From NCBI GenBank assembly GCA_002189035.1, contig NEEC01000002.1, positions 868,001 to 932,000 of the forward strand: a stretch of 64,000 bases of DNA, read 5' to 3'. The translations under genes and the position numbers were made by a program. Shown piece by piece: positions 1 to 64,000 of the stretch (its first letter is position 1; the number at the start of each line of letters is the position of its first letter). Source of the DNA: Utricularia gibba. Lineage: Eukaryota > Streptophyta > Magnoliopsida > Lamiales > Lentibulariaceae. The notes beneath the pieces were generated by a model. That model ran no database searches. It was given only the letters and a program-made list of their open reading frames with translations, and had not been told where the DNA came from.

Positions 1-529
1 AATCGCTGCTTGGAAAGCTTGGGGGAAATGCGATGAAATTTCGCACCTCCGAAAGTTTCGTGGGAAGCAATTCACCTGTGCCACCTTCTACCTAGTCTCA
101 TATCGGCGATTCCAGGTGCGTAGATTGGATCTTCTGTACAGTTGCTTTCGTTGATTGGTAATATTTTTTTCGCTTAGATTTACTTTCTGCAGTGTATTCC
201 CCTAATGCGGCATATGCAAGGACTAATTATGGAGAAATGGCGATATTTTGGTTTTCTGGTGTTGTTTTCATCTCACTGTTAGGTGGAGAATTTGTGTGTT
301 TTATTGGTCGTGGTGTATGGGGTTGATTTGGGTTTGGAGATGTTTTGTATTCGACTTTCTTGCTGAGTTTTAGGTGCCTTGTGGGTTTGGTGTTTGGAAT
401 GGTTTAATTAAAATAGTTCTCATTTGGGATTTTTGAGATAGAAGAGGTACACATAGAATGGTGAAAAATGTTTTATGGACTTCAATATTCTGATGACTGA
501 CAACTTGTATGTAGCACTTGGAAGAAGAG

Positions 530-1303
530 ATGGATGATGTAATAACAGATATCCCACCTCCATCAAGGTTTCTGATTGAAGATTTGAACAATTTCACTCT
601 CCGGGATCCTACACTTCCGACTCCGTTCCTTGATCTCTTTGGTGCTGATGCTAAGCAAACCTTGTCCCCTTCACTCCTCATCATTGCGATGTCTTCCTCC
701 TCTATCCATATTTTACAACACTCGTCCCCGAAAACTCCATTAGGAGCTCTTGTTTTACCTGGTCTCTTGCCTGATGAAAGCAAATCATGTGACATCTATG
801 CCCTCGATAGTTCTAATAAACCTGTTGTGTTCGTGTTGGTTCATACCCCAATTTCTCCTGAGAGAACTCATGCAGTTGCCAAATCACTGATTGGTGATAA
901 GATCAACCCTCAGAATGTTTTGATTCTAGATTCTATCCAGAGCTGTAATTTCCGGGGAAAGCTTATGCATGACGAAGTGACTGTTTTCAAACTGGAGACA
1001 TCACTCGAGAGAAAAAACGCTGATGCCGGGGATTGTCTTCTCAGACAAGTTAACTACTACCCTTCTGGAAGCGTAGTGGATGGACTGGCTGCAGCACTTT
1101 TGGCACGCTGCGAAATGAAAAGGATCAAGGGCAGCCTGTGCTTGTCATGGCCTGAATTCGGTATCCCGGTTATGTCTATGATCAAGTCCATTCTGGAGAA
1201 GGATGTGCTGAGTGGCGTAGAGTTCAGTGTTGATGGAAACCATGAAGAGTATCTGAAGCTGAGCCGGAGGAAGCAGAGTAGATGCTCTGACTTGTATGCT
1301 TAG
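530..1303 (+). CDS. Possible proteasome assembly chaperone 1-like protein
   Basis: One open exon of 257 codons from the ATG at 530 to the TAG at 1301-1303. A strong donor (CAG|GTGCGT after 115) and an acceptor (TATGTAG at 514) suggest a 5' UTR intron of about 400 bp, which puts the ATG near the start of the second exon. The N terminus is acidic and proline-containing. The middle has alternating hydrophobic strands (VVFVLVHTP, NVLILDSIQS) and a NFRGK motif; the C-terminal half has GLAAALLARCEMKRI followed by a short basic tail. There is no signal peptide or membrane segment, which fits a soluble protein. The fold pattern and some motifs recall plant proteins annotated as proteasome assembly chaperone 1, which help build the 20S alpha ring, but this is recall and no diagnostic catalytic motif exists. 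It runs towards the SAMDC gene, with about 390 bp between the stop codons. The gene is secure; the function is tentative. Confidence 0.6.
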   Translation: MDDVITDIPPPSRFLIEDLNNFTLRDPTLPTPFLDLFGADAKQTLSPSLLIIAMSSSSIHILQHSSPKTPLGALVLPGLLPDESKSCDIYALDSSNKPVVFVLVHTPISPERTHAVAKSLIGDKINPQNVLILDSIQSCNFRGKLMHDEVTVFKLETSLERKNADAGDCLLRQVNYYPSGSVVDGLAAALLARCEMKRIKGSLCLSWPEFGIPVMSMIKSILEKDVLSGVEFSVDGNHEEYLKLSRRKQSRCSDLYA

Positions 1304-1695
1304 CTCTTGAGCCCTTGTGCAACTTGTGCCCATTTTGCATTCTTCACTCGGGGATATCTGTTCTTACAATTACACTGAACATCTCCCGTTCTACTAGGCA
1401 TTCATTTTCCATATGGGAGTTAGACGCCAGTGTTGGGTTTCCTTGTAAACAATTCATGTTCTCAAGCTGCAAACTTTGACAACAATTGCATAGATGGATA
1501 TTGGATAGTGGTGGTAGGCAAACCAATGAATTTATTAGCTAGGAAATGAAAGAGTTCAAAGGCGACATAACCGTCGCGAGCAGGCACAGACAACCGCACG
1601 CACAACTACTAACGACATAGTCGTCACTGTTTATTGGAAGCAGACAATAACAAGCTGGAAAATGCAACTCCTTTTCTTGTTCATCTTCGACTGGA

Positions 1696-2784
1696 TCATT
1701 CTTCCCTGCCGTCCGTATCGGAATCTTCTCCAGCGAAGCATTTCAGAATGGATATCGGAGACCCGCAGAACCCAGTAGTCATCACGAACTTTTGGAACAT
1801 GATCGATCCTCCCAGCTCAAGGCCCTCGGTATATTTTTCTTCACAGGAGTAGCCTTCGATGTCAAGTTCCCGGATATGATCATAGAGTTCAGTGCCATAT
1901 TCAGCATGCACGGAGATGGAGAACTCCTGTGGTTCAAAACAAGATAGAACCCTCTTGATCAGCAGTTCCAGATTCATATTCTTCAAGTCGTATCCAGAAG
2001 CTTCGAAGCTTGCATAGCTAAATCCATCCTCCGGTGTAATGTGGATAGTGGACAATGCAGCATCTTCTATAGAGTTCATCGAGTAGCCACATGGCTCGAA
2101 CTCGAAGTCACAGATATCAGATTCAGGAAGAATGTCTCTTATACCAGATGTCTTGGTCATCAGAGGAGCCGAGCTGGACTCAGCCTTGTAGAAAACAGAA
2201 GCCTTCTTCCTGTCCAATCCTGTCATGCACATTTCCAAGGTGTAAACCGGATCAACAGCTTCAGTGGCATCAGCGGACGCAGAGTAAACATGCCATTTTT
2301 TCGGTTCTTCAGGGTTTCCTATCACATAGGCTTTGCTGCCATGGGAACCAAGATTACCAAAATAACTATCAAGGACAGCCACTTCTTCAGAAAAGCTGCG
2401 GTGGGGAAATGTCTGAGCTCCAGGGAAAATAAAGCTTCCACGGGTATAGATGACATTCTTGACAGATAGACGCTTGGACTCGGCCAACTTCAGGATGGCA
2501 GGGACTGAGAGAAGCAGCTTTGTTGTCCCACAAGTCTTGATGATGATCTTGTAAGGGTACACGAACAGGCTCGATTCGGAGAGGACATAGGAATCAAGAT
2601 GCTCATTAGACCGAGAGGAAACTATTGTGCATTCAGCAGGTTGTAGAAACTCATCGAGCTGGGACTTGGAAAGAGAGCGAAGACCCTTGCCTTCCGGATC
2701 AGCAAAATATCCAGGCTCAATGAAGGAAATCTCAAGCCTCTTTTCATAACCTTCAAATCCGATTGCAGAAGCAGTGACAGCCAT
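1696..2784 (-). CDS. SAMDC: S-adenosylmethionine decarboxylase proenzyme
   Basis: A 362-residue intronless coding region. It makes decarboxylated S-adenosylmethionine, the aminopropyl donor for spermidine and spermine, in the cytosol. The N terminus has the family sequence [14 protein letters not shown]. The self-cleavage site is visible as [14 protein letters not shown]; cleavage between Glu70 and Ser71 would give the beta and alpha chains, with Ser71 converted to the pyruvoyl cofactor. The [11 protein letters not shown] and FPHRSFSEE motifs and the PEST-like [11 protein letters not shown] stretch of the alpha chain are also intact. The length matches plant enzymes. I chose the ATG at 2784 over an in-frame ATG 8 codons upstream because the plant family starts directly before the SAIGFEG block. 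Translation is probably controlled by spermidine and spermine through the two upstream ORFs in the leader. A minus-strand AATAAA lies about 60 bases past the stop. Confidence 0.97.
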
Positions 2785-2927
2785 TTGAGGAAGCAGAGAG
2801 AGCAGCAAGGAAGAATGCGGGCAGGAGAGCAGCGAAAAGGAGTGCAGGAAGAAAATAAAACGCTAATCTAGAAAGCAGAAAGTTTCACCACGTCCAACGA
2901 CGTGATCAGGACACTCTCTTGGGGATA

Positions 2928-3173
2928 TCAGGATGGCTTGCGGGCGCACTGCAAAAGGAGAAAATTATTTGGTGTCAGAATGCTATAACCTTCTGAGGCT
3001 GAGAAACAATACTTTGGGCTCCTTCGTAAAAGTTGGAAGCTTACGTTGGAGTAGGCAGCAGATCTGTACTTCTTGATTCCTCCGTTAGGGCGAACGTCTT
3101 CAGTGATGTAGCCAAGGGGAGCTTCGTAAAAGGACCTACTACTGGACTTCTTTTTTCCACCTTTAGACTCCAT
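2928..3173 (-). CDS. SAMDC leader small (sequence-conserved) uORF, spliced
   Basis: A 49-codon uORF in the SAMDC 5' leader, in two exons: 3173-3045 and 2948-2928 (minus strand). Exon 1 gives MESKGGKKKSSSRSFYEAPL and continues to RSAAYSN; exon 2 gives CARKPS and a TGA. This is the highly conserved plant SAMDC uORF, whose peptide stalls ribosomes when polyamines are high and so represses the main ORF. The splice sites are GTAAGC at 3044 and TTGCAG ending at 2949. The intron is exactly 96 nt and has no stop in the uORF frame. The uORF stop lies 143 nt upstream of the main ATG. A further leader intron probably ends at 3191 (CTTGTAG). Confidence 0.95.
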   Translation of the reverse strand: MESKGGKKKSSSRSFYEAPLGYITEDVRPNGGIKKYRSAAYSNVSFQLLRRSPKYCFSASEGYSILTPNNFLLLQCARKPS

Positions 3174-3181
3174 TAGATCAT
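3173..3181 (-). promoter_or_regulatory. SAMDC leader tiny uORF, overlapping the small uORF by 1 nt
   Basis: On the minus strand the sequence reads ATG ATC TAA, and the last A of the stop is the first A of the small-uORF ATG (ATGATCTAATGG). This one-base overlap is the arrangement known for plant SAMDC leaders: the tiny uORF limits initiation at the small uORF when polyamines are low. It lies just inside the second leader exon. Confidence 0.9.
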
Positions 3182-4030
3182 CAATGTTTTCTACAAGAAA
3201 ATAAGATACATTTAGAGACACATTCTGAAGCATCAAATATCACAAAGAGCTGCGCACTTGTATAAAAAAAGGCATCAGAACCCAAAGCAAACACGACACC
3301 ACACCCAAAAAAAAACAGAGCATCAGGCACATTAATCTAGAATCACGCGAAAAACATAAACAATGTACTTCTCAAGAGTGAATTTTGAAGATACGAAAAC
3401 CCTACATCTCCTCAACTGCTTTCTACAGGATATCTAAAAACAACGAAAATCGCGGTGGCAACGAATAACAAACATGAACATCTACGAAACGCCGGAAGTT
3501 ACAGTCTTTAAACCGCTAAATCTTTATAAGCTGACGCGGAATTCACACACGAAACGCATAGACGCTGTATCTCGGGCGTTAAAACAATCATTCCACACAG
3601 TCTAGATCTGACATGAAGCGAACGTCTACCGAACGCTCTACGCATTCGTTGTCCTCCGTACAAAACACTTAAAAAAAAGATTTCCGGAAAGCAACAACAC
3701 ACCATTCATGCATAAACGTTTTCAAACTTACATTCAGATTTCTGATTTGTTTTTCCAAAATTCCAAAAGAAAACAAAATCTTCTTCAATGGTTCCTGCAC
3801 GGAAATCAACACAACAAAATCAAGAAAAACAAAAACGCAAAACCATCCGGTTCAAAACTCATCGAAGCCGCTTACAAAGATCTGAAAAGGCTTTCGCACG
3901 CCGCTCACGAAAGAGACGATCTCTGGGAATGCGAGGAAGACGAATTTATCGGCAGGGTATAAAATACACGGTTAGGTTGTTTGGAGCGAGTCTCGTGGAG
4001 GCACGGGAAATATGGGTGGACGTTTGCATA

Positions 4031-4038
4031 TATTTATA
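4031..4038 (-). promoter_or_regulatory. Probable TATA box of SAMDC
   Basis: Minus-strand TATAAATA in a GCTATAAATATATGC context, about 855 bp upstream of the small uORF. The distance fits a leader with one long intron (possible donor GTAAGC at 3875, acceptor at 3191). The start of transcription would be near 4000. Inferred from sequence only. Confidence 0.6.
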
Positions 4039-5610
4039 GCAGCCCCCTTTGCATGATTGCCACCAGAGTTGCATTATATTACAACCTTGCCCTTCTTTCT
4101 ATCTATTCGAAATCGGAAAAGTTCGAATTTCGTATCAGAATCAAAAATCGAAATTTCGAAAAAAAAAATTTGAACAAACTCCGAGAAATTTTAAGGAAAT
4201 TAAAATCTTGACTATAATAAAGTCCTTAACTTCCGGAGATTCCACTCATATTCGCACATTTTAAAAATAAATAATCAAAATGCAGACCAAATTTGATTCT
4301 AAATTATTGTTATTAATTCAAAAAAATCATATAATATAACAAAAAGTATATAAAAAATCAATATCGCAAATACAGTAAAAAAAGATTAATTAATATTGTA
4401 AATAATTGGGAAATAATATTGAAACTATTCCTATTTACACCTGCCGACCCAGGCGCAAGTTGAATTTATTAATTTTATGCTGAAATTAATTCCATATTTC
4501 GTCTTATTTAATATAGAAAATAAATAAATAAATAAGAGGTGTTTTGTGGGCTCCGTCGACTCTGTAGATGTAATTTTCTGTTTTGGTTTCCAAAATAGAT
4601 GAGGTTTAGAAATAATTAATGAAATAGATGATGTTTGTTTTTTGGTTTGATAAATAAATGATGTTACTAAAACATTAAATTGTAATTATTTAATTATTTA
4701 TTTTCTATGAATTTAAATGACAATAAATAATCTTATGAATTGATTATATCTAAATAATGCTTTAATATTTAATTAATTTAAATTACAAATCATTAAAAAT
4801 AAATAAATAATTTTTTACATTTATTTAAATTTAAACAAATGGTTTATATATAATAACTTGATTTTTTTTATTTTCTAAATTAAATATATGTAATTATTTA
4901 TAAGGAATTTATAGTAATATTAATTTATTTGTATTAGCAATTTTTAAAAATATATATTAAATAGCATACATTATTTTGAAATATTATGAAAATAATATAT
5001 AGTTATTTATTTAATAATTTTTAACAATAATTAGATAAATCGTTTTTATAAAATTTCGAAACTCATTTATTTTGTAAACCAAAACTCAAACATCATCTAT
5101 TTTGGAAACCATTTTTAAACATCCTCTATTTTGTCAAAGAAAAACTGAAAGTACATCTAAACAGGTCATTTACTCGTGTTTTGTGTGTGTGGCAGGCACA
5201 ACTGTCACGACAATGGTCCGTCCATGTCGTGGGGCCCGTGTGGGGCTGCTCCGGAGATATGCGTACGGGCGTGGGAAGATACAGCCAGCTGTTGGTTCTT
5301 GATTTTGAGTGCAGTGAAAGTGCGAATATACCCCTCCAACATGGCAAGACAAGGAGATAGCGCCTCTGCTGGTAACCCCACCTGGCGGCTTGGCTCGCGC
5401 CGGCTGCTTTTGACTTGGGACTCGTGGGTAGGATCCATATCTTCTGATAGAGACTGCAACGGCTGGCCTCGCTGTCGCTTTAGCCTCGGCTCCCACCCTT
5501 TAACCAGTCCACGTTCACTCTCATCACCACCCAACGGAAAACCCGCCGACGACCCTTTTACTCGGGGTGATGTATTCAGGTATAGATGGGTTGAGTCAAA
5601 ACGAATTTAA

Positions 5611-5737
5611 AATTTAAATATATAATAAATATGAATTATATTTTTTTAAAAAATAATTTTAATTAATTATTAGTGATTTATAATTTTCATATATTTTGAA
5701 CACATTATTGTATTTTTGTGATGTAGTTATTTGTTTT
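5611..5737 (+). repeat. Dispersed AT-rich repeat, copy 1
   Basis: Begins AATTTAAATATATAATAAAT, has a central TTAGTGATTTATAATTTT block, and ends near TAGTTATTTGTTTTA. The same order of blocks recurs at 5947, 28505, 37152 and 63375, and reversed at 6782, 16081, 30205 and 30385. Confidence 0.6.
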
Positions 5738-5946
5738 ATGTAACCAGATTTGTTTTTTTGTAATTATTGGTAATACATAATTTATAAATCTATATAATTT
5801 TTTATCGTATAAACTACAATACATCTATCTGTTGTATAAACTCAATTAGCATGTTGGCTATCCAAACCACACAAAGGAAATACTCTTAGTATGGTGTTAA
5901 AATTCAAGAGTTGATGAATCTAACAAGCACATATGTAATATAATGA

Positions 5947-6076
5947 TATTTAAGTATACGATAAATATAAATTATATTAAAAAAAATTTAATCTCAAATG
6001 ATTATAAATCATTCAAAATTATTATATATTTGATCACATTATTTTAAATTTCCAATGTAATATTGTTTGTTCTAAT
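5947..6076 (+). repeat. Dispersed AT-rich repeat, copy 2
   Basis: ATTTAAGTATACGATAAATA at the left, GATTATAAATCATTC in the middle, TGATCACATTATTTTAA, then ATTGTTTGTTCTAATA at the right end. It is in the same orientation as copy 1 and about 210 bp from it. Confidence 0.65.
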
Positions 6077-6781
6077 ATAATGAACATTAATCCATGGCCG
6101 AGAATGCGACTGTCATGACATTAGCGACTCTCTAGAGAAGTGGAGTATGAATGAATTTGGGTTTTAATCATGCACTTCATCAGACTACGCAACTCAAAGA
6201 ATATACGTGAGGTTCTCTTTGGAAAAGACCATTTTGAAAAATAATGATTCTATACATTTTACTCAACACAAAAAATAAATATTAATAATAAATATGATTA
6301 TTCTTCACACACATAAAAAGAGAAATAATTATTTTTTAAAATCATTAACTAGGCCCACAATTACATGAGTCCCATATTTGGTCAATAGTATATATTTTTT
6401 TAAAAGAAATATCACGAACAACAGAAAATTAATTTTCAGTTTAATGGAGAATATTCATCAAACAATAAATTATTTTAATTTATTGAATCAAATATCTGAA
6501 TAATCAATCAGAATTTTTTCATTATAAATTTATTTACTATATATTAGTTTTTATATTAGTTTTACACTCCAATTACCTGATTTCCAACATATTTATGAAT
6601 TTTCAGATATTTGATTATATAATTCAGACAGGGTCGGGCCCACGTATGGCATCTAAAGACACACTTGCTCAACCAACTTGCCTTCATTCTGTCCAATCCT
6701 TAACGATGATCTACCAAATGCAGTACGATTAATTATCATCAAGATGTGGTTTCTAAATCTGGCCACACAAAAATACGAAAT

Positions 6782-6912
6782 TATCAGAATAAATAATTTC
6801 ACATTCCTAAATTAAAATGATATTATCAAGTATATTATAAATTACTAATGATTGTTTGAGATTAATCTTTTTGAATGTGAAATATGTTTATTATATATTT
6901 GGATTTCAAGTA
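6782..6912 (-). repeat. Dispersed AT-rich repeat, copy 3 (inverted)
   Basis: On the minus strand it reads GAAATCCAAATATATAATAA, then AGATTAATCTCAAACAATC, TTAGTAATTTATAAT, and ends AAATTATTTATTCTGAT. It matches copy 2 block by block in reverse orientation. Confidence 0.65.
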
Positions 6913-7154
6913 TGTTTGTTCGATCGGTAAGATTATTAATTAATTTAAACAGAAACAATATTACTTTGGAATATTAATTCAACTAATAATAGTTGAATTT
7001 ATAATAATACAATTCCGTACACATGGGCGTGCGAAACTCTTTTATTTTCCTTTTGTTTGACTACTATACAAAGGTGCATCATGCATGAATGGAATCGACA
7101 TTCCCACACACGGTACTCCTGTAAGAAGCGGGCAAAAATGGGGGCTTCAGTGAT

Positions 7155-10100
7155 TCAACTATCTGTACAATCTGGTATCTGTGGTTTGTGTGCTTTGGGT
7201 TGCTTTTTTCTGGCCATGGCGCGTGCTGTAAATCCTACTGTGGTGCGCCTTATGGAAGTTTGTCGGAAATTCTCGCAGTGGTCGGCGTCCTCGGCTCGGC
7301 CCTCGTGCCTCATCCACTGTATCTGGGTGTGATACATTGGGAAGAACCGAGTCTGAATGCTTTTGTATACAAAGTAAGGCACCAGGGCTGAGATCACAGC
7401 GAAAAAGGTCACAATGTAGAAGGCTGGAGTCGGCGCGAGACTTTCGACGAACACTTGGTATGCAGTCGTGGAGAGGGATGGCGGTATGGCACCGTACACG
7501 ACCAGGAACAGGTACCACACAGCAACCCCGCCCCATATGAAGATGTGTTGGATCAGGGTGAAGTAGGCGATGGCCAGGGCGATTTGGCAATTCACCACCC
7601 ATACGACGCTGGTGTACATTGTGGCTCCGAGGATCTGGAAATCCGCCGGCTTGCCCCCCCGGTCGAATGCTTGAGGGGTTAAGGCTCTCGTAGTGAAGAA
7701 GAAGATGATGGCTGCGGCGCTGACGCCGTTGAGCATCCATCCGATTATCCGGCGCCAGCTGAAGAGGAGATTTTGAACACCCTCTTGGTATAGCAGAGGA
7801 AACTGTCATTTCAAGTTCAGGCATGAGGTTATGGGTGAGATGCAAAAGTGGAGTGGGAAAAAAGGCGAACCTTTACACAGTATCTTGCAGACAGGTCTTG
7901 ATCGAAGACACCCAGAGCGATCACCGGCAAGGAGGTGAAGCACACATTGTAAAGTGACAAAAACCAGTCATTGTAAGCCGGCTGCCCGGAGAATGTGGTG
8001 AAAGCTTCATAAAAGAAGACGGTGAAGCCAAATGCAAGGTTCTTGTAGAAAAAGTAGCAAATCTGCAGGAAGTTGATCAAGGATGGAGATCAGATTTGTA
8101 GGTAAGTGGCAAGTTACAGAGTCTGTTTAAGATCTGACCATTGTGGATATTCTTCTGTAGCACCAGTGCCCGTGTACCAAAAGCAAGCGCTCCAGAAATC
8201 TGAACTGAGCAATAGCAACATCGCTTGACATGGCGGCCTGGATTATACGAAGAGTGAAGTGAAGATTCAAGGCAAGAACTCGGTAAAATACAGAGCATCA
8301 GCCTTTATTCACCTGCATTCCTTCAACACCACTTATTCCGATTCCGATATCAGCTTCTTGAAGCATTCCCACATCGTTGGCTCCATCACCAATTCCTAGA
8401 GTTGTTTTCTTTGTCCCTTCTTTGACTAGCCTCGTCACCTGCATATTCAGAAGCATTGTCAATACTTACAGAAACTGATGCAGAAAGGCAGGGAGTGGTC
8501 AGAACTCACCAGGGCTTTCTGCTTTGGAGACGAGCGGCAGCAAATAACAGATGCGCAGCCTATGGCAAGTTCAAGAAACATATGTTTCACATCATATTCT
8601 AGAGCATAGACAAGGGACTTCCCATCAATTATCAAGGCAAAAGCATCGGTGTTATGTTTGGATACTTCAGCCTGTCCATGGGTGATTTGCTGGAGGACTC
8701 GTATCTTTGAAGCCTGCACAATAAAAGTTCAGCTGTGACTGTGTACTTTTCCATTGGCATTGTGCTGCAGTTTACACTTACCTCAGCAATTGCATGTTTG
8801 TCACCTTCTTTCTCCAATGCTAAAATTTCAGGTTGGTCTAAGGTAATAATAATTTGTCTCATTCCTTGTCTGAGTATGCTGCAAGCATAGCTGCACCATT
8901 GCTTCTCACAATCAGAAGGCAACTATGGATCTGGTTCTTGTTCATTTCTCTGATAAATTTACATGAATAGAGCTACTATACCCAATGTTGATTGCAGTTT
9001 CCATTTTGTCTCCGGTCAGAACCCATAGTTTTATTCCTGCTTGAGCAAGTTTGTCTATGCATTCAGGAACCTGAAAGGAAGAACGTGAGAACCAAAAGAG
9101 GAATCTGCACTGAAGACATTTTTTGATGGAGCTCACCCCTTTTTGAAGCTTGTCCTCAACAGCCGTTGCACCTAAAAGAATCAGATCTTTCTCAACTTCA
9201 TTGGTGGCATCATCAACCAGCGCATCACGATCAGCAGATACGGAGTTTTTTGCAGTTAAGAATTTGGCATTGAAGGCATTGTATTCCTCTGTGCTGAGTT
9301 CCCGATAAGTAAGAATCAGAGTCCTCAAACCTGCATCAGCATACTCGTCCACATGATGTCTGGTCTCTTCTTCGTATTCCCTTCCATGTTTTGCGAGTCT
9401 CTCAAACATGACACTGTAAATGAGATCATACGATCAGGAGGATGTTTGATACACAGTCTATCAGATGCACATACAGGGAAATGGAAGGAAGCAGAGGAAG
9501 TAACCTGTCTGCACCTTTACAGAGCAAGAAAAACCTCCCATCCTCATCTTTTATGATCACAGACATTCGCTTTCTTGCACTGTTGAACTCCAAAACATTC
9601 AGCAGGCTGTACACTCTGCAGTCACCAAAAAACTCTTGAGGATATGAAGGAAGATTGAGTGTAAGATGGCATTTTTCAAGGGAACCGACCTCTCAACCCG
9701 TTTTCCAGAAGCAAGATCAAATTCATTGATGGCAACACTGGTTTGAGTTCTCCTAAAAAACTCAAAGCCAAGTTCCCTGGCTGCAATGACAAAAGCAGCC
9801 TCATCAGGTGACTCGGCTTCATAGGTTACCTTCCCAGACCTTTCATCAACATCAGGTATTACTGTGTGACAAACAGCCAGCAAACGGAAGAACATTTGGA
9901 TGATGCTGCGGTGCTGCTCATTCACCCAGTTTCCATTCACAATTCGCTCATCTACAAAGTTATATCCTTTGACAGATAAGCCTCTTGAGGTATGCTCAAT
10001 GTCATCTTTTCCATTTGCTAATGAACTGCTGCCTTCTCTTTTAGCCATTGCCTTTTCAACCTCAGTGACACCCCGGCCATAGGCTATACCAGCAATGGAG

Positions 10101-11528
10101 CATTTGATGAACTCCATGGAGTTGCAAGTCAATGTGCCGGTCTTGTCAGAGAGGATGGTATCAACTTGGCCTAATTCCTCCATAAGATTCGAGGTACGGG
10201 CGTTTGCTGGTTTATCAGTGTCTTCATAGTACATCTTAGCATCTTGGTTGATGAAAATGGTTTGAAGAATTTTAACAATCTCTATAGATACATACAATGA
10301 AATAGGTATCAAATAGCCGTAAAGCTGCATTACTGTCAAGAAGTGATATATCCCTGCAACAGGAGCTCTATGCGGATCATAGAAGACGGTAGTATTTTCC
10401 GGTTGAAGATACCATCTTTGATGCCCTTTATCCAGATCTCTTCGTGTCACAATACCAAAGTACACGGATCCAATAAGAGACATCACAGAAAGAAGACCAA
10501 AGAGCATGTAGATAAGCTTGTCCATTTTTTTTTCAACATTGCTTCTCTTTGAAGGTGGATCCATGGCATTCTGCATTACCTTTGTGTCATGCCCTGTAAA
10601 GATCACAGCTCCATAGATATACTCCGTGTTCCGCAGCTTAGAATCACGGAGCAGCAGTTGTTGAGGTGATAGAGGATATTGCTGTTCTTCATACTCCATA
10701 CTACCAACAAAACTGTATAAGTTAGCATTAGGATCTTCACATTTGACAACAGCCCTGAAGTTCTTTACATCTTGATTTTCAGTCACTGATGAGGTCACTT
10801 CTAATGCTTGTTTAAGTTTTAAATTCGTCTCTCCATCAAGATTCATCGTCTCGACGTAGCACACAGCATCTTCATAACTAGATGAAATCAATACCAAATC
10901 TGCAGGAAAGAACTCATCTTTCAAAACCTTCACTATGTCTCCTACGCTCAGACTTTTCCATGGTGTCCCCTCGAACTCTCCTTGACCTTGATGAACCATA
11001 ACTCTTCTATTGTTCACCTCGATATCCTAATATTCAGCAAAATAACCTTGATGAACAAAGTCAAACTAAGTAGAATCATCAGATGAGATGTTTGTTCATT
11101 GCAAGGAAAGCAAATTTTATTACCTGCTGTTTTCTTCTCCAATCTTCAATTCCCTCTTTGACCATACTGATGCCAATCACTATAACAAGGGGAATGACGG
11201 CACTTGTTGCAGAGTAAGGAGCCAGCGGTGTAAAAGACAATATACCTGTGACTAGGAAGTAGAAGTTAGCGACTCTTCTGAACTGCTCAAACAGAGACTT
11301 GGGGAAGAATGAAACTGCTGTGTACTTTGTTGTCTTAACATAGTTATCAGCATAATTCCTAAGACTTGCTTCTTGCCCATTTGGCTCGTTGCAGTAAACT
11401 ACTCGAGAAAAACCAGGCCCACCAATCTGGGAATGACCATCTTTTGCCTCCGCCTTCCTACACTTGAAAGTGTATATCTTACTCAAATGCAGCTTCTTTT
11501 TCTTCCCCGTCCCCATTTCACTCCCCAA
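7155..11528 (-). CDS. Phospholipid-transporting P4-ATPase (aminophospholipid flippase, ALA type)
   Basis: Eleven exons on the minus strand: 11528-11124, 11026-9690, 9615-9505, 9413-9137, 9070-8982, 8890-8782, 8713-8510, 8438-8313, 8237-8139, 8062-7871, 7802-7155. They join in phase to 1198 codons, the usual length for plant ALA proteins. P4-ATPases move phospholipids from the outer to the cytosolic leaflet of secretory-pathway or plasma membranes, usually with an ALIS beta subunit. Visible motifs are the DGETNLK actuator loop, PISLY in TM4, DKTGTLT with the phosphorylated Asp near residue 429, the KGAD nucleotide-binding motif, [12 protein letters not shown], and GDGANDVGM in the hinge. The C-terminal third holds TM5-10 and a basic tail. 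A second in-frame Met lies four codons after the first; either could start. All introns are GT-AG. The motif set resembles the ALA8-12 group, but I cannot assign a member. Confidence 0.95.
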
Positions 11529-13791
11529 AACTCGATCCTCCCTTCACCCTCTTCAAACCATAACCTCCCTCTCAATCCATGTGAAAACCCAGATAACGAT
11601 ACAGCACTCCAGTCCTCAGCAAAAGGGGATCGATCAGTAAACCTGGACAAAAACGGAGCTATGGCGAAGGAAAAAGACGAAGTTGCAGGTTAGCTAGCTA
11701 TTAATATGATGTGACTACAGGTTCCTGAGCGAAGAAGACGAAGAAGTAGTGGCAATATAGAAATTTATCATGAAAAGGATCTTGGTTTTTTCCCCTCGGC
11801 ATTCATGACGCAGATGGGTTGACCATCTCTGCCGTTGGATTCCAAAGTAGACCTCCCACCCACCGTCGGATCCAGCAGCAAAGTCCTTTTTCCCGAATGG
11901 CGACTATAAACCGATCAATAACTGAACCACATGTTAAAATCATGAGGTGTCTTTTATGCAAAGTAGGTATATTTTTTAATTTTTTATTCCTTTTTTTTTT
12001 ACAACAAAATCACAATTTCTTCACCCATAATGAAAAAGCCCATCATCCATTTATTATTTTGTTGAGTGTTAGGTTAGGGAGTAGGTCTTAGATGGACACG
12101 CTTAATTCGGATCCACCACACGGGTCGGGTCAACTTCTTACCTTTTGAATAATGAAGGCTAACAATTTTTTTTCCATTTTGACTGTGTTAAGAGAATTGG
12201 AGGATGGATATTTTTGCAAATAATATGAAAATAGTTTTGTTACTGCTTTTGTATAAAAAGAAACACGAATTTAGAAATATTGTTATTTTTATTTACAATT
12301 TATTAGTCTAATATGTTTTATTTAATCCATGTAATTCATATTTATATTAAATATTTTTCATTATAATTTATATTTAATACTTAAATCAGCACACTTTAGA
12401 AAGATATATGTTGGATGGTATCAACTGACAAATATTAATAAATATATCGAAATCTGGTGCTTAATAAGGATACATATATTTAAGAAATTTAATAATTTAT
12501 GAAATTAATCACATAATCTAAATTTACGATTTTATCACTTAACGATCAAAGATTAGAATTTTCAAAAATTATGAAAAGAGAACAAAGCCTAAATAAGATA
12601 AGATTTATGAAGAATTGAGATTGAGATTTGATATTCTTAAGATGGGTTTTATATATTGGAATCGTCATTTCACATCTTTTTATATAAATAAAAATATTTC
12701 TTATATTAACTATAATTCATCACCAAACACGTCCTAATAAATTTTCGAGTCGTTCTTACGTGTTGTTTGGATTGGATTTGATTTTTTTTTTTTTTTTTTT
12801 TGACTTGAGTCTTTAGATGGGATAGAGGTAAGAATTAGGAGTTAGGTGCAATAAATTTTTTATCCAAAGTCAACGTTTGCTTTACCTAACTAAAACGACG
12901 TGTTAGATTTTCTAATGAGGCTGCTCTAGGTCCAGGCGCGTCATTAAATTGGGGATCAAGAAACTAATGGAATCCGTTTGTTATAGTTGACTAAACGGAG
13001 CGCCTCATGATGGGCCTATTTTTGTACGGATAATAGGCCTTTGGGTTATTGTGGGGCGGCCCGACTCAGAGGCAAGGAAGCCTGGAATGGTAATGGGCCT
13101 TTGGTGCTATCGCCTGCACTGTTCCAGCGGAAATGGAGGACTGGGTCTACACTCGGAATTTAATGATCTTCGCTGGTTGGGTGATGTGATTGGGCGGAGT
13201 TTATCTGCGAAATTTCTGGGTTTTGGTTGGTTTAGTGAGTGCTTTGTGGGCTCGAAGCAAATCTACTCATTGTTTGATTTCTCTTTTCTTTTTTCCGATG
13301 CAATCAGTCTTTCTTCTTGAGTCAGTCGGTAGGTGCCATTTATGGAGAGAGATTGTGGGTTGGGGTGGGTCGTGTGTCCAGGCTGACCCACGAGCCAACC
13401 CTGACCAATGCAGCAGATGACCCAATGGGTCAGGCTCCAGGCCCAATTATGTGTTTATGTTAAAATGGTTTGCTGAAGATTCCGACATGGATGGCAAGCA
13501 TACTCCAAGAAATAACTGGACTAAATTGTTCAATCCGCGACGCGTGCCACTTGCATGCAATGAAACTGGAGTTGCAGACGAGAATGTTAAAGCGAAGTTG
13601 AAATCCGTGTCAATGGGAGCGCCACTTATTATTTATAAATCCGGATAATTTTGACAGTCATTGCGAGACGACAACAAACTTTGGATTCTCAGCAGCGGTT
13701 TCATCAGCGGTGCAGCCTGCAGGGTTAAGGAGATTAGGCGGGTGGGATTCTGTACCAAGCAACCAGAAAATGGTGTCTGAGGCAAGGCGAC
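11529..13791. other. Intergenic region between the flippase and LTP genes
   Basis: Positions 11529-11800 are the flippase leader and promoter side. 11950-12780 is AT-rich with a decayed relative of the AT-rich repeat near 12290-12400. A T-run of about 20 lies near 12782-12801. 13020-13660 is less AT-rich and has short open frames on the plus strand, but none shows family motifs. No gene is supported. Confidence 0.5.
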
Positions 13792-14139
13792 TTACGTGGA
13801 GCAGTCGAGTGACGGCGTGTACTTGTACGGAAATGGGATCTGGCATTTGGAGGGGAGGCCGTTCACCAAATTGGGGTTGGCGCCAAGTGCGGGAACAAGA
13901 GCTTTAACGCATCTACAAGCAGCCTGGAGGTCAGGCGTGGTTTGTGTTGCGGCATTCAGTCGCTTCAGGGCGTCGCAGCAGGTGATCGGCAAGCTGCCGC
14001 CGTTTCGGACGTATCCGACGCAGGGTGTTAGAGCTGCTACGACACCTCCGCAAGTGACGGCCCCCTCGGCCGGAGCCGCCCTCACCGCCAGGCAAAGAAC
14101 CACAACGACCGACCCAATGAAGCCCAACGTACGCGCCAT
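13792..14139 (-). CDS. Non-specific lipid-transfer protein, type 1
   Basis: 115 codons as read to the first stop. It starts MARTLGFIGS with a hydrophobic signal peptide that probably ends at APAEG, leaving a mature protein that begins AVTCGG. All eight cysteines of the LTP fold are present in the order C-C-CC-CxC-C-C, including the CRC motif. These small secreted proteins carry acyl lipids in the apoplast and cuticle. The reading frame meets TAA directly after SLDCST, but that TAA lies inside a good donor (CTCCAC|GTAAGT). Type 1 LTP genes usually have an intron a few bases before the stop, so the real C terminus probably comes from a small exon; CTGCAG near 13722 would add three residues and a TGA. 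A minus-strand TATAAAG lies about 45 bp upstream of the ATG. I started at 14139 because the upstream extension is not signal-like. Confidence 0.9.
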   Translation of the reverse strand: MARTLGFIGSVVVVLCLAVRAAPAEGAVTCGGVVAALTPCVGYVRNGGSLPITCCDALKRLNAATQTTPDLQAACRCVKALVPALGANPNLVNGLPSKCQIPFPYKYTPSLDCST

Positions 14140-17100
14140 GATCCACGTATTCTTGGAGTTCGAGTGGGAAGAAGACTGGTGCTTTATAGAGAAAAAAAAA
14201 TACATGCATACACGTAGGGTTTCGTTTCATTTCCGAAGCTTGTGATTCACGTGGTGTATACCAGTAGGAGAGTAGTGTGCTCAGACAAGTGCCATAGCTA
14301 GTTGTCTCTATGCTCACCATATGCTGCAACTAACCTTATTTCGATCACGGTCGCATATTTATGGCCTTCCAATCCACAAGTACATGTTTTAATGACTGAA
14401 AGGCTGGTGGATGTACTACAAGGTGCCTGTGCGGTGCTCCCTCCTCATCAGCATTCAGCACCACAACTGCAACCTTGACAAAATCAATGCTCGTCGCGTT
14501 CTTGTTCTTTTCTTGCATTAAATGCGTGCTGTAGTAGGTTTCTTTCCTTTCCCGTCTTGTCGTCTCTTGCATCCTGTTGTGACTCTGTAGAGATACTGCA
14601 CGGATTCTGTAATAATTAAAAAAAAAAAAGGCATGTGGGAGAAGAAGCGGGTCAGCGAGCACAATACCCACCCATTGCCACTAGCTCTTTCAAAAGCGAA
14701 ACCAAGACAACCATTTCCTTGTCTGAACACCTCACGAAGGGGAACTATCGGTGGAAGATGGTGCATCACTACCGGTAAGAGAAATTGGGAAACAGTGTTG
14801 GAAATAGGAATTGGTTAGGATAATAGTTGTTTTTTTTATGGTAGATATTACACAAGTCATAGTTCGATTTATTTTATTTTTAATTTAGGTCAATGCAACT
14901 CTTCTTATGTTTTTTTTTTCTAATTGAAACGAAGATCCATATGAACCCAATTATTTCAGAAGCCCAGTCAGTTGGACCCAAATCCAGTAGCAACCACATT
15001 TTTTTAATTGAGAAAATATATAAAAAATACCACATTTATTTAACTAAATAATTAAAAGCAATCATTATTATTATTATTGAAAACATTCCATTGGTTGGTT
15101 TTCACCTTAATAAATTATTCTTTTTTTAATTTGAAGCGATGCTTTGCAAGGACCACAATTAATATTATTACTGTTTCTTTTCGTGTAGAAAACAAACAAC
15201 TTTGTGTTGAATGCTGTTACTGAAAATACAAAAGCAATGATTTTGTGAATGATGGATTCATGGCGAATGCTCCTGGTTGACGGAAAAGACCACGAGAACA
15301 GATCTCAGGGGCAGCGCTGTTGCAGAATGATTGATGGTTGTTAGGAAGCGTCCATCAATCAATCCTTCTTCCACTGCTCACGGGTCGCCCCCTTTCCTCC
15401 TCTCCCTCTCCGCTGCAACAACACTCCTCCCACCGACGTTCCGGTGGAGCTTATCGATCGCCGGCGGCGCGGCGCACCGTCCACCTCAGAAACAGAACCG
15501 GAAGCTCTGAAGAGTAGAGTTGGACAGCCCACCAAACTTGGAGTAGTCCGTGCGTGAGGCAAGGACATGGAGGTACGCTGGCAATTGGACGGGTCTCCCT
15601 CCTTCCTCCGCTTGGTCTACCTTATCGCTGAAGAATGCATGCCCCAAACCAATGGCCCAGATTTGAATCCTTCCATTTCCATTATTGCGACACGACTTGC
15701 GAAGATGCCGTGAGGGAGATATCCCCAAGGATGCACTTGATCATACCTAGACTTACCTCATCGGGTCATTTCTTGGTCGAACAACTCATTCCTCGTAAAT
15801 TTGAACCCTAAAACACACTTGTAGTAGTATTAAAGTAAAGAATCTCAACCCAAAAATTAACATATGTTTGGAACAGCTTTTAAAAATAACTCTACAAAAA
15901 TTGATTCTATATATTTAAGAAGCATTTTAATTTTTATTAGAATAGGATTACCTTAACTTCTTAAAAAAATTGAAACATTTCATTATTCCAACTCAATATG
16001 GAGCAGAAACAACACATGTTTTGTCTAAGAATTAATTTTAAAAATACTGTTATTGAAGTTGAGATTACACCAAATAAACTATTAGAATAACATAATTAAA
16101 CATATAGAATATTATGAATTAATTATAAATTTACGTTTATTATATATGTAAATTTTAATTATATGTTTGATTTCATTGATTGGATCTTTAAATTCAATAT
16201 GATATTATAACGACATGATTCAAGTACATAAAAAAATTAATTGGATTTAAATATTTCTAACATGATACAAGTTTATATGAGTAATTTATCTCCGCCACAC
16301 CGATTGACCTATTGAATACTTGTGTGTGTGTGTCTCCTCCGTCGTGCGGACATGTCGTCTGACGGTGGAGCTCGGTATCCGGGCGGCCGGAGGGGTGGGC
16401 CGAGCAATAAAATAAAATAAAATAAATGGTAGGGGTGACGATAATGAAGCAGTACGGATTCGCTGGATGCCGCTGCCTTTGTGTGGAGCATGGAGAGTGG
16501 AGAATCTAAAATAAATCTGTGTGCCTATTTTAATTATCAAAATCATTATTGTCCTCGTGTGGTCCGCTCTACTTCTTCTCCTCCTCCTCCGCCGACACTT
16601 TCCACCGCCCTCACGTGCCGTTTGACCGGAGCCCCCGCGGCGGTGCCCACCTCACCACCCCCCGTAAAAAAAAAAAAAAAACCCTTCTTCGTTTCCCAGT
16701 CAGTATCCGATCGGATCCGATCGGACGGCGAACCTTACGTCACGGGAGATGCCGATACCCTTAGCCTGAGAGAGAGTGAAGAGGCAGGGGCCATTGGGGG
16801 AGTGGGTCGGGGGTGCGGTGTCCGTGTCCGACACAACAAACAGTGGTGATAAAGAAAGGATCAGTGTGCGAAAACGACGTCCATGGAACCCAGTCAAAAA
16901 ATGAAACGCATAAACCCATATTTATTGCTTGTCTTCACCAACACTGCTGCTGCTACTGCGGTGGAAATTTATTTTTTTCCAGAAAATTAATTCCCATTTT
17001 TAAGGAAATTATTACAATAAAATATATCATTTAATTGTAATAATAAAAGAATATTTAATGTAATTACAGTACTTAAGTAGTAATCTCCTCCCGACCGGAA

Positions 17101-17339
17101 CAGCCTTTCATCAAATCGGCTGTCGCATCGGCGTCTCGATTTCTCGCGAGTAGATGCGGCCGGGTTTTTCACACCCGTGAACCGGTAATTTTTTTTTTTT
17201 CATTCTACCAGGAAAAAAAAATTAAAAAAATGTGTTTCTTGAAGAAGAAAGCAGAGGAAATATTCTTATTTATGAGAATCTACATAGGATACCCTAATTT
17301 GACCACAATAGCCCCGAAAAACGATGGATGTGGCGAAAA
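14140..17339. other. Intergenic region, no supported gene
   Basis: Mixed AT-rich DNA with two GC-richer islands. At 15360-15730 open frames exist on both strands; the minus-strand frame 15486-15728 (80 codons, with VQLPAYLHVLASRTDYSKF) is the most protein-like, but I do not recognise it and see no splice partner. At 16560-16900 there is a CT-rich, GC-rich stretch with a CACGTG G-box-like site, more like a promoter or leader. An inverted, shortened copy of the AT-rich repeat lies at 16081-16155. Confidence 0.5.
16081..16155 (-). repeat. Dispersed AT-rich repeat, shortened copy 4 (inverted)
   Basis: On the minus strand it reads ATTTACATATATAATAAACG, TTTATAATTAATTCATAAT, and ends TTATGTTATTCTAAT. 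The ends match copies 2 and 3, but the middle is shorter. Confidence 0.45.
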
Positions 17340-18331
17340 CTAAGGTACACGGGGAGGGGCAATAAAGTCAACCCAAAGTTGCTTGAACACACTGATGATG
17401 AGATCATGGTACTCGGCGGAGTTCAACGACAAGTAGCACCCGAGAAGCTCCTCCAGGTCCTTGGAGTCCTTTAGATTGTTCTCCACCATCATCTCCAACA
17501 TGGATTCCATGAAATCCCGCCGGGATCCCTGGAGCTTTTCACCACCGCCACGCCTCGCCGCCGGGCGCCCATCCTCGGCGAGTTTACACGGAGTTTGAGG
17601 CCTCCCGCTGCGGAGATTCTCCTGAGGGAGTTCGTGCCGGCGGTGGCGGGGGGCTCCCCGGCAGATGGTTTGTCTTGGTGACAATAGGATGGAGGCACCT
17701 AAGGTAAACAATGTGGGGGCATGGGAGCCCATTATTGGGGTTAGAGATAACATTTTTAAGTATTAATAATTAGAGTAATTAATGTGCACCTATTTGGTTT
17801 TAAAATAATTAAAAAATGATCATGTTTTTGTTGACTTTAACCCGTATTAATTGTTTGTTAAATGCAAATTAGACTCATAAAACACAGACTAATACCTTTC
17901 AAATTCACGGGCTTTAGTGCCGGGGAGCGGCGGCGATGTGGAGGGTTGAGGGGACGAGAATTCGGGGTCACGGGTTCAGGGGCGGCGCGGCGGCAGCTGT
18001 TAGAAGGGGTCGCCGTGATGGGTCTCCGCGATCTGCTGCGCCGCCTTTTGGAGGACCGTCGCGGGGGCTGAAGGGATGAGTGCTGGTCCGAAAGTCGGGT
18101 GAAGTAGTAAGATTTCCTCCGTTCGGAGGGGAGGAGACTTGGGGTAGGAGCAGAGAGGGATGATGAGGAGAGTGTGGAAGAAGATGAGGAAGACCAGGAA
18201 GACTGGAATGAAGACTGCGACAGAGAGTTCGAGGATTGCTTGCTGCCGGTTCTGCGCTTCACCATTTCCCGGAGCTTGAAGAACCAGGCCGCCGGAATGA
18301 ATTGGGATAACCTGAACCTGCGATTCCCCAT
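17340..18331 (-). CDS. OVATE family protein, reading frame probably damaged
   Basis: The N-terminal part starts [20 protein letters not shown], typical of OVATE family proteins (transcriptional repressors working with TALE homeodomain and TRM proteins on organ shape), followed by serine-rich and basic stretches. A GT-AG intron of about 197 bp fits 17895-17699 and joins exon 18331-17896 to 17698-17340 without a stop (264 residues). The C terminus carries the OVATE domain: [43 protein letters not shown]. Conflict: between about 17690 and 17525 the family-like sequence ([17 protein letters not shown]) is in a different frame from the OVATE domain. The frames meet at a CCC run (17522-17524), and one lost base would explain it. 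Most members are intronless, so the intron is itself uncertain. The family call is firm; the exact protein is not. Confidence 0.8.
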
Positions 18332-18396
18332 CGATGATCCAATGCCGGTATATTTTCCTCGGACAAGTAGAAAAGAGCGAAGGGGATTCTCGGGTT

Positions 18397-18404
18397 TTAT
18401 ATAG
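18397..18404 (-). promoter_or_regulatory. Probable TATA box of the OVATE gene
   Basis: Minus-strand TATATAAA (CCTATATAAAACCC) about 66 bp upstream of the ATG. Spacing is good for a short leader. Confidence 0.6.
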
Positions 18405-19023
18405 GAAAAATTTGTACAGTGAGGGCAAAATAGTCAACTCATACTCAACTTTTTCCTTTTTTATTTTTTTGCACTAATGTTAAATGTGAGACTATAATAA
18501 TATTTCATATATTATATAAAGGCTGGAAATTAGAAAATGTAGTACTATCTAAAAGAAGATAAATTAATATATTAAATAATAATTCGGCCAAGCTGCCATC
18601 TTCTGTGTGGGCCATGAGCCCAACACGTCATCTTTTTAACCGAGCCTGATGGGCTTTTTAATGGGTTGGGTTCATAGTAAATCGGAAGCCGGCCGGGTTT
18701 CGTCGGAGTTCCCGCAGCTCAGCCGGGTCAGTGGACGGCAAAACTCGTCGGATACCTGGGTGGTTCCCGCGATGCCCCTCCACTAAGGGGAAGCGTTCGA
18801 AGCTCCATGCTCTTTTGTTGAACGAAACTGGAAAACAGATGATTTTGTATGTAACAATGAAACTGATGAGCAGGTGGGGGATACGTAATACGTTAACTTA
18901 ACAAGCAATTTCTTACCATTACATATCACACGACGGCCGGTCGGAGAGACGCGAGCCGAAAGCAGAGGACACGCAACAAACACTAGGTGAAAGAGGGTTG
19001 GTTATAGCAACAGTCATTACCTT

Positions 19024-20785
19024 TTATGAGTTGCTACAGAGAATGGGTGCACACTGCTTCTTCTTTTTCTTCTTGTTCTGTTTAGATATGAGGAGTGTGA
19101 TCCTGGAAAAGGCGAACTTCTTTCTCTTCGCTGGGAGTTTCTTGATTTCTCCTGAGTTCTCAGTCGAGCTTTTATCTGGTCGACTCAGCATTCGGGCAAG
19201 AGAAACCTTGTGCTTGCCAGTGTGATCCTCGGATGTACCATGTTCTCGTACTCTTCGGTTAGAAGCAGCTTCCTGCTGAGTATTTGGCCGATTGATAGAG
19301 TTGGTTTCAGGACAGGTTTTGGCTCATCATCGACAAGAGGGTCCGGATCCTTTACGTCAGCTAGAATTGTGTCTCTTCTGTGGGCCGATGGATGAGGATT
19401 CTTGAATTTCGAGGAATTGTGAACCGAGCGGCGTTTATGTCCATGTTCAGATCTCCATTTCCTCAGTGCTTCTTCAACTGCAACTTTGCCTCTGTTTGCT
19501 TCTTCTACTCTGCGTAGTACTTCTTCCAAGGCCATTTTACTGATCTTCACTTCTTCCTTGGCTTCTTCAACCTTTCTCAGTATTTCTGCCTTCGAAACCT
19601 GGGCATCATCTAGATCCTGCATTGCTTCCCGGACTCCATCCTTCAATGCTTGCTCTGCTTTACTGGCTTTAGTGACTAAGGATGAGTATTCCTTGAAACT
19701 AAGAGTGACATTTCCGGATTTTTTCTTGTCAACACCAGAGATAGCTCTGATTTCCGCTAGTGCTAGAGCTTCAGATGCTTTTGCTGCTTCCTTCATTTTC
19801 ATAGCAGCAACTAACCGGATCTCAGCCATCCGAATCCTCGATGTAGTATGTTCAATATCAGAGATCGCCCTTTCAACCTCATACCTTGCAGCTTCTGCTA
19901 CCTTCTTAAACTGTTCAGCCTCAGAGGTTAACTCCATTAGCTCCCTTGCGATACAGGCTGGTTCACTGGAAACAACTTCAACTTCCTTGCTGTCTTTAAC
20001 AAGCTCCAGCTTCTGCTTTGTTTGATTTAGTTCCTCCTCCAAACTAGCAGCTTTGGCAGCACTAGAAGCCAGGCGTTGACGAGTCTTTTCAAGAGATAGT
20101 CGCTCTTTCTCGATTTTCTTCTTGTATGCATCAACCGTGGTCCGGATTCCAGTAAGATCATCAGTAGTTTTCTCTAAATTCAACTTGGCCTGTTTCAGTT
20201 CCTGAAGAACGAATTCAGGTGCATCAGTGGGAGGAGCACAATCATCTCCTGCACCCGGCTCCCTTTCAGGACACTTTTCAACACAAGTTGCATCATTAAT
20301 CTGAGGGTTTTCAGCTTGATACTGAAGCTTTAGCTTGAGTTCTTCAACAGTGTTTTTCGTAGCTTCAAGCTCCTTCAACACCTCAAGAGTTTCCCTTTCT
20401 TTCACTGCGAGTTCTCTTCGCAGTTCTGCAGCCTGTTCCTCCATGTTAATAACATCAACCATTTCACAGTGCCCCTGCCAGAGGAAAAACTAGCCTCACA
20501 CATTGATCCAATTTCTAGATACAAAACCACCCAAACTGCACGGGGAAAACGCTATACCCAGAAAGGGGAGGGGGATGTGGGCAGGAAGGAACACAGTAGA
20601 TTTCTACCCACCTCGGTCTCCGTCGGTGCCGCCGCGTTCTCCCAAGACTCCTGCGAAATGGGTTTCCAGAAACCCATTCCCCCGAACCGATTCGCCGCCT
20701 CCTTCACCGAATCGAACGGCGAAGAGTCGATTTCAGCCCGCCCAGAACCATGGGCTTGCCGGATTTCACAACCATCACTCGCCAT
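19024..20785 (-). CDS. WEB family (DUF827) coiled-coil protein, with a one-base frameshift
   Basis: Two exons, 20785-20612 and 20474-19024. Exon 1 has the WEB-family signature EIDSSPFDSVKEAANRFGG and GFWKP; the donor is GAG|GTGGGT. Exon 2 is a long coiled coil of heptad-like Glu/Lys/Ala runs (residues about 60-400). WEB proteins act with PMI2 in chloroplast photorelocation or belong to a broader actin/chloroplast movement group; this one looks closest to the short At2g38370-like type, from memory. As read, the frame ends early at 19185 after TLASTRFLLPEC. The conserved tail (KVSLARMLSRPDKSS, then a lysine run and QCAPIL) continues in the next frame to TAA at 19024-19026. The switch lies at the GG of ATGGTACATCC (19238-19239), and one missing base would restore about 545 residues. 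An alternative start four codons upstream exists. An assembly error is more likely than a null gene. Confidence 0.85.
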
Positions 20786-21486
20786 TTTCGAACACACAAA
20801 AAGTAGGAGAAAAAGGGTGCGTCACAACGGCATTTCCAGAGCGGAAAACTGAAGAAAAGCAACGCTTAAACTTGTCAAGATCGCTGATAGAGTACTAGAG
20901 AGAAATGCAGGTGGCCACTTTCAGCTCCTTCTATTCCCCAAAAAGCGAAGCCATAAATACTGACGGAGAATTAATACATTCAAAACTCAAAAAGCCCCAG
21001 CCTTACATCCAGTGCAGCGAATCTTCTTCCACTTTCAACTCAACAAAGCAAAGCAACAATAATTCCTACTTCTGCAATTAAAAATCCAGTCTTTACTTTC
21101 TTGCTGACCGTTGCCCACCCCGTTTTGAAATATAGCCGTTACTCCCAAGATCAAAGACTCCTATTCATTCCCAAATTCAATTTAAATCTTAAAATCTTTT
21201 ATGCATATTGATTTTTATTTTAAAATATAATTAAAAATTATTCCACATATTATATAAATACATGTGACTGGAATATATATTATATTATAACATAGATGTG
21301 TAGTGAATAATGAAATTGTTTTTTTATATTATGGAAGGATTGCATGGAAATTACAAATTCAATCATTTTTTTAATTAAAATTGCCCCAAAATAAACATAC
21401 AGGAAATTACAATTCAAGAAATGGGATTTTGAATGGAATTTAAAGAATAAAAAAATAATAAATGGAGTGAAGAATAAAGTGTGGCA

Positions 21487-22620
<1,134 letters not shown>

Positions 22621-22714
22621 TGGATCAAGCACCCAGTTGTTTAGGGTTTTTCTTCACTTCAAGGCTTGTTGCCGATGGCGGTGGTGGTGGCTCCGGACAA
22701 CGAACCGCCGCGGG

Positions 22715-22722
22715 TATTTATA
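22715..22722 (-). promoter_or_regulatory. TATA box of peroxidase A
   Basis: Minus-strand TATAAATA in CTATAAATACCC, 95 bp before the ATG. The same octamer sits at similar distances before peroxidases B, C and D. Confidence 0.7.
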
Positions 22723-24123
22723 GTTCAGGAGGATGGAGTCTCACTCATTTTCTGTAAGAAATTTCAACACGATTATGCACCAACTATTCAAAAAACGGCG
22801 CACTCTCATGCAATTAACAACATAAATTAAATCCTTTTTGAAAAAAAATATAATATTTGCAAATTCTGATAAGGTTCGATTCTTTTGATTAGGGAGAATT
22901 TTTTTCTTGTTTTAAACAAAATTTTGAATTTATTAATTATTGATAAATAAATAAATATATATATATATATATAAATGTTCGCCAGCTTGCTTTTGAGGAC
23001 GCGCTGTTGAACAATGACGACCGCTGACTGAAGTAATTTTGACGAATGTTGGGTTTTAATTCTATGTGCTTGTGATTACATTTTCTAACTATGGGTGATT
23101 GAGCAGTTTTTTAATAAAATATTGAGTTTATAATAATTAAATATTAATAAATAGTTTTGATCTCTGGTGGACGGATTAGATAAGGATGTATTAGATTTTA
23201 ATTAACGGTAAATTTAAATTAGTTATATTTAAATGACCGCATATGATTATTGAGAGTATGTTTTATAAAAAGGATTAAAAATTATATTTAAAATATTATT
23301 GTATTTTAATGTGTTAATTTAAAATATATAAACTATATTTGATACATAAATTTCTCGAATATATGTATAAAATAATATTATATTTAATACATATGTTTAA
23401 TATATATATAAAATAAATATCAATACTCAAAAATTCATATATTATAACATTGTTGAATGAATCATAAAAAAAACCTAAAAAACACGCTTGAGTCCTCATA
23501 AAATTTAGAAGTTGAAATGGACGGGATTGTGTGATAAACAAGACTTATGGGGCGATATTGAAATATTAGGTAAAAGTTCCAAGTCTCCAGCTGTGATGAT
23601 CAATCACTCAGTCAAAGACGCGGACAGGGACCCATCCAAAACCCAAATACGACGTCGTTTCCTGGAACCCACACGCCTCCGAGAATCTTTGCATGCAGTG
23701 GCTTTCCCATTAGCTATGTTGTGTTTTTTAACAAAGTAAAGGCGAGCATGAATCATTAGTGTTGTAAAAAAACATCAGTTCTGTCAGTTTTACGCCTTGA
23801 ATACAATGACCGGGCTAGGTTTTCACCTGCAAGACTTGCCCCAGATTCAGAAGATTGACTGTGAAAAGCTAGTTAGTGATTTGTGATTGTATTTTACAGT
23901 ATAAAAAAAGCGAGATTCCCACCAGGTGAATGTTCATACTTCAGCAAAAGGAGCAAAAAGCTTATGTTACAGTATCAAAAAGAGCGAGATTCCCACCAAG
24001 AGAATGTTCATACTTGGGCAAAATGAACAAAAAGTTTAAAGCAGAAGACATTTCTATCTTGACTGAAGAAAATTGAAAAGTATATGTGATGTGAATCTCT
24101 TGTTTTGAAGCTCCATCCTCGCC
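22723..24123. other. Intergenic region between peroxidases A and B
   Basis: AT-rich. It contains an (AT)n run near 22955-22972 and two near-identical stretches of about 40-60 bp (GCGAGATTCCCACCA, GAATGTTCATACTT) at about 23908-23960 and 23972-24020, a small tandem duplication in the peroxidase B promoter. No gene seen. Confidence 0.55.
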
Positions 24124-24131
24124 TATAAATA
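24124..24131 (+). promoter_or_regulatory. TATA box of peroxidase B
   Basis: TATAAATA in CCTATAAATACCG, 76 bp before the ATG at 24207. Confidence 0.75.
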
Positions 24132-24206
24132 CCGTTGCTACTGAATTGTTGGAATCCACCAAGAACCTAGAGAAGGAGAACCATAAGATATACTTCTGTT
24201 CCAACA

Positions 24207-25410
<1,204 letters not shown>

Positions 25411-26210
25411 TCAACCCATTATTCCATGAAGTTGCATTTCCCTCGTCTCCAGTTTCCTCAGTCAGTCAGTCGTCACCTCCGAATTGTCTAGTTCCCATTC
25501 ATTCTTAAACACGTGTTCATTTTCATGCCTCCCCATTTTTGCAAAATAAATATTATGAAATTATAAAAAACCAATCATTAAATCAAAATTAAAATTTTAA
25601 ATTCTACGTTTTAAAAAAAATAACCATGAAGTGACCGTACCAATGAATGCACCAAATTAGAAGCCCTAGTACAATTGAGGGCCTAAATGTGAAAATTGTA
25701 GTAAAACAAGGACCAGATTGTAGTAAACGGAAACATCAGGGGAGGGATTGAAAAGCGAAGTAATTCTTCTAAAAATAATAATAAAAAAGAGACACCCAAA
25801 CATATGTATATTAATAATTACGTTTATTTAATCACATTTATCAAAATTCATTTCTCATAAAAATTTTCTTAATTTAACTTTATTTCCTTTTTCAACATAT
25901 GATAGTGTTGTGACCCATTTCGTACTGATCAGAACTTATCAATTTCATTGAAATGAAGTTTTGTAAACCATGGTTCAATGTTAAATTCAGTTCAAAACCA
26001 GAATAATAAATCTTGAATTGAATCAAAATCAGAACGGAATCGTTGTTTCGATTCGAAACGAAAATAATAAAGAAAATATCACACTAATTTAATGAATTAC
26101 ATTATTGACTTGAGATTTTTTTGAATAGATCATAACAATGCACATTTGTTGAGAATGAGAAGAATATGATGACTGCACTTTGATAAAGGGATTATTCTGT
26201 GAACCGAGGA
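25411..26210. other. Intergenic region between peroxidases B and C (convergent)
   Basis: About 800 bp holding the 3' flanks of two peroxidase genes that face each other. It is AT-rich after about 25540, with no gene or clear repeat. Confidence 0.6.
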
Positions 26211-27419
<1,209 letters not shown>

Positions 27420-27500
27420 TGTTGGAAACAGAGAAGCTTCAAGGTTTTCTTGCACTGAAAAGCTTGCTGTTCGTGTTCCAAAACCTCGTCCCAGTACGTG

Positions 27501-27508
27501 TATTTATA
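27501..27508 (-). promoter_or_regulatory. TATA box of peroxidase C
   Basis: Minus-strand TATAAATA in CTATAAATACACG, 82 bp before the ATG. Confidence 0.7.
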
Positions 27509-28947
27509 GTCGAAAATGGAGCTCGTAGGTCAAATTATGTTACGTTAAGAAAATGGCGTCAGGTCACCAACTACAGGAACCACGTAGGGGAAGAAACATT
27601 CTTCACCTTTCTGCGTTATTTTTTTATTTGTTGACAATGAAAATAGTTAGAATAAATAAAATTTAAATAATATAAATATATTACACAATTATTCAAAATA
27701 TTAAATGGATAAAATATATTTTCGTATCAATTTAAATTATCAAATATGTTGATATTTTTCATTTATAATAATTCCAATTATGAAATAAAGTTTATTAATA
27801 TTTTCATGGCTGTTTTTAAAATATTTTAAATTCCGTTTTTCTCAAAATGCAAAAACTTAATTCCACATATAAATTCTTTTGAAGGTGCAAGGCAGGCGAA
27901 TGTCAACTAATTTAAAAATATAAAAAATGTCGCCATGCAAGTAGTTGACTTTTGAGATTATGGAATCAACGGTACGGATGAGGATGAACCAAGTCCAATC
28001 ACAATCGCACAGCTGGAGGACGTGGTTTTTCAATTTCGCACGTTTTGTCTGACGCGCTTTGGTCCGCACCTTCAATCTAATCCACAACTCCAGTCCACGT
28101 TGTTTTTAAAATTCGATTCCGAAATTGAATCGGTGGAATATTGGTTCAGTCTTGAACCCGGTTTTAACCGACTAAGTTGAATTTCACATGTCAATATTTT
28201 TTAATTTTTTTGTATGTATTTTGCAGCCGAAATTATTTTGATAATTAACATATCGAATTGAAATCGAGCCAAATATCGGTTAAAGAGTTTCAACTCCGCC
28301 ACTTTCAAAATACACTTCCAAAATGATTAGGCTTGGTTGAATTATCAAGTCGAAATGTGTGTTCTGGAAAACTTTTGTAATATATTTTTAATTATATAAA
28401 ATTAAAACTGTTTTGTTTTTTATTTGAAAATTATTGTTACAATATATTTGCATTAATTTTAATTAAAATTAAAAAATCCAATTAATTGTATAATCACATG
28501 TATGAATTTAAGTATATAATAAACATAGATAATATTTTAAAAAATTAAATTCAATTAATTATAAGTGAATTTTATGTTTTTATATATTTAATTATATCAT
28601 TTTAATATTTCAATATCAAAATGTTTGCTCTAATATTTTTATTTCTATTTTTAATTTGTAATCGAGCATCCACAAATTTTCTACGACACTTTTACGTTAA
28701 TTTCTACTCTTAGCTTTTGCAAAAGTAAAAATAAGCTCCATGAATTTTCCAGAACAATGTTAATTCTAAAAAGGTGTATTATTTATATTTTATTCTAAAA
28801 CTTTATTATAATAACTTGGAATAGAAATGCATTTCAGGAAAACAACCAGGGGGGAATGAAAAATAGCAGAAAACCAACATGCAACTCTCTCGGTATTTCA
28901 GAGCTTGTAATGCTTCCTCTCTTGTGAAAGAAAGCACGACCCTGAAC
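27509..28947. other. Intergenic region between peroxidases C and D
   Basis: AT-rich, no gene seen. It contains one copy of the dispersed AT-rich repeat at 28505-28635. The right end is the 3' flank of peroxidase D. Confidence 0.55.
28505..28635 (+). repeat. Dispersed AT-rich repeat, copy 5
   Basis: AATTTAAGTATATAATAAAC at the left, AAATTAAATTCAATTAATTA, TTTTATATATTTAATTAT, then AATATCAAAATGTTTGCTCT at the right end. Same block order as copies 1 and 2. Confidence 0.65.
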
Positions 28948-30056
28948 TCAATTTACGCGCCTGCAGTTGGTCCTGATCTGCCCCTGTGCTCCCGTGAGAG
29001 GGCTCAGGCTTGACATCTTCACCATCGCGGCGGCGAAGGAGCTGAAGAAGGAGGCGGTGTTTGTGGCGAAACCCTGAACTTGCGCGCCAGTTGCGGTGCT
29101 GTTGAGAAGCTCCTGATCGGAATGGAGAAGTCCCCTTTGTGCTACCAAATTCCGGTAGTAGTTGCCGTCGAAAATGGTACTCGACCCAACGTCAAGCGGT
29201 GACAGGTTGTTGTCGCCGGTGCCCGCGGCTCTCGGACAGTTGCCTTGCAACGTAGCTGCGTATCCGGGGCTTATGTTCGTGTCATTGTAGATCCTGTTCC
29301 TGAAAGTCACGCACCTCGCTTGTCCAATCGTGTGTCCACCTGTAAGAGCAGTTCCAAATGTTAAAATGTTTGCTTTGTATTATGATATCGCTTCTTTTTC
29401 CATGATTTACCTGAAAGAGTGACCATCTCACTCGCTGTAAATCCCTTGTTGGAGAAGGCCGAGATGAGGCCGGGAAGGTCTAGGAAAGGCGCCGGGAGGT
29501 CGCTGTTGGCGGCCGACAAGCTCGCCGTGGTCGAGTCCCTTCTCCCGAACGGCACACTCCAACTTGGGCCGCCGAGCTGAAACAAAAGAGACGTGAGTAT
29601 TTTAACATGTAACTGTTGTACTAGGAAAATGCATTGATTCGTCATCGTGGGACTCACCGCAACAACGGAGTCTCTCGCCGCAAGCGCCAAGATATCGCCG
29701 CAAGAGACAACGCCGGGGCACGCCCTCTCCACCTGAGCCTTGATGGTGTCGATCACGTCGAACCCTCTAACCGAGTTTGCGTTAGGAAGCGCCGTCTTCT
29801 CGCCGGTGAACGTCGCCGTGTCGTCCAGCAAAATCGATCCGTCGCACCCCTGAACGAAGCAATCGTGGAAGTGTAGACGAAGCAGGGAGGCGCCCATGCG
29901 GAACTCTCGGGACACGGCGGACAGAACAGCGCCTCTAGCTATCAGAGGAAACTGTGGGCACGTTGCAGCGTAGAACGATGGAGAAAGCTGCGCATTTGCA
30001 GCTGATGCTACAAAGAGCAGAAGCACAAATCTTGCAACAAAGCCTTCACTAGCCAT
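28948..30056 (-). CDS. Class III peroxidase D (secreted)
   Basis: Exons 30056-29658, 29576-29411 and 29339-28948, 318 residues. Intron 1 (after HDCFV in B and C) is missing, so the first exon is 399 nt and runs straight through [13 protein letters not shown]. Exon 2 is again 166 nt. It starts [10 protein letters not shown] with a signal peptide that ends at about ANA, and the mature N terminus is [12 protein letters not shown]. The distal RLHFHDCF, the proximal GHTIGQARC and the C-terminal NCRRVN are intact. This is the most divergent of the four copies ([18 protein letters not shown]) and is more GC-rich in its exons. It is probably a secreted wall peroxidase. An in-frame upstream extension of 34 codons runs into the TATA region and was not used. 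Confidence 0.94.
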
Positions 30057-30130
30057 TGCTGAAAAAGCCAAGGGTTTTCTCTCTATGAAAACTCTGGTTG
30101 TGGGTGGTTTTAGAGATCCAACTCCCTGCA

Positions 30131-30138
30131 TATTTATA
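30131..30138 (-). promoter_or_regulatory. TATA box of peroxidase D
   Basis: Minus-strand TATAAATA in GGCTATAAATATGC, 75 bp before the ATG. Confidence 0.75.
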
Positions 30139-30204
30139 GCCTCAAGATGGCCAACCAAGGAGCCTCACATGGCCAACTAAGGAGGCTATATCTAGTGATT
30201 TTTA

Positions 30205-30340
30205 TCAGAATAAACAATTTCATCTCCAGATTTGAAATTATAATAATTAATTATTTAACGAAATATAAATCATCATTAATTTATTAAAGTTAATATTTTC
30301 TAATATGATATACGTTTTTTATATATTTGAATTTCATATT
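30205..30340 (-). repeat. Dispersed AT-rich repeat, copy 6 (inverted)
   Basis: Minus strand: AAATTCAAATATATAAAAAA, GTATATCATATTAGAAAATA, ATTATAATTTCAAATCTGG, ending GAAATTGTTTATTCTGAT. It lies directly upstream of the peroxidase D promoter. Confidence 0.6.
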
Positions 30341-31507
30341 TCATGTTTTAACAGAGTTAAGAATGAAATAAACTTGATGATATGTATTAGAACAAATAAT
30401 TCTAAATCAAAAAATGAAATTAAAATAATTAAATATATAATAATTTGTAAATTACTGAAAATTAACTATATATATATACATATTTTTCAATATCATTTGT
30501 AAAATATATCATATATTTATCTAATAATAAATAGTTAAAAAAGAAAATGTTATTTGTAAATCAATTTATGTTATTAGTATATGAAAGACGACCTAAGGGA
30601 GTAGACGCCGTTGACGTTGACCTTGTAGAAATTCCACCATTTTTGTGGATACGGACAACAACAGTAAAAAAGCACTTACGTAATTTTCAATTATTTTCGC
30701 CGACAATTAGGAATTCCTTTTTGACTTTCGAGATGATGGACTTTTAAGTTGAATAATGATCCCATTTCGTAAAAAAAAAATAATTAATAAATTAAATCAG
30801 GGTATTTCACCTTATGCTATTTTAGGCATAGAATGCCACGTGGCGTGTTAATCTCTTTAGATTTAATATTAGGGTTTATTAATCATCAATTAATTAATGT
30901 TTTACCCTAAAAGCAATCCATTTATGCTAATGACAGAGACGTCGTTTTCAAGTTCGGTATTATTGTCTCAAACCACGCGGAGAATAAAGAAACGTCTCCC
31001 AACGTTAATCGTTGCCCTATTTCGTCTTCTTCTGTTTTTTCTAAACACCTTTTGAATAGTGATTTTTTAAATTTTTTAATAATAATAAAGAAATTATTTA
31101 ATAAAGGTGTTTAATTTTTGTAACATTAAATGAAATGGGATTAATTTAAAAAAAGTCTAATTTGAGAAATATAAGTGTGTTAGGTGTCATTTAAAAATAA
31201 TATTGTTTTATAATTATATTTATATGAAATATTATTAGATTACAAATATTTACATAATTGTAAGCAATTAAAAATTTGTATTGAATAAATTGTTATCAAA
31301 ATTTTTATAGTTCAGAATTTTCTAAAAATAATTTTTTATTATATCTTTAAAATTTGAGGGAATTTTGTTTAATATTTACAATTAATTTCTTGTGCTATCC
31401 AACAGTTCGAAAAGTGTTACTGAAGTCCAAATTTCCATTCAGTTTTTTGGGCCATCGAAGGCCCAAATATAACCGCCCAAATTTTCAAACTGACGTTGCT
31501 GGGCAGG
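30341..31507. other. Intergenic region upstream of the PPR gene
   Basis: AT-rich, with no supported gene. A further inverted AT-rich repeat copy lies at about 30385-30500. The rest includes the promoter of the PPR gene. Confidence 0.55.
30385..30500 (-). repeat. Dispersed AT-rich repeat, copy 7 (inverted, adjacent to copy 6)
   Basis: Minus strand: TTTCAGTAATTTACAAATTA, AATTATTTTAATTTCATTTT, then AGAATTATTTGTTCTAATAC. It is in the same orientation as copy 6 and only about 45 bp from it. Confidence 0.55.
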
Positions 31508-32815
31508 ATGCTGCTGGGAACTTTGCGTCGGCGATTGCTTGCTGGAGGAGAAGCTGATCGATGGCGATGCGCAGTTTCTGCAGGCCACCAACAAAAGTTT
31601 TTCTTTTGTAAAGCATATTCGAATTCAAAATCTGTGTCTCGTTTGGAGAATTACTATATACGAAAAAGAAGGAAGTGGCCAATTAAACCTTGCAAAACAT
31701 TGTGGATCGAGAGCTTCGGTTTTCAGCTTGCGAAGAGATGTTTCAAGCAAGGGGCGAGGAGATCAAACACGAATCTCCTTTCTGAGCTCAGGAGCTCCTT
31801 TGCAGCGTATGACATCGATCTCACTGCGCAATCCTACAATTTATTAGTCAAGGTACTGATTCGTGAGCAGCCATCGAATTGGAAAGAACAGCTTAGTGAG
31901 ATTCTTGCTCATTTGGAGAAAAGGGAAATTTGCGGTTTGCCCATATCGATGTTTATGGATTTGATCAAATTTTATGGGGAAAAGTGTATGTATGATGATG
32001 CAGTCAAGTTGTTTGTTGAAATGCCCAAGTATGGTTGCGAACCTTCTTTGGAAGTTCTCAACAATCTACTCTCAGTTCTCTGTAGGAGCGATAAGGGTCT
32101 GAATACTGTGCCTTGGTTACTGACCAACTGTCCGGGAATGAAGAATATCAGGATTGATGAGTCAAGTTTTGGGATTTTGATTAGGGCGCTTTGCAGGAAA
32201 GGAAAGGCAGGCAGCGCGCTCCAATTTTTGAACCAGATGGCCGAGGAGGGTTACGATGTAGACCAAAGTATTTGCTCACAGACACTTGCTACAATCTGCA
32301 GGCAGCCAAATACAGATGCTGGCTGGGACATTGCTGGAGTTTTGGAGGATTTGAAACTTCTTGGCTTTGAACCAAGACTGAAGGATTATCACAATATGAT
32401 AAGAGCTCTGCTGAAAAGGAAGAAGGTCATGGATGCTCTGGAGCTCATGAGACAGATGAAAATGAAAAGAGTTATCCCTGAGATCGAATGCTACAACTTG
32501 GTTCTTGAGGCCCTTATATCTGACAGGGAGTTTTTGAAGGCTGAAGACCTGTTCGATGAGCTTCTGGTTATGGGATGTGTTCCTGATATCTACACATACA
32601 CTGTGTACATCAACGGTTTAGTAATCCAAAACAGAGTAGATGATGCGATTCAGATGGTGAGCTCGATGAAGAACTTGGGCTGTGCTCCAAACCTATGTAT
32701 CTATACCACAATTTCCAGAGCTCTCGCTGGAGCAGGCAAATCGGATACTGTGCAAGAGTTCCTGGTTGAAATTCAGAACAAGTGCTTGCATCCAACCCTC
32801 ACACTTACGGATTAG
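31508..32815 (+). CDS. Pentatricopeptide repeat (P-class) protein, probably mitochondrial
   Basis: A single exon of 435 codons. The N terminus MLLGTLRRRLLAGGEADRWR is Arg-rich and free of acidic residues at first, as in mitochondrial presequences. From about residue 95 there are tandem 35-residue PPR units, for example YNLLVKVLI, FGILIRALCRKGKAG, YHNMIRALLKRKKVMDALEL, YNLVLEALI, and YTVYINGLVIQNRVDDAI. There is no DYW or E domain, so it is P-class: RNA binding, processing or stabilisation of an organellar transcript. I start at the ATG at 31508. It ends at TAG (32813-32815) followed by an in-frame TAG. It resembles At2g38420-like PPR proteins as I recall them, which would agree with the neighbourhood, but this needs an alignment. 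Confidence 0.93.
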   Translation: MLLGTLRRRLLAGGEADRWRCAVSAGHQQKFFFCKAYSNSKSVSRLENYYIRKRRKWPIKPCKTLWIESFGFQLAKRCFKQGARRSNTNLLSELRSSFAAYDIDLTAQSYNLLVKVLIREQPSNWKEQLSEILAHLEKREICGLPISMFMDLIKFYGEKCMYDDAVKLFVEMPKYGCEPSLEVLNNLLSVLCRSDKGLNTVPWLLTNCPGMKNIRIDESSFGILIRALCRKGKAGSALQFLNQMAEEGYDVDQSICSQTLATICRQPNTDAGWDIAGVLEDLKLLGFEPRLKDYHNMIRALLKRKKVMDALELMRQMKMKRVIPEIECYNLVLEALISDREFLKAEDLFDELLVMGCVPDIYTYTVYINGLVIQNRVDDAIQMVSSMKNLGCAPNLCIYTTISRALAGAGKSDTVQEFLVEIQNKCLHPTLTLTD

Positions 32816-33337
32816 TAGATTAGTAGCAATGGTATATAGGGATTTTGATCAATGGTGTCATTTCTGTTGATGACGATAAGTTCCTTGAATTGTTAAAGAT
32901 GATCCGAATAATCATTTATTTAGATATTTATACATTTAATTTTATTCATTGTATACTTAATAAAATGATTATAATTAAATAAAAGTGTAAGATCTTAGGT
33001 AAATTTCACATAAGTTATAGACAAAGTAAAAGTATAATTTATATAAAGAGATTTTATCTAGTATTATATGAAGTTTTTTTCTGAAAGTGTAAAATGTAAA
33101 ATCATAAAAATTGTATGTTTAAAACGTACAATATCATCCAAATAAAATATAGGTAGTATAATATTTATTTTTTTAAAAAATATTGTAATGTGTAAATTTC
33201 AATGAAATAAGATTGCGGTTGCTGGCCTGGAGAATTACTGCGATGCTCTCCAATTATTAGACGAAGTGTAAATTAGGGCAGGGCGGGGAGCGTGAAATTT
33301 CACCTTCTCTCTCAGCGAACTGAGTGGCTGCGAGACG

Positions 33338-34589
33338 ATGCCGTGTGTTAACCTGTCGACCAACGTTAGCTTGGAGGGCGTCGACACCTCCGCCATCCTA
33401 TCGGAAGTTTCCTCCTCCGTTGCAAAGATCATCGGGAAACCTGAGGCTGTTGGTGTTTTCCATTTTCTTAGTATTTTCAGCTATTTTTAGATGTGTTTTT
33501 GTGAATCTTGTAAACGTCAGTGGTACTATACGCTCCAGTTATGTGATAATCTGGCTGAATATTTTGGAGATCGCGAATCTGCTGGTTTGGGTCTTGATTT
33601 TTTTATTGATTGTCGCAACGGCAGCAATTTCTTAGGATTACGGTGGGTTTTTATAGACATTGTGGCAAGTATGTTTTATTGGAGTGTGTGTTTGAAGCCA
33701 AGGGAAGATGCGATTTGTTGCAGAAAATGCACCAAATCGAGTCATACTTTAGTGATGTCATTCGTAAACTTAACAATAAAGTAAATAGTTTTAGGAAATT
33801 AGAGAAGGTGTGTATTGCATACTTTGTTGTCGTGGGAGTTGTCAATGGCTCAGTAACATTAGCTTATACAAGTGATAAGCTCTCTTTGGAACTCATTCGG
33901 AGGAGACAGGAGCTGTCAATTGCTTGAATTATGACAACAGCGGGGCATTTCTTTTCTTGACGTGTGTGGGTGTCGTTTATTCACATTAGAAAACTGTGGA
34001 AATTGATTCTCTGTTGCAGTTCTGCTCTCTTTATGTGTTTGTTGTCCTGCTATGATGCAGTATGTGATGGCTGTGCTGAAGGGATCTATACCAATTGCCT
34101 TTGGTGGGACAGAGGAGCCCGCTGCATATGGAGAGCTGGTTTCCATCGGTGGCCTGAACTCTGATATCAACAAGAAACTGAGTGCTGCCATTGCAGCCAT
34201 TCTTCAGACTAAGCTCTCTATCCCAAAATCAAGATTCTACCTCAAGTTCTATGATACAAAGGTACAGTGAATACTCCTGGTGGCGTGGTCGAATGCTTGG
34301 AGTGATTCTTATTGCATTATTGTGCTTGTTTAGGCCCACCAAATCCAAGAACACGCACAATGTCTATATGCTTTACACCAGTTATAGCTCATGCAATCAA
34401 CCTTCACTTTGTGGAAGTCGGTGTTTCATAGTTTTTAGATGTTGGTGATATCTACTTTGGCTCACTTATCCTATCCTTCATCCCCTACAAAAACCCCACT
34501 TCCATGTTTTTGCAGTTGCACTTGATGCTCATGTTTCTTTGTTGTCTCCGCAGGGCTCCTTCTTTGGTTGGAACGGGTCTACCTTCTAG
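33338..34589 (+). CDS. MIF/D-dopachrome tautomerase-like protein (MDL)
   Basis: Three exons, 33338-33448, 34061-34261 and 34554-34589, giving exactly 115 residues, the family length. It starts MPCVNLSTNVSLEGVD, and the Pro after Met is the catalytic base of the tautomerase fold once Met is removed. Exon 2 carries YVMAVLKGSIPIAFGG, EPAAYGELVSIGGLN and KLSIPKSRFYLKFYD. The tiny last exon gives GSFFGWNGSTF, the usual plant MDL ending. The donors are GTTGGT and GTACAG; the acceptors are ATGCAG and CCGCAG. Plant MDLs are small trimeric cytosolic or peroxisomal proteins related to animal macrophage migration inhibitory factor; the tautomerase activity of plant members is weak or absent. The 612-bp first intron has short open frames that do not look coding. 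Confidence 0.95.
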
Positions 34590-37500
34590 GCGACCGGTGC
34601 TAGGTCTGTATGGCTCCATGAGCTCACCCTTCCCCCTCACCTGTCTGAACATGATACACTTCCCATGTTTCTTCCTTAAAGTTGGAACCTTTCAATTCCA
34701 ACAACCCAAATGCTCTCCTCTACACCAGAAACCCAGTTTCTCATATTCACCAATGGGCATCCTTCAGTCCGGTCCACCCCAGACCGGAGGGCCCAATGGG
34801 GTAATTGAGTAATAGACACGCATGAATTCATCATATCCAAAGGTAAATGGTAGCATGTCTTTGAATCGAAAGGCAAGGCTTGAGAAGCATTGACCGGTCG
34901 ATGGCGATTCCATTACAACAAACAAGCAAACAAAGAAATCAGACCGAGCTGCTCCCCTTGTCTGCTTTCTATTTCACCACGTTGTTTTTTTGCATGCCTC
35001 TCCCTACTTCTGTTGTCCTGGAAATGTGACTGAGTCACTGCGTTGACCGCAGATTCAAAGTCATGCAGATGCAAACTTGCAGCATATTTTTGTTCTATTC
35101 AAATCAATATCATTATTTTCTTTTCATATATATATTTTAATTATAATAATATTATACGATAAAAATAATTTGAAATATGTTATTAATAAAAATGCTTCCC
35201 CCAAGCCATTTTCACGAAGATGAACGGTGTGAATGCATCTCAACGGGGTGGAGATTCGACCAGGTGTCGGCAGCGAGTCCATAAAAAGAAATGTCACCGC
35301 GTCGCAAACGGACACGTGGTAGGCCCCTGCCAAACGTGGCTTCGCTTGTCCGTGTAGGAGATTTTTCTAACATATCATCATTAAAAAAATTAAAATATAT
35401 ATATCAATAAACTTTATTAAAGTGTATTTTTAATGTAAATGACCACGACCACCGAATATCCTCTCAACCCTTCTAGGGGTGTTTTGGACAATTACTATAC
35501 AAGATCCTGAAATTTATCTAATTGCGCCCGGACCCCATGATTTCATGAAATTGCTTTCACACCGAAAAGAAAATTGTCGCCCAACGCGGCGGTTGTGATC
35601 GTATTGTGGCAGTTTGAAAGGGCCCACCACGTGACTTCTCGCTCCCCAAGCAGCACAATTATTATGATTACAATAATCCTCTTTTTTTTTTCTTAGATTT
35701 TCAGTAAATTAATATTTTGAAAATTTATAATTTGTATTATAAATTATAATGGTTTCCAGTTTTTAACCTAAATCATACGTTTCCGATTTCTCTTTAGTCC
35801 AAAGTTTTAAAAATTGAGTATAGATTTCAAAATATATAATGCATTTCCTTTTTAAAATACATTGATAAGATTAAATTAAATATTCAATTAACAATATGAA
35901 TTAGATGCCCAAGAAGATGTATACAAGGTGCGAGAAATCAATGTTTTTTACGAGGTTGTAATTTTTTAAAACCGTTTAAAAACTATTTTTATAGTAAATA
36001 CGTCCATAATGAAAATAATATAATATATGAATATGAGCGCTGTTTATTATACAACAATGTCATCAAATAATTATAGAGATAAGTTCATATGTTATAGTAT
36101 ATATTAATTGGAATAAAAAATATAAAATTTATATAAATTGAGTATTTATTATCAAAATTATAAAAATATCACAATTCATAAGATAGCAATGTTTATGAAG
36201 TAGTAATATATTTGATAATATAAATTATGTATTTTTAAATAATTATATATTCATATTTTTAAGCTGAAAAAAATAAAAATATATATTTGATAATAAATAA
36301 AGAGGAGATGTGTACTATCTATCCTACCTGACACAATAAATAGCAGTCACAAAAGCACAAGTAACTGTGGGCATGTGAATCAAGATATTTTATTTATTTA
36401 TTAAAAGAAAATTTCTGGCATATAATTTATTAATATAAAATAAATGGCGTCATCCGATGGTGACGTGTTGAACATTCACCATGTCATGTCACATTACCAA
36501 CATTTGATGTTCTTGGAAAATTTATAATTATCGTTTCTTTTTCCTTTTTTTTAAAAAGCTCCAAAAGACAAAAGATTTAAAAAAACAATATTTTACTTTA
36601 AGTACATATTAAATTAATAATAATACAACACCTTTCAAAATAACTTTTAATATCTAAACTTGTGAAATGTCTAAAACACCCTTTTCTGTAAATAATTGGA
36701 ATCCTGTCCTTGTCAATGAACTTTGATCGGAATGCTACATTTTTTGTGTTGGGGAGTGGGAGCATGGAGAATATTTGAGGATTAAAATCATTTCTAGATT
36801 TACCTGAAAAAAAAAGTAGTATAAATAGTTGAATGCCTGTGAAAGTAGCACAGCATGTGAGGGGTAGAGGTGCAGTGTGGCCCCGCCATGTCCACCATGT
36901 GCCCACTTGACTGGTGCGGCAGCCGGAGCTAATCTCTCCGTTCACTTTTCACGTCTGCCTGCCCTGAACGAGAACCCGGTCCTCGCCCCCTGTTTCAGCT
37001 TCGTTTTACCTCTTCGCTCTCTGCTTTTACCGCAGTAAATCCGTCTTGTGGGTTTTCTAGCTGCATGATACACATAAGCTGAATGAGGGAGTAGCTGAAG
37101 GAGGAGCTTATTAAAATTTAGGATTCTATAGATTGGGCGAGCAAGTATCTGAAATTTAAGTATATAATAAAAGTGGACTATAATAGAAAACATTAATCAT
37201 AATTGATTACTAATGATTTATAACTTTTTATATAATTAATTATTTTAATTTCATTTTCTGATGTGCAATTGTATATTCTAATAAAGCTTTCAGGTGATCA
37301 TTGATGGAGCTCGAGGAGGGGATAAGCTTGGGGGTTTGGGGATGGCAAGGCATGTCGGGACATTCCAACCAGGGTTGGATAGCAACGCAGCTACAGTTGC
37401 TGATGTTATGGGGGTTCCGGTGGACATCATCATAGCGTTGTTGTTGTTGTTGTCAATGACGCACCCGCGACGCCATGGAATGTACGTGATGTCTCAAGCC

Positions 37501-38314
37501 ATGCTCCTGTATTTCTTTTTTGTCTAACCATTGTTAAAATGAAGGATATGATAGGTAGAACTAGCAAACGTATAACCTAAATACATTAAAAATTAAATTC
37601 AATCAATTGTTAGTAATCTATAATTTATTATATAATTGTCTATTTCAATATCAACTTAGTATTAGTTGCACTCTCAAGTAGCAACCTAGTTAGTTGTTCT
37701 TATTCAAGTAACTGCTTTCAAAAAAAACTCCACTAACTCTTGAAATGTGTTGGTGGAGTAGTCAGTAGAGACTGTTACACCCCTGGTGGACACCTAACTC
37801 AACAAAAAAAAAAAGAATTTTATCATCAAATATAAATAATTTATAAATTTAAAAATATACTTTTTTATTTTTAAAAAGTTTTATCGGAATTTATAAAAGC
37901 TTTTCTAGAAAAGTTATACTTTTATTACAGTGTGGAGAAAAGCATAGTTTTGTGTATTTCGTCACATGACTAATTACGTTTTTTATACGAACTTCAGTCA
38001 TCCACGGCGCCGGAATTTATCCATGAACACTTTATTATATTAATAATGATAATAATAATTGTTTTTAGGTTGATCATGTGCCAATGTATCTATATATATA
38101 TATGTATGTATATTGATGTGGATTCTAGTAGGGCACTTGCTCTTATCTCTTACTCAATCATGGAGGAGGGGTTGTGGGGTTTCGCACGCACCACTCAACC
38201 TGTGGCTCATCTTCTTCTTTTTCTTCAGGATCATTAGAGATACGGGTGCTGTGTGTTTATACTGTTCCATTAGTGTTAGTCTCTGCAACTTTTGGGAAGC
38301 AAGAGCGTGAGAAG
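34590..38314. other. Intergenic region, MDL to the jasmonate oxygenase
   Basis: 3.7 kb without a supported gene. It is AT-rich at 35340-36600 and 37530-38100. One AT-rich repeat copy is at 37152-37282, with a partial relative at about 37560-37680. A GC-richer open frame at 37294-37527 (78 codons) has no recognised motif and no splice partner. 38100-38314 is the leader of the oxygenase gene. Confidence 0.5.
37152..37282 (+). repeat. Dispersed AT-rich repeat, copy 8
   Basis: AAATTTAAGTATATAATAAA at the left, TGATTACTAATGATTTATAA in the middle, TTATATAATTAATTATTTTA, then GCAATTGTATATTCTAATA at the right end. Confidence 0.6.
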
Positions 38315-39511
38315 ATGATGAACATAGTGACGAGCTGGCCGGAGCCTGTGATTCGGGTAAGGGAGCTGTCGGAGAGTGGGATTCGTGTGATACCCGACAG
38401 GTACGTGAAGAAGCCGGAGGATCGGCCGGTGTGTTTTGAAACGGGGGGAGTCAACATTCCGGTGGTCGATATGGCGGGGCTTTACTCGCCGGAGGAGGCT
38501 ATTCGCCAGAAGACAGCGGAGATGATCGATGCGGCGTGCCGGGACTGGGGATTCTTCCAGGTGGTGAACCACGGCGTGGACCACGAGGTGATGCGGCGGT
38601 GCCGGCAGACGTGGAGAGAGTTCTTCGAGCTTCCACTGGAGGAGAAGCTCAAGTACGCCAACACGCCGTGCACCTACGAGGGATACGGCAGCCGACTTGG
38701 CGTCGAGAAAGGCGTGTCCCTCGACTGGAGCGACTACTTCTTTCTTCACTATCTTCCTGTTCGCCTCCGCGATCCCAAAAAGTGGCCCAGCCTCCCGGCC
38801 TCATGCAGGGAGGTGCTGGATGAGTACAGCAAACGAGTGGTGGAGCTCTGCCGTAAGCTTTTGATGACGTTATCGGCCAATCTCGGGCTGCCAGAAAATT
38901 TCCTCGGCGAAGCCTTCGGAGGAGAGGATGGGTTTAGTGCATGCATGAGAGCAAATTATTACCCAAAATGCCCTCAACCGGATCTCACACTGGGTCTCTC
39001 GCCCCACTCAGATCCGGGAGGAATGACACTTCTGTACGCCGACGAGAATCTTCCGGGGCTCCAAGTCCGCCATGCCGGAAAATGGGTAACCGTAAAACCC
39101 GCCCCAGACGCCTTCATCGTCAACTTGGGAGATCAAATCCAGGTTCATATCTTTCCCTTTCTGCCTAATCCAATTTCTGTGCCAAAAAGCTAAACCAAAC
39201 AAACCACACGGTTTGAGTTTCGAGGCTGGGTTACTGAGAAGGCTACTTTGGTAATTCAGTTCATAAGCAACGGGATCTACAAGAGCATTGAGCACAGAGT
39301 GGTGGTGAACTCGGAGAAGTCGCGGGTTTCCATGGCGTTTTTCTGCAACCCCCGCGGGGACCTCGTGATCCAGCCGGCGGCGCAACTGGTGACGGCGGAC
39401 CGGCCGGAGATGTATCTGCCGACGACGTTCGATAACTACCGGCGGTATATTCGGATGAAAGGGCCAAGTGGCAAGATTCAAGTGGACACGCTACTTAGCC
39501 CACGTAAATAA
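38315..39511 (+). CDS. 2-oxoglutarate/Fe(II) dioxygenase, jasmonate-induced oxygenase (JOX/JAO) type
   Basis: Two exons, 38315-39142 and 39260-39511, giving 359 residues. Members hydroxylate jasmonic acid to 12-hydroxyjasmonate and so lower active jasmonate in the cytosol. The N-terminal DIOX_N domain begins SWPEPVIRVRELSESGI, as in JOX proteins. The iron triad is His231, Asp233 (SPHSDPGG) and His288 (SIEHR); the 2OG-binding pair is Arg298 and Ser300 (RVS). Arg212 (MRANYYPKC), Arg337 and Arg341 (NYRRYIR) occupy the spacing of the three Arg that bind the jasmonate carboxyl in JOX2, as I recall. EGYGSRLGVEKG and SLDWSDYFFLHYLP are JOX-like. The intron is GT-AG with donor CAG|GTTCAT. An in-frame upstream extension lacks family similarity, so I start at 38315. 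The second Met, 38318, is possible. LBO-type function is an alternative. Confidence 0.93.
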
Positions 39512-41608
39512 ATTAATCAATAAATATTAAAATCTAATGTTCCCCCCTATCCTTTTTCCTCCTCAATGTGCTCAAAAGCTGATGTTGATCTGGTAGCATG
39601 TACTGTCTTTTATCAACAAATAAGAAAAAAAAACAAAAAATCTAGGTTATTATTATAATAATGATATTTTATATATATCTTTTTATTTTCATTTAAAAAA
39701 GTAAAAAAATGAATGGGTGAGTGGTGAAATAATGGCTCGTGACATCCCTAGCCCCGGTCGCTATCTGCCTACGTGGTCCACATTAGCCGAAAAAAGGAAG
39801 AAGTTATTTAAATCGGGAGGGAGACGTGTCTAGAACGCAAGAACGTGTTTAATACATTATATAACATAAGGTATCTAACCATAGCAAACACGCCTCCAAT
39901 CACGAAACCCCCCAATTCAACATGAATTTAAATTATACATACATTTTTTTATTAGAGGATAGTCAATTTATCATATTTAAAGAGTGTTTTGGAAAATTTT
40001 TATAACCTATTTCGATTTTTTAGAAGTAAAAATAATTTTGTTTTAAAACAATTTTAATTGTAAAAATATTTTTATCAAAAACATTTTTAAAATTATAAAT
40101 ATAAAAGTTATTTTTAGAAAAATAAGAAGTTTTTTACTTTTACTTTTTATTTATATATTTTAAAAATAAAAATAGTTTTCAAAAAATTTCCAGAACACTG
40201 ATTTATACTTTTTATTGTTGTTCTTTTATGTTTGTGAATGTTAAGGATGGATATAGGGATTTTTGTACGATTATGGGACTGTTATGTGCATATAATTAAT
40301 TGAACTGATTGTTTTTTAATTTTAAAAATTCTAATCATAGTAAAATTAGAAATTCATATTTATGATTAACTTTATAAAATATTAAATTTTTGAATACCTG
40401 TTTTATTTATCATAGATAGATTAAACTTCAAATAAATATAAATATATTTTTACAATCTTTAAAATAGTTCTATTCACATAATCTTAAAACAAATTGTATT
40501 CTAGATAATCTGAAGTACAAATTCAAATTATATAACAAGTCCTACGTATATTTAATCATTTATTAAATTAATGATGATTCAATCGATATTTTAAAAAAAG
40601 ACTGACCCCGGGTCCACAAGAGGGGTTGGTGGGGGTCATGGCCCCCAAAAGTCAGGGATTTATTTTGTTAATTTTTGATTTTATTTATTGAAGGTTTTGG
40701 GTAAAACCGTAAAATGTGGGGATGTGTCCAAATGGGGATTGGGATGGGGATGGGGCGAGGGGGCCTATGAAAGCGGGTTTGTGAAACCATGGGTCAGGTC
40801 AGGTGTACATCAAAACCGCAACTTTTGATTGTATTGATGTAAGATGGGGGAGTGGTGCCGTGGTGGACTGGGTTTTTATAAAAGTAACCACACTTCATTT
40901 ATTTATTACACATTAAACCTAAATCATTATACATAGATTCGGTAATTTTATGATACACTCAAATGACAGTGGCTATTTTTCTAGATTACGCATGTGTGGA
41001 CATGAAGACCAGAACAGAGGGTTTTTTTGAAAAATACCTACTGTGATTTGAGGGTATGAAAAATATATCTACCATGTGTGTATTTTTTTTGTACGTGATG
41101 TGTGTGATATAAATGGAGTTACTAGATACTCTCATCGCCGCCATGTCCGTTTCCGGACAACTGACCCAACCAGCAACCACCCTTTCCCTTTCAGCTTCTC
41201 ATGTGTTATGGACACCCTGTCTTCCTTCAAACCGCTTCTACACTAAACCCGTGTGCCTTCCTTCCCAACTCTGCACTCGTTCAGCAGTAGAAGACGAGCG
41301 CCCGTGGAATGTAATCCCAACTCTCAACTGCCCACCACCACCACGAGGCAACTTTAGTAAATGATGCAATACAATTGCTTCTTTAAAAACTAATGTTCAT
41401 TCATAGAATATGGAAAGCATGTATAATGGATATACGTTGTTCGTTCACTGTGATAAAGTCGATCATAATAACTAGAGTTGCAGTAACAAATGAATAATTC
41501 GTGTTTGATTCGAATAGAATCATTTATTTTTGTTTGTAATATAAATGATTGAATATAAATAAAATTCATATTCAATTACTTATTTAATAAACAAACTCAA
41601 AAGAGATT
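39512..41608. other. Intergenic region upstream of the solo LTR
   Basis: AT-rich at 39900-40600; 40600-40860 is G-rich with GGGGATGGG-like runs. A short open frame at 41113-41364 (83 codons, with serine/threonine and proline near the end) is unrecognised and has no visible partner exon, so I do not call it. No gene supported. Confidence 0.5.
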
Positions 41609-42137
41609 TGTTAAGGGTGGAAATCGGTCTCCGAGTTGGGGCCGATTTTTGGGTTATAAATGCGACCGGAAATATTGTGCCTTGTTATGCTTTTTGGTGA
41701 TTTGTTCGATATGATCGAAAGAAATAAGGGCATATAGAGGTTTTTATGTGAAAATCGCCGTAAGACGGAAAAAACCATGAAGCTGTTGGAGCTCGTCGGA
41801 AAAATTCCTTACTAGATGGAGGTGGTGAAGTAAGATACAGGTTGGGAGACTTAGGGTCGAACTCTTTTTCCTTCGGATCTTATCCTATTTATAGGTGAAG
41901 TCGATCTGGCCGAATCCTCACTTCTGCAAGTATTAGTTATTTTTGTGTCTGCTATAAGATCTCGCTTTTCAGATATCGGCCGTCTGCCATAATTTGACTG
42001 TTTTTCAGACTGTGTCATATGACCACCAATGTTAAATTTCGAACAAATATCGGTCTGTCGACTGACTCTATCCTATCAGGACTCTTTTTAGCAGCTTTTC
42101 AGAAGCCGATTATCTTCAGTCGATTTATACCCCATCA
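41609..42137 (+). mobile_element. Solo LTR of a retrotransposon (529 bp)
   Basis: Starts TGTTAAGGGTGG and ends ATACCCCATCA, so it has TG...CA ends with a short imperfect terminal inverted repeat (TGTTAAGGGT and TGATGGGGT). It is bracketed by the 5-bp direct repeat AGATT at 41604-41608 and 42138-42142, the size expected of an integrase target duplication. Inside, CCTATTTATAGG at about 41884-41895 resembles an LTR TATA region. No internal retroviral-type coding region or second LTR is nearby, so it is a solo LTR left by recombination. It ends 293 bp before the STR10 start codon and is therefore part of that gene's upstream region. Confidence 0.8.
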
Positions 42138-42430
42138 AGATTGGTGTTTCATTGTATTTGATTTGAATCGATTGTAATATTAATATCTTATCAAAATTTA
42201 GTATTTTGATGTTAAAATACGAAATTAAAGCAAAGGTGGAAATTGGATTGAGTCTATTTTTTCTAGTAGGAAACCCTAGCAACGGTCCTCCGCCGCTACG
42301 GGGGAGAACGGCACTGAGTAGTGGGCCTTGAGTTTGGGCTGATTCTGATTCCTACAAACACCATCAGGATGACGAGCTGGAGATAAGGCCACCATCTCAG
42401 CCTTTCAAATCTGGAGTTCACAAGCTTCTC

Positions 42431-43130
42431 ATGGCGATTCTGCTCAAGCCTCAAGCTCCAATCCCCCACCTTGCACCTCCACAACGGAGAAGACAACGGC
42501 AGTCACATTCGGCGAGAGTGGAAGCCGCGATAGGACGGAATCTGATCGAATCAGGTGCCGTGAAGCCCATTTTAACGAGGGACGCAGCTTCAGCGATGGA
42601 GTCGGAGGGATACAGATTACTGGACGTGAGGCCGGAGTGGGAGAGGGAGAAGGCACGTGTTCCGGGGTCGATGCACGTGCCATTGTTCGTGGAAGACAAG
42701 GATAACGGGCCATTGACGCTTCTCAAGAAATGGGTGCATTTTGGGTACATTGGCCTGTGGACTGGGCAGTACTTTACGAGCATCAATCCTCTGTTCATGC
42801 GCCAGGTTGAAGATTTGGTTCCCCACAAAGACTCAAAGCTCCTCGTTGCCTGTGGTGATGGGTTAAGGTATGTGCACAGGATCCAGTTTCCCATCTTGGT
42901 CGCTGTTCTCAATGCATTTCTGTGCTGAATGAAGGTCCATGAAGGCTGCTGCTGAGCTGCACGAAGGAGGATACAGCAACTTGGGTTGGTTAGTTGGAGG
43001 CTTCAACAGGTCAAAAGATGGACATTTTCCAGTAGTTGAAGGTGTGGAAAAGTTGCAGTACGCTTCAGTTGGTGGTGTCTCTTACTATTTCCTGAAATTG
43101 CTGCTCATAGTACAAGCGGTTGGGAAGTAA
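42431..43130 (+). CDS. STR10: Rhodanese-like domain protein 10-like, chloroplast
   Basis: Two exons, 42431-42867 and 42935-43130, joined as TTA AG|G TCC (210 residues). The N terminus MAILLKPQAPIPHL followed by Arg/Gln/Ser-rich sequence fits a plastid transit peptide. The rhodanese-like domain shows the CH2A-type LDVRPEWEREKARVPG, then HVPLFVEDKDNGPLTLLKKW, and the active-loop Cys in VACGDGLR. GYSNLGWLVGGFNRS and the C-terminal GGVSYYFLKLLLIV (membrane-like) match the Arabidopsis STR10 pattern as I recall it. The donor is AAG|GTATGT and the acceptor TGAAG. The substrate is unknown; such domains transfer sulfur or serve as scaffolds. It converges with the RING gene, 172 bp apart. The solo LTR lies just upstream. 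Confidence 0.93.
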
Positions 43131-43302
43131 AACTTCCCATCCAATACAAACTGGGTGTTGGCACATTTTCATGTACAAGACTATAAGAGATAATTCCTCA
43201 ACAAAAGATGTTCATGTGGGAGGAGGATATCCTTCACGTTTGTGTGATTTGGGCAGGGTATGAGCTTGAATGACTTACCGTCACAGAAAAACCTGGGGTT
43301 GG

Positions 43303-45948
43303 TCACACGGTGTATATCCTTCTCACTCTTTTTGTGCTTCGCCGGCATATTGGACAGGCAGCAGAAGTTTCAGCAATCCTGTACATGATCATGTTTGAGT
43401 ACCAGCTTTTTTCAGATGAGATGACTGAATTGGGAGTTTTACCTTGTTGCACACCCAAAGCAAGCAACGCAATGTCCACATGGAATGAAGAACGAATCTT
43501 TACGAGCATCGAAGCAGATTGCACAAAGAGGCAGGTCACGGCGGTCGTCGTTTGCCGAATTTGCACCAGCTTGCGAGTTATCAGGGTGCTGCTCTTCATC
43601 ATCAGAGAGAGAGTCAGAGGAGGAGCTCCGGCACAAAGAACCTCCATCTTTGTGTGGGAGCAAAGGATTTCGCTCGGCTCCAACTTCTACTGGCTCATCT
43701 CTTTGTGCAGATTGGTCTCTACGCCAAAAGCGGTTCAGAAGCAAGTTAATGAGCTGAAGGAGAGCAGTGACTCCACCTACATGTCCAAGAATTTGAAAAC
43801 TTTAGAGGCGGTTGCATGATTTTCGTTTGTAACTTCCATGAAAATTACCTGCACCAACCAAATATGCAAGCCATCTATGTCCATATGAAATTTTAATGTT
43901 CCATCGATCCACCCCATACCCTGCAGATATCAGTGACATCACGCCAGCATACTTTTTACTTGAGTAACATTGAAGTTCATCTGAATTGACAATATGAATC
44001 TCACTAGAGGGACTGCTTACAGGCATTCGACCAGGAGTAGTGATAACAACAGAAGTTTGGCCAGACAATAGCAGGTCAAGAGTGCATTCGCTTTCGGTGG
44101 GCATACAGTTGTAATATGAATCCTTTGTATTGTGAAGTAAAGCCTTAATACTGGCGTTCAAACACACCTGCCTAACATAAGAATATGAGAAAGTAACCAA
44201 TGGACCAGGGAATCAACATGATGAAAATAAAGAATACTCAATACTCTGCAGCACTTGCCTGGGCAACTTCATTATTCAAGTTACCCACAGCAACAAAATA
44301 TGAAGAAGACTCAAAGATATCTTGTTGTCTAGCACCATTTCCTGAGAAGCATGAAGCAAGTTACACGGAAAGGAAAAGCCAGAAACATAGAATGAAGTTA
44401 TCTTTGTTCAGCCTCACCATGGATTTTATACCAGGCAAAGGTTCCGAATGCATTTGATGGATCCTCAAGCCACATGGCAAGACTTTGGTCCCCTGCAGAC
44501 ATAAATTACAAAACATAGAGTTTCTCAGCAATATTGATCAATCCAGCTTATCCCTCTAACCTCTACATTCTTGCTAATGAAAACCAGCATCAGAATTTTT
44601 TAAAATAGCTAACCAATCCGTATAGCATACAGGCAGAAATTGCAGTTTAACGAGTCCCATCCAGGATGGTTTTGCACACCAGTTAAAGGAAAAAAAAAAT
44701 CATAGGGTAGAACAAACATAAGCAATTCACCTTCTGCAATAGCAAGAACTAGAGAAGACGCATGTAGAGAGTCGACAGAATATGATATATTCAGTTGAGA
44801 TCCTTTATTCAAGTAGTACCGCCACTCCTGAAAATTTGAAATCGCCCAAAGAAGAACTTTTTACAGGTTATGCCGGCGATAACATCTGCACCTCAAACTT
44901 ATCACAAAAAGAGCAGTAACCTCCCATTAAACCAGTTACTAAGATCTGTAAAAATTGATGGAATCGGCAAATCAAGAACACTGATCTGATATCCTAAAAG
45001 GGGTACTAAATAAAAAACATCTTAAACCCAGATATGATAACATAAGAATGATGCCACAATACTTAATGTTCACCTTGTGGGTGCCTCCTGGAAATGTGAC
45101 ATTGTGAAATTCAGACCACAAAACCAGAACATCAAGAGGTGGAGTTTTGTCGAATCCATACATCACCAAACCTCTGGATGCATCTAACTGTTCAACCTGT
45201 TAAAAAACTACTGAACTCAGAGTGCGTTGAAATTGCAAAAAGAACTCCACGCAAACGTGAAAATGCAAACCCCACAACAGGAAATACACCAAGGTTAGGT
45301 ACCTTTATAGACTCCACCAAGAATCGATTGGGATTAATCAGAATTGATGTATTAGGCCCGAGCTGGAGAATGTTCGAGGAATAGACCCCGAAAGCTAGAG
45401 ATATAGCAACTGAAAAGTATTGTGGAACAGCATTAGCCAACCTTCTTCTTGAAGAAACTCAAATTTATAAAGTACGAACTTCATCAACAGAGTTCCCAAA
45501 TATCAAAGGAAATTCTTCTCCAGAAGCATAAACTGAAATCCGCAAAACCGACAAATCCAAAATTTCCCAGAATCTTTCCAACAACGTCAGACATCCTCCA
45601 TTCACCGTGTAATCCTTGGGAAATTTAATAACAGGATCTCAACGAACAGGCAATATAATCTCATTTACCGAAACATGAGAACGTGAAAGAAACCACAAAG
45701 CACGACTTTGCATCATCCCGACCCCCAGAGGAACCTCCCTCCCGCGTTACGTATTCTTCATCATTCGTGCTTCCGAAACGCTCTCCGATGCGTCCAGCTG
45801 GAGAAAATCTCGGAAATCTATTCGGGAACGGCCTCGGAGGCGAGTCGAGTACGCTATCCACAGCCGACCCAGACGCCTCACCGAAAGTCCCCGCACCCGA
45901 AAATCTGTTCGGGAACGGCCTTGGAGGCGAGTCAACTTCAGTATCCAT
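43303..45948 (-). CDS. Membrane RING-type E3 ubiquitin ligase, APD type
   Basis: Nine exons: 45948-45669, 45409-45303, 45196-45074, 44827-44731, 44492-44418, 44341-44259, 44167-43849, 43776-43443, 43378-43303. They add up to 497 residues in phase. A first membrane segment ([18 protein letters not shown]) spans the exon 1/2 junction. The lumenal part has [37 protein letters not shown] and [10 protein letters not shown] second segment [18 protein letters not shown] follows. The cytosolic C terminus has a C3HC4 RING ([30 protein letters not shown]) and ends RRIYTV. This is the layout of ABERRANT POLLEN DEVELOPMENT ligases. Intron 6 uses a GC donor, CAG|GCAAGT. Exon 1 encodes a repeated [11 protein letters not shown] 29 residues apart. 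The gene diverges from the LMBR1-like gene, with 516 bp between the start codons. Confidence 0.92.
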
Positions 45949-46464
45949 CGCTGACCAAGACGCCTCGTCGCCGGAGTTCTCCCTAAAATCCGTTGCCCCC
46001 TGTAGCCTACAGCCGTATAAACCGGAGACAAACGAAGAACAAAGGCTCCGCCTTTACGGGCTAGAAATCGAATGCTTCTTGAGGAACAAGCCATTGGATG
46101 ATTAATAAATAATTAATATTCTAATATTAATAAATTATAAATTATTAAATGGAAATTATAATGAACTAAAACATATTTATTAATATCTTTGAGGGCATTA
46201 TTGTCTATGCACATCACCGCAACGGTTATCCATGCCAACTGTTCTTTGAGGGTATAATCGTCTATTCACATAGACAACAACGGGTGCCTTCACCATTTCC
46301 TGCCCGCTCCGAACGCGTCTTGGTAAAAATAGCAGACGACGGGATTCTCAGATCTACTTCTCCGGGTCTCAGATTTGGCTTTCTGAATGAGGCTAAACCC
46401 TAGTTTTTGAGAGCATTTTGATCGGAATCAGGGGAGGCGAGGGGGCTTCCCTCATTTTGCTGCC
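45949..46464. promoter_or_regulatory. Shared divergent promoter region of the APD and LMBR1-like genes
   Basis: 516 bp between two outward-reading start codons. 46105-46190 is AT-rich; 46190-46300 contains two similar pieces (GAGGGCATTATTGTCTATGC and GAGGGTATAATCGTCTATTC) about 60 bp apart. No clear TATA box for the LMBR1 side was seen. Confidence 0.5.
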
Positions 46465-49417
46465 ATGGGGGATTTTAATTTGGCGCTGCTCATCGTGGCG
46501 ATAATTGTTTGCGTCCTAGTTTTCATTTTCAACGTCTACCTTCTTGTCAATTATCAGCATCCGGATGACGTGAATCAGGCTTATTTTCCGAAGTTCGTCG
46601 TGGTTTTGGGGCTCTCGATTGCTGCCATCTCGATTCTCATGCTTCCTGCTGATGTGGCTAACCGGCAGGCCTGTCGCAATTCGCTCTACAACGGCGCGTG
46701 TAGGCTCACCCTGCCCATGAAGGATTTGTGGCTAGCCGTTTACATTGCCGACGCGGTGCTCGTTTTCTTCGTCATTCCTTTTGCAATGTTTTATTACGAA
46801 GGCGACCTGGACAAGTGTGTTCCTTTCTTTAAAAAAGCCTGGTCTTTCTTGCGTTTTTTGGTAGGCTTATCTCGTCTTGAGTTTCTGACCTTTTAATGGG
46901 CTTCTAGGAGTGTTATGAAGAGGGTGAGGAGTGCTTTAGCGTGGGTGATTGCGACTGCTGTCGTTTGCGCGCTTATTTTGGGAATTTTGTACGGTAATTA
47001 ATTTTGCAGTTGCTTTGGTGGTCTCGGTTTCGCGTAGGTTACTTCATCCTATTACTGTACATTTGCTGCAACTATTTTTTATGGCTTGTGTTAAAGGGCT
47101 CGTGGGGTATGTGGATTTCACTGTTACGCATCTCTCTTCAACCACTGCGTCCTTTCCACAGTCTTGGGATTTTTCCCGCAGCCAGCCATGCATTGGAAGT
47201 GGATCGTTTCAGGTCAATGAAGATTGAGTTTTTCTGTGTAATGTTGTGAGTTCAGCTGACAAATTCTCAACTTGTACGCCCTTGTCCAATTTTCAGTGCT
47301 CTGCACATTCTGTTAATGCCTCCGCTGAGACAACATGGACTATGCGCACAACTTTCCCAGAATATGTCGTTGCGTTAGCTACTATTGTTGGATCGGTGCT
47401 GTTTACCGTATGCTCTCTCTCTCCCCCCTTTTTGTCACTGTTCCCTGGTGTTAGCATACACAGCAGTTTGCTAAGTAGATACTCCGCATCATCATATGAC
47501 ATTGGAAATCTTTTGTGGAAATATTATATTTCTGGCTTTTAAATTTCAGCCATGTAGCTTTTTTATGGATACAGCATCTATTCTATTCTGAAAACTGATG
47601 TTTTTTTCTTTTGTTTGGGGGGGATTCTGCAAGCTGATGTTTTGGTTTCTCAACTCTTTAGATATTTGGGGGTATTGGAATTGCGTCCCTTCCACTGGGA
47701 CTGATATTTTCATTTGTTCGCCGGCCAAAGGCTGTTATCACTCGATCCCAGTATATCCGGGTATTACTCTCTTTTGTGCTATTCTCTACTGTTAAATCCA
47801 AATTTGACCGTGTTTAGGCTTATATCCTTGTATTAATACAGGAAGCCACTGAACTTGGAAAAAAAGCGAAAGAACTAAAAAAAACAGCTGATGCACTTCA
47901 CCAGGAAGAAAGAAGTGGAAACAAGGGAAGGAAATGGCGTAAAAATGTGAAAGCTGTTGAGAAGGTAGAATTGTAACAATCCCCCTTTTTTCCTTATTAG
48001 AATTGCTGTTGCTCCGATCACTTTCTTTGATGTTTTGACAATGAAGTTATTCGATTTCTTGTGTCTTTAGGAACTACTTCTGCTGGAAGACGATGTGAAG
48101 GCATTGGAGGAGATGTATCCTCAAGGTGAAAAGGTGATATTGCTGAGCTAATACATCTCGAAAGTTTTATTTTTATATTTAATTTCCTCTGCATTACTAT
48201 ATGGAGCACCAGCTCCCGCATGATTCAGACTGTCCTGGAAGTAGGGTTAGTTGAAACAAAGTAGTAATCACGTTTTTTTTTAACACTTCAGGCTGAGACA
48301 ACATGGGCTCTTACGGTCCTTGGGTATCTAGCTAAACTGGTGCTAGGAGTTTTGGGGTATGTTCTTTTTCGATTTTTCCATTACCTTGTCAACACAATTC
48401 GTGTATGTGAGTTAATGTATCTTCTGTGCAGGTTAATCGTTTCTGTGGCTTGGGTTGCTCATATCATAATATATTTGCTTATCAGTCCTCCTCTTTCTCC
48501 ATTTCTTAATGAGGTCTTCATCACACTGGATGACGTCTGGGGTAGATGAAATTTCCTTTCATGCTATTATTCACGCATGCTAGAGCTCGAGAATTTCTCA
48601 TTAACCTGGAAATTCTACCAACATTTTGTTCATTATTTTTTCGGGCATGGTTCTCTCCCAGGCCTTTTGGGAACAGCGGCATTTGCATTCTTCTGCTTCT
48701 ACTTGTTGATTGCTGTTGTTGCTGGTGCAACAATGCTGGGTCTAAAATTGGTTTTTATCACAATCCATCCTATGAAGTATGCTTTTACTACTTTTGTCTA
48801 TCATATATCTGAATATAATACCTGATATTGTCAGTGGAGTTTGATGCTTAATGTGCCAGAAGTTTATTCTTGTCTGTAGATGGGGAGCTACACTTATGAA
48901 CTCGTTTCTTTTCAATGTTGGTCTGATACTTCTGTGCTCAATAAGGTAGCGGTCCTGAACGCATGTGGTTTCAGTGCACGTGTTTTATTATCATGCTTAC
49001 ATAGTCGATTTTCTTTTGTGGTGGTGCAGTGTTATACAGTTTTGTGCTACGGCTTTTGCATATTATTCCCAGGCAACTGCAGCGCAAGAAATATTTGGCC
49101 ACACTTTGCAGTCCCTCCGTGGAATCAAATATCTATACAGGTCAGCATCTTGTTCTTTTTCTAATGTGTTATTATCATCAGTTCTAGTATTCTGTGTCAC
49201 TCTGATATCGTCTTTTCAGGTATAATGTCTTCCAAATCGGGTTCGTCATTCTTGCGGGCCTTACGTTTGTGTACTATGCAGCCTTCGTAAGTTTTCTCTC
49301 AGTACGCACTTTCTACAATTTTCCCATCGCGACACCATGATCCCACCTCATATTATGGCACAACCGCAGGGATGGAGGAGGAAAAAGATAAGAGGAAGGC
49401 TCCAAGTTTCATCTTGA
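46465..49417 (+). CDS. LMBR1-like (LIMR family) multi-spanning membrane protein
   Basis: Fourteen exons: 46465-46814, 46908-46993, 47097-47212, 47297-47407, 47662-47760, 47842-47964, 48071-48133, 48292-48356, 48432-48541, 48662-48776, 48880-48945, 49030-49140, 49220-49286, 49370-49417. They give 509 residues, the standard plant length. The N terminus [20 protein letters not shown] is typical. Nine or so membrane helices flank a charged cytosolic loop ([36 protein letters not shown]) in exons 6-7. The conserved extracellular piece is [10 protein letters not shown] and [18 protein letters not shown]. The C terminus has [20 protein letters not shown] and a basic tail ending LQVSS. Exon 1 uses donor GACAA|GTGTGT, which restores the expected DKSV junction. 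Function in plants is poorly known; animal relatives are lipocalin receptors and cobalamin transport helpers. Confidence 0.95.
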
Positions 49418-49901
49418 ACATACTACCCTCAGCGTACCTAACTGATTCACATTCTGGCTACACGATTTGATTCCTTTTCCTGAGGAAATGCGCACATGGG
49501 ATTATCAGTTGTATTCGTGCTGTGGGATGTGATGATGGTGCATATTCTTCTCCCCATTCTCCAGTCTGGTGTGTATAACGTCTGACAATGTTGTAAGAGA
49601 AGCTTTTGTGTACTTTTCTCGAATGTATGTGCATTGAGTTATGCGTTGTCGGCTTCAGGATTGTTTCTGTTGGTTATTTCATGAGAAGAATATGTGCTGT
49701 TGAGTTTTCGGGATTCGCCGGTTGTCCGAAGCATGGAAGGATATGAATGAGGACGAATGGCTCCTTATTTCAGTTTGGTCCGGGTCGGGTTCTGAATCGG
49801 TTAGAGCCCGTAACGGTCAAACCCGTTTTTTTCTAAAAAAAGAATGGATATTTCATTGGCACCAAGAGTCAAAAAGAAATATAAAACTAGAAACCTGATA
49901 A

Positions 49902-52900
49902 ATGATAAAATCTACGGAACCCAGAAATGAAGCAAGCTGTCAAGAGATGGCTGCTCCTCTGATAGCCCCTCACAGGTTCTTCGTCTTGGATTGGAGGTTG
50001 AATGAAACTCCCTCCAGATGTAACGGTTTTCAGGTCTTTTGTAAACCCCAGTTGCCGGGAGCTGAGAATTCTGTGCCTTCTGGGTAGGAGCATTTTGCTA
50101 CTGTAAGTAAGATCATAAACTTGAAACGATTGGGCTGTGTATAAGATTTGTTGGTTGATGAAGGGGGCCTGCTGGTGAGCATCCGATTTTGATCGAGAGG
50201 TACAGCGACGGTAGTTCCAAAAGGTGATTCATTTGGCTAGTTCTCGTTTGTGCTGGCGTATACGTTTGGGTGGAGTTTAATGTATTTGGATTTTGTGAAT
50301 ATGGAACAGGTATATTGTGGAAAATGATTGGAAAATTAGAACAATTTTGGAAGATCATTCGGGAGGAAGAGGTGTGTCCAGAGAATCGCCCAATTTGAAA
50401 GCTTTTGCAGGATTTTCATGGCTCCCGAGGAATGTTAGAGATTTTATTCTTCCCGCTGGCTTTCCAGGTAGAATTTATTCTGTTATTTACTTGTTGAGTT
50501 ATAAATGGACTTGTTGGATTGGTTAAAACTACTGGGTTGTTCAAATTTTGATACCGAAATGCAGATTCAGTTTCTGATGATTACTTGGTGTACATGTTGC
50601 TTCAGTTCCCAACTAATGTTACAGGGTGGATATGCCACACCCTGGTCACTTCAAGTCTATTACAGGCCAGTGGCATATCTAGAAACTACACACTTTATTT
50701 AATTGTTCGAGCTAAAGCTCGGATCTTCACCCATCTCCACGAAAAAGTAATAAAATTCTCCATTTCAAATAGGCTGTTGGAGTAAGTTCAATATCAGGAG
50801 CTAAAGTTGCAGCTTCTGCTGCAGCCATCAGGTAATAAACACACTTGATTCAATCCTTGCGTTATGTGTTCTGTTCAAAGGCTTTCAGGGGTTCTTTGTG
50901 AATATTTTGATTTGTTAGCTTTCCTCTCTCCCAAACCAGTCAAACAGCTCTTGTGATAAACGGTGGCAATGGGCAAGCTAAAATTGGATGGGTAACATTT
51001 GATTTTTTTTTTTCTTTTACTCCTGGCAGATGGGTGTCCAAGGATGGCATTGGTGCACTTGGGCGCTTACTTATTGGTTGGGAGCCTTTTTATAAGTTGC
51101 AAGCGGACCCATGTTAATCTTGGAAAAATAAGCTGTTTATTTAATTTCAGGTGGAAGATTCGGCAGTGTATTTGATGATGATCCTAAACAGTGGCGGTTG
51201 TATGCAGACTTCATTGGCAGTGCTGGAAGGTTTGATTTATGTGCTCAAGTCTGTCATATGAGCTCCTGACTTACGTGAAAGTGATATTCCATTGCAGCAT
51301 CTTTGATCTCACCACCCCACTATATCCTGCATATTTCTTGCCGTTGGCATCATTGGGAAATCTAGCCAAGGTTAGTAAAAGGGTTTAAAGAATTCATGTA
51401 CTTGTATATTGTAAGTTTTTGGACTTCTGCATATCGAATATTATGCTTATGCAGGCTGTTGGGAGAGGCCTACGTGATCCTTCTTTTCGTGTTATACAAA
51501 ACCATTTTGCAACTTCTGGAAACTTGGGGGATGTGTCAGCTAAGGTAGATCCTGATTTCTCTGCTAAAATAAAAATTCAATGCGGTTGTAAGCTTTGTAA
51601 TTCATGCTTTTTTATGTCAATCACCGGTGAAGCTTTCTGAACATTGTCAGGAAGAAGTATGGGAAGTTGCTGCTGAGCTTGTCGGACTTGCACTGGGCAT
51701 ATTCATTCTTGTAAATTCAAAACTTGACTTCAGAAGTTTCATATTTTTCACATTTATGTCAGTTAAGTGCAATTATTTTTGATATCTAGATCAAAATTGC
51801 AATTTAGGATACACCTGGTATTTCATCTTCCTATCCGCTGTTGGCTTCAACATGGCTTAGCGTGCGCCTGTATCATCTCTGGTTTCGCTATCTTTCACTC
51901 TCAGTTCTACAATTCAACACGGTAAGAGACTTTTTGGGTTCATTTTTCGAGACTTAATCTGTGCGTCAGACTTAGTTCTTCCTAGAAATACACATAATCT
52001 TAGATTAAGATGTTCTTAAAATGGTATCGGCCTATTCAGGTTCTGTAAAGCTCTCAATAAGTCTACATGAACCAAATACCTTCATACGCATACCTATCCA
52101 TTTTCCTTACAGATCAATCTCAAGCGTGCCCGGATCCTTGTGAATGCACATATCACACACCAAACGATGCCTGGTATGATTAAGCTCTTTTTTGCTATGC
52201 TTTCAGGTGTCATTTTGTTGGCGTAATGAAGCTTCTCTTCTCAGGAATTCAAGATTGTAACAGGATGGAAAATATCTTGGTATGGGAAAGGTTTCTTAAG
52301 CCGAAGATTACTTTTGGTGTGCCCCTAGAGGAGATGCTTACTGTCAAGAACAGTGGCTCTTTGGTATGTTTCATAAACAGTCGCAATTTACTTCTCATAC
52401 AGAGAGTCCAGAACCCACAACGTCGAACAAAGAGTTGTTATCTTGGACTGTTTTTGTGCCTGCACTGAATCCTAGAGCAATAAGAAAATTGGATTTAACT
52501 TCACCACACTTACAAACAGGTGAGGATGCTTGTTAAACTCTATGCAGATGAGAAATATTTCCTGATGGTGAATCAGTCACAAACCGAAATTGAGGTCCTT
52601 GTTTCCTTCAAGGTACTCACACATCTCTCCACATTTGCTGACAGTTATTTTTGAATCGGTGGTTATATACTACAATTCAATAGGACGGAGCCACAAGCTT
52701 CTCCATGTTGCGAAGCGTTTGGCAGGCCTACTGGCTCCACCACCACTGGATGGTATCCCAGAACTTCACAGACCCACTTCAGGAAAGCTTGACACAATTG
52801 AAGAAAAACTTTGATCCCTTTTTGTCACAAGTAGAAGAGGCTGGATGGAAGGTAGATCAAATCTTTCTGAAGGTCCCAAAAGAAAGTTCATTCCAAGAAG

Positions 52901-52917
52901 AACATGTCATTAGCTGA
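49902..52917 (+). CDS. ROOT UVB SENSITIVE (RUS, DUF647) family protein
   Basis: Fourteen exons: 49902-50083, 50310-50467, 50565-50665, 50773-50831, 51030-51076, 51151-51229, 51298-51370, 51455-51544, 51651-51710, 51808-51921, 52113-52173, 52245-52363, 52520-52612, 52684-52917. In phase they give 489 residues. The DUF647 core is clear: RDFILPAGFPDSVSDDYLVY, QFPTNVTGWICHTLVTSSLL, RWVSKDGIGALGR, GRFGSVFDDDPKQWRLYADF, GSAGSIFDLTTPLYPA, GNLAKAVGRGLRDPSFRVIQ. The plant-specific C-terminal half ends EEHVIS. RUS proteins act in plastids or at other membranes in UV-B signalling, auxin transport and vitamin B6-linked processes. The pattern is like RUS6 or RUS3 rather than RUS1/RUS2. Intron 3 would start with GC (CAG|GCCAGT). 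The start could also be the in-frame ATG at 49947. Confidence 0.92.
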
Positions 52918-53593
52918 GTGTGGTAGGAATCCTATGCGGGGCATGTAGATTTTCAGAGTCATCTACTGAAAACAAGGGTACTTCAGGATAAAAAAGTTTC
53001 AAACTTGCTTTCACTGTTTTACAAGCATGGTAATCATTCCATTCTGCATTGCAATCGGTAATGGAGCCCACATCACGAACCAATGAAATTGCTGATCTAT
53101 GTCCACAGGTGTGAGGCCACCAGCAGGTTAGTTTTGTCTTTCTTTTTCAGGCTTTTACCTTTAAAATACACGCAAAAGCAATTTTTTTTACAACAAAGAC
53201 AAAGGGGAAAGAAAGAATCCTATGGTTTGAAAATTCAAGGCGCTACTAATGAATAAATGCGGCCAGATCAGAGCAGACCCACAGCCATGATTTCAAGTTT
53301 GTAATCTCCATTCCTCACACCTGCATTGCATTACCTTGTCTTTGTGATTCAAATCTCTTCAGCTGTTTCTTTCACAAACACCCAATTCTCTGCTGTGGAT
53401 CGTCTCTAAATCAGCTACTTGTCTCTGAAAACGAAAGCCAAATATTGTATGCTGCTCTTCTCCTCATCTACTCATTACATTTCTTTTTCTCATTACAAGG
53501 TCTAAACTTTTGTTGGTAACTCTGCTTGATCTTGATCTTGATCTTTGTGGTGTGCAAATGCTGACATCTTCTTTGCAGCTTAGAGAAGGGGGA

Positions 53594-54731
53594 ATGGCGA
53601 GGGGAGGTGATGGGAGTTTGGAGATGCTTCTGGAGGAGAATGGAGAAGGCAGTAAACCAGAGAGCTTGTTGAAGGTGATGAAGCAGAATGATGATGAGAC
53701 TGAGAATTCTGATGGATTCCTGAATCTGGAGGCAGGGCATGAATGGTGATTTTTCATTTTCTTGGGGGCTTATATGCAAATAGTTGTCTTCTCTTGTCAC
53801 AAAAGAACCGTTGTTTAATTTTGTGATTTGCTGTAAAAGTTGCGTTTGAATCCTTAGGGATCTGGGCGGCGACGACGACGCTTCTTGCTCACTCAACGGA
53901 TCTGCTTCTCCCTCTTTGCAGCCCGTTACGCCGCCGACATCCGACTCCTCCGCCACAGCTATCCGGAAAACAGTTTCTTCATGGCGAAAAACAGTAAAAC
54001 CTGGGAAAAGCATTCCGCCCCCTGCTTCCATTCCTGATTCACGTCCATCTTCTTCTGCTAAGTCAAGGGGGGCACCCGTCAAATGCCATTCGTCCAGAGC
54101 CATCGTTGTGGCGGCTCGGAAAACGCTAACTCCAACGAGTAATCGTGCTGCGTCATCTTCCCTCGATCGTTCTTCATCATTGAGAAAACCAGCTTCCCCT
54201 GAGACAAACCTCCGCCCTGCATCAGCATCAAGAGGAAGGCCGAATTCAGGGAAAGTAAACCCGAGGCAGCAGTCGTGCTCACCTTCCCGATTGCGCAACA
54301 ATTACCGGAAACCGGGAAACATGGTGGCGTCACGAAGTAAAGGGTGCAATTCTGGCAGTGGAGATGAAGTTAACCCTGTTTTAATTGGGACCAAAATGGT
54401 GGAAAGAGTAGTGAATATGAGAAAATTGGCTCCACCGAAAGAAGAACAACGCCAACCTCGGGATCATGACAAGAAACCTTCCAAAGGGAATTCTGGTTTT
54501 GGGAGATCGTTTTCGCAGAAATCCTTAGAAATGGCCATCAGACATATGGTATCCTGTTGTACTCTGTTCTTTGATTTCCTTAAAAAAATGTTCTTGGCAT
54601 GACTCGCTGTCTGTGTTCAGGATATTCGAAGAAGCATTCCCGATGACTTCGCAAGAACTGCGGGAGCCTCACACGCCGGCAGAACCCAGTCTAAGTTCAG
54701 CGGTATGCAAGTCCATAGCCAGAAAAAGTGA
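53594..54731 (+). CDS. Serine/proline-rich basic protein (At3g09000-like), copy 1
   Basis: Three exons, 53594-53745, 53858-54548 and 54621-54731, joined in phase to 317 residues. The N terminus MARGGDGSLEMLLEENGEG is acidic. Exon 2 is low-complexity, rich in Ser, Pro, Arg and Lys (TPPTSDSSATAIRKTVSSW, KSIPPPASIPDSRPSSSAK). The C terminus has the conserved block KMVERVVNMRKLAPPK, then GFGRSFSQKSLEMAIRHM|DIRRSIPD, with the last intron exactly between HM and DIRR, as in the plant family of serine/arginine-rich or 'endochitinase A-like' proteins (At3g09000, At3g08670 type, from memory). It is largely disordered and predicted basic; such proteins are reported as microtubule-associated or remain uncharacterised. 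An in-frame upstream ATG (53558) would add 12 residues. The intact copy of the tandem pair. Confidence 0.85.
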
Positions 54732-55438
54732 GTGAAGGGGATTGGGAAGAAAACGATTGTAACGTTGTGTTATTTGAAAAACAGCACTTCTGAAACTTGT
54801 TTTGTGGTCTGAGCTAAACAAAACTCAAGCTCTGCTTCTATACGAGAATTTGGTAAGGGGCTTATGACACGATTGTCTGATCTTATCACGAACCTTAAAA
54901 TTGAATCCATTTCTTCCCTCCTAAAATTTGTTGTCATCTGCCATTGCTTGGCGCTTGTGAACCATTTTCAAAGACTCCATGCGCTTTGTTGGCATGTGCT
55001 GTAATCGTTGAAACTTTCAACGGTTGACGGTTTTATGATTGTCTAACTCTTGGCTGAGTTGGACAAACGCCTATACGCCCACTTTTTAAAGTTTGGATAA
55101 ATGAATATCTCATGTGGTTGATTGCCTTGCAGCTTCCGGTATCGCGCTTATGGCATGGTTGATTGCCTTGCAGCTTCCATGTGGATGATACGCCTTGTTG
55201 AGTCAGGAAACTTGTCGCTGTTTTCTCACACACCCACACGCTCAAGAAATAGCTTTGCTTCCTCCTCAACTTTCATTTGCCTGATAAGGGGCTGATTGAT
55301 AGCCAAGCTCTGAGATCAGATTGTGGGTGTTTTTTTATTTTGAACTTTCAGCGGTTCTCTTTTTGTCAGTGATCTTACAGGATTTGACACCTGGGAGTGG
55401 GTCTTCTGGTGCACTTGGGAGCAAAAGAAGAAGCAAAA

Positions 55439-57300
55439 ATGGCGGCAGTCGTAAGAGTAATGGGTGAGTTTTCCGGTAGCATAACGAATGCTTTCTCCTG
55501 ATATTTGTAGCTTGAATTGCATACAACCTAAGAATTTAACCGGATCTGCAGTGCTGTTATGGGTGGACATTCTGGCTATTTACGCTATGTTTGTGATGAT
55601 GGCATACTTGACGAAAGTTTGGGATCTCAGTTTCACTGATGCAACACTGGTGGTGAACGTCTTTTGGGGAGCGGTTTTCATAGCCCCGCTGTTCCTCACA
55701 CACCTCGTCGACACGTTGATGGGAAATTATTCGATGCTTTTGATCTCCAGCTTAGCTTATGCTGTTGTATGCTTCTCATCCTTTCGTTTCCCCGTCAATT
55801 CTGCAGTGCTCTCTACCTCTAGCTTGATGTGTTCGATTTGATTGCATTCCAGGGGTTGGGGCTTCTTGCAATGTCAACCCCGCCGGTGACGGGAAACTGC
55901 AAAGAGTACAAGCCCGAATGCATCAGCGACGCCCAGAAGAGACTTTTCTATGCAGCTTTGTCTTTGACTGCATTTGGGATGGCCGGCCATTTTGCATCTT
56001 TGAAGACATTCCTGGACGAACAGATGATCGGAGAAGAGGATAGCATCAGATTCTGTATCGGCATCGTTGCCGTCTTCTTTGTCAGTTTGGCTGCAATTAT
56101 AGCGATACCGTACATAAAGCCTTGGTCTGTTCGTTTTGCGATCCCAGCCATCTGCACTCTGGTTGCAACTCTTCTGTTCATGAGCGGCTCATGTTCCTAC
56201 AACTACGTTGGGCCTCAGGGCAGTCCCCTGACCGTGTTTGTTCGTGTGTTTGTAGCTGCTACATTGAAAATGTTTTGCAGACTTACTACAGATCCCAATC
56301 AACTGTATGAAGTCCGGAATGGGGAAGATGAGCTGATTCCCAACACTCGAAGCCTGAGGTTCGTTCGTGCCTCTCTCTGTCGTGATCTTGCTCTCTTTCA
56401 CCAGCAACTGAGTTGCAGAACTCTTGCTTCAGATGCTTGGATAAGGCCGCAGTTATATTAACCTCGAGACGTCAAGAGAATCAGGAGAGGAACAGATGGA
56501 CGCTGTGCAGAGTCACTGAAGTGGAGGAAACCAAAACCATCATACGCATGATTCCTGTCTGGATGACCTTCATCTTATGCGGCATCGTCTCCGCCATCGG
56601 ACTGACGTTCTTCGTCCAGCAACTGGAGCATCTGAACCGCAAAGTTGGCAAGCTAACGGTGCCCACGGTAGTCCTTCTAGGGTTCTACGCGCAAGCCCAG
56701 AATACGGGTGAGCAACTCTACAAAAAGCTTGCAAAATCAGACAACGAAGGTGGATCTTGGAAGTTGGCCCCTCCAATCGCCATCTCAATTTCGATGATCC
56801 TGGCTGTTCTTTGCTGCATCACAGCCGCTAAAGTGGAGGAAAGGCGGCTGGGAGTCGTGGAAAGGCATGGTTTAGTCGACAAGCCGGATGCAAGAGTGCC
56901 CATGACCATGTTCTGGCTGCTCCCACAGTTTCTCCTCCTCGGTGCATTCAACGGCCTCTTCAAATCCTCCGCCGAAGGCTTCTTCATCGATCAATCCCCT
57001 AAATCGACAGGGAGATACATTCCATGGTTTGTAACTGGTGTCTTGGGGATCGGAACGCTCGGCAGCAGTCTGTGCGTTTATGTGGTCGGGAAACTGAGTG
57101 AACGAGGTGGGAGAAGGAACTGGTTCCAGCATCACCTCAACGCAAGCAGGGTGGATAAGTACTTCTGGACCCTGGCTTGGCTGATCGCCGTGAATCTCGT
57201 CGTTTTCATCGTGGTGGCGAAACTTTTTCCGGTGCAACGAATCTCGGATCGAAGAAGAAGCAATGGAGTTTGGCGGGATGGAAGAGCCGTACCAGGATGA
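55439..57300 (+). CDS. NRT1/PTR (NPF) family transporter, NPF5.5-like, copy 1; C terminus frameshifted
   Basis: Exons 55439-55463, 55552-55766, 55853-56358 and 56433-57300, giving 537 residues as read. The first exon is only 25 nt (MAAVVRVMG). Helices follow: LLWVDILAIYAMFVMMAYL, VFWGAVFIAPLFLTHLVDT, GLGLLAMSTPPVTGNCKEY (an NPF-like loop), then two six-helix halves linked by a charged loop, DKAAVILTSR and EVEETKTIIRMIPVWMTFI. NPF proteins import nitrate, peptides or hormones with protons. The ExxER proton motif of TM1 is not visible; the place is taken by VDILAIY. Compared with copy 2, copy 1 has one extra T in AAACTTTTTCC (57225-57231), which turns the tail into FPVQRISDRRRSNG and stops at 57300; otherwise the frame would run to a poly-Cys end near 57329. 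The internal loop is six codons shorter than in copy 2. Confidence 0.9.
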
Positions 57301-58230
57301 GAACCGCCGATGCTGCTGCTGCTGCTGATACTGAAGAAGACGAAGCGATGGAGTCATCCGTACACCGGTTGTTTGCAGGGGGAGTATGACTCCCGAACAC
57401 AATGGAAAGTAAATTACATAAAAAAACCCCAAAATTTAATACTTTGTTAAAATTAATCATCAATTTGTAATATACATGATGCCCACTGTATAATTTATTT
57501 CATAAATTTCGTATATCAATCATAATTAATTTTTAAAATTTGATGTATGTAGTATTGGTCTTTTACGATTCATAATATTCAAAAATTAATTGAAAGTTAA
57601 TTTTTTTTCAAATTTTTAAATAATTGAAAATTAATAATATCCATTATCTCAAATAATAGATATTAAATTATTAGAAATCAATTTTGCACTGTATAAAACT
57701 AATGAATATCAGTTTTGCTAATGTTTAAAATAGTGTATACAATATTAAAACATTAAGATCATTTCTATAATTTTCACAAATATTGGAAATCAATAATATT
57801 ATATATATATATATATATACATTTAAGGAACTTCAAGTGAACTAAACATTTATGTCCCAACCTATCCGAGTGGTCAATCTAGAGCGAGCCTTCTTCACTC
57901 CCTTTGAATTTTAAAGTTGCTTTGCCCACAGTCGCCAACCAAGAATCCAATGCATTTACATTTACATCATTTTTATAAACAAATAGTATAAAATTAAAAA
58001 TTAATTATTTAAATTTTTAATTTTTAATTTTTTAATAAAAATTATTGAAGCTAATTCAAAAAAACCAATAATTTTCATTAAAACGAGTCTAGATCTATAT
58101 TCAATATCAAATTTTAAAACAGTATTTTTCTATAGATACAACGTTTAAACTTTTGTTGGTAACTCTGCTTGATCTTGATCTTTGTGGTGTGCAAATGCAA
58201 GCATCTTCTTTGCAGCTTAGGGAAGGGGGA
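57301..58230. other. AT-rich spacer between tandem units
   Basis: 3' flank of NPF copy 1, a TGC microsatellite (57309-57328), AT-rich DNA with an (AT)n run near 57785-57815, then the start of unit 2 at about 58145. No gene. The text around 57840-57990 is repeated at about 62995-63180. Confidence 0.6.
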
Positions 58231-59777
58231 ATGGCGAGGGGAGGTGATGGGAGTTTGGAGATGCGTCTGGGGAGAGTGAAGAAGGCAGAAAACCAGAGAG
58301 CTTGTTGAAGGTGATGAAGCAGAATGATGATGAGACTGAGAATATTGAGGGATTCCTGAATCTGGAGGCAGGGCATGAATGGTGAGTTTTCATTTTCTTG
58401 GGGGTTTATATGCAAATAGTTGTCTTCTCTTGTCACAAAAGAACCGTTGTTTGATTTTGTGGCTTGCTGTAAAAGTTGCGTTTGAATCCTTAGGGATCTG
58501 GGCGGTGACGACGACGCTTCTTGCTCACTCAACGGATCGGCTTCTCCCTCTTTGCAGCCCGTTACGCCGCCGACATCCGATGAAAGGATTTGAGATGTTT
58601 GAGGGTTGATCACTTGCGCAGCAGAAATTGTTGAGAGAATTTCTTTAAAAAGGATGTTGAAAAACCTCTTTGTATGTTTTTTGTTCCTTTATGTTACATG
58701 AATTTATAGACGGAGAAGATAGTTGACCGTTGGGTATGTCAGGGCTTGTCTTCCGACCGTTGCTCTGTGTCATTAACACGGTAGCTGTTCTCGGTGCTTC
58801 GTTGTACAGCTGCTTTGCGTGCCTTCGTGGGCTTGTAGGATTTTGACTCCTGAGTATTCCTGCTGGACCTTAAGACTCGAAGGTTTAGGCCCAACAATAA
58901 TGAGTCCACTTTCCCAATCTGATCGAGGGCTGTTTTTCCTGAGATCAGTGGAGATGGTGAGAAGTCCTTTTTCGTCGATTGCTCCTCTTTGATTCTTCAT
59001 TCCCTCATCAATCACCAACATCCGACTCCTCCGCCACAGCTATCCGGAAAACAGTTTCTTCATGGCGAAAAACAGTAAAACCTGGGAAAAGCATTCCGCC
59101 TCCTGCTTCCATTCCCGATTCACGTCCATCTTCTTCTGCTAAGTCAAGGGGGGCGCCGTCAAATGCCATTCATCCAGAGCCGTCATTGTGGCGGCTCAGA
59201 AAACGCTAACTCCATCGAGTAATCGTGCTGCGTCATCTTCCCTCGATCGTTATTCATCATTGAGAAAACCAGCGCCCTGCATCAGCATCAAGAGGAAGGC
59301 CGAATTCAGGGAATGTAAACCCGAGGCGGCAGTCGTGCTCACCTTCCCGATTGCGGAACGACTACCAGAAACCGGGAAACATGGTGGGGTCACGAAGTAA
59401 AGGGTGCAATTCTGGCAGTGGAGATGAAGTTAACTCTGTTTTGATTGCCAAAATGGTGGAAAGAGTATTGAATATGAGGAAATTTTCTCCACCGTATGTA
59501 GAACAGCGCCAACCTCTGGATCATGACAAGAAACCTTCCAAAGGGAATTCTGGTTTTGGGAGATCGTTTTCGCGGAAATCCTTAGAAATGGCCATCAGAC
59601 ATATGGTACTCTGTTCTTTGATTTCCTTAAAAAAAATGTTCTTGGCATGAATCCCTGTCTGTGTTCAGGATATTCGAAGAAGCATTCCCGATGACTTAGC
59701 AAGAACTGTGGGAGCCTCACACGCCAGCAGAACCCAGTCTAGGTTCAGCCGTACAAGTCCATAGCCAGAAAAAGTGA
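58231..59777 (+). pseudogene. Serine/proline-rich basic protein, copy 2, disrupted
   Basis: Clear relic of the copy 1 gene. Exon 1 begins MARGGDGSLEM at 58231 but carries a short indel near 58268 that shifts the frame (MRLGRVKKAENQRAC then stop). Exon 2 is interrupted at 58580 by a solo LTR. After it the frame is again broken by a one-base loss (GGGGCGCCGTC versus GGGGCACCCGTC in copy 1, near 59155) and by a deletion of about 20 bp near 59272. The 3' part is well preserved (GFGRSFSRKSLEMAIRHM, DIRRSIPDD) and would end at 59777. Multiple independent lesions make this a pseudogene rather than an assembly slip. The splice sites are kept, so it may still be transcribed. Confidence 0.88.
58581..59020 (-). 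mobile_element. Solo LTR of a retrotransposon inserted in the pseudogene (440 bp)
   Basis: Insertion relative to copy 1. It is bracketed by TCCGA at 58576-58580 and 59021-59025, a 5-bp target duplication, if the element is taken as TGAAAGGATT...CACCAACA; on the minus strand it runs TGTTGGTGATTG...ATCCTTTCA, so it has TG...CA ends typical of LTRs. A minus-strand CTATAAATTC (about 58700-58712) could be its TATA box, followed by T-rich and AACAATTTCTG-like sequence. No internal coding region is left. The wider match ACATCCGA on both sides is explained by the element ending in ACA next to a site that also has ACA. Confidence 0.75.
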
Positions 59778-60579
59778 GTGGAGGAAATTGGGAAGAAAAT
59801 AATTGTACCGTTGCGTTATTCGAAAAACAGCACTTCTGAAACTTGTTTTGTGGTCTGAGCTAAACAAAACTCAAGCTTTGCTTCTATACGAGAATTTGGT
59901 AAGGGGCTTATGACACGATTGTCTGATCTTATCAGGAACCTTAAAGTTGAATCCATTTCTCCCCTCCTAAAATTTGTTGTCATCTGCCATTGGTTGGCGC
60001 TTGTGAACCATTTTCAACGATTACATGCGCGTTGTTGGTAAGTGCTGTAATCGTTGAAACTTTCAACGGTTGACGGTTTTATGATTGTCAACTCTTGCCT
60101 GAGTCGGACAAACGCCTATACGCCTACTTTTTAAAGTTTGGATAAATAATATCCCACGTGGTTGATTGCCTTGCAGCTTCCGGTACCGCGCTTATGGCAT
60201 CGGTAAACTCTTTTGGGCGAAGAGACTGCACTGTGTTTGGCATCTTATGTTACTGGTCTTTGATTTACGCAGGCGATGATACGCCTTGTTGAATCAGGGG
60301 AAACTTGACGCTATTTTCTCACACGCCCACACGCTCGTTTCCTGGTGTATATTATATACACAGCAACCCCCTCTTTCCTACCCAAAAGAAGAAGCTTTGC
60401 TTCCTCCTCAACTTTCATTTGCCTGATAAGGGGCTGATTGATAGCCAAGCTCTGAGATCAGATTGTGGGTGTTCTTTTCTTTTGAACTTTCAGGGGTTCT
60501 CTTTTAGTCAGTGACCTTACAGAGTTGACACCTGGGGGTGGAGTTTCTGGTGCACTTGGGAGAAAAAGAAGAAGCAAAA

Positions 60580-62479
60580 ATGGCGGCAGTCGGAAGAGTA
60601 ATGGGTGAGTTTGCCGGTAGCATAACGAATGGTTTCTCCTTATGTTTGCTGCTTGTATTGCATAAAAACTAAGAATTTAACCGGATCTGCAGTGCTGTTA
60701 TGGGTGGACATTCTGGCTATGTACGCTATGTATGTGATGATGGCCTACTTGACGGATGTTTGGGATCTCAGTTTCACTGATGCAACACTCATGGTGAACG
60801 TCTTCTGGGGAGCGGTTTTCATAGCCCCCCTGTTCCTCACGCACCTCGTCGACACGTTGATGGGAAATTATTCGATGCTTTTGATCTCCAGTTTAGCTTA
60901 TGCTGTTGTATGGTTCTCATCCTTTCGTTTCCCCATCAGTTCTACACTGCTCTCTGCCTCTAGCTTGATGTGTTCGATTTGATTGCATTCCAGGGGTTGG
61001 GTCTTCTTGCAATGTCAACCCCGCCGGTGATGGGAAACTGCAAAGAGTACAAGCCCGAATGCATCAGCGACGCCCAGAGGAGACTTTTCTATGCAGCTTT
61101 GTCTTTGACTGCATTTGGGATGGCCGGCCATTTTGCAACTTTCAATGCATTCATGGCCGAACAGATGGCTGGAGAAGAAGATAACATGAGTGAAGGCACT
61201 GCCTGCAGATTCTGTATCGGCATGCTTTCCGTCTTCTTTGTCAGTTTCGCTGCAATTATAGCTATACCGTACATAAGGCCCTGGTCTGTTCGTTTTGCGA
61301 TCCCAGCCATCTGCACTCTGGTTGCAGCTCTTCTGTTCATGAGCGGCTCATGTTCCTACAACTACGTTGGGCCTCAGGGAAGTCCCCTGACCGTGTTTGT
61401 TCGTGTGTTTGTAGCTGCTACATCGAAAATGTTTTGCAGAATTCCTACAGATCCCAATCAACTGTATGAAGTCCGGATCGGGGAAGATGAGCTGATTTCC
61501 CACACTCGAAGCCTGAGGTTCATGCCTCTCTCTCTGTTGTAATCTAGCTCTTTTTCTAGCTACTGAGTTGCAGAACTCTTGTTTCAGATGCTTGGATAAG
61601 GCAGCTGTTATAGTAACCTCGAGACCTCAAGAGGAGCAGGAGAGGAACAGATGGACGATGTGCAGAGTCACTGAAGTGGAGGAAACCAAAACCATCATAC
61701 GAATGATTCCTGTCTGGATGACCTTCATCTTATGCGGCGTCGTCTCCGCCATCGGACTGACGTTCTTCGTCCAGCAACTGGAGCATCTGAACCGCAAAGT
61801 TGGCAAGCTAACGGTGCCCACGGTAGTCCTTCTAGGGTTCTACGAACAAGCTCAGAACACGGGTGGGCAACTCTACAAAGAGCTTGCACAGTCACTCAAC
61901 GGGGGTTTGAGGAAGTTGGCCCCTCCAATCGGCATCTCATTTTCGATGATCCTGGCTGTTCTTTGCTGCATCACAGCCGCTAAAGTGGAGGAAAGGCGGC
62001 TGGGAGTCGTGGAAAGGCATGGTTTAGTCGACAAGCCGGATGCAAGAGTGCCCATGACCATGTTCTGGCTGCTCCCACAGTTTCTCCTCCTCGGTGCATT
62101 CGACGGCCTTTTCAAATCCGCCGCCGTTGAGTTCTTCATCGACCAATCCCCTCAATCGACAGGGAAATACATTCCATGGTTTATAAATGCTGTCTGGGGG
62201 ATCGGAACGCTCGGCAGCAGTCTGTGCGTTTATGTGGTCGGGAAACTGAGCGAACGAGGTGGGAGAAGGAACTGGTTCCAGCATGACATCAACGCGAGCA
62301 GGGTGGATAAGTATTTCTGGACCCTGGCTTGGCTGATCGCCGTGAATCTCGTCGTTTTCATCGTGGTGGCGTTACTTTTCCGGTACAACGAATCTCGGAT
62401 CGAAGAAGACGAAGAAATGGAGTTTGACGGGATGGAAGAGCCGTACCAGGATGAGAACCCTCGATGCTGCTGCTGCTGA
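60580..62479 (+). CDS. NRT1/PTR (NPF) family transporter, NPF5.5-like, copy 2
   Basis: Exons 60580-60604, 60693-60907, 60994-61517 and 61588-62479, 551 residues, uninterrupted. Starts MAAVGRVMVLLWVDILAMYA; helix, loop and motif order as in copy 1. Distinct features are the insertion EGTAC in the cytosolic loop after TM4-5 (absent in copy 1), and a C-terminal tail ESRIEEDEEMEFDGMEEPYQ that is acidic and ends in four Cys encoded by a TGC repeat. The canonical ExxER proton motif at the start of TM1 is not seen; the helix reads VDILAMYAMYVMMAYLT. This is the NPF5.5 type by my recollection of Arabidopsis At2g38100; the substrate is unknown. Exons, introns and flanks are highly similar to copy 1, so duplication is recent. 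The sequence is a good reference for reading copy 1. Confidence 0.92.
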
Positions 62480-64000
62480 TACTGATCAAGAGTCATCCGT
62501 ACACCGGTGGCCTGCAGGGGGAAGATGACGACTCCTCATCACAATGGAAAGTAAATTACATCAATAAAATCCCAAAATTTAATACTTTGTTAAAAGTTAA
62601 TGATCAATTTTTAATATAAATTATGTAATTTATTCCCACTGTATAACTTATTTCCAAAATTTCGTACATCAATCATAATTAATTTTTAAAATTTGATGTA
62701 TAAAATTTTGGTTTTTCCCAATTCAAAATAAGTTTCATACGATTCAAAAATTAGACATGATTAATTGAATATTAGTTTTTAAATAATTGAAAATGAATAG
62801 TATCAATTATTTCAAATAATAGATACTAAATAATTAGAAATCAATTTTGCAGTGTATAAAAATAATGAAAATCAATTTTATTAATGTTTTAAAATAGTGT
62901 ATATAACATTAAGATCACTTTTATAATTTTCAAAAATAATGAAAATCAATAATATATATATATAGATTGTTTGTGCATTTTAACGGGTTTCAAGAAAACT
63001 AAACATTTATGTCCCAACCTATCCAAGTGGTCCATCTGGCTGAAGATAATTGGTTAAGGCATCGGTGGTCAATCTAGAGGCAAGCCTTCTCACTCCCTTT
63101 GAATTTTAAAGTTGCTTTGCCCACAGTCGCCAACCAAAGAATCCAATGCATTTACATTTACATTATATTTTATAAAAAAATATTATATATGTAAAATTAA
63201 TTATTTAAAATTTATCCTTCTTACTTGATCGCTAATCCATCAAAAGTTCTTGTGAGACAATCTGACTCACTCAGATGATTTTGAAATCTAGCCATCTATA
63301 ATTGAATCAATAGTCAACCCTATGGTAGCATTATTGAAATTATGCAACAAATAGATCAAGAGATCAAATACGTGAAATCTAGGTACAAAATAAATGTATA
63401 TCATATTACAAAAGATTAAGTTAATTTAATTATCAATAATTTATGATTTTTTATATATTTTACTATTTTAATTCCAAATATTGATATGAAATTATTTATT
63501 GTAATAAATATAATTAAACAAGTTACTGGTTCTGACACCCACTAGTCAAATTGGAGTTACCTGAACAGTGTCCTTGACGCACTCCTGTTGATTTCCACGT
63601 GTTCTCCACGATGCGTTGGTGTTGGAATTTATCACTCCTCACTGTTGATGATGCGACACAAGGAGACCGGTGTCCTCGACATCGTCCCCACAATTGAATG
63701 AAGGGAGAAGCATGTCTGTTCTTTCTTATTTTGAACAACCCATTTTTCACAATCCTATTCTTTTTTATATAAAATAATTGCCAAGGTGTGACACAATGAG
63801 ATAAACACGAAAAATATATGGAATCAATTATAATTGATATTTCGTCGTTTCCGATTCTATGTTTGATCATGTCACAACATATAGTCGTGGATATGTTGGG
63901 TGATGTATCACTTCAGGGTGATGTATATTATTAATCATATCATTAATAATAGGGAAGAAGAAAATCGATCGATTCATTTATATGTATATTATTTAATGGG
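62480..64000. other. Intergenic region at the right end
   Basis: Downstream flank of NPF copy 2. It repeats the flank of unit 1 up to about 63208, followed by unique AT-rich DNA with an AT-rich repeat copy at 63375-63507. 63523-63870 holds a minus-strand open frame with no family motif; not called. The window ends inside intergenic DNA. Confidence 0.55.
63375..63507 (+). repeat. Dispersed AT-rich repeat, copy 9
   Basis: AAATCTAGGTACAAAATAAA at the left, AATTATCAATAATTTATGAT, TTTTTATATATTTTACTAT, then GAAATTATTTATTGTAATAA at the right end. Confidence 0.55.

Follow-up and report, generated by a model that had tools for sequence, protein, structure and literature searches.

A direct tandem duplication of a serine-rich protein gene and an NPF transporter gene in Utricularia gibba, with lesions in opposite units

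The 64,000-nucleotide stretch of the Utricularia gibba genome analysed here (hereafter the window) contains two plus-strand duplication units, which self-BLAST and global alignment place at 53494–58017 (unit 1) and 58137–63213 (unit 2). Each unit carries a gene for a serine-rich basic protein and a gene for an NPF (POT/PTR2) transporter. Self-BLAST of the window recovered one strong direct repeat in this region, made up of four collinear direct matches, in agreement with the original prediction of two almost abutting units of about 4.5 and 5 kb with two genes each. Aligned segment by segment, as had been proposed alongside that prediction, the units are 94.0% identical over 53494–53944 and 58137–58580, 91.8% over 53934–55159 and 59015–60204, 89.7% over 55244–57880 and 60386–63037, and 91.4% over 57870–58017 and 63065–63213. 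The junction between them (58018–58136) is 119 bp of AT-rich DNA without a counterpart in the other unit, and a genome search identified it as part of a dispersed repeat with about 20 genomic relatives. Base-by-base alignment revealed duplication of exons and introns together with the intergenic DNA; the accompanying claim that the flanks are repeated as well held only in part, as the 5′ flank is the one exception. Homology starts approximately 64 bp before the ATG of the serine-rich gene, and sensitive BLAST upstream of that point detected no further homology between the units. Judged from its sequence, the locus represents a genuine tandem duplication, in direct orientation, of a segment with two genes.

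Substitutions between the units amount to 5–6% in genic DNA and 13–17% in the 3′ AT-rich part; broken down further, divergence is about 5% in the serine-rich and intergenic DNA compared with about 11% in the NPF introns and about 16% in the 3′ AT-rich DNA. Ks between copies is 0.081 for the NPF gene and 0.059 for the serine-rich gene. Taken together, Ks values of 0.06–0.08 and a genic divergence of 5–6% indicate that the duplication is moderately recent, such that its initial description as “recent” holds in a relative sense. Gene conversion of the 5′ half was considered and is not claimed (changepoint test over the genic part, p = 0.07). Unequal crossing-over via repeats was likewise rejected: the outer ends of the units share no repeat, and a dispersed AT-rich repeat is present at the right end only. 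Elsewhere in the window, self-BLAST identified repeats of about 0.1–0.9 kb in both direct and inverted orientation, clustered at 21472–29831 and 72–83% identical. A segment of the left flank (47008–49619) has a 75% identical counterpart at C2:5256486–5259076, which is probably an old duplicate, and no serine-rich or NPF match was found near that counterpart.

The unit 1 serine-rich gene (53558–54731, plus strand) is intact, as predicted, with three exons (53558–53745, 53858–54548, and 54621–54731), GT-AG introns, and an open frame encoding a protein of 329 amino acids with a pI of 10.2 and 16% serine. A search against Pfam returned no family match for this protein; a paralogue with common conserved motifs and an exon starting DIRR is located on contig C213. 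The unit 2 copy, delimited by alignment and translation (58195 to approximately 59764, plus strand), has four disabling lesions compared with none in unit 1: exon 1 has lost 1 bp, exon 2 contains a 440-bp LTR insertion, and there are additional 1-bp and 20-bp deletions. The frameshifts and solo LTR that had been reported for this copy are therefore real, and these frame-disrupting lesions, set against the intact paralogue, identify it as a pseudogene. Ka/Ks between the serine-rich copies is 0.79, which is expected if one copy is unconstrained.

The 440-bp insertion (58581–59020) is a solo LTR: it has TG...CA ends, no internal region, and a target-site duplication within the 4–6 bp range, in this case the 5-bp sequence TCCGA (left copy 58576–58580, right copy 59021–59025). 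It appears to be oriented on the minus strand, where it begins with TGTTGG and contains the TATA-like sequence CTATAAAT. Only one other copy was detected in the genome, on contig C505; this copy also has TG...CA ends, the 5-bp duplication that flanks it is CATTT, and the 5.5 kb inspected contained no second LTR. The insertion resembles known solo LTRs of LTR retrotransposons in its TG...CA ends, its 5-bp duplication, and the existence of a second copy with a duplication of its own, but differs in that just two copies were detected and no full-length parent or relative was found in the genome. The TGTTGG start offers a lead towards a Copia-like element, although the internal domain is absent from a solo LTR. 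A hAT-like element with an 8-bp target duplication was considered and rejected: the repeat in question, ACATCCGA, is the LTR end ACA together with the 5-bp duplication, and the C505 copy agrees with this reading. No inverted repeats were found inside the 440-bp insert.

Both NPF genes lie on the plus strand and have four exons, and all of their introns are GT-AG; the gene models rest on splice sites and reading frame. The unit 1 gene (55439–57300; exons 55439–55463, 55552–55766, 55853–56358, and 56433–57300) encodes 537 amino acids with a shifted C-terminal tail, and the unit 2 gene (60580–62479; exons 60580–60604, 60693–60907, 60994–61517, and 61588–62479) encodes 551 amino acids with no lesion found, consistent with its earlier description as intact. 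A longer, unspliced first exon was dropped from consideration, as the GT-AG model yields the same N-terminus as the paralogues. The PTR2 domain (PF00854) was identified in both proteins above the gathering cut-off of 27 bits (unit 1, 114.1 bits, E = 9e-33; unit 2, 124.0 bits, E = 8.8e-36). Both share this domain with NRT1.1/NPF6.3, a reference of solved structure, and align to it across residues 55–575; they differ from it in having a short N-terminus, no visible ExxER/K motif in TM1, and no equivalent of Lys164. The short N-terminus suggests a transporter of the NPF5.5 type (At2g38100), which is our assumption.

Contig C142 carries three further relatives of the tandem NPF genes, one of them truncated. 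None of the four full-length members of this sub-clade has a visible ExxER/K motif in TM1 (exons 55552–55766 and 60693–60907 of the tandem pair, the other two members being on C142), and TM1 of the tandem NPFs reads LLWVDILAIYAM / LLWVDILAMYAM. The motif is found in many but not all NPF/POT members (PMC12780319); NPF2a and NPF7 likewise lack it, and it is unnecessary for family membership. At the Lys164 site the four full-length members have F, F, M, and D, compared with K or R in 10 of 11 other readable NPFs. The truncated copy on C142 is inverted, at a distance of about 98 kb from the full-length gene from which it derives, with 1.5 kb at 99.7% identity (C142:493600–499900, about 996–2969; C142:593400–597000), and duplication with decay has therefore occurred a second time, and much more recently, in this sub-clade. 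In the second C142 gene (minus strand, near 5110 of C142:493600–499900), a G run of exon 2 differs by one base, which breaks the frame and represents either a genuine lesion or an error in the homopolymer.

Three changes distinguish the unit 1 NPF copy, and none of them is present in unit 2. Alignment confirmed the reported tail shift, which results from an extra T in unit 1 (T5 compared with T4 in unit 2, at approximately 57224–57228, plus strand); the frameshift falls after TM12 and replaces an acidic tail with a basic one. The other two changes are new relative to the original prediction. An 18-bp (6-residue) deletion near TM5 (56046/56047, plus strand) is derived in unit 1 according to outgroup comparison. 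In TM10, the position equivalent to Glu476 of NRT1.1 is encoded by AAC (Asn) in unit 1 (56950–56952, plus strand) and by GAC (Asp) in unit 2; this D422N change is also derived in unit 1, as both C142 paralogues have D. The equivalent residue is acidic in all 33 of the genome's other NPF copies that were compared, with Glu in 21 and Asp in 12. In NRT1.1, transport is abolished by E476A and not by E476D (PMC3950950). These mutant data transfer weakly to the tandem NPFs because the sub-clade lacks Lys164 and the TM1 ExxER/K motif. Transport by the unit 1 protein may be reduced. Against a profile of 33 NPF paralogues, unit 2 scored 243 bits and unit 1 scored 234 bits, 9 lower. Given these changes, the unit 1 NPF gene is probably damaged and eroding.

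One possibility that must be weighed is that the unit 1 frameshift is a sequencing error, in which case the NPF copies would differ just by substitutions and in-frame indels. The lesion is a single T within a homopolymer, and long-read consensus sequences can contain errors in such runs; a G run in the related C142 gene likewise differs by one base. On the other hand, comparable NPF exons in the assembly read through without a frameshift in 32 of 33 cases, such that an assembly error at the tail site is possible but should not be the default assumption; moreover, D422N is a base substitution and is independent of the frameshift. We regard an error at this site as a real, if minor, possibility.

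One may also postulate a scenario in which neither NPF copy has lost its function: the duplication would have doubled or diversified the transporter, with the serine-rich copy as a passenger, and the unit 1 changes would represent divergence (a new tail and different coupling) rather than decay. Several observations fit this scenario. Both frames are open and their splice sites are intact, the unit 1 frame extending over 537 amino acids with a complete membrane core, and the sub-clade is already non-canonical at the coupling residues. Ka/Ks between the NPF copies is 0.67 (0.44–1.04; Ka 0.054, Ks 0.081), with an upper bound near 1 that accommodates neutral drift of one copy without establishing it. 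Residue change is similar on both branches, and the counts of polarisable changes (unit 1, 9; unit 2, 14) indicate that unit 1 is not evolving faster; neither Ka/Ks nor the residue counts thus provide a clear asymmetry between the copies. Nevertheless, it is unit 1 that has lost the acid kept in 33 of 33 other NPF copies compared and that also carries the tail frameshift and the 6-residue deletion, which makes the scenario of two functional transporters unlikely. A more specific version, in which the unit 1 protein is not dying but persists as a transporter-like protein that lacks the TM10 acid and whose tail is basic rather than acidic, possibly an uncoupled carrier or sensor beside the normal copy in a probably carnivorous plant, strikes us as a long shot. 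The idea that two haplotypes were placed end to end during assembly, suggested by units that abut and contain the same genes, is hardly credible given that the units differ by the genic and 3′ AT-rich substitutions described above, by the 440-bp LTR, and by many indels, lie inside a 6.8-Mb contig, and have a left flank without a near-identical second copy, and that the genome searched (100.09 Mb, 516 contigs) yielded no third copy of the unit or of either of its genes.

The explanation we consider rather likely is tandem duplication followed by decay in opposite units, leaving one working set composed of the serine-rich gene of unit 1 and the NPF gene of unit 2. Some 4.5 kb of DNA, from roughly 64 bp ahead of the serine-rich ATG to about 0.7 kb past the NPF stop, was duplicated in tandem. 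Each NPF copy retained about 0.7 kb of its own 5′ flank, and the unit 2 serine-rich copy almost none. That copy sits behind the 3′ DNA of the unit 1 NPF gene, without its own upstream flank, and because its homology with unit 1 reaches back no more than about 64 bp from the ATG, it was probably born without a promoter and would then have drifted. Promoter loss would account for the death of the serine-rich gene rather than the neighbouring NPF gene. Since the upstream flank is missing, this decay probably has a cause other than the solo LTR; an LTR retrotransposon is likely to have inserted as a late visitor and recombined to a solo LTR, and the missing promoter is the simpler cause. The redundant NPF pair would in turn have experienced a partial loss of constraint, under which the unit 1 copy would have gained its deletion near TM5, the TM10 Asp-to-Asn change, and its frameshifted tail. 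The likely end state would be a single working set, one gene from each unit.

Regarding the original prediction as a whole, its observation is confirmed and its interpretation partly supported. Its view that each unit has one good and one damaged gene stands for the dead unit 2 serine-rich copy and is strengthened by the additional unit 1 NPF lesions, while the damage to the unit 1 NPF gene is probable rather than observed; its description of the decay as one-sided fits poorly, as the lesions sit in opposite units. The locus resembles other tandem segmental duplications with pseudogenisation in its direct tandem copies, common introns and flanks, and lesions in redundant copies. It differs from the usual case in having two genes per unit and lesions in opposite units, and is otherwise not unusual; overall, this is ordinary birth-and-death evolution. 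It has one instructive detail, namely that the breakpoint probably decided which gene died first: a tandem duplicate would be sorted by its breakpoints, with a gene that lacks its upstream flank decaying and a gene that keeps its flanks being given a trial period. The NPF pair, in turn, would constitute a natural test of the importance of the TM10 acid in a transporter of this family from which the canonical coupling residues, ExxER and Lys164, are already missing.
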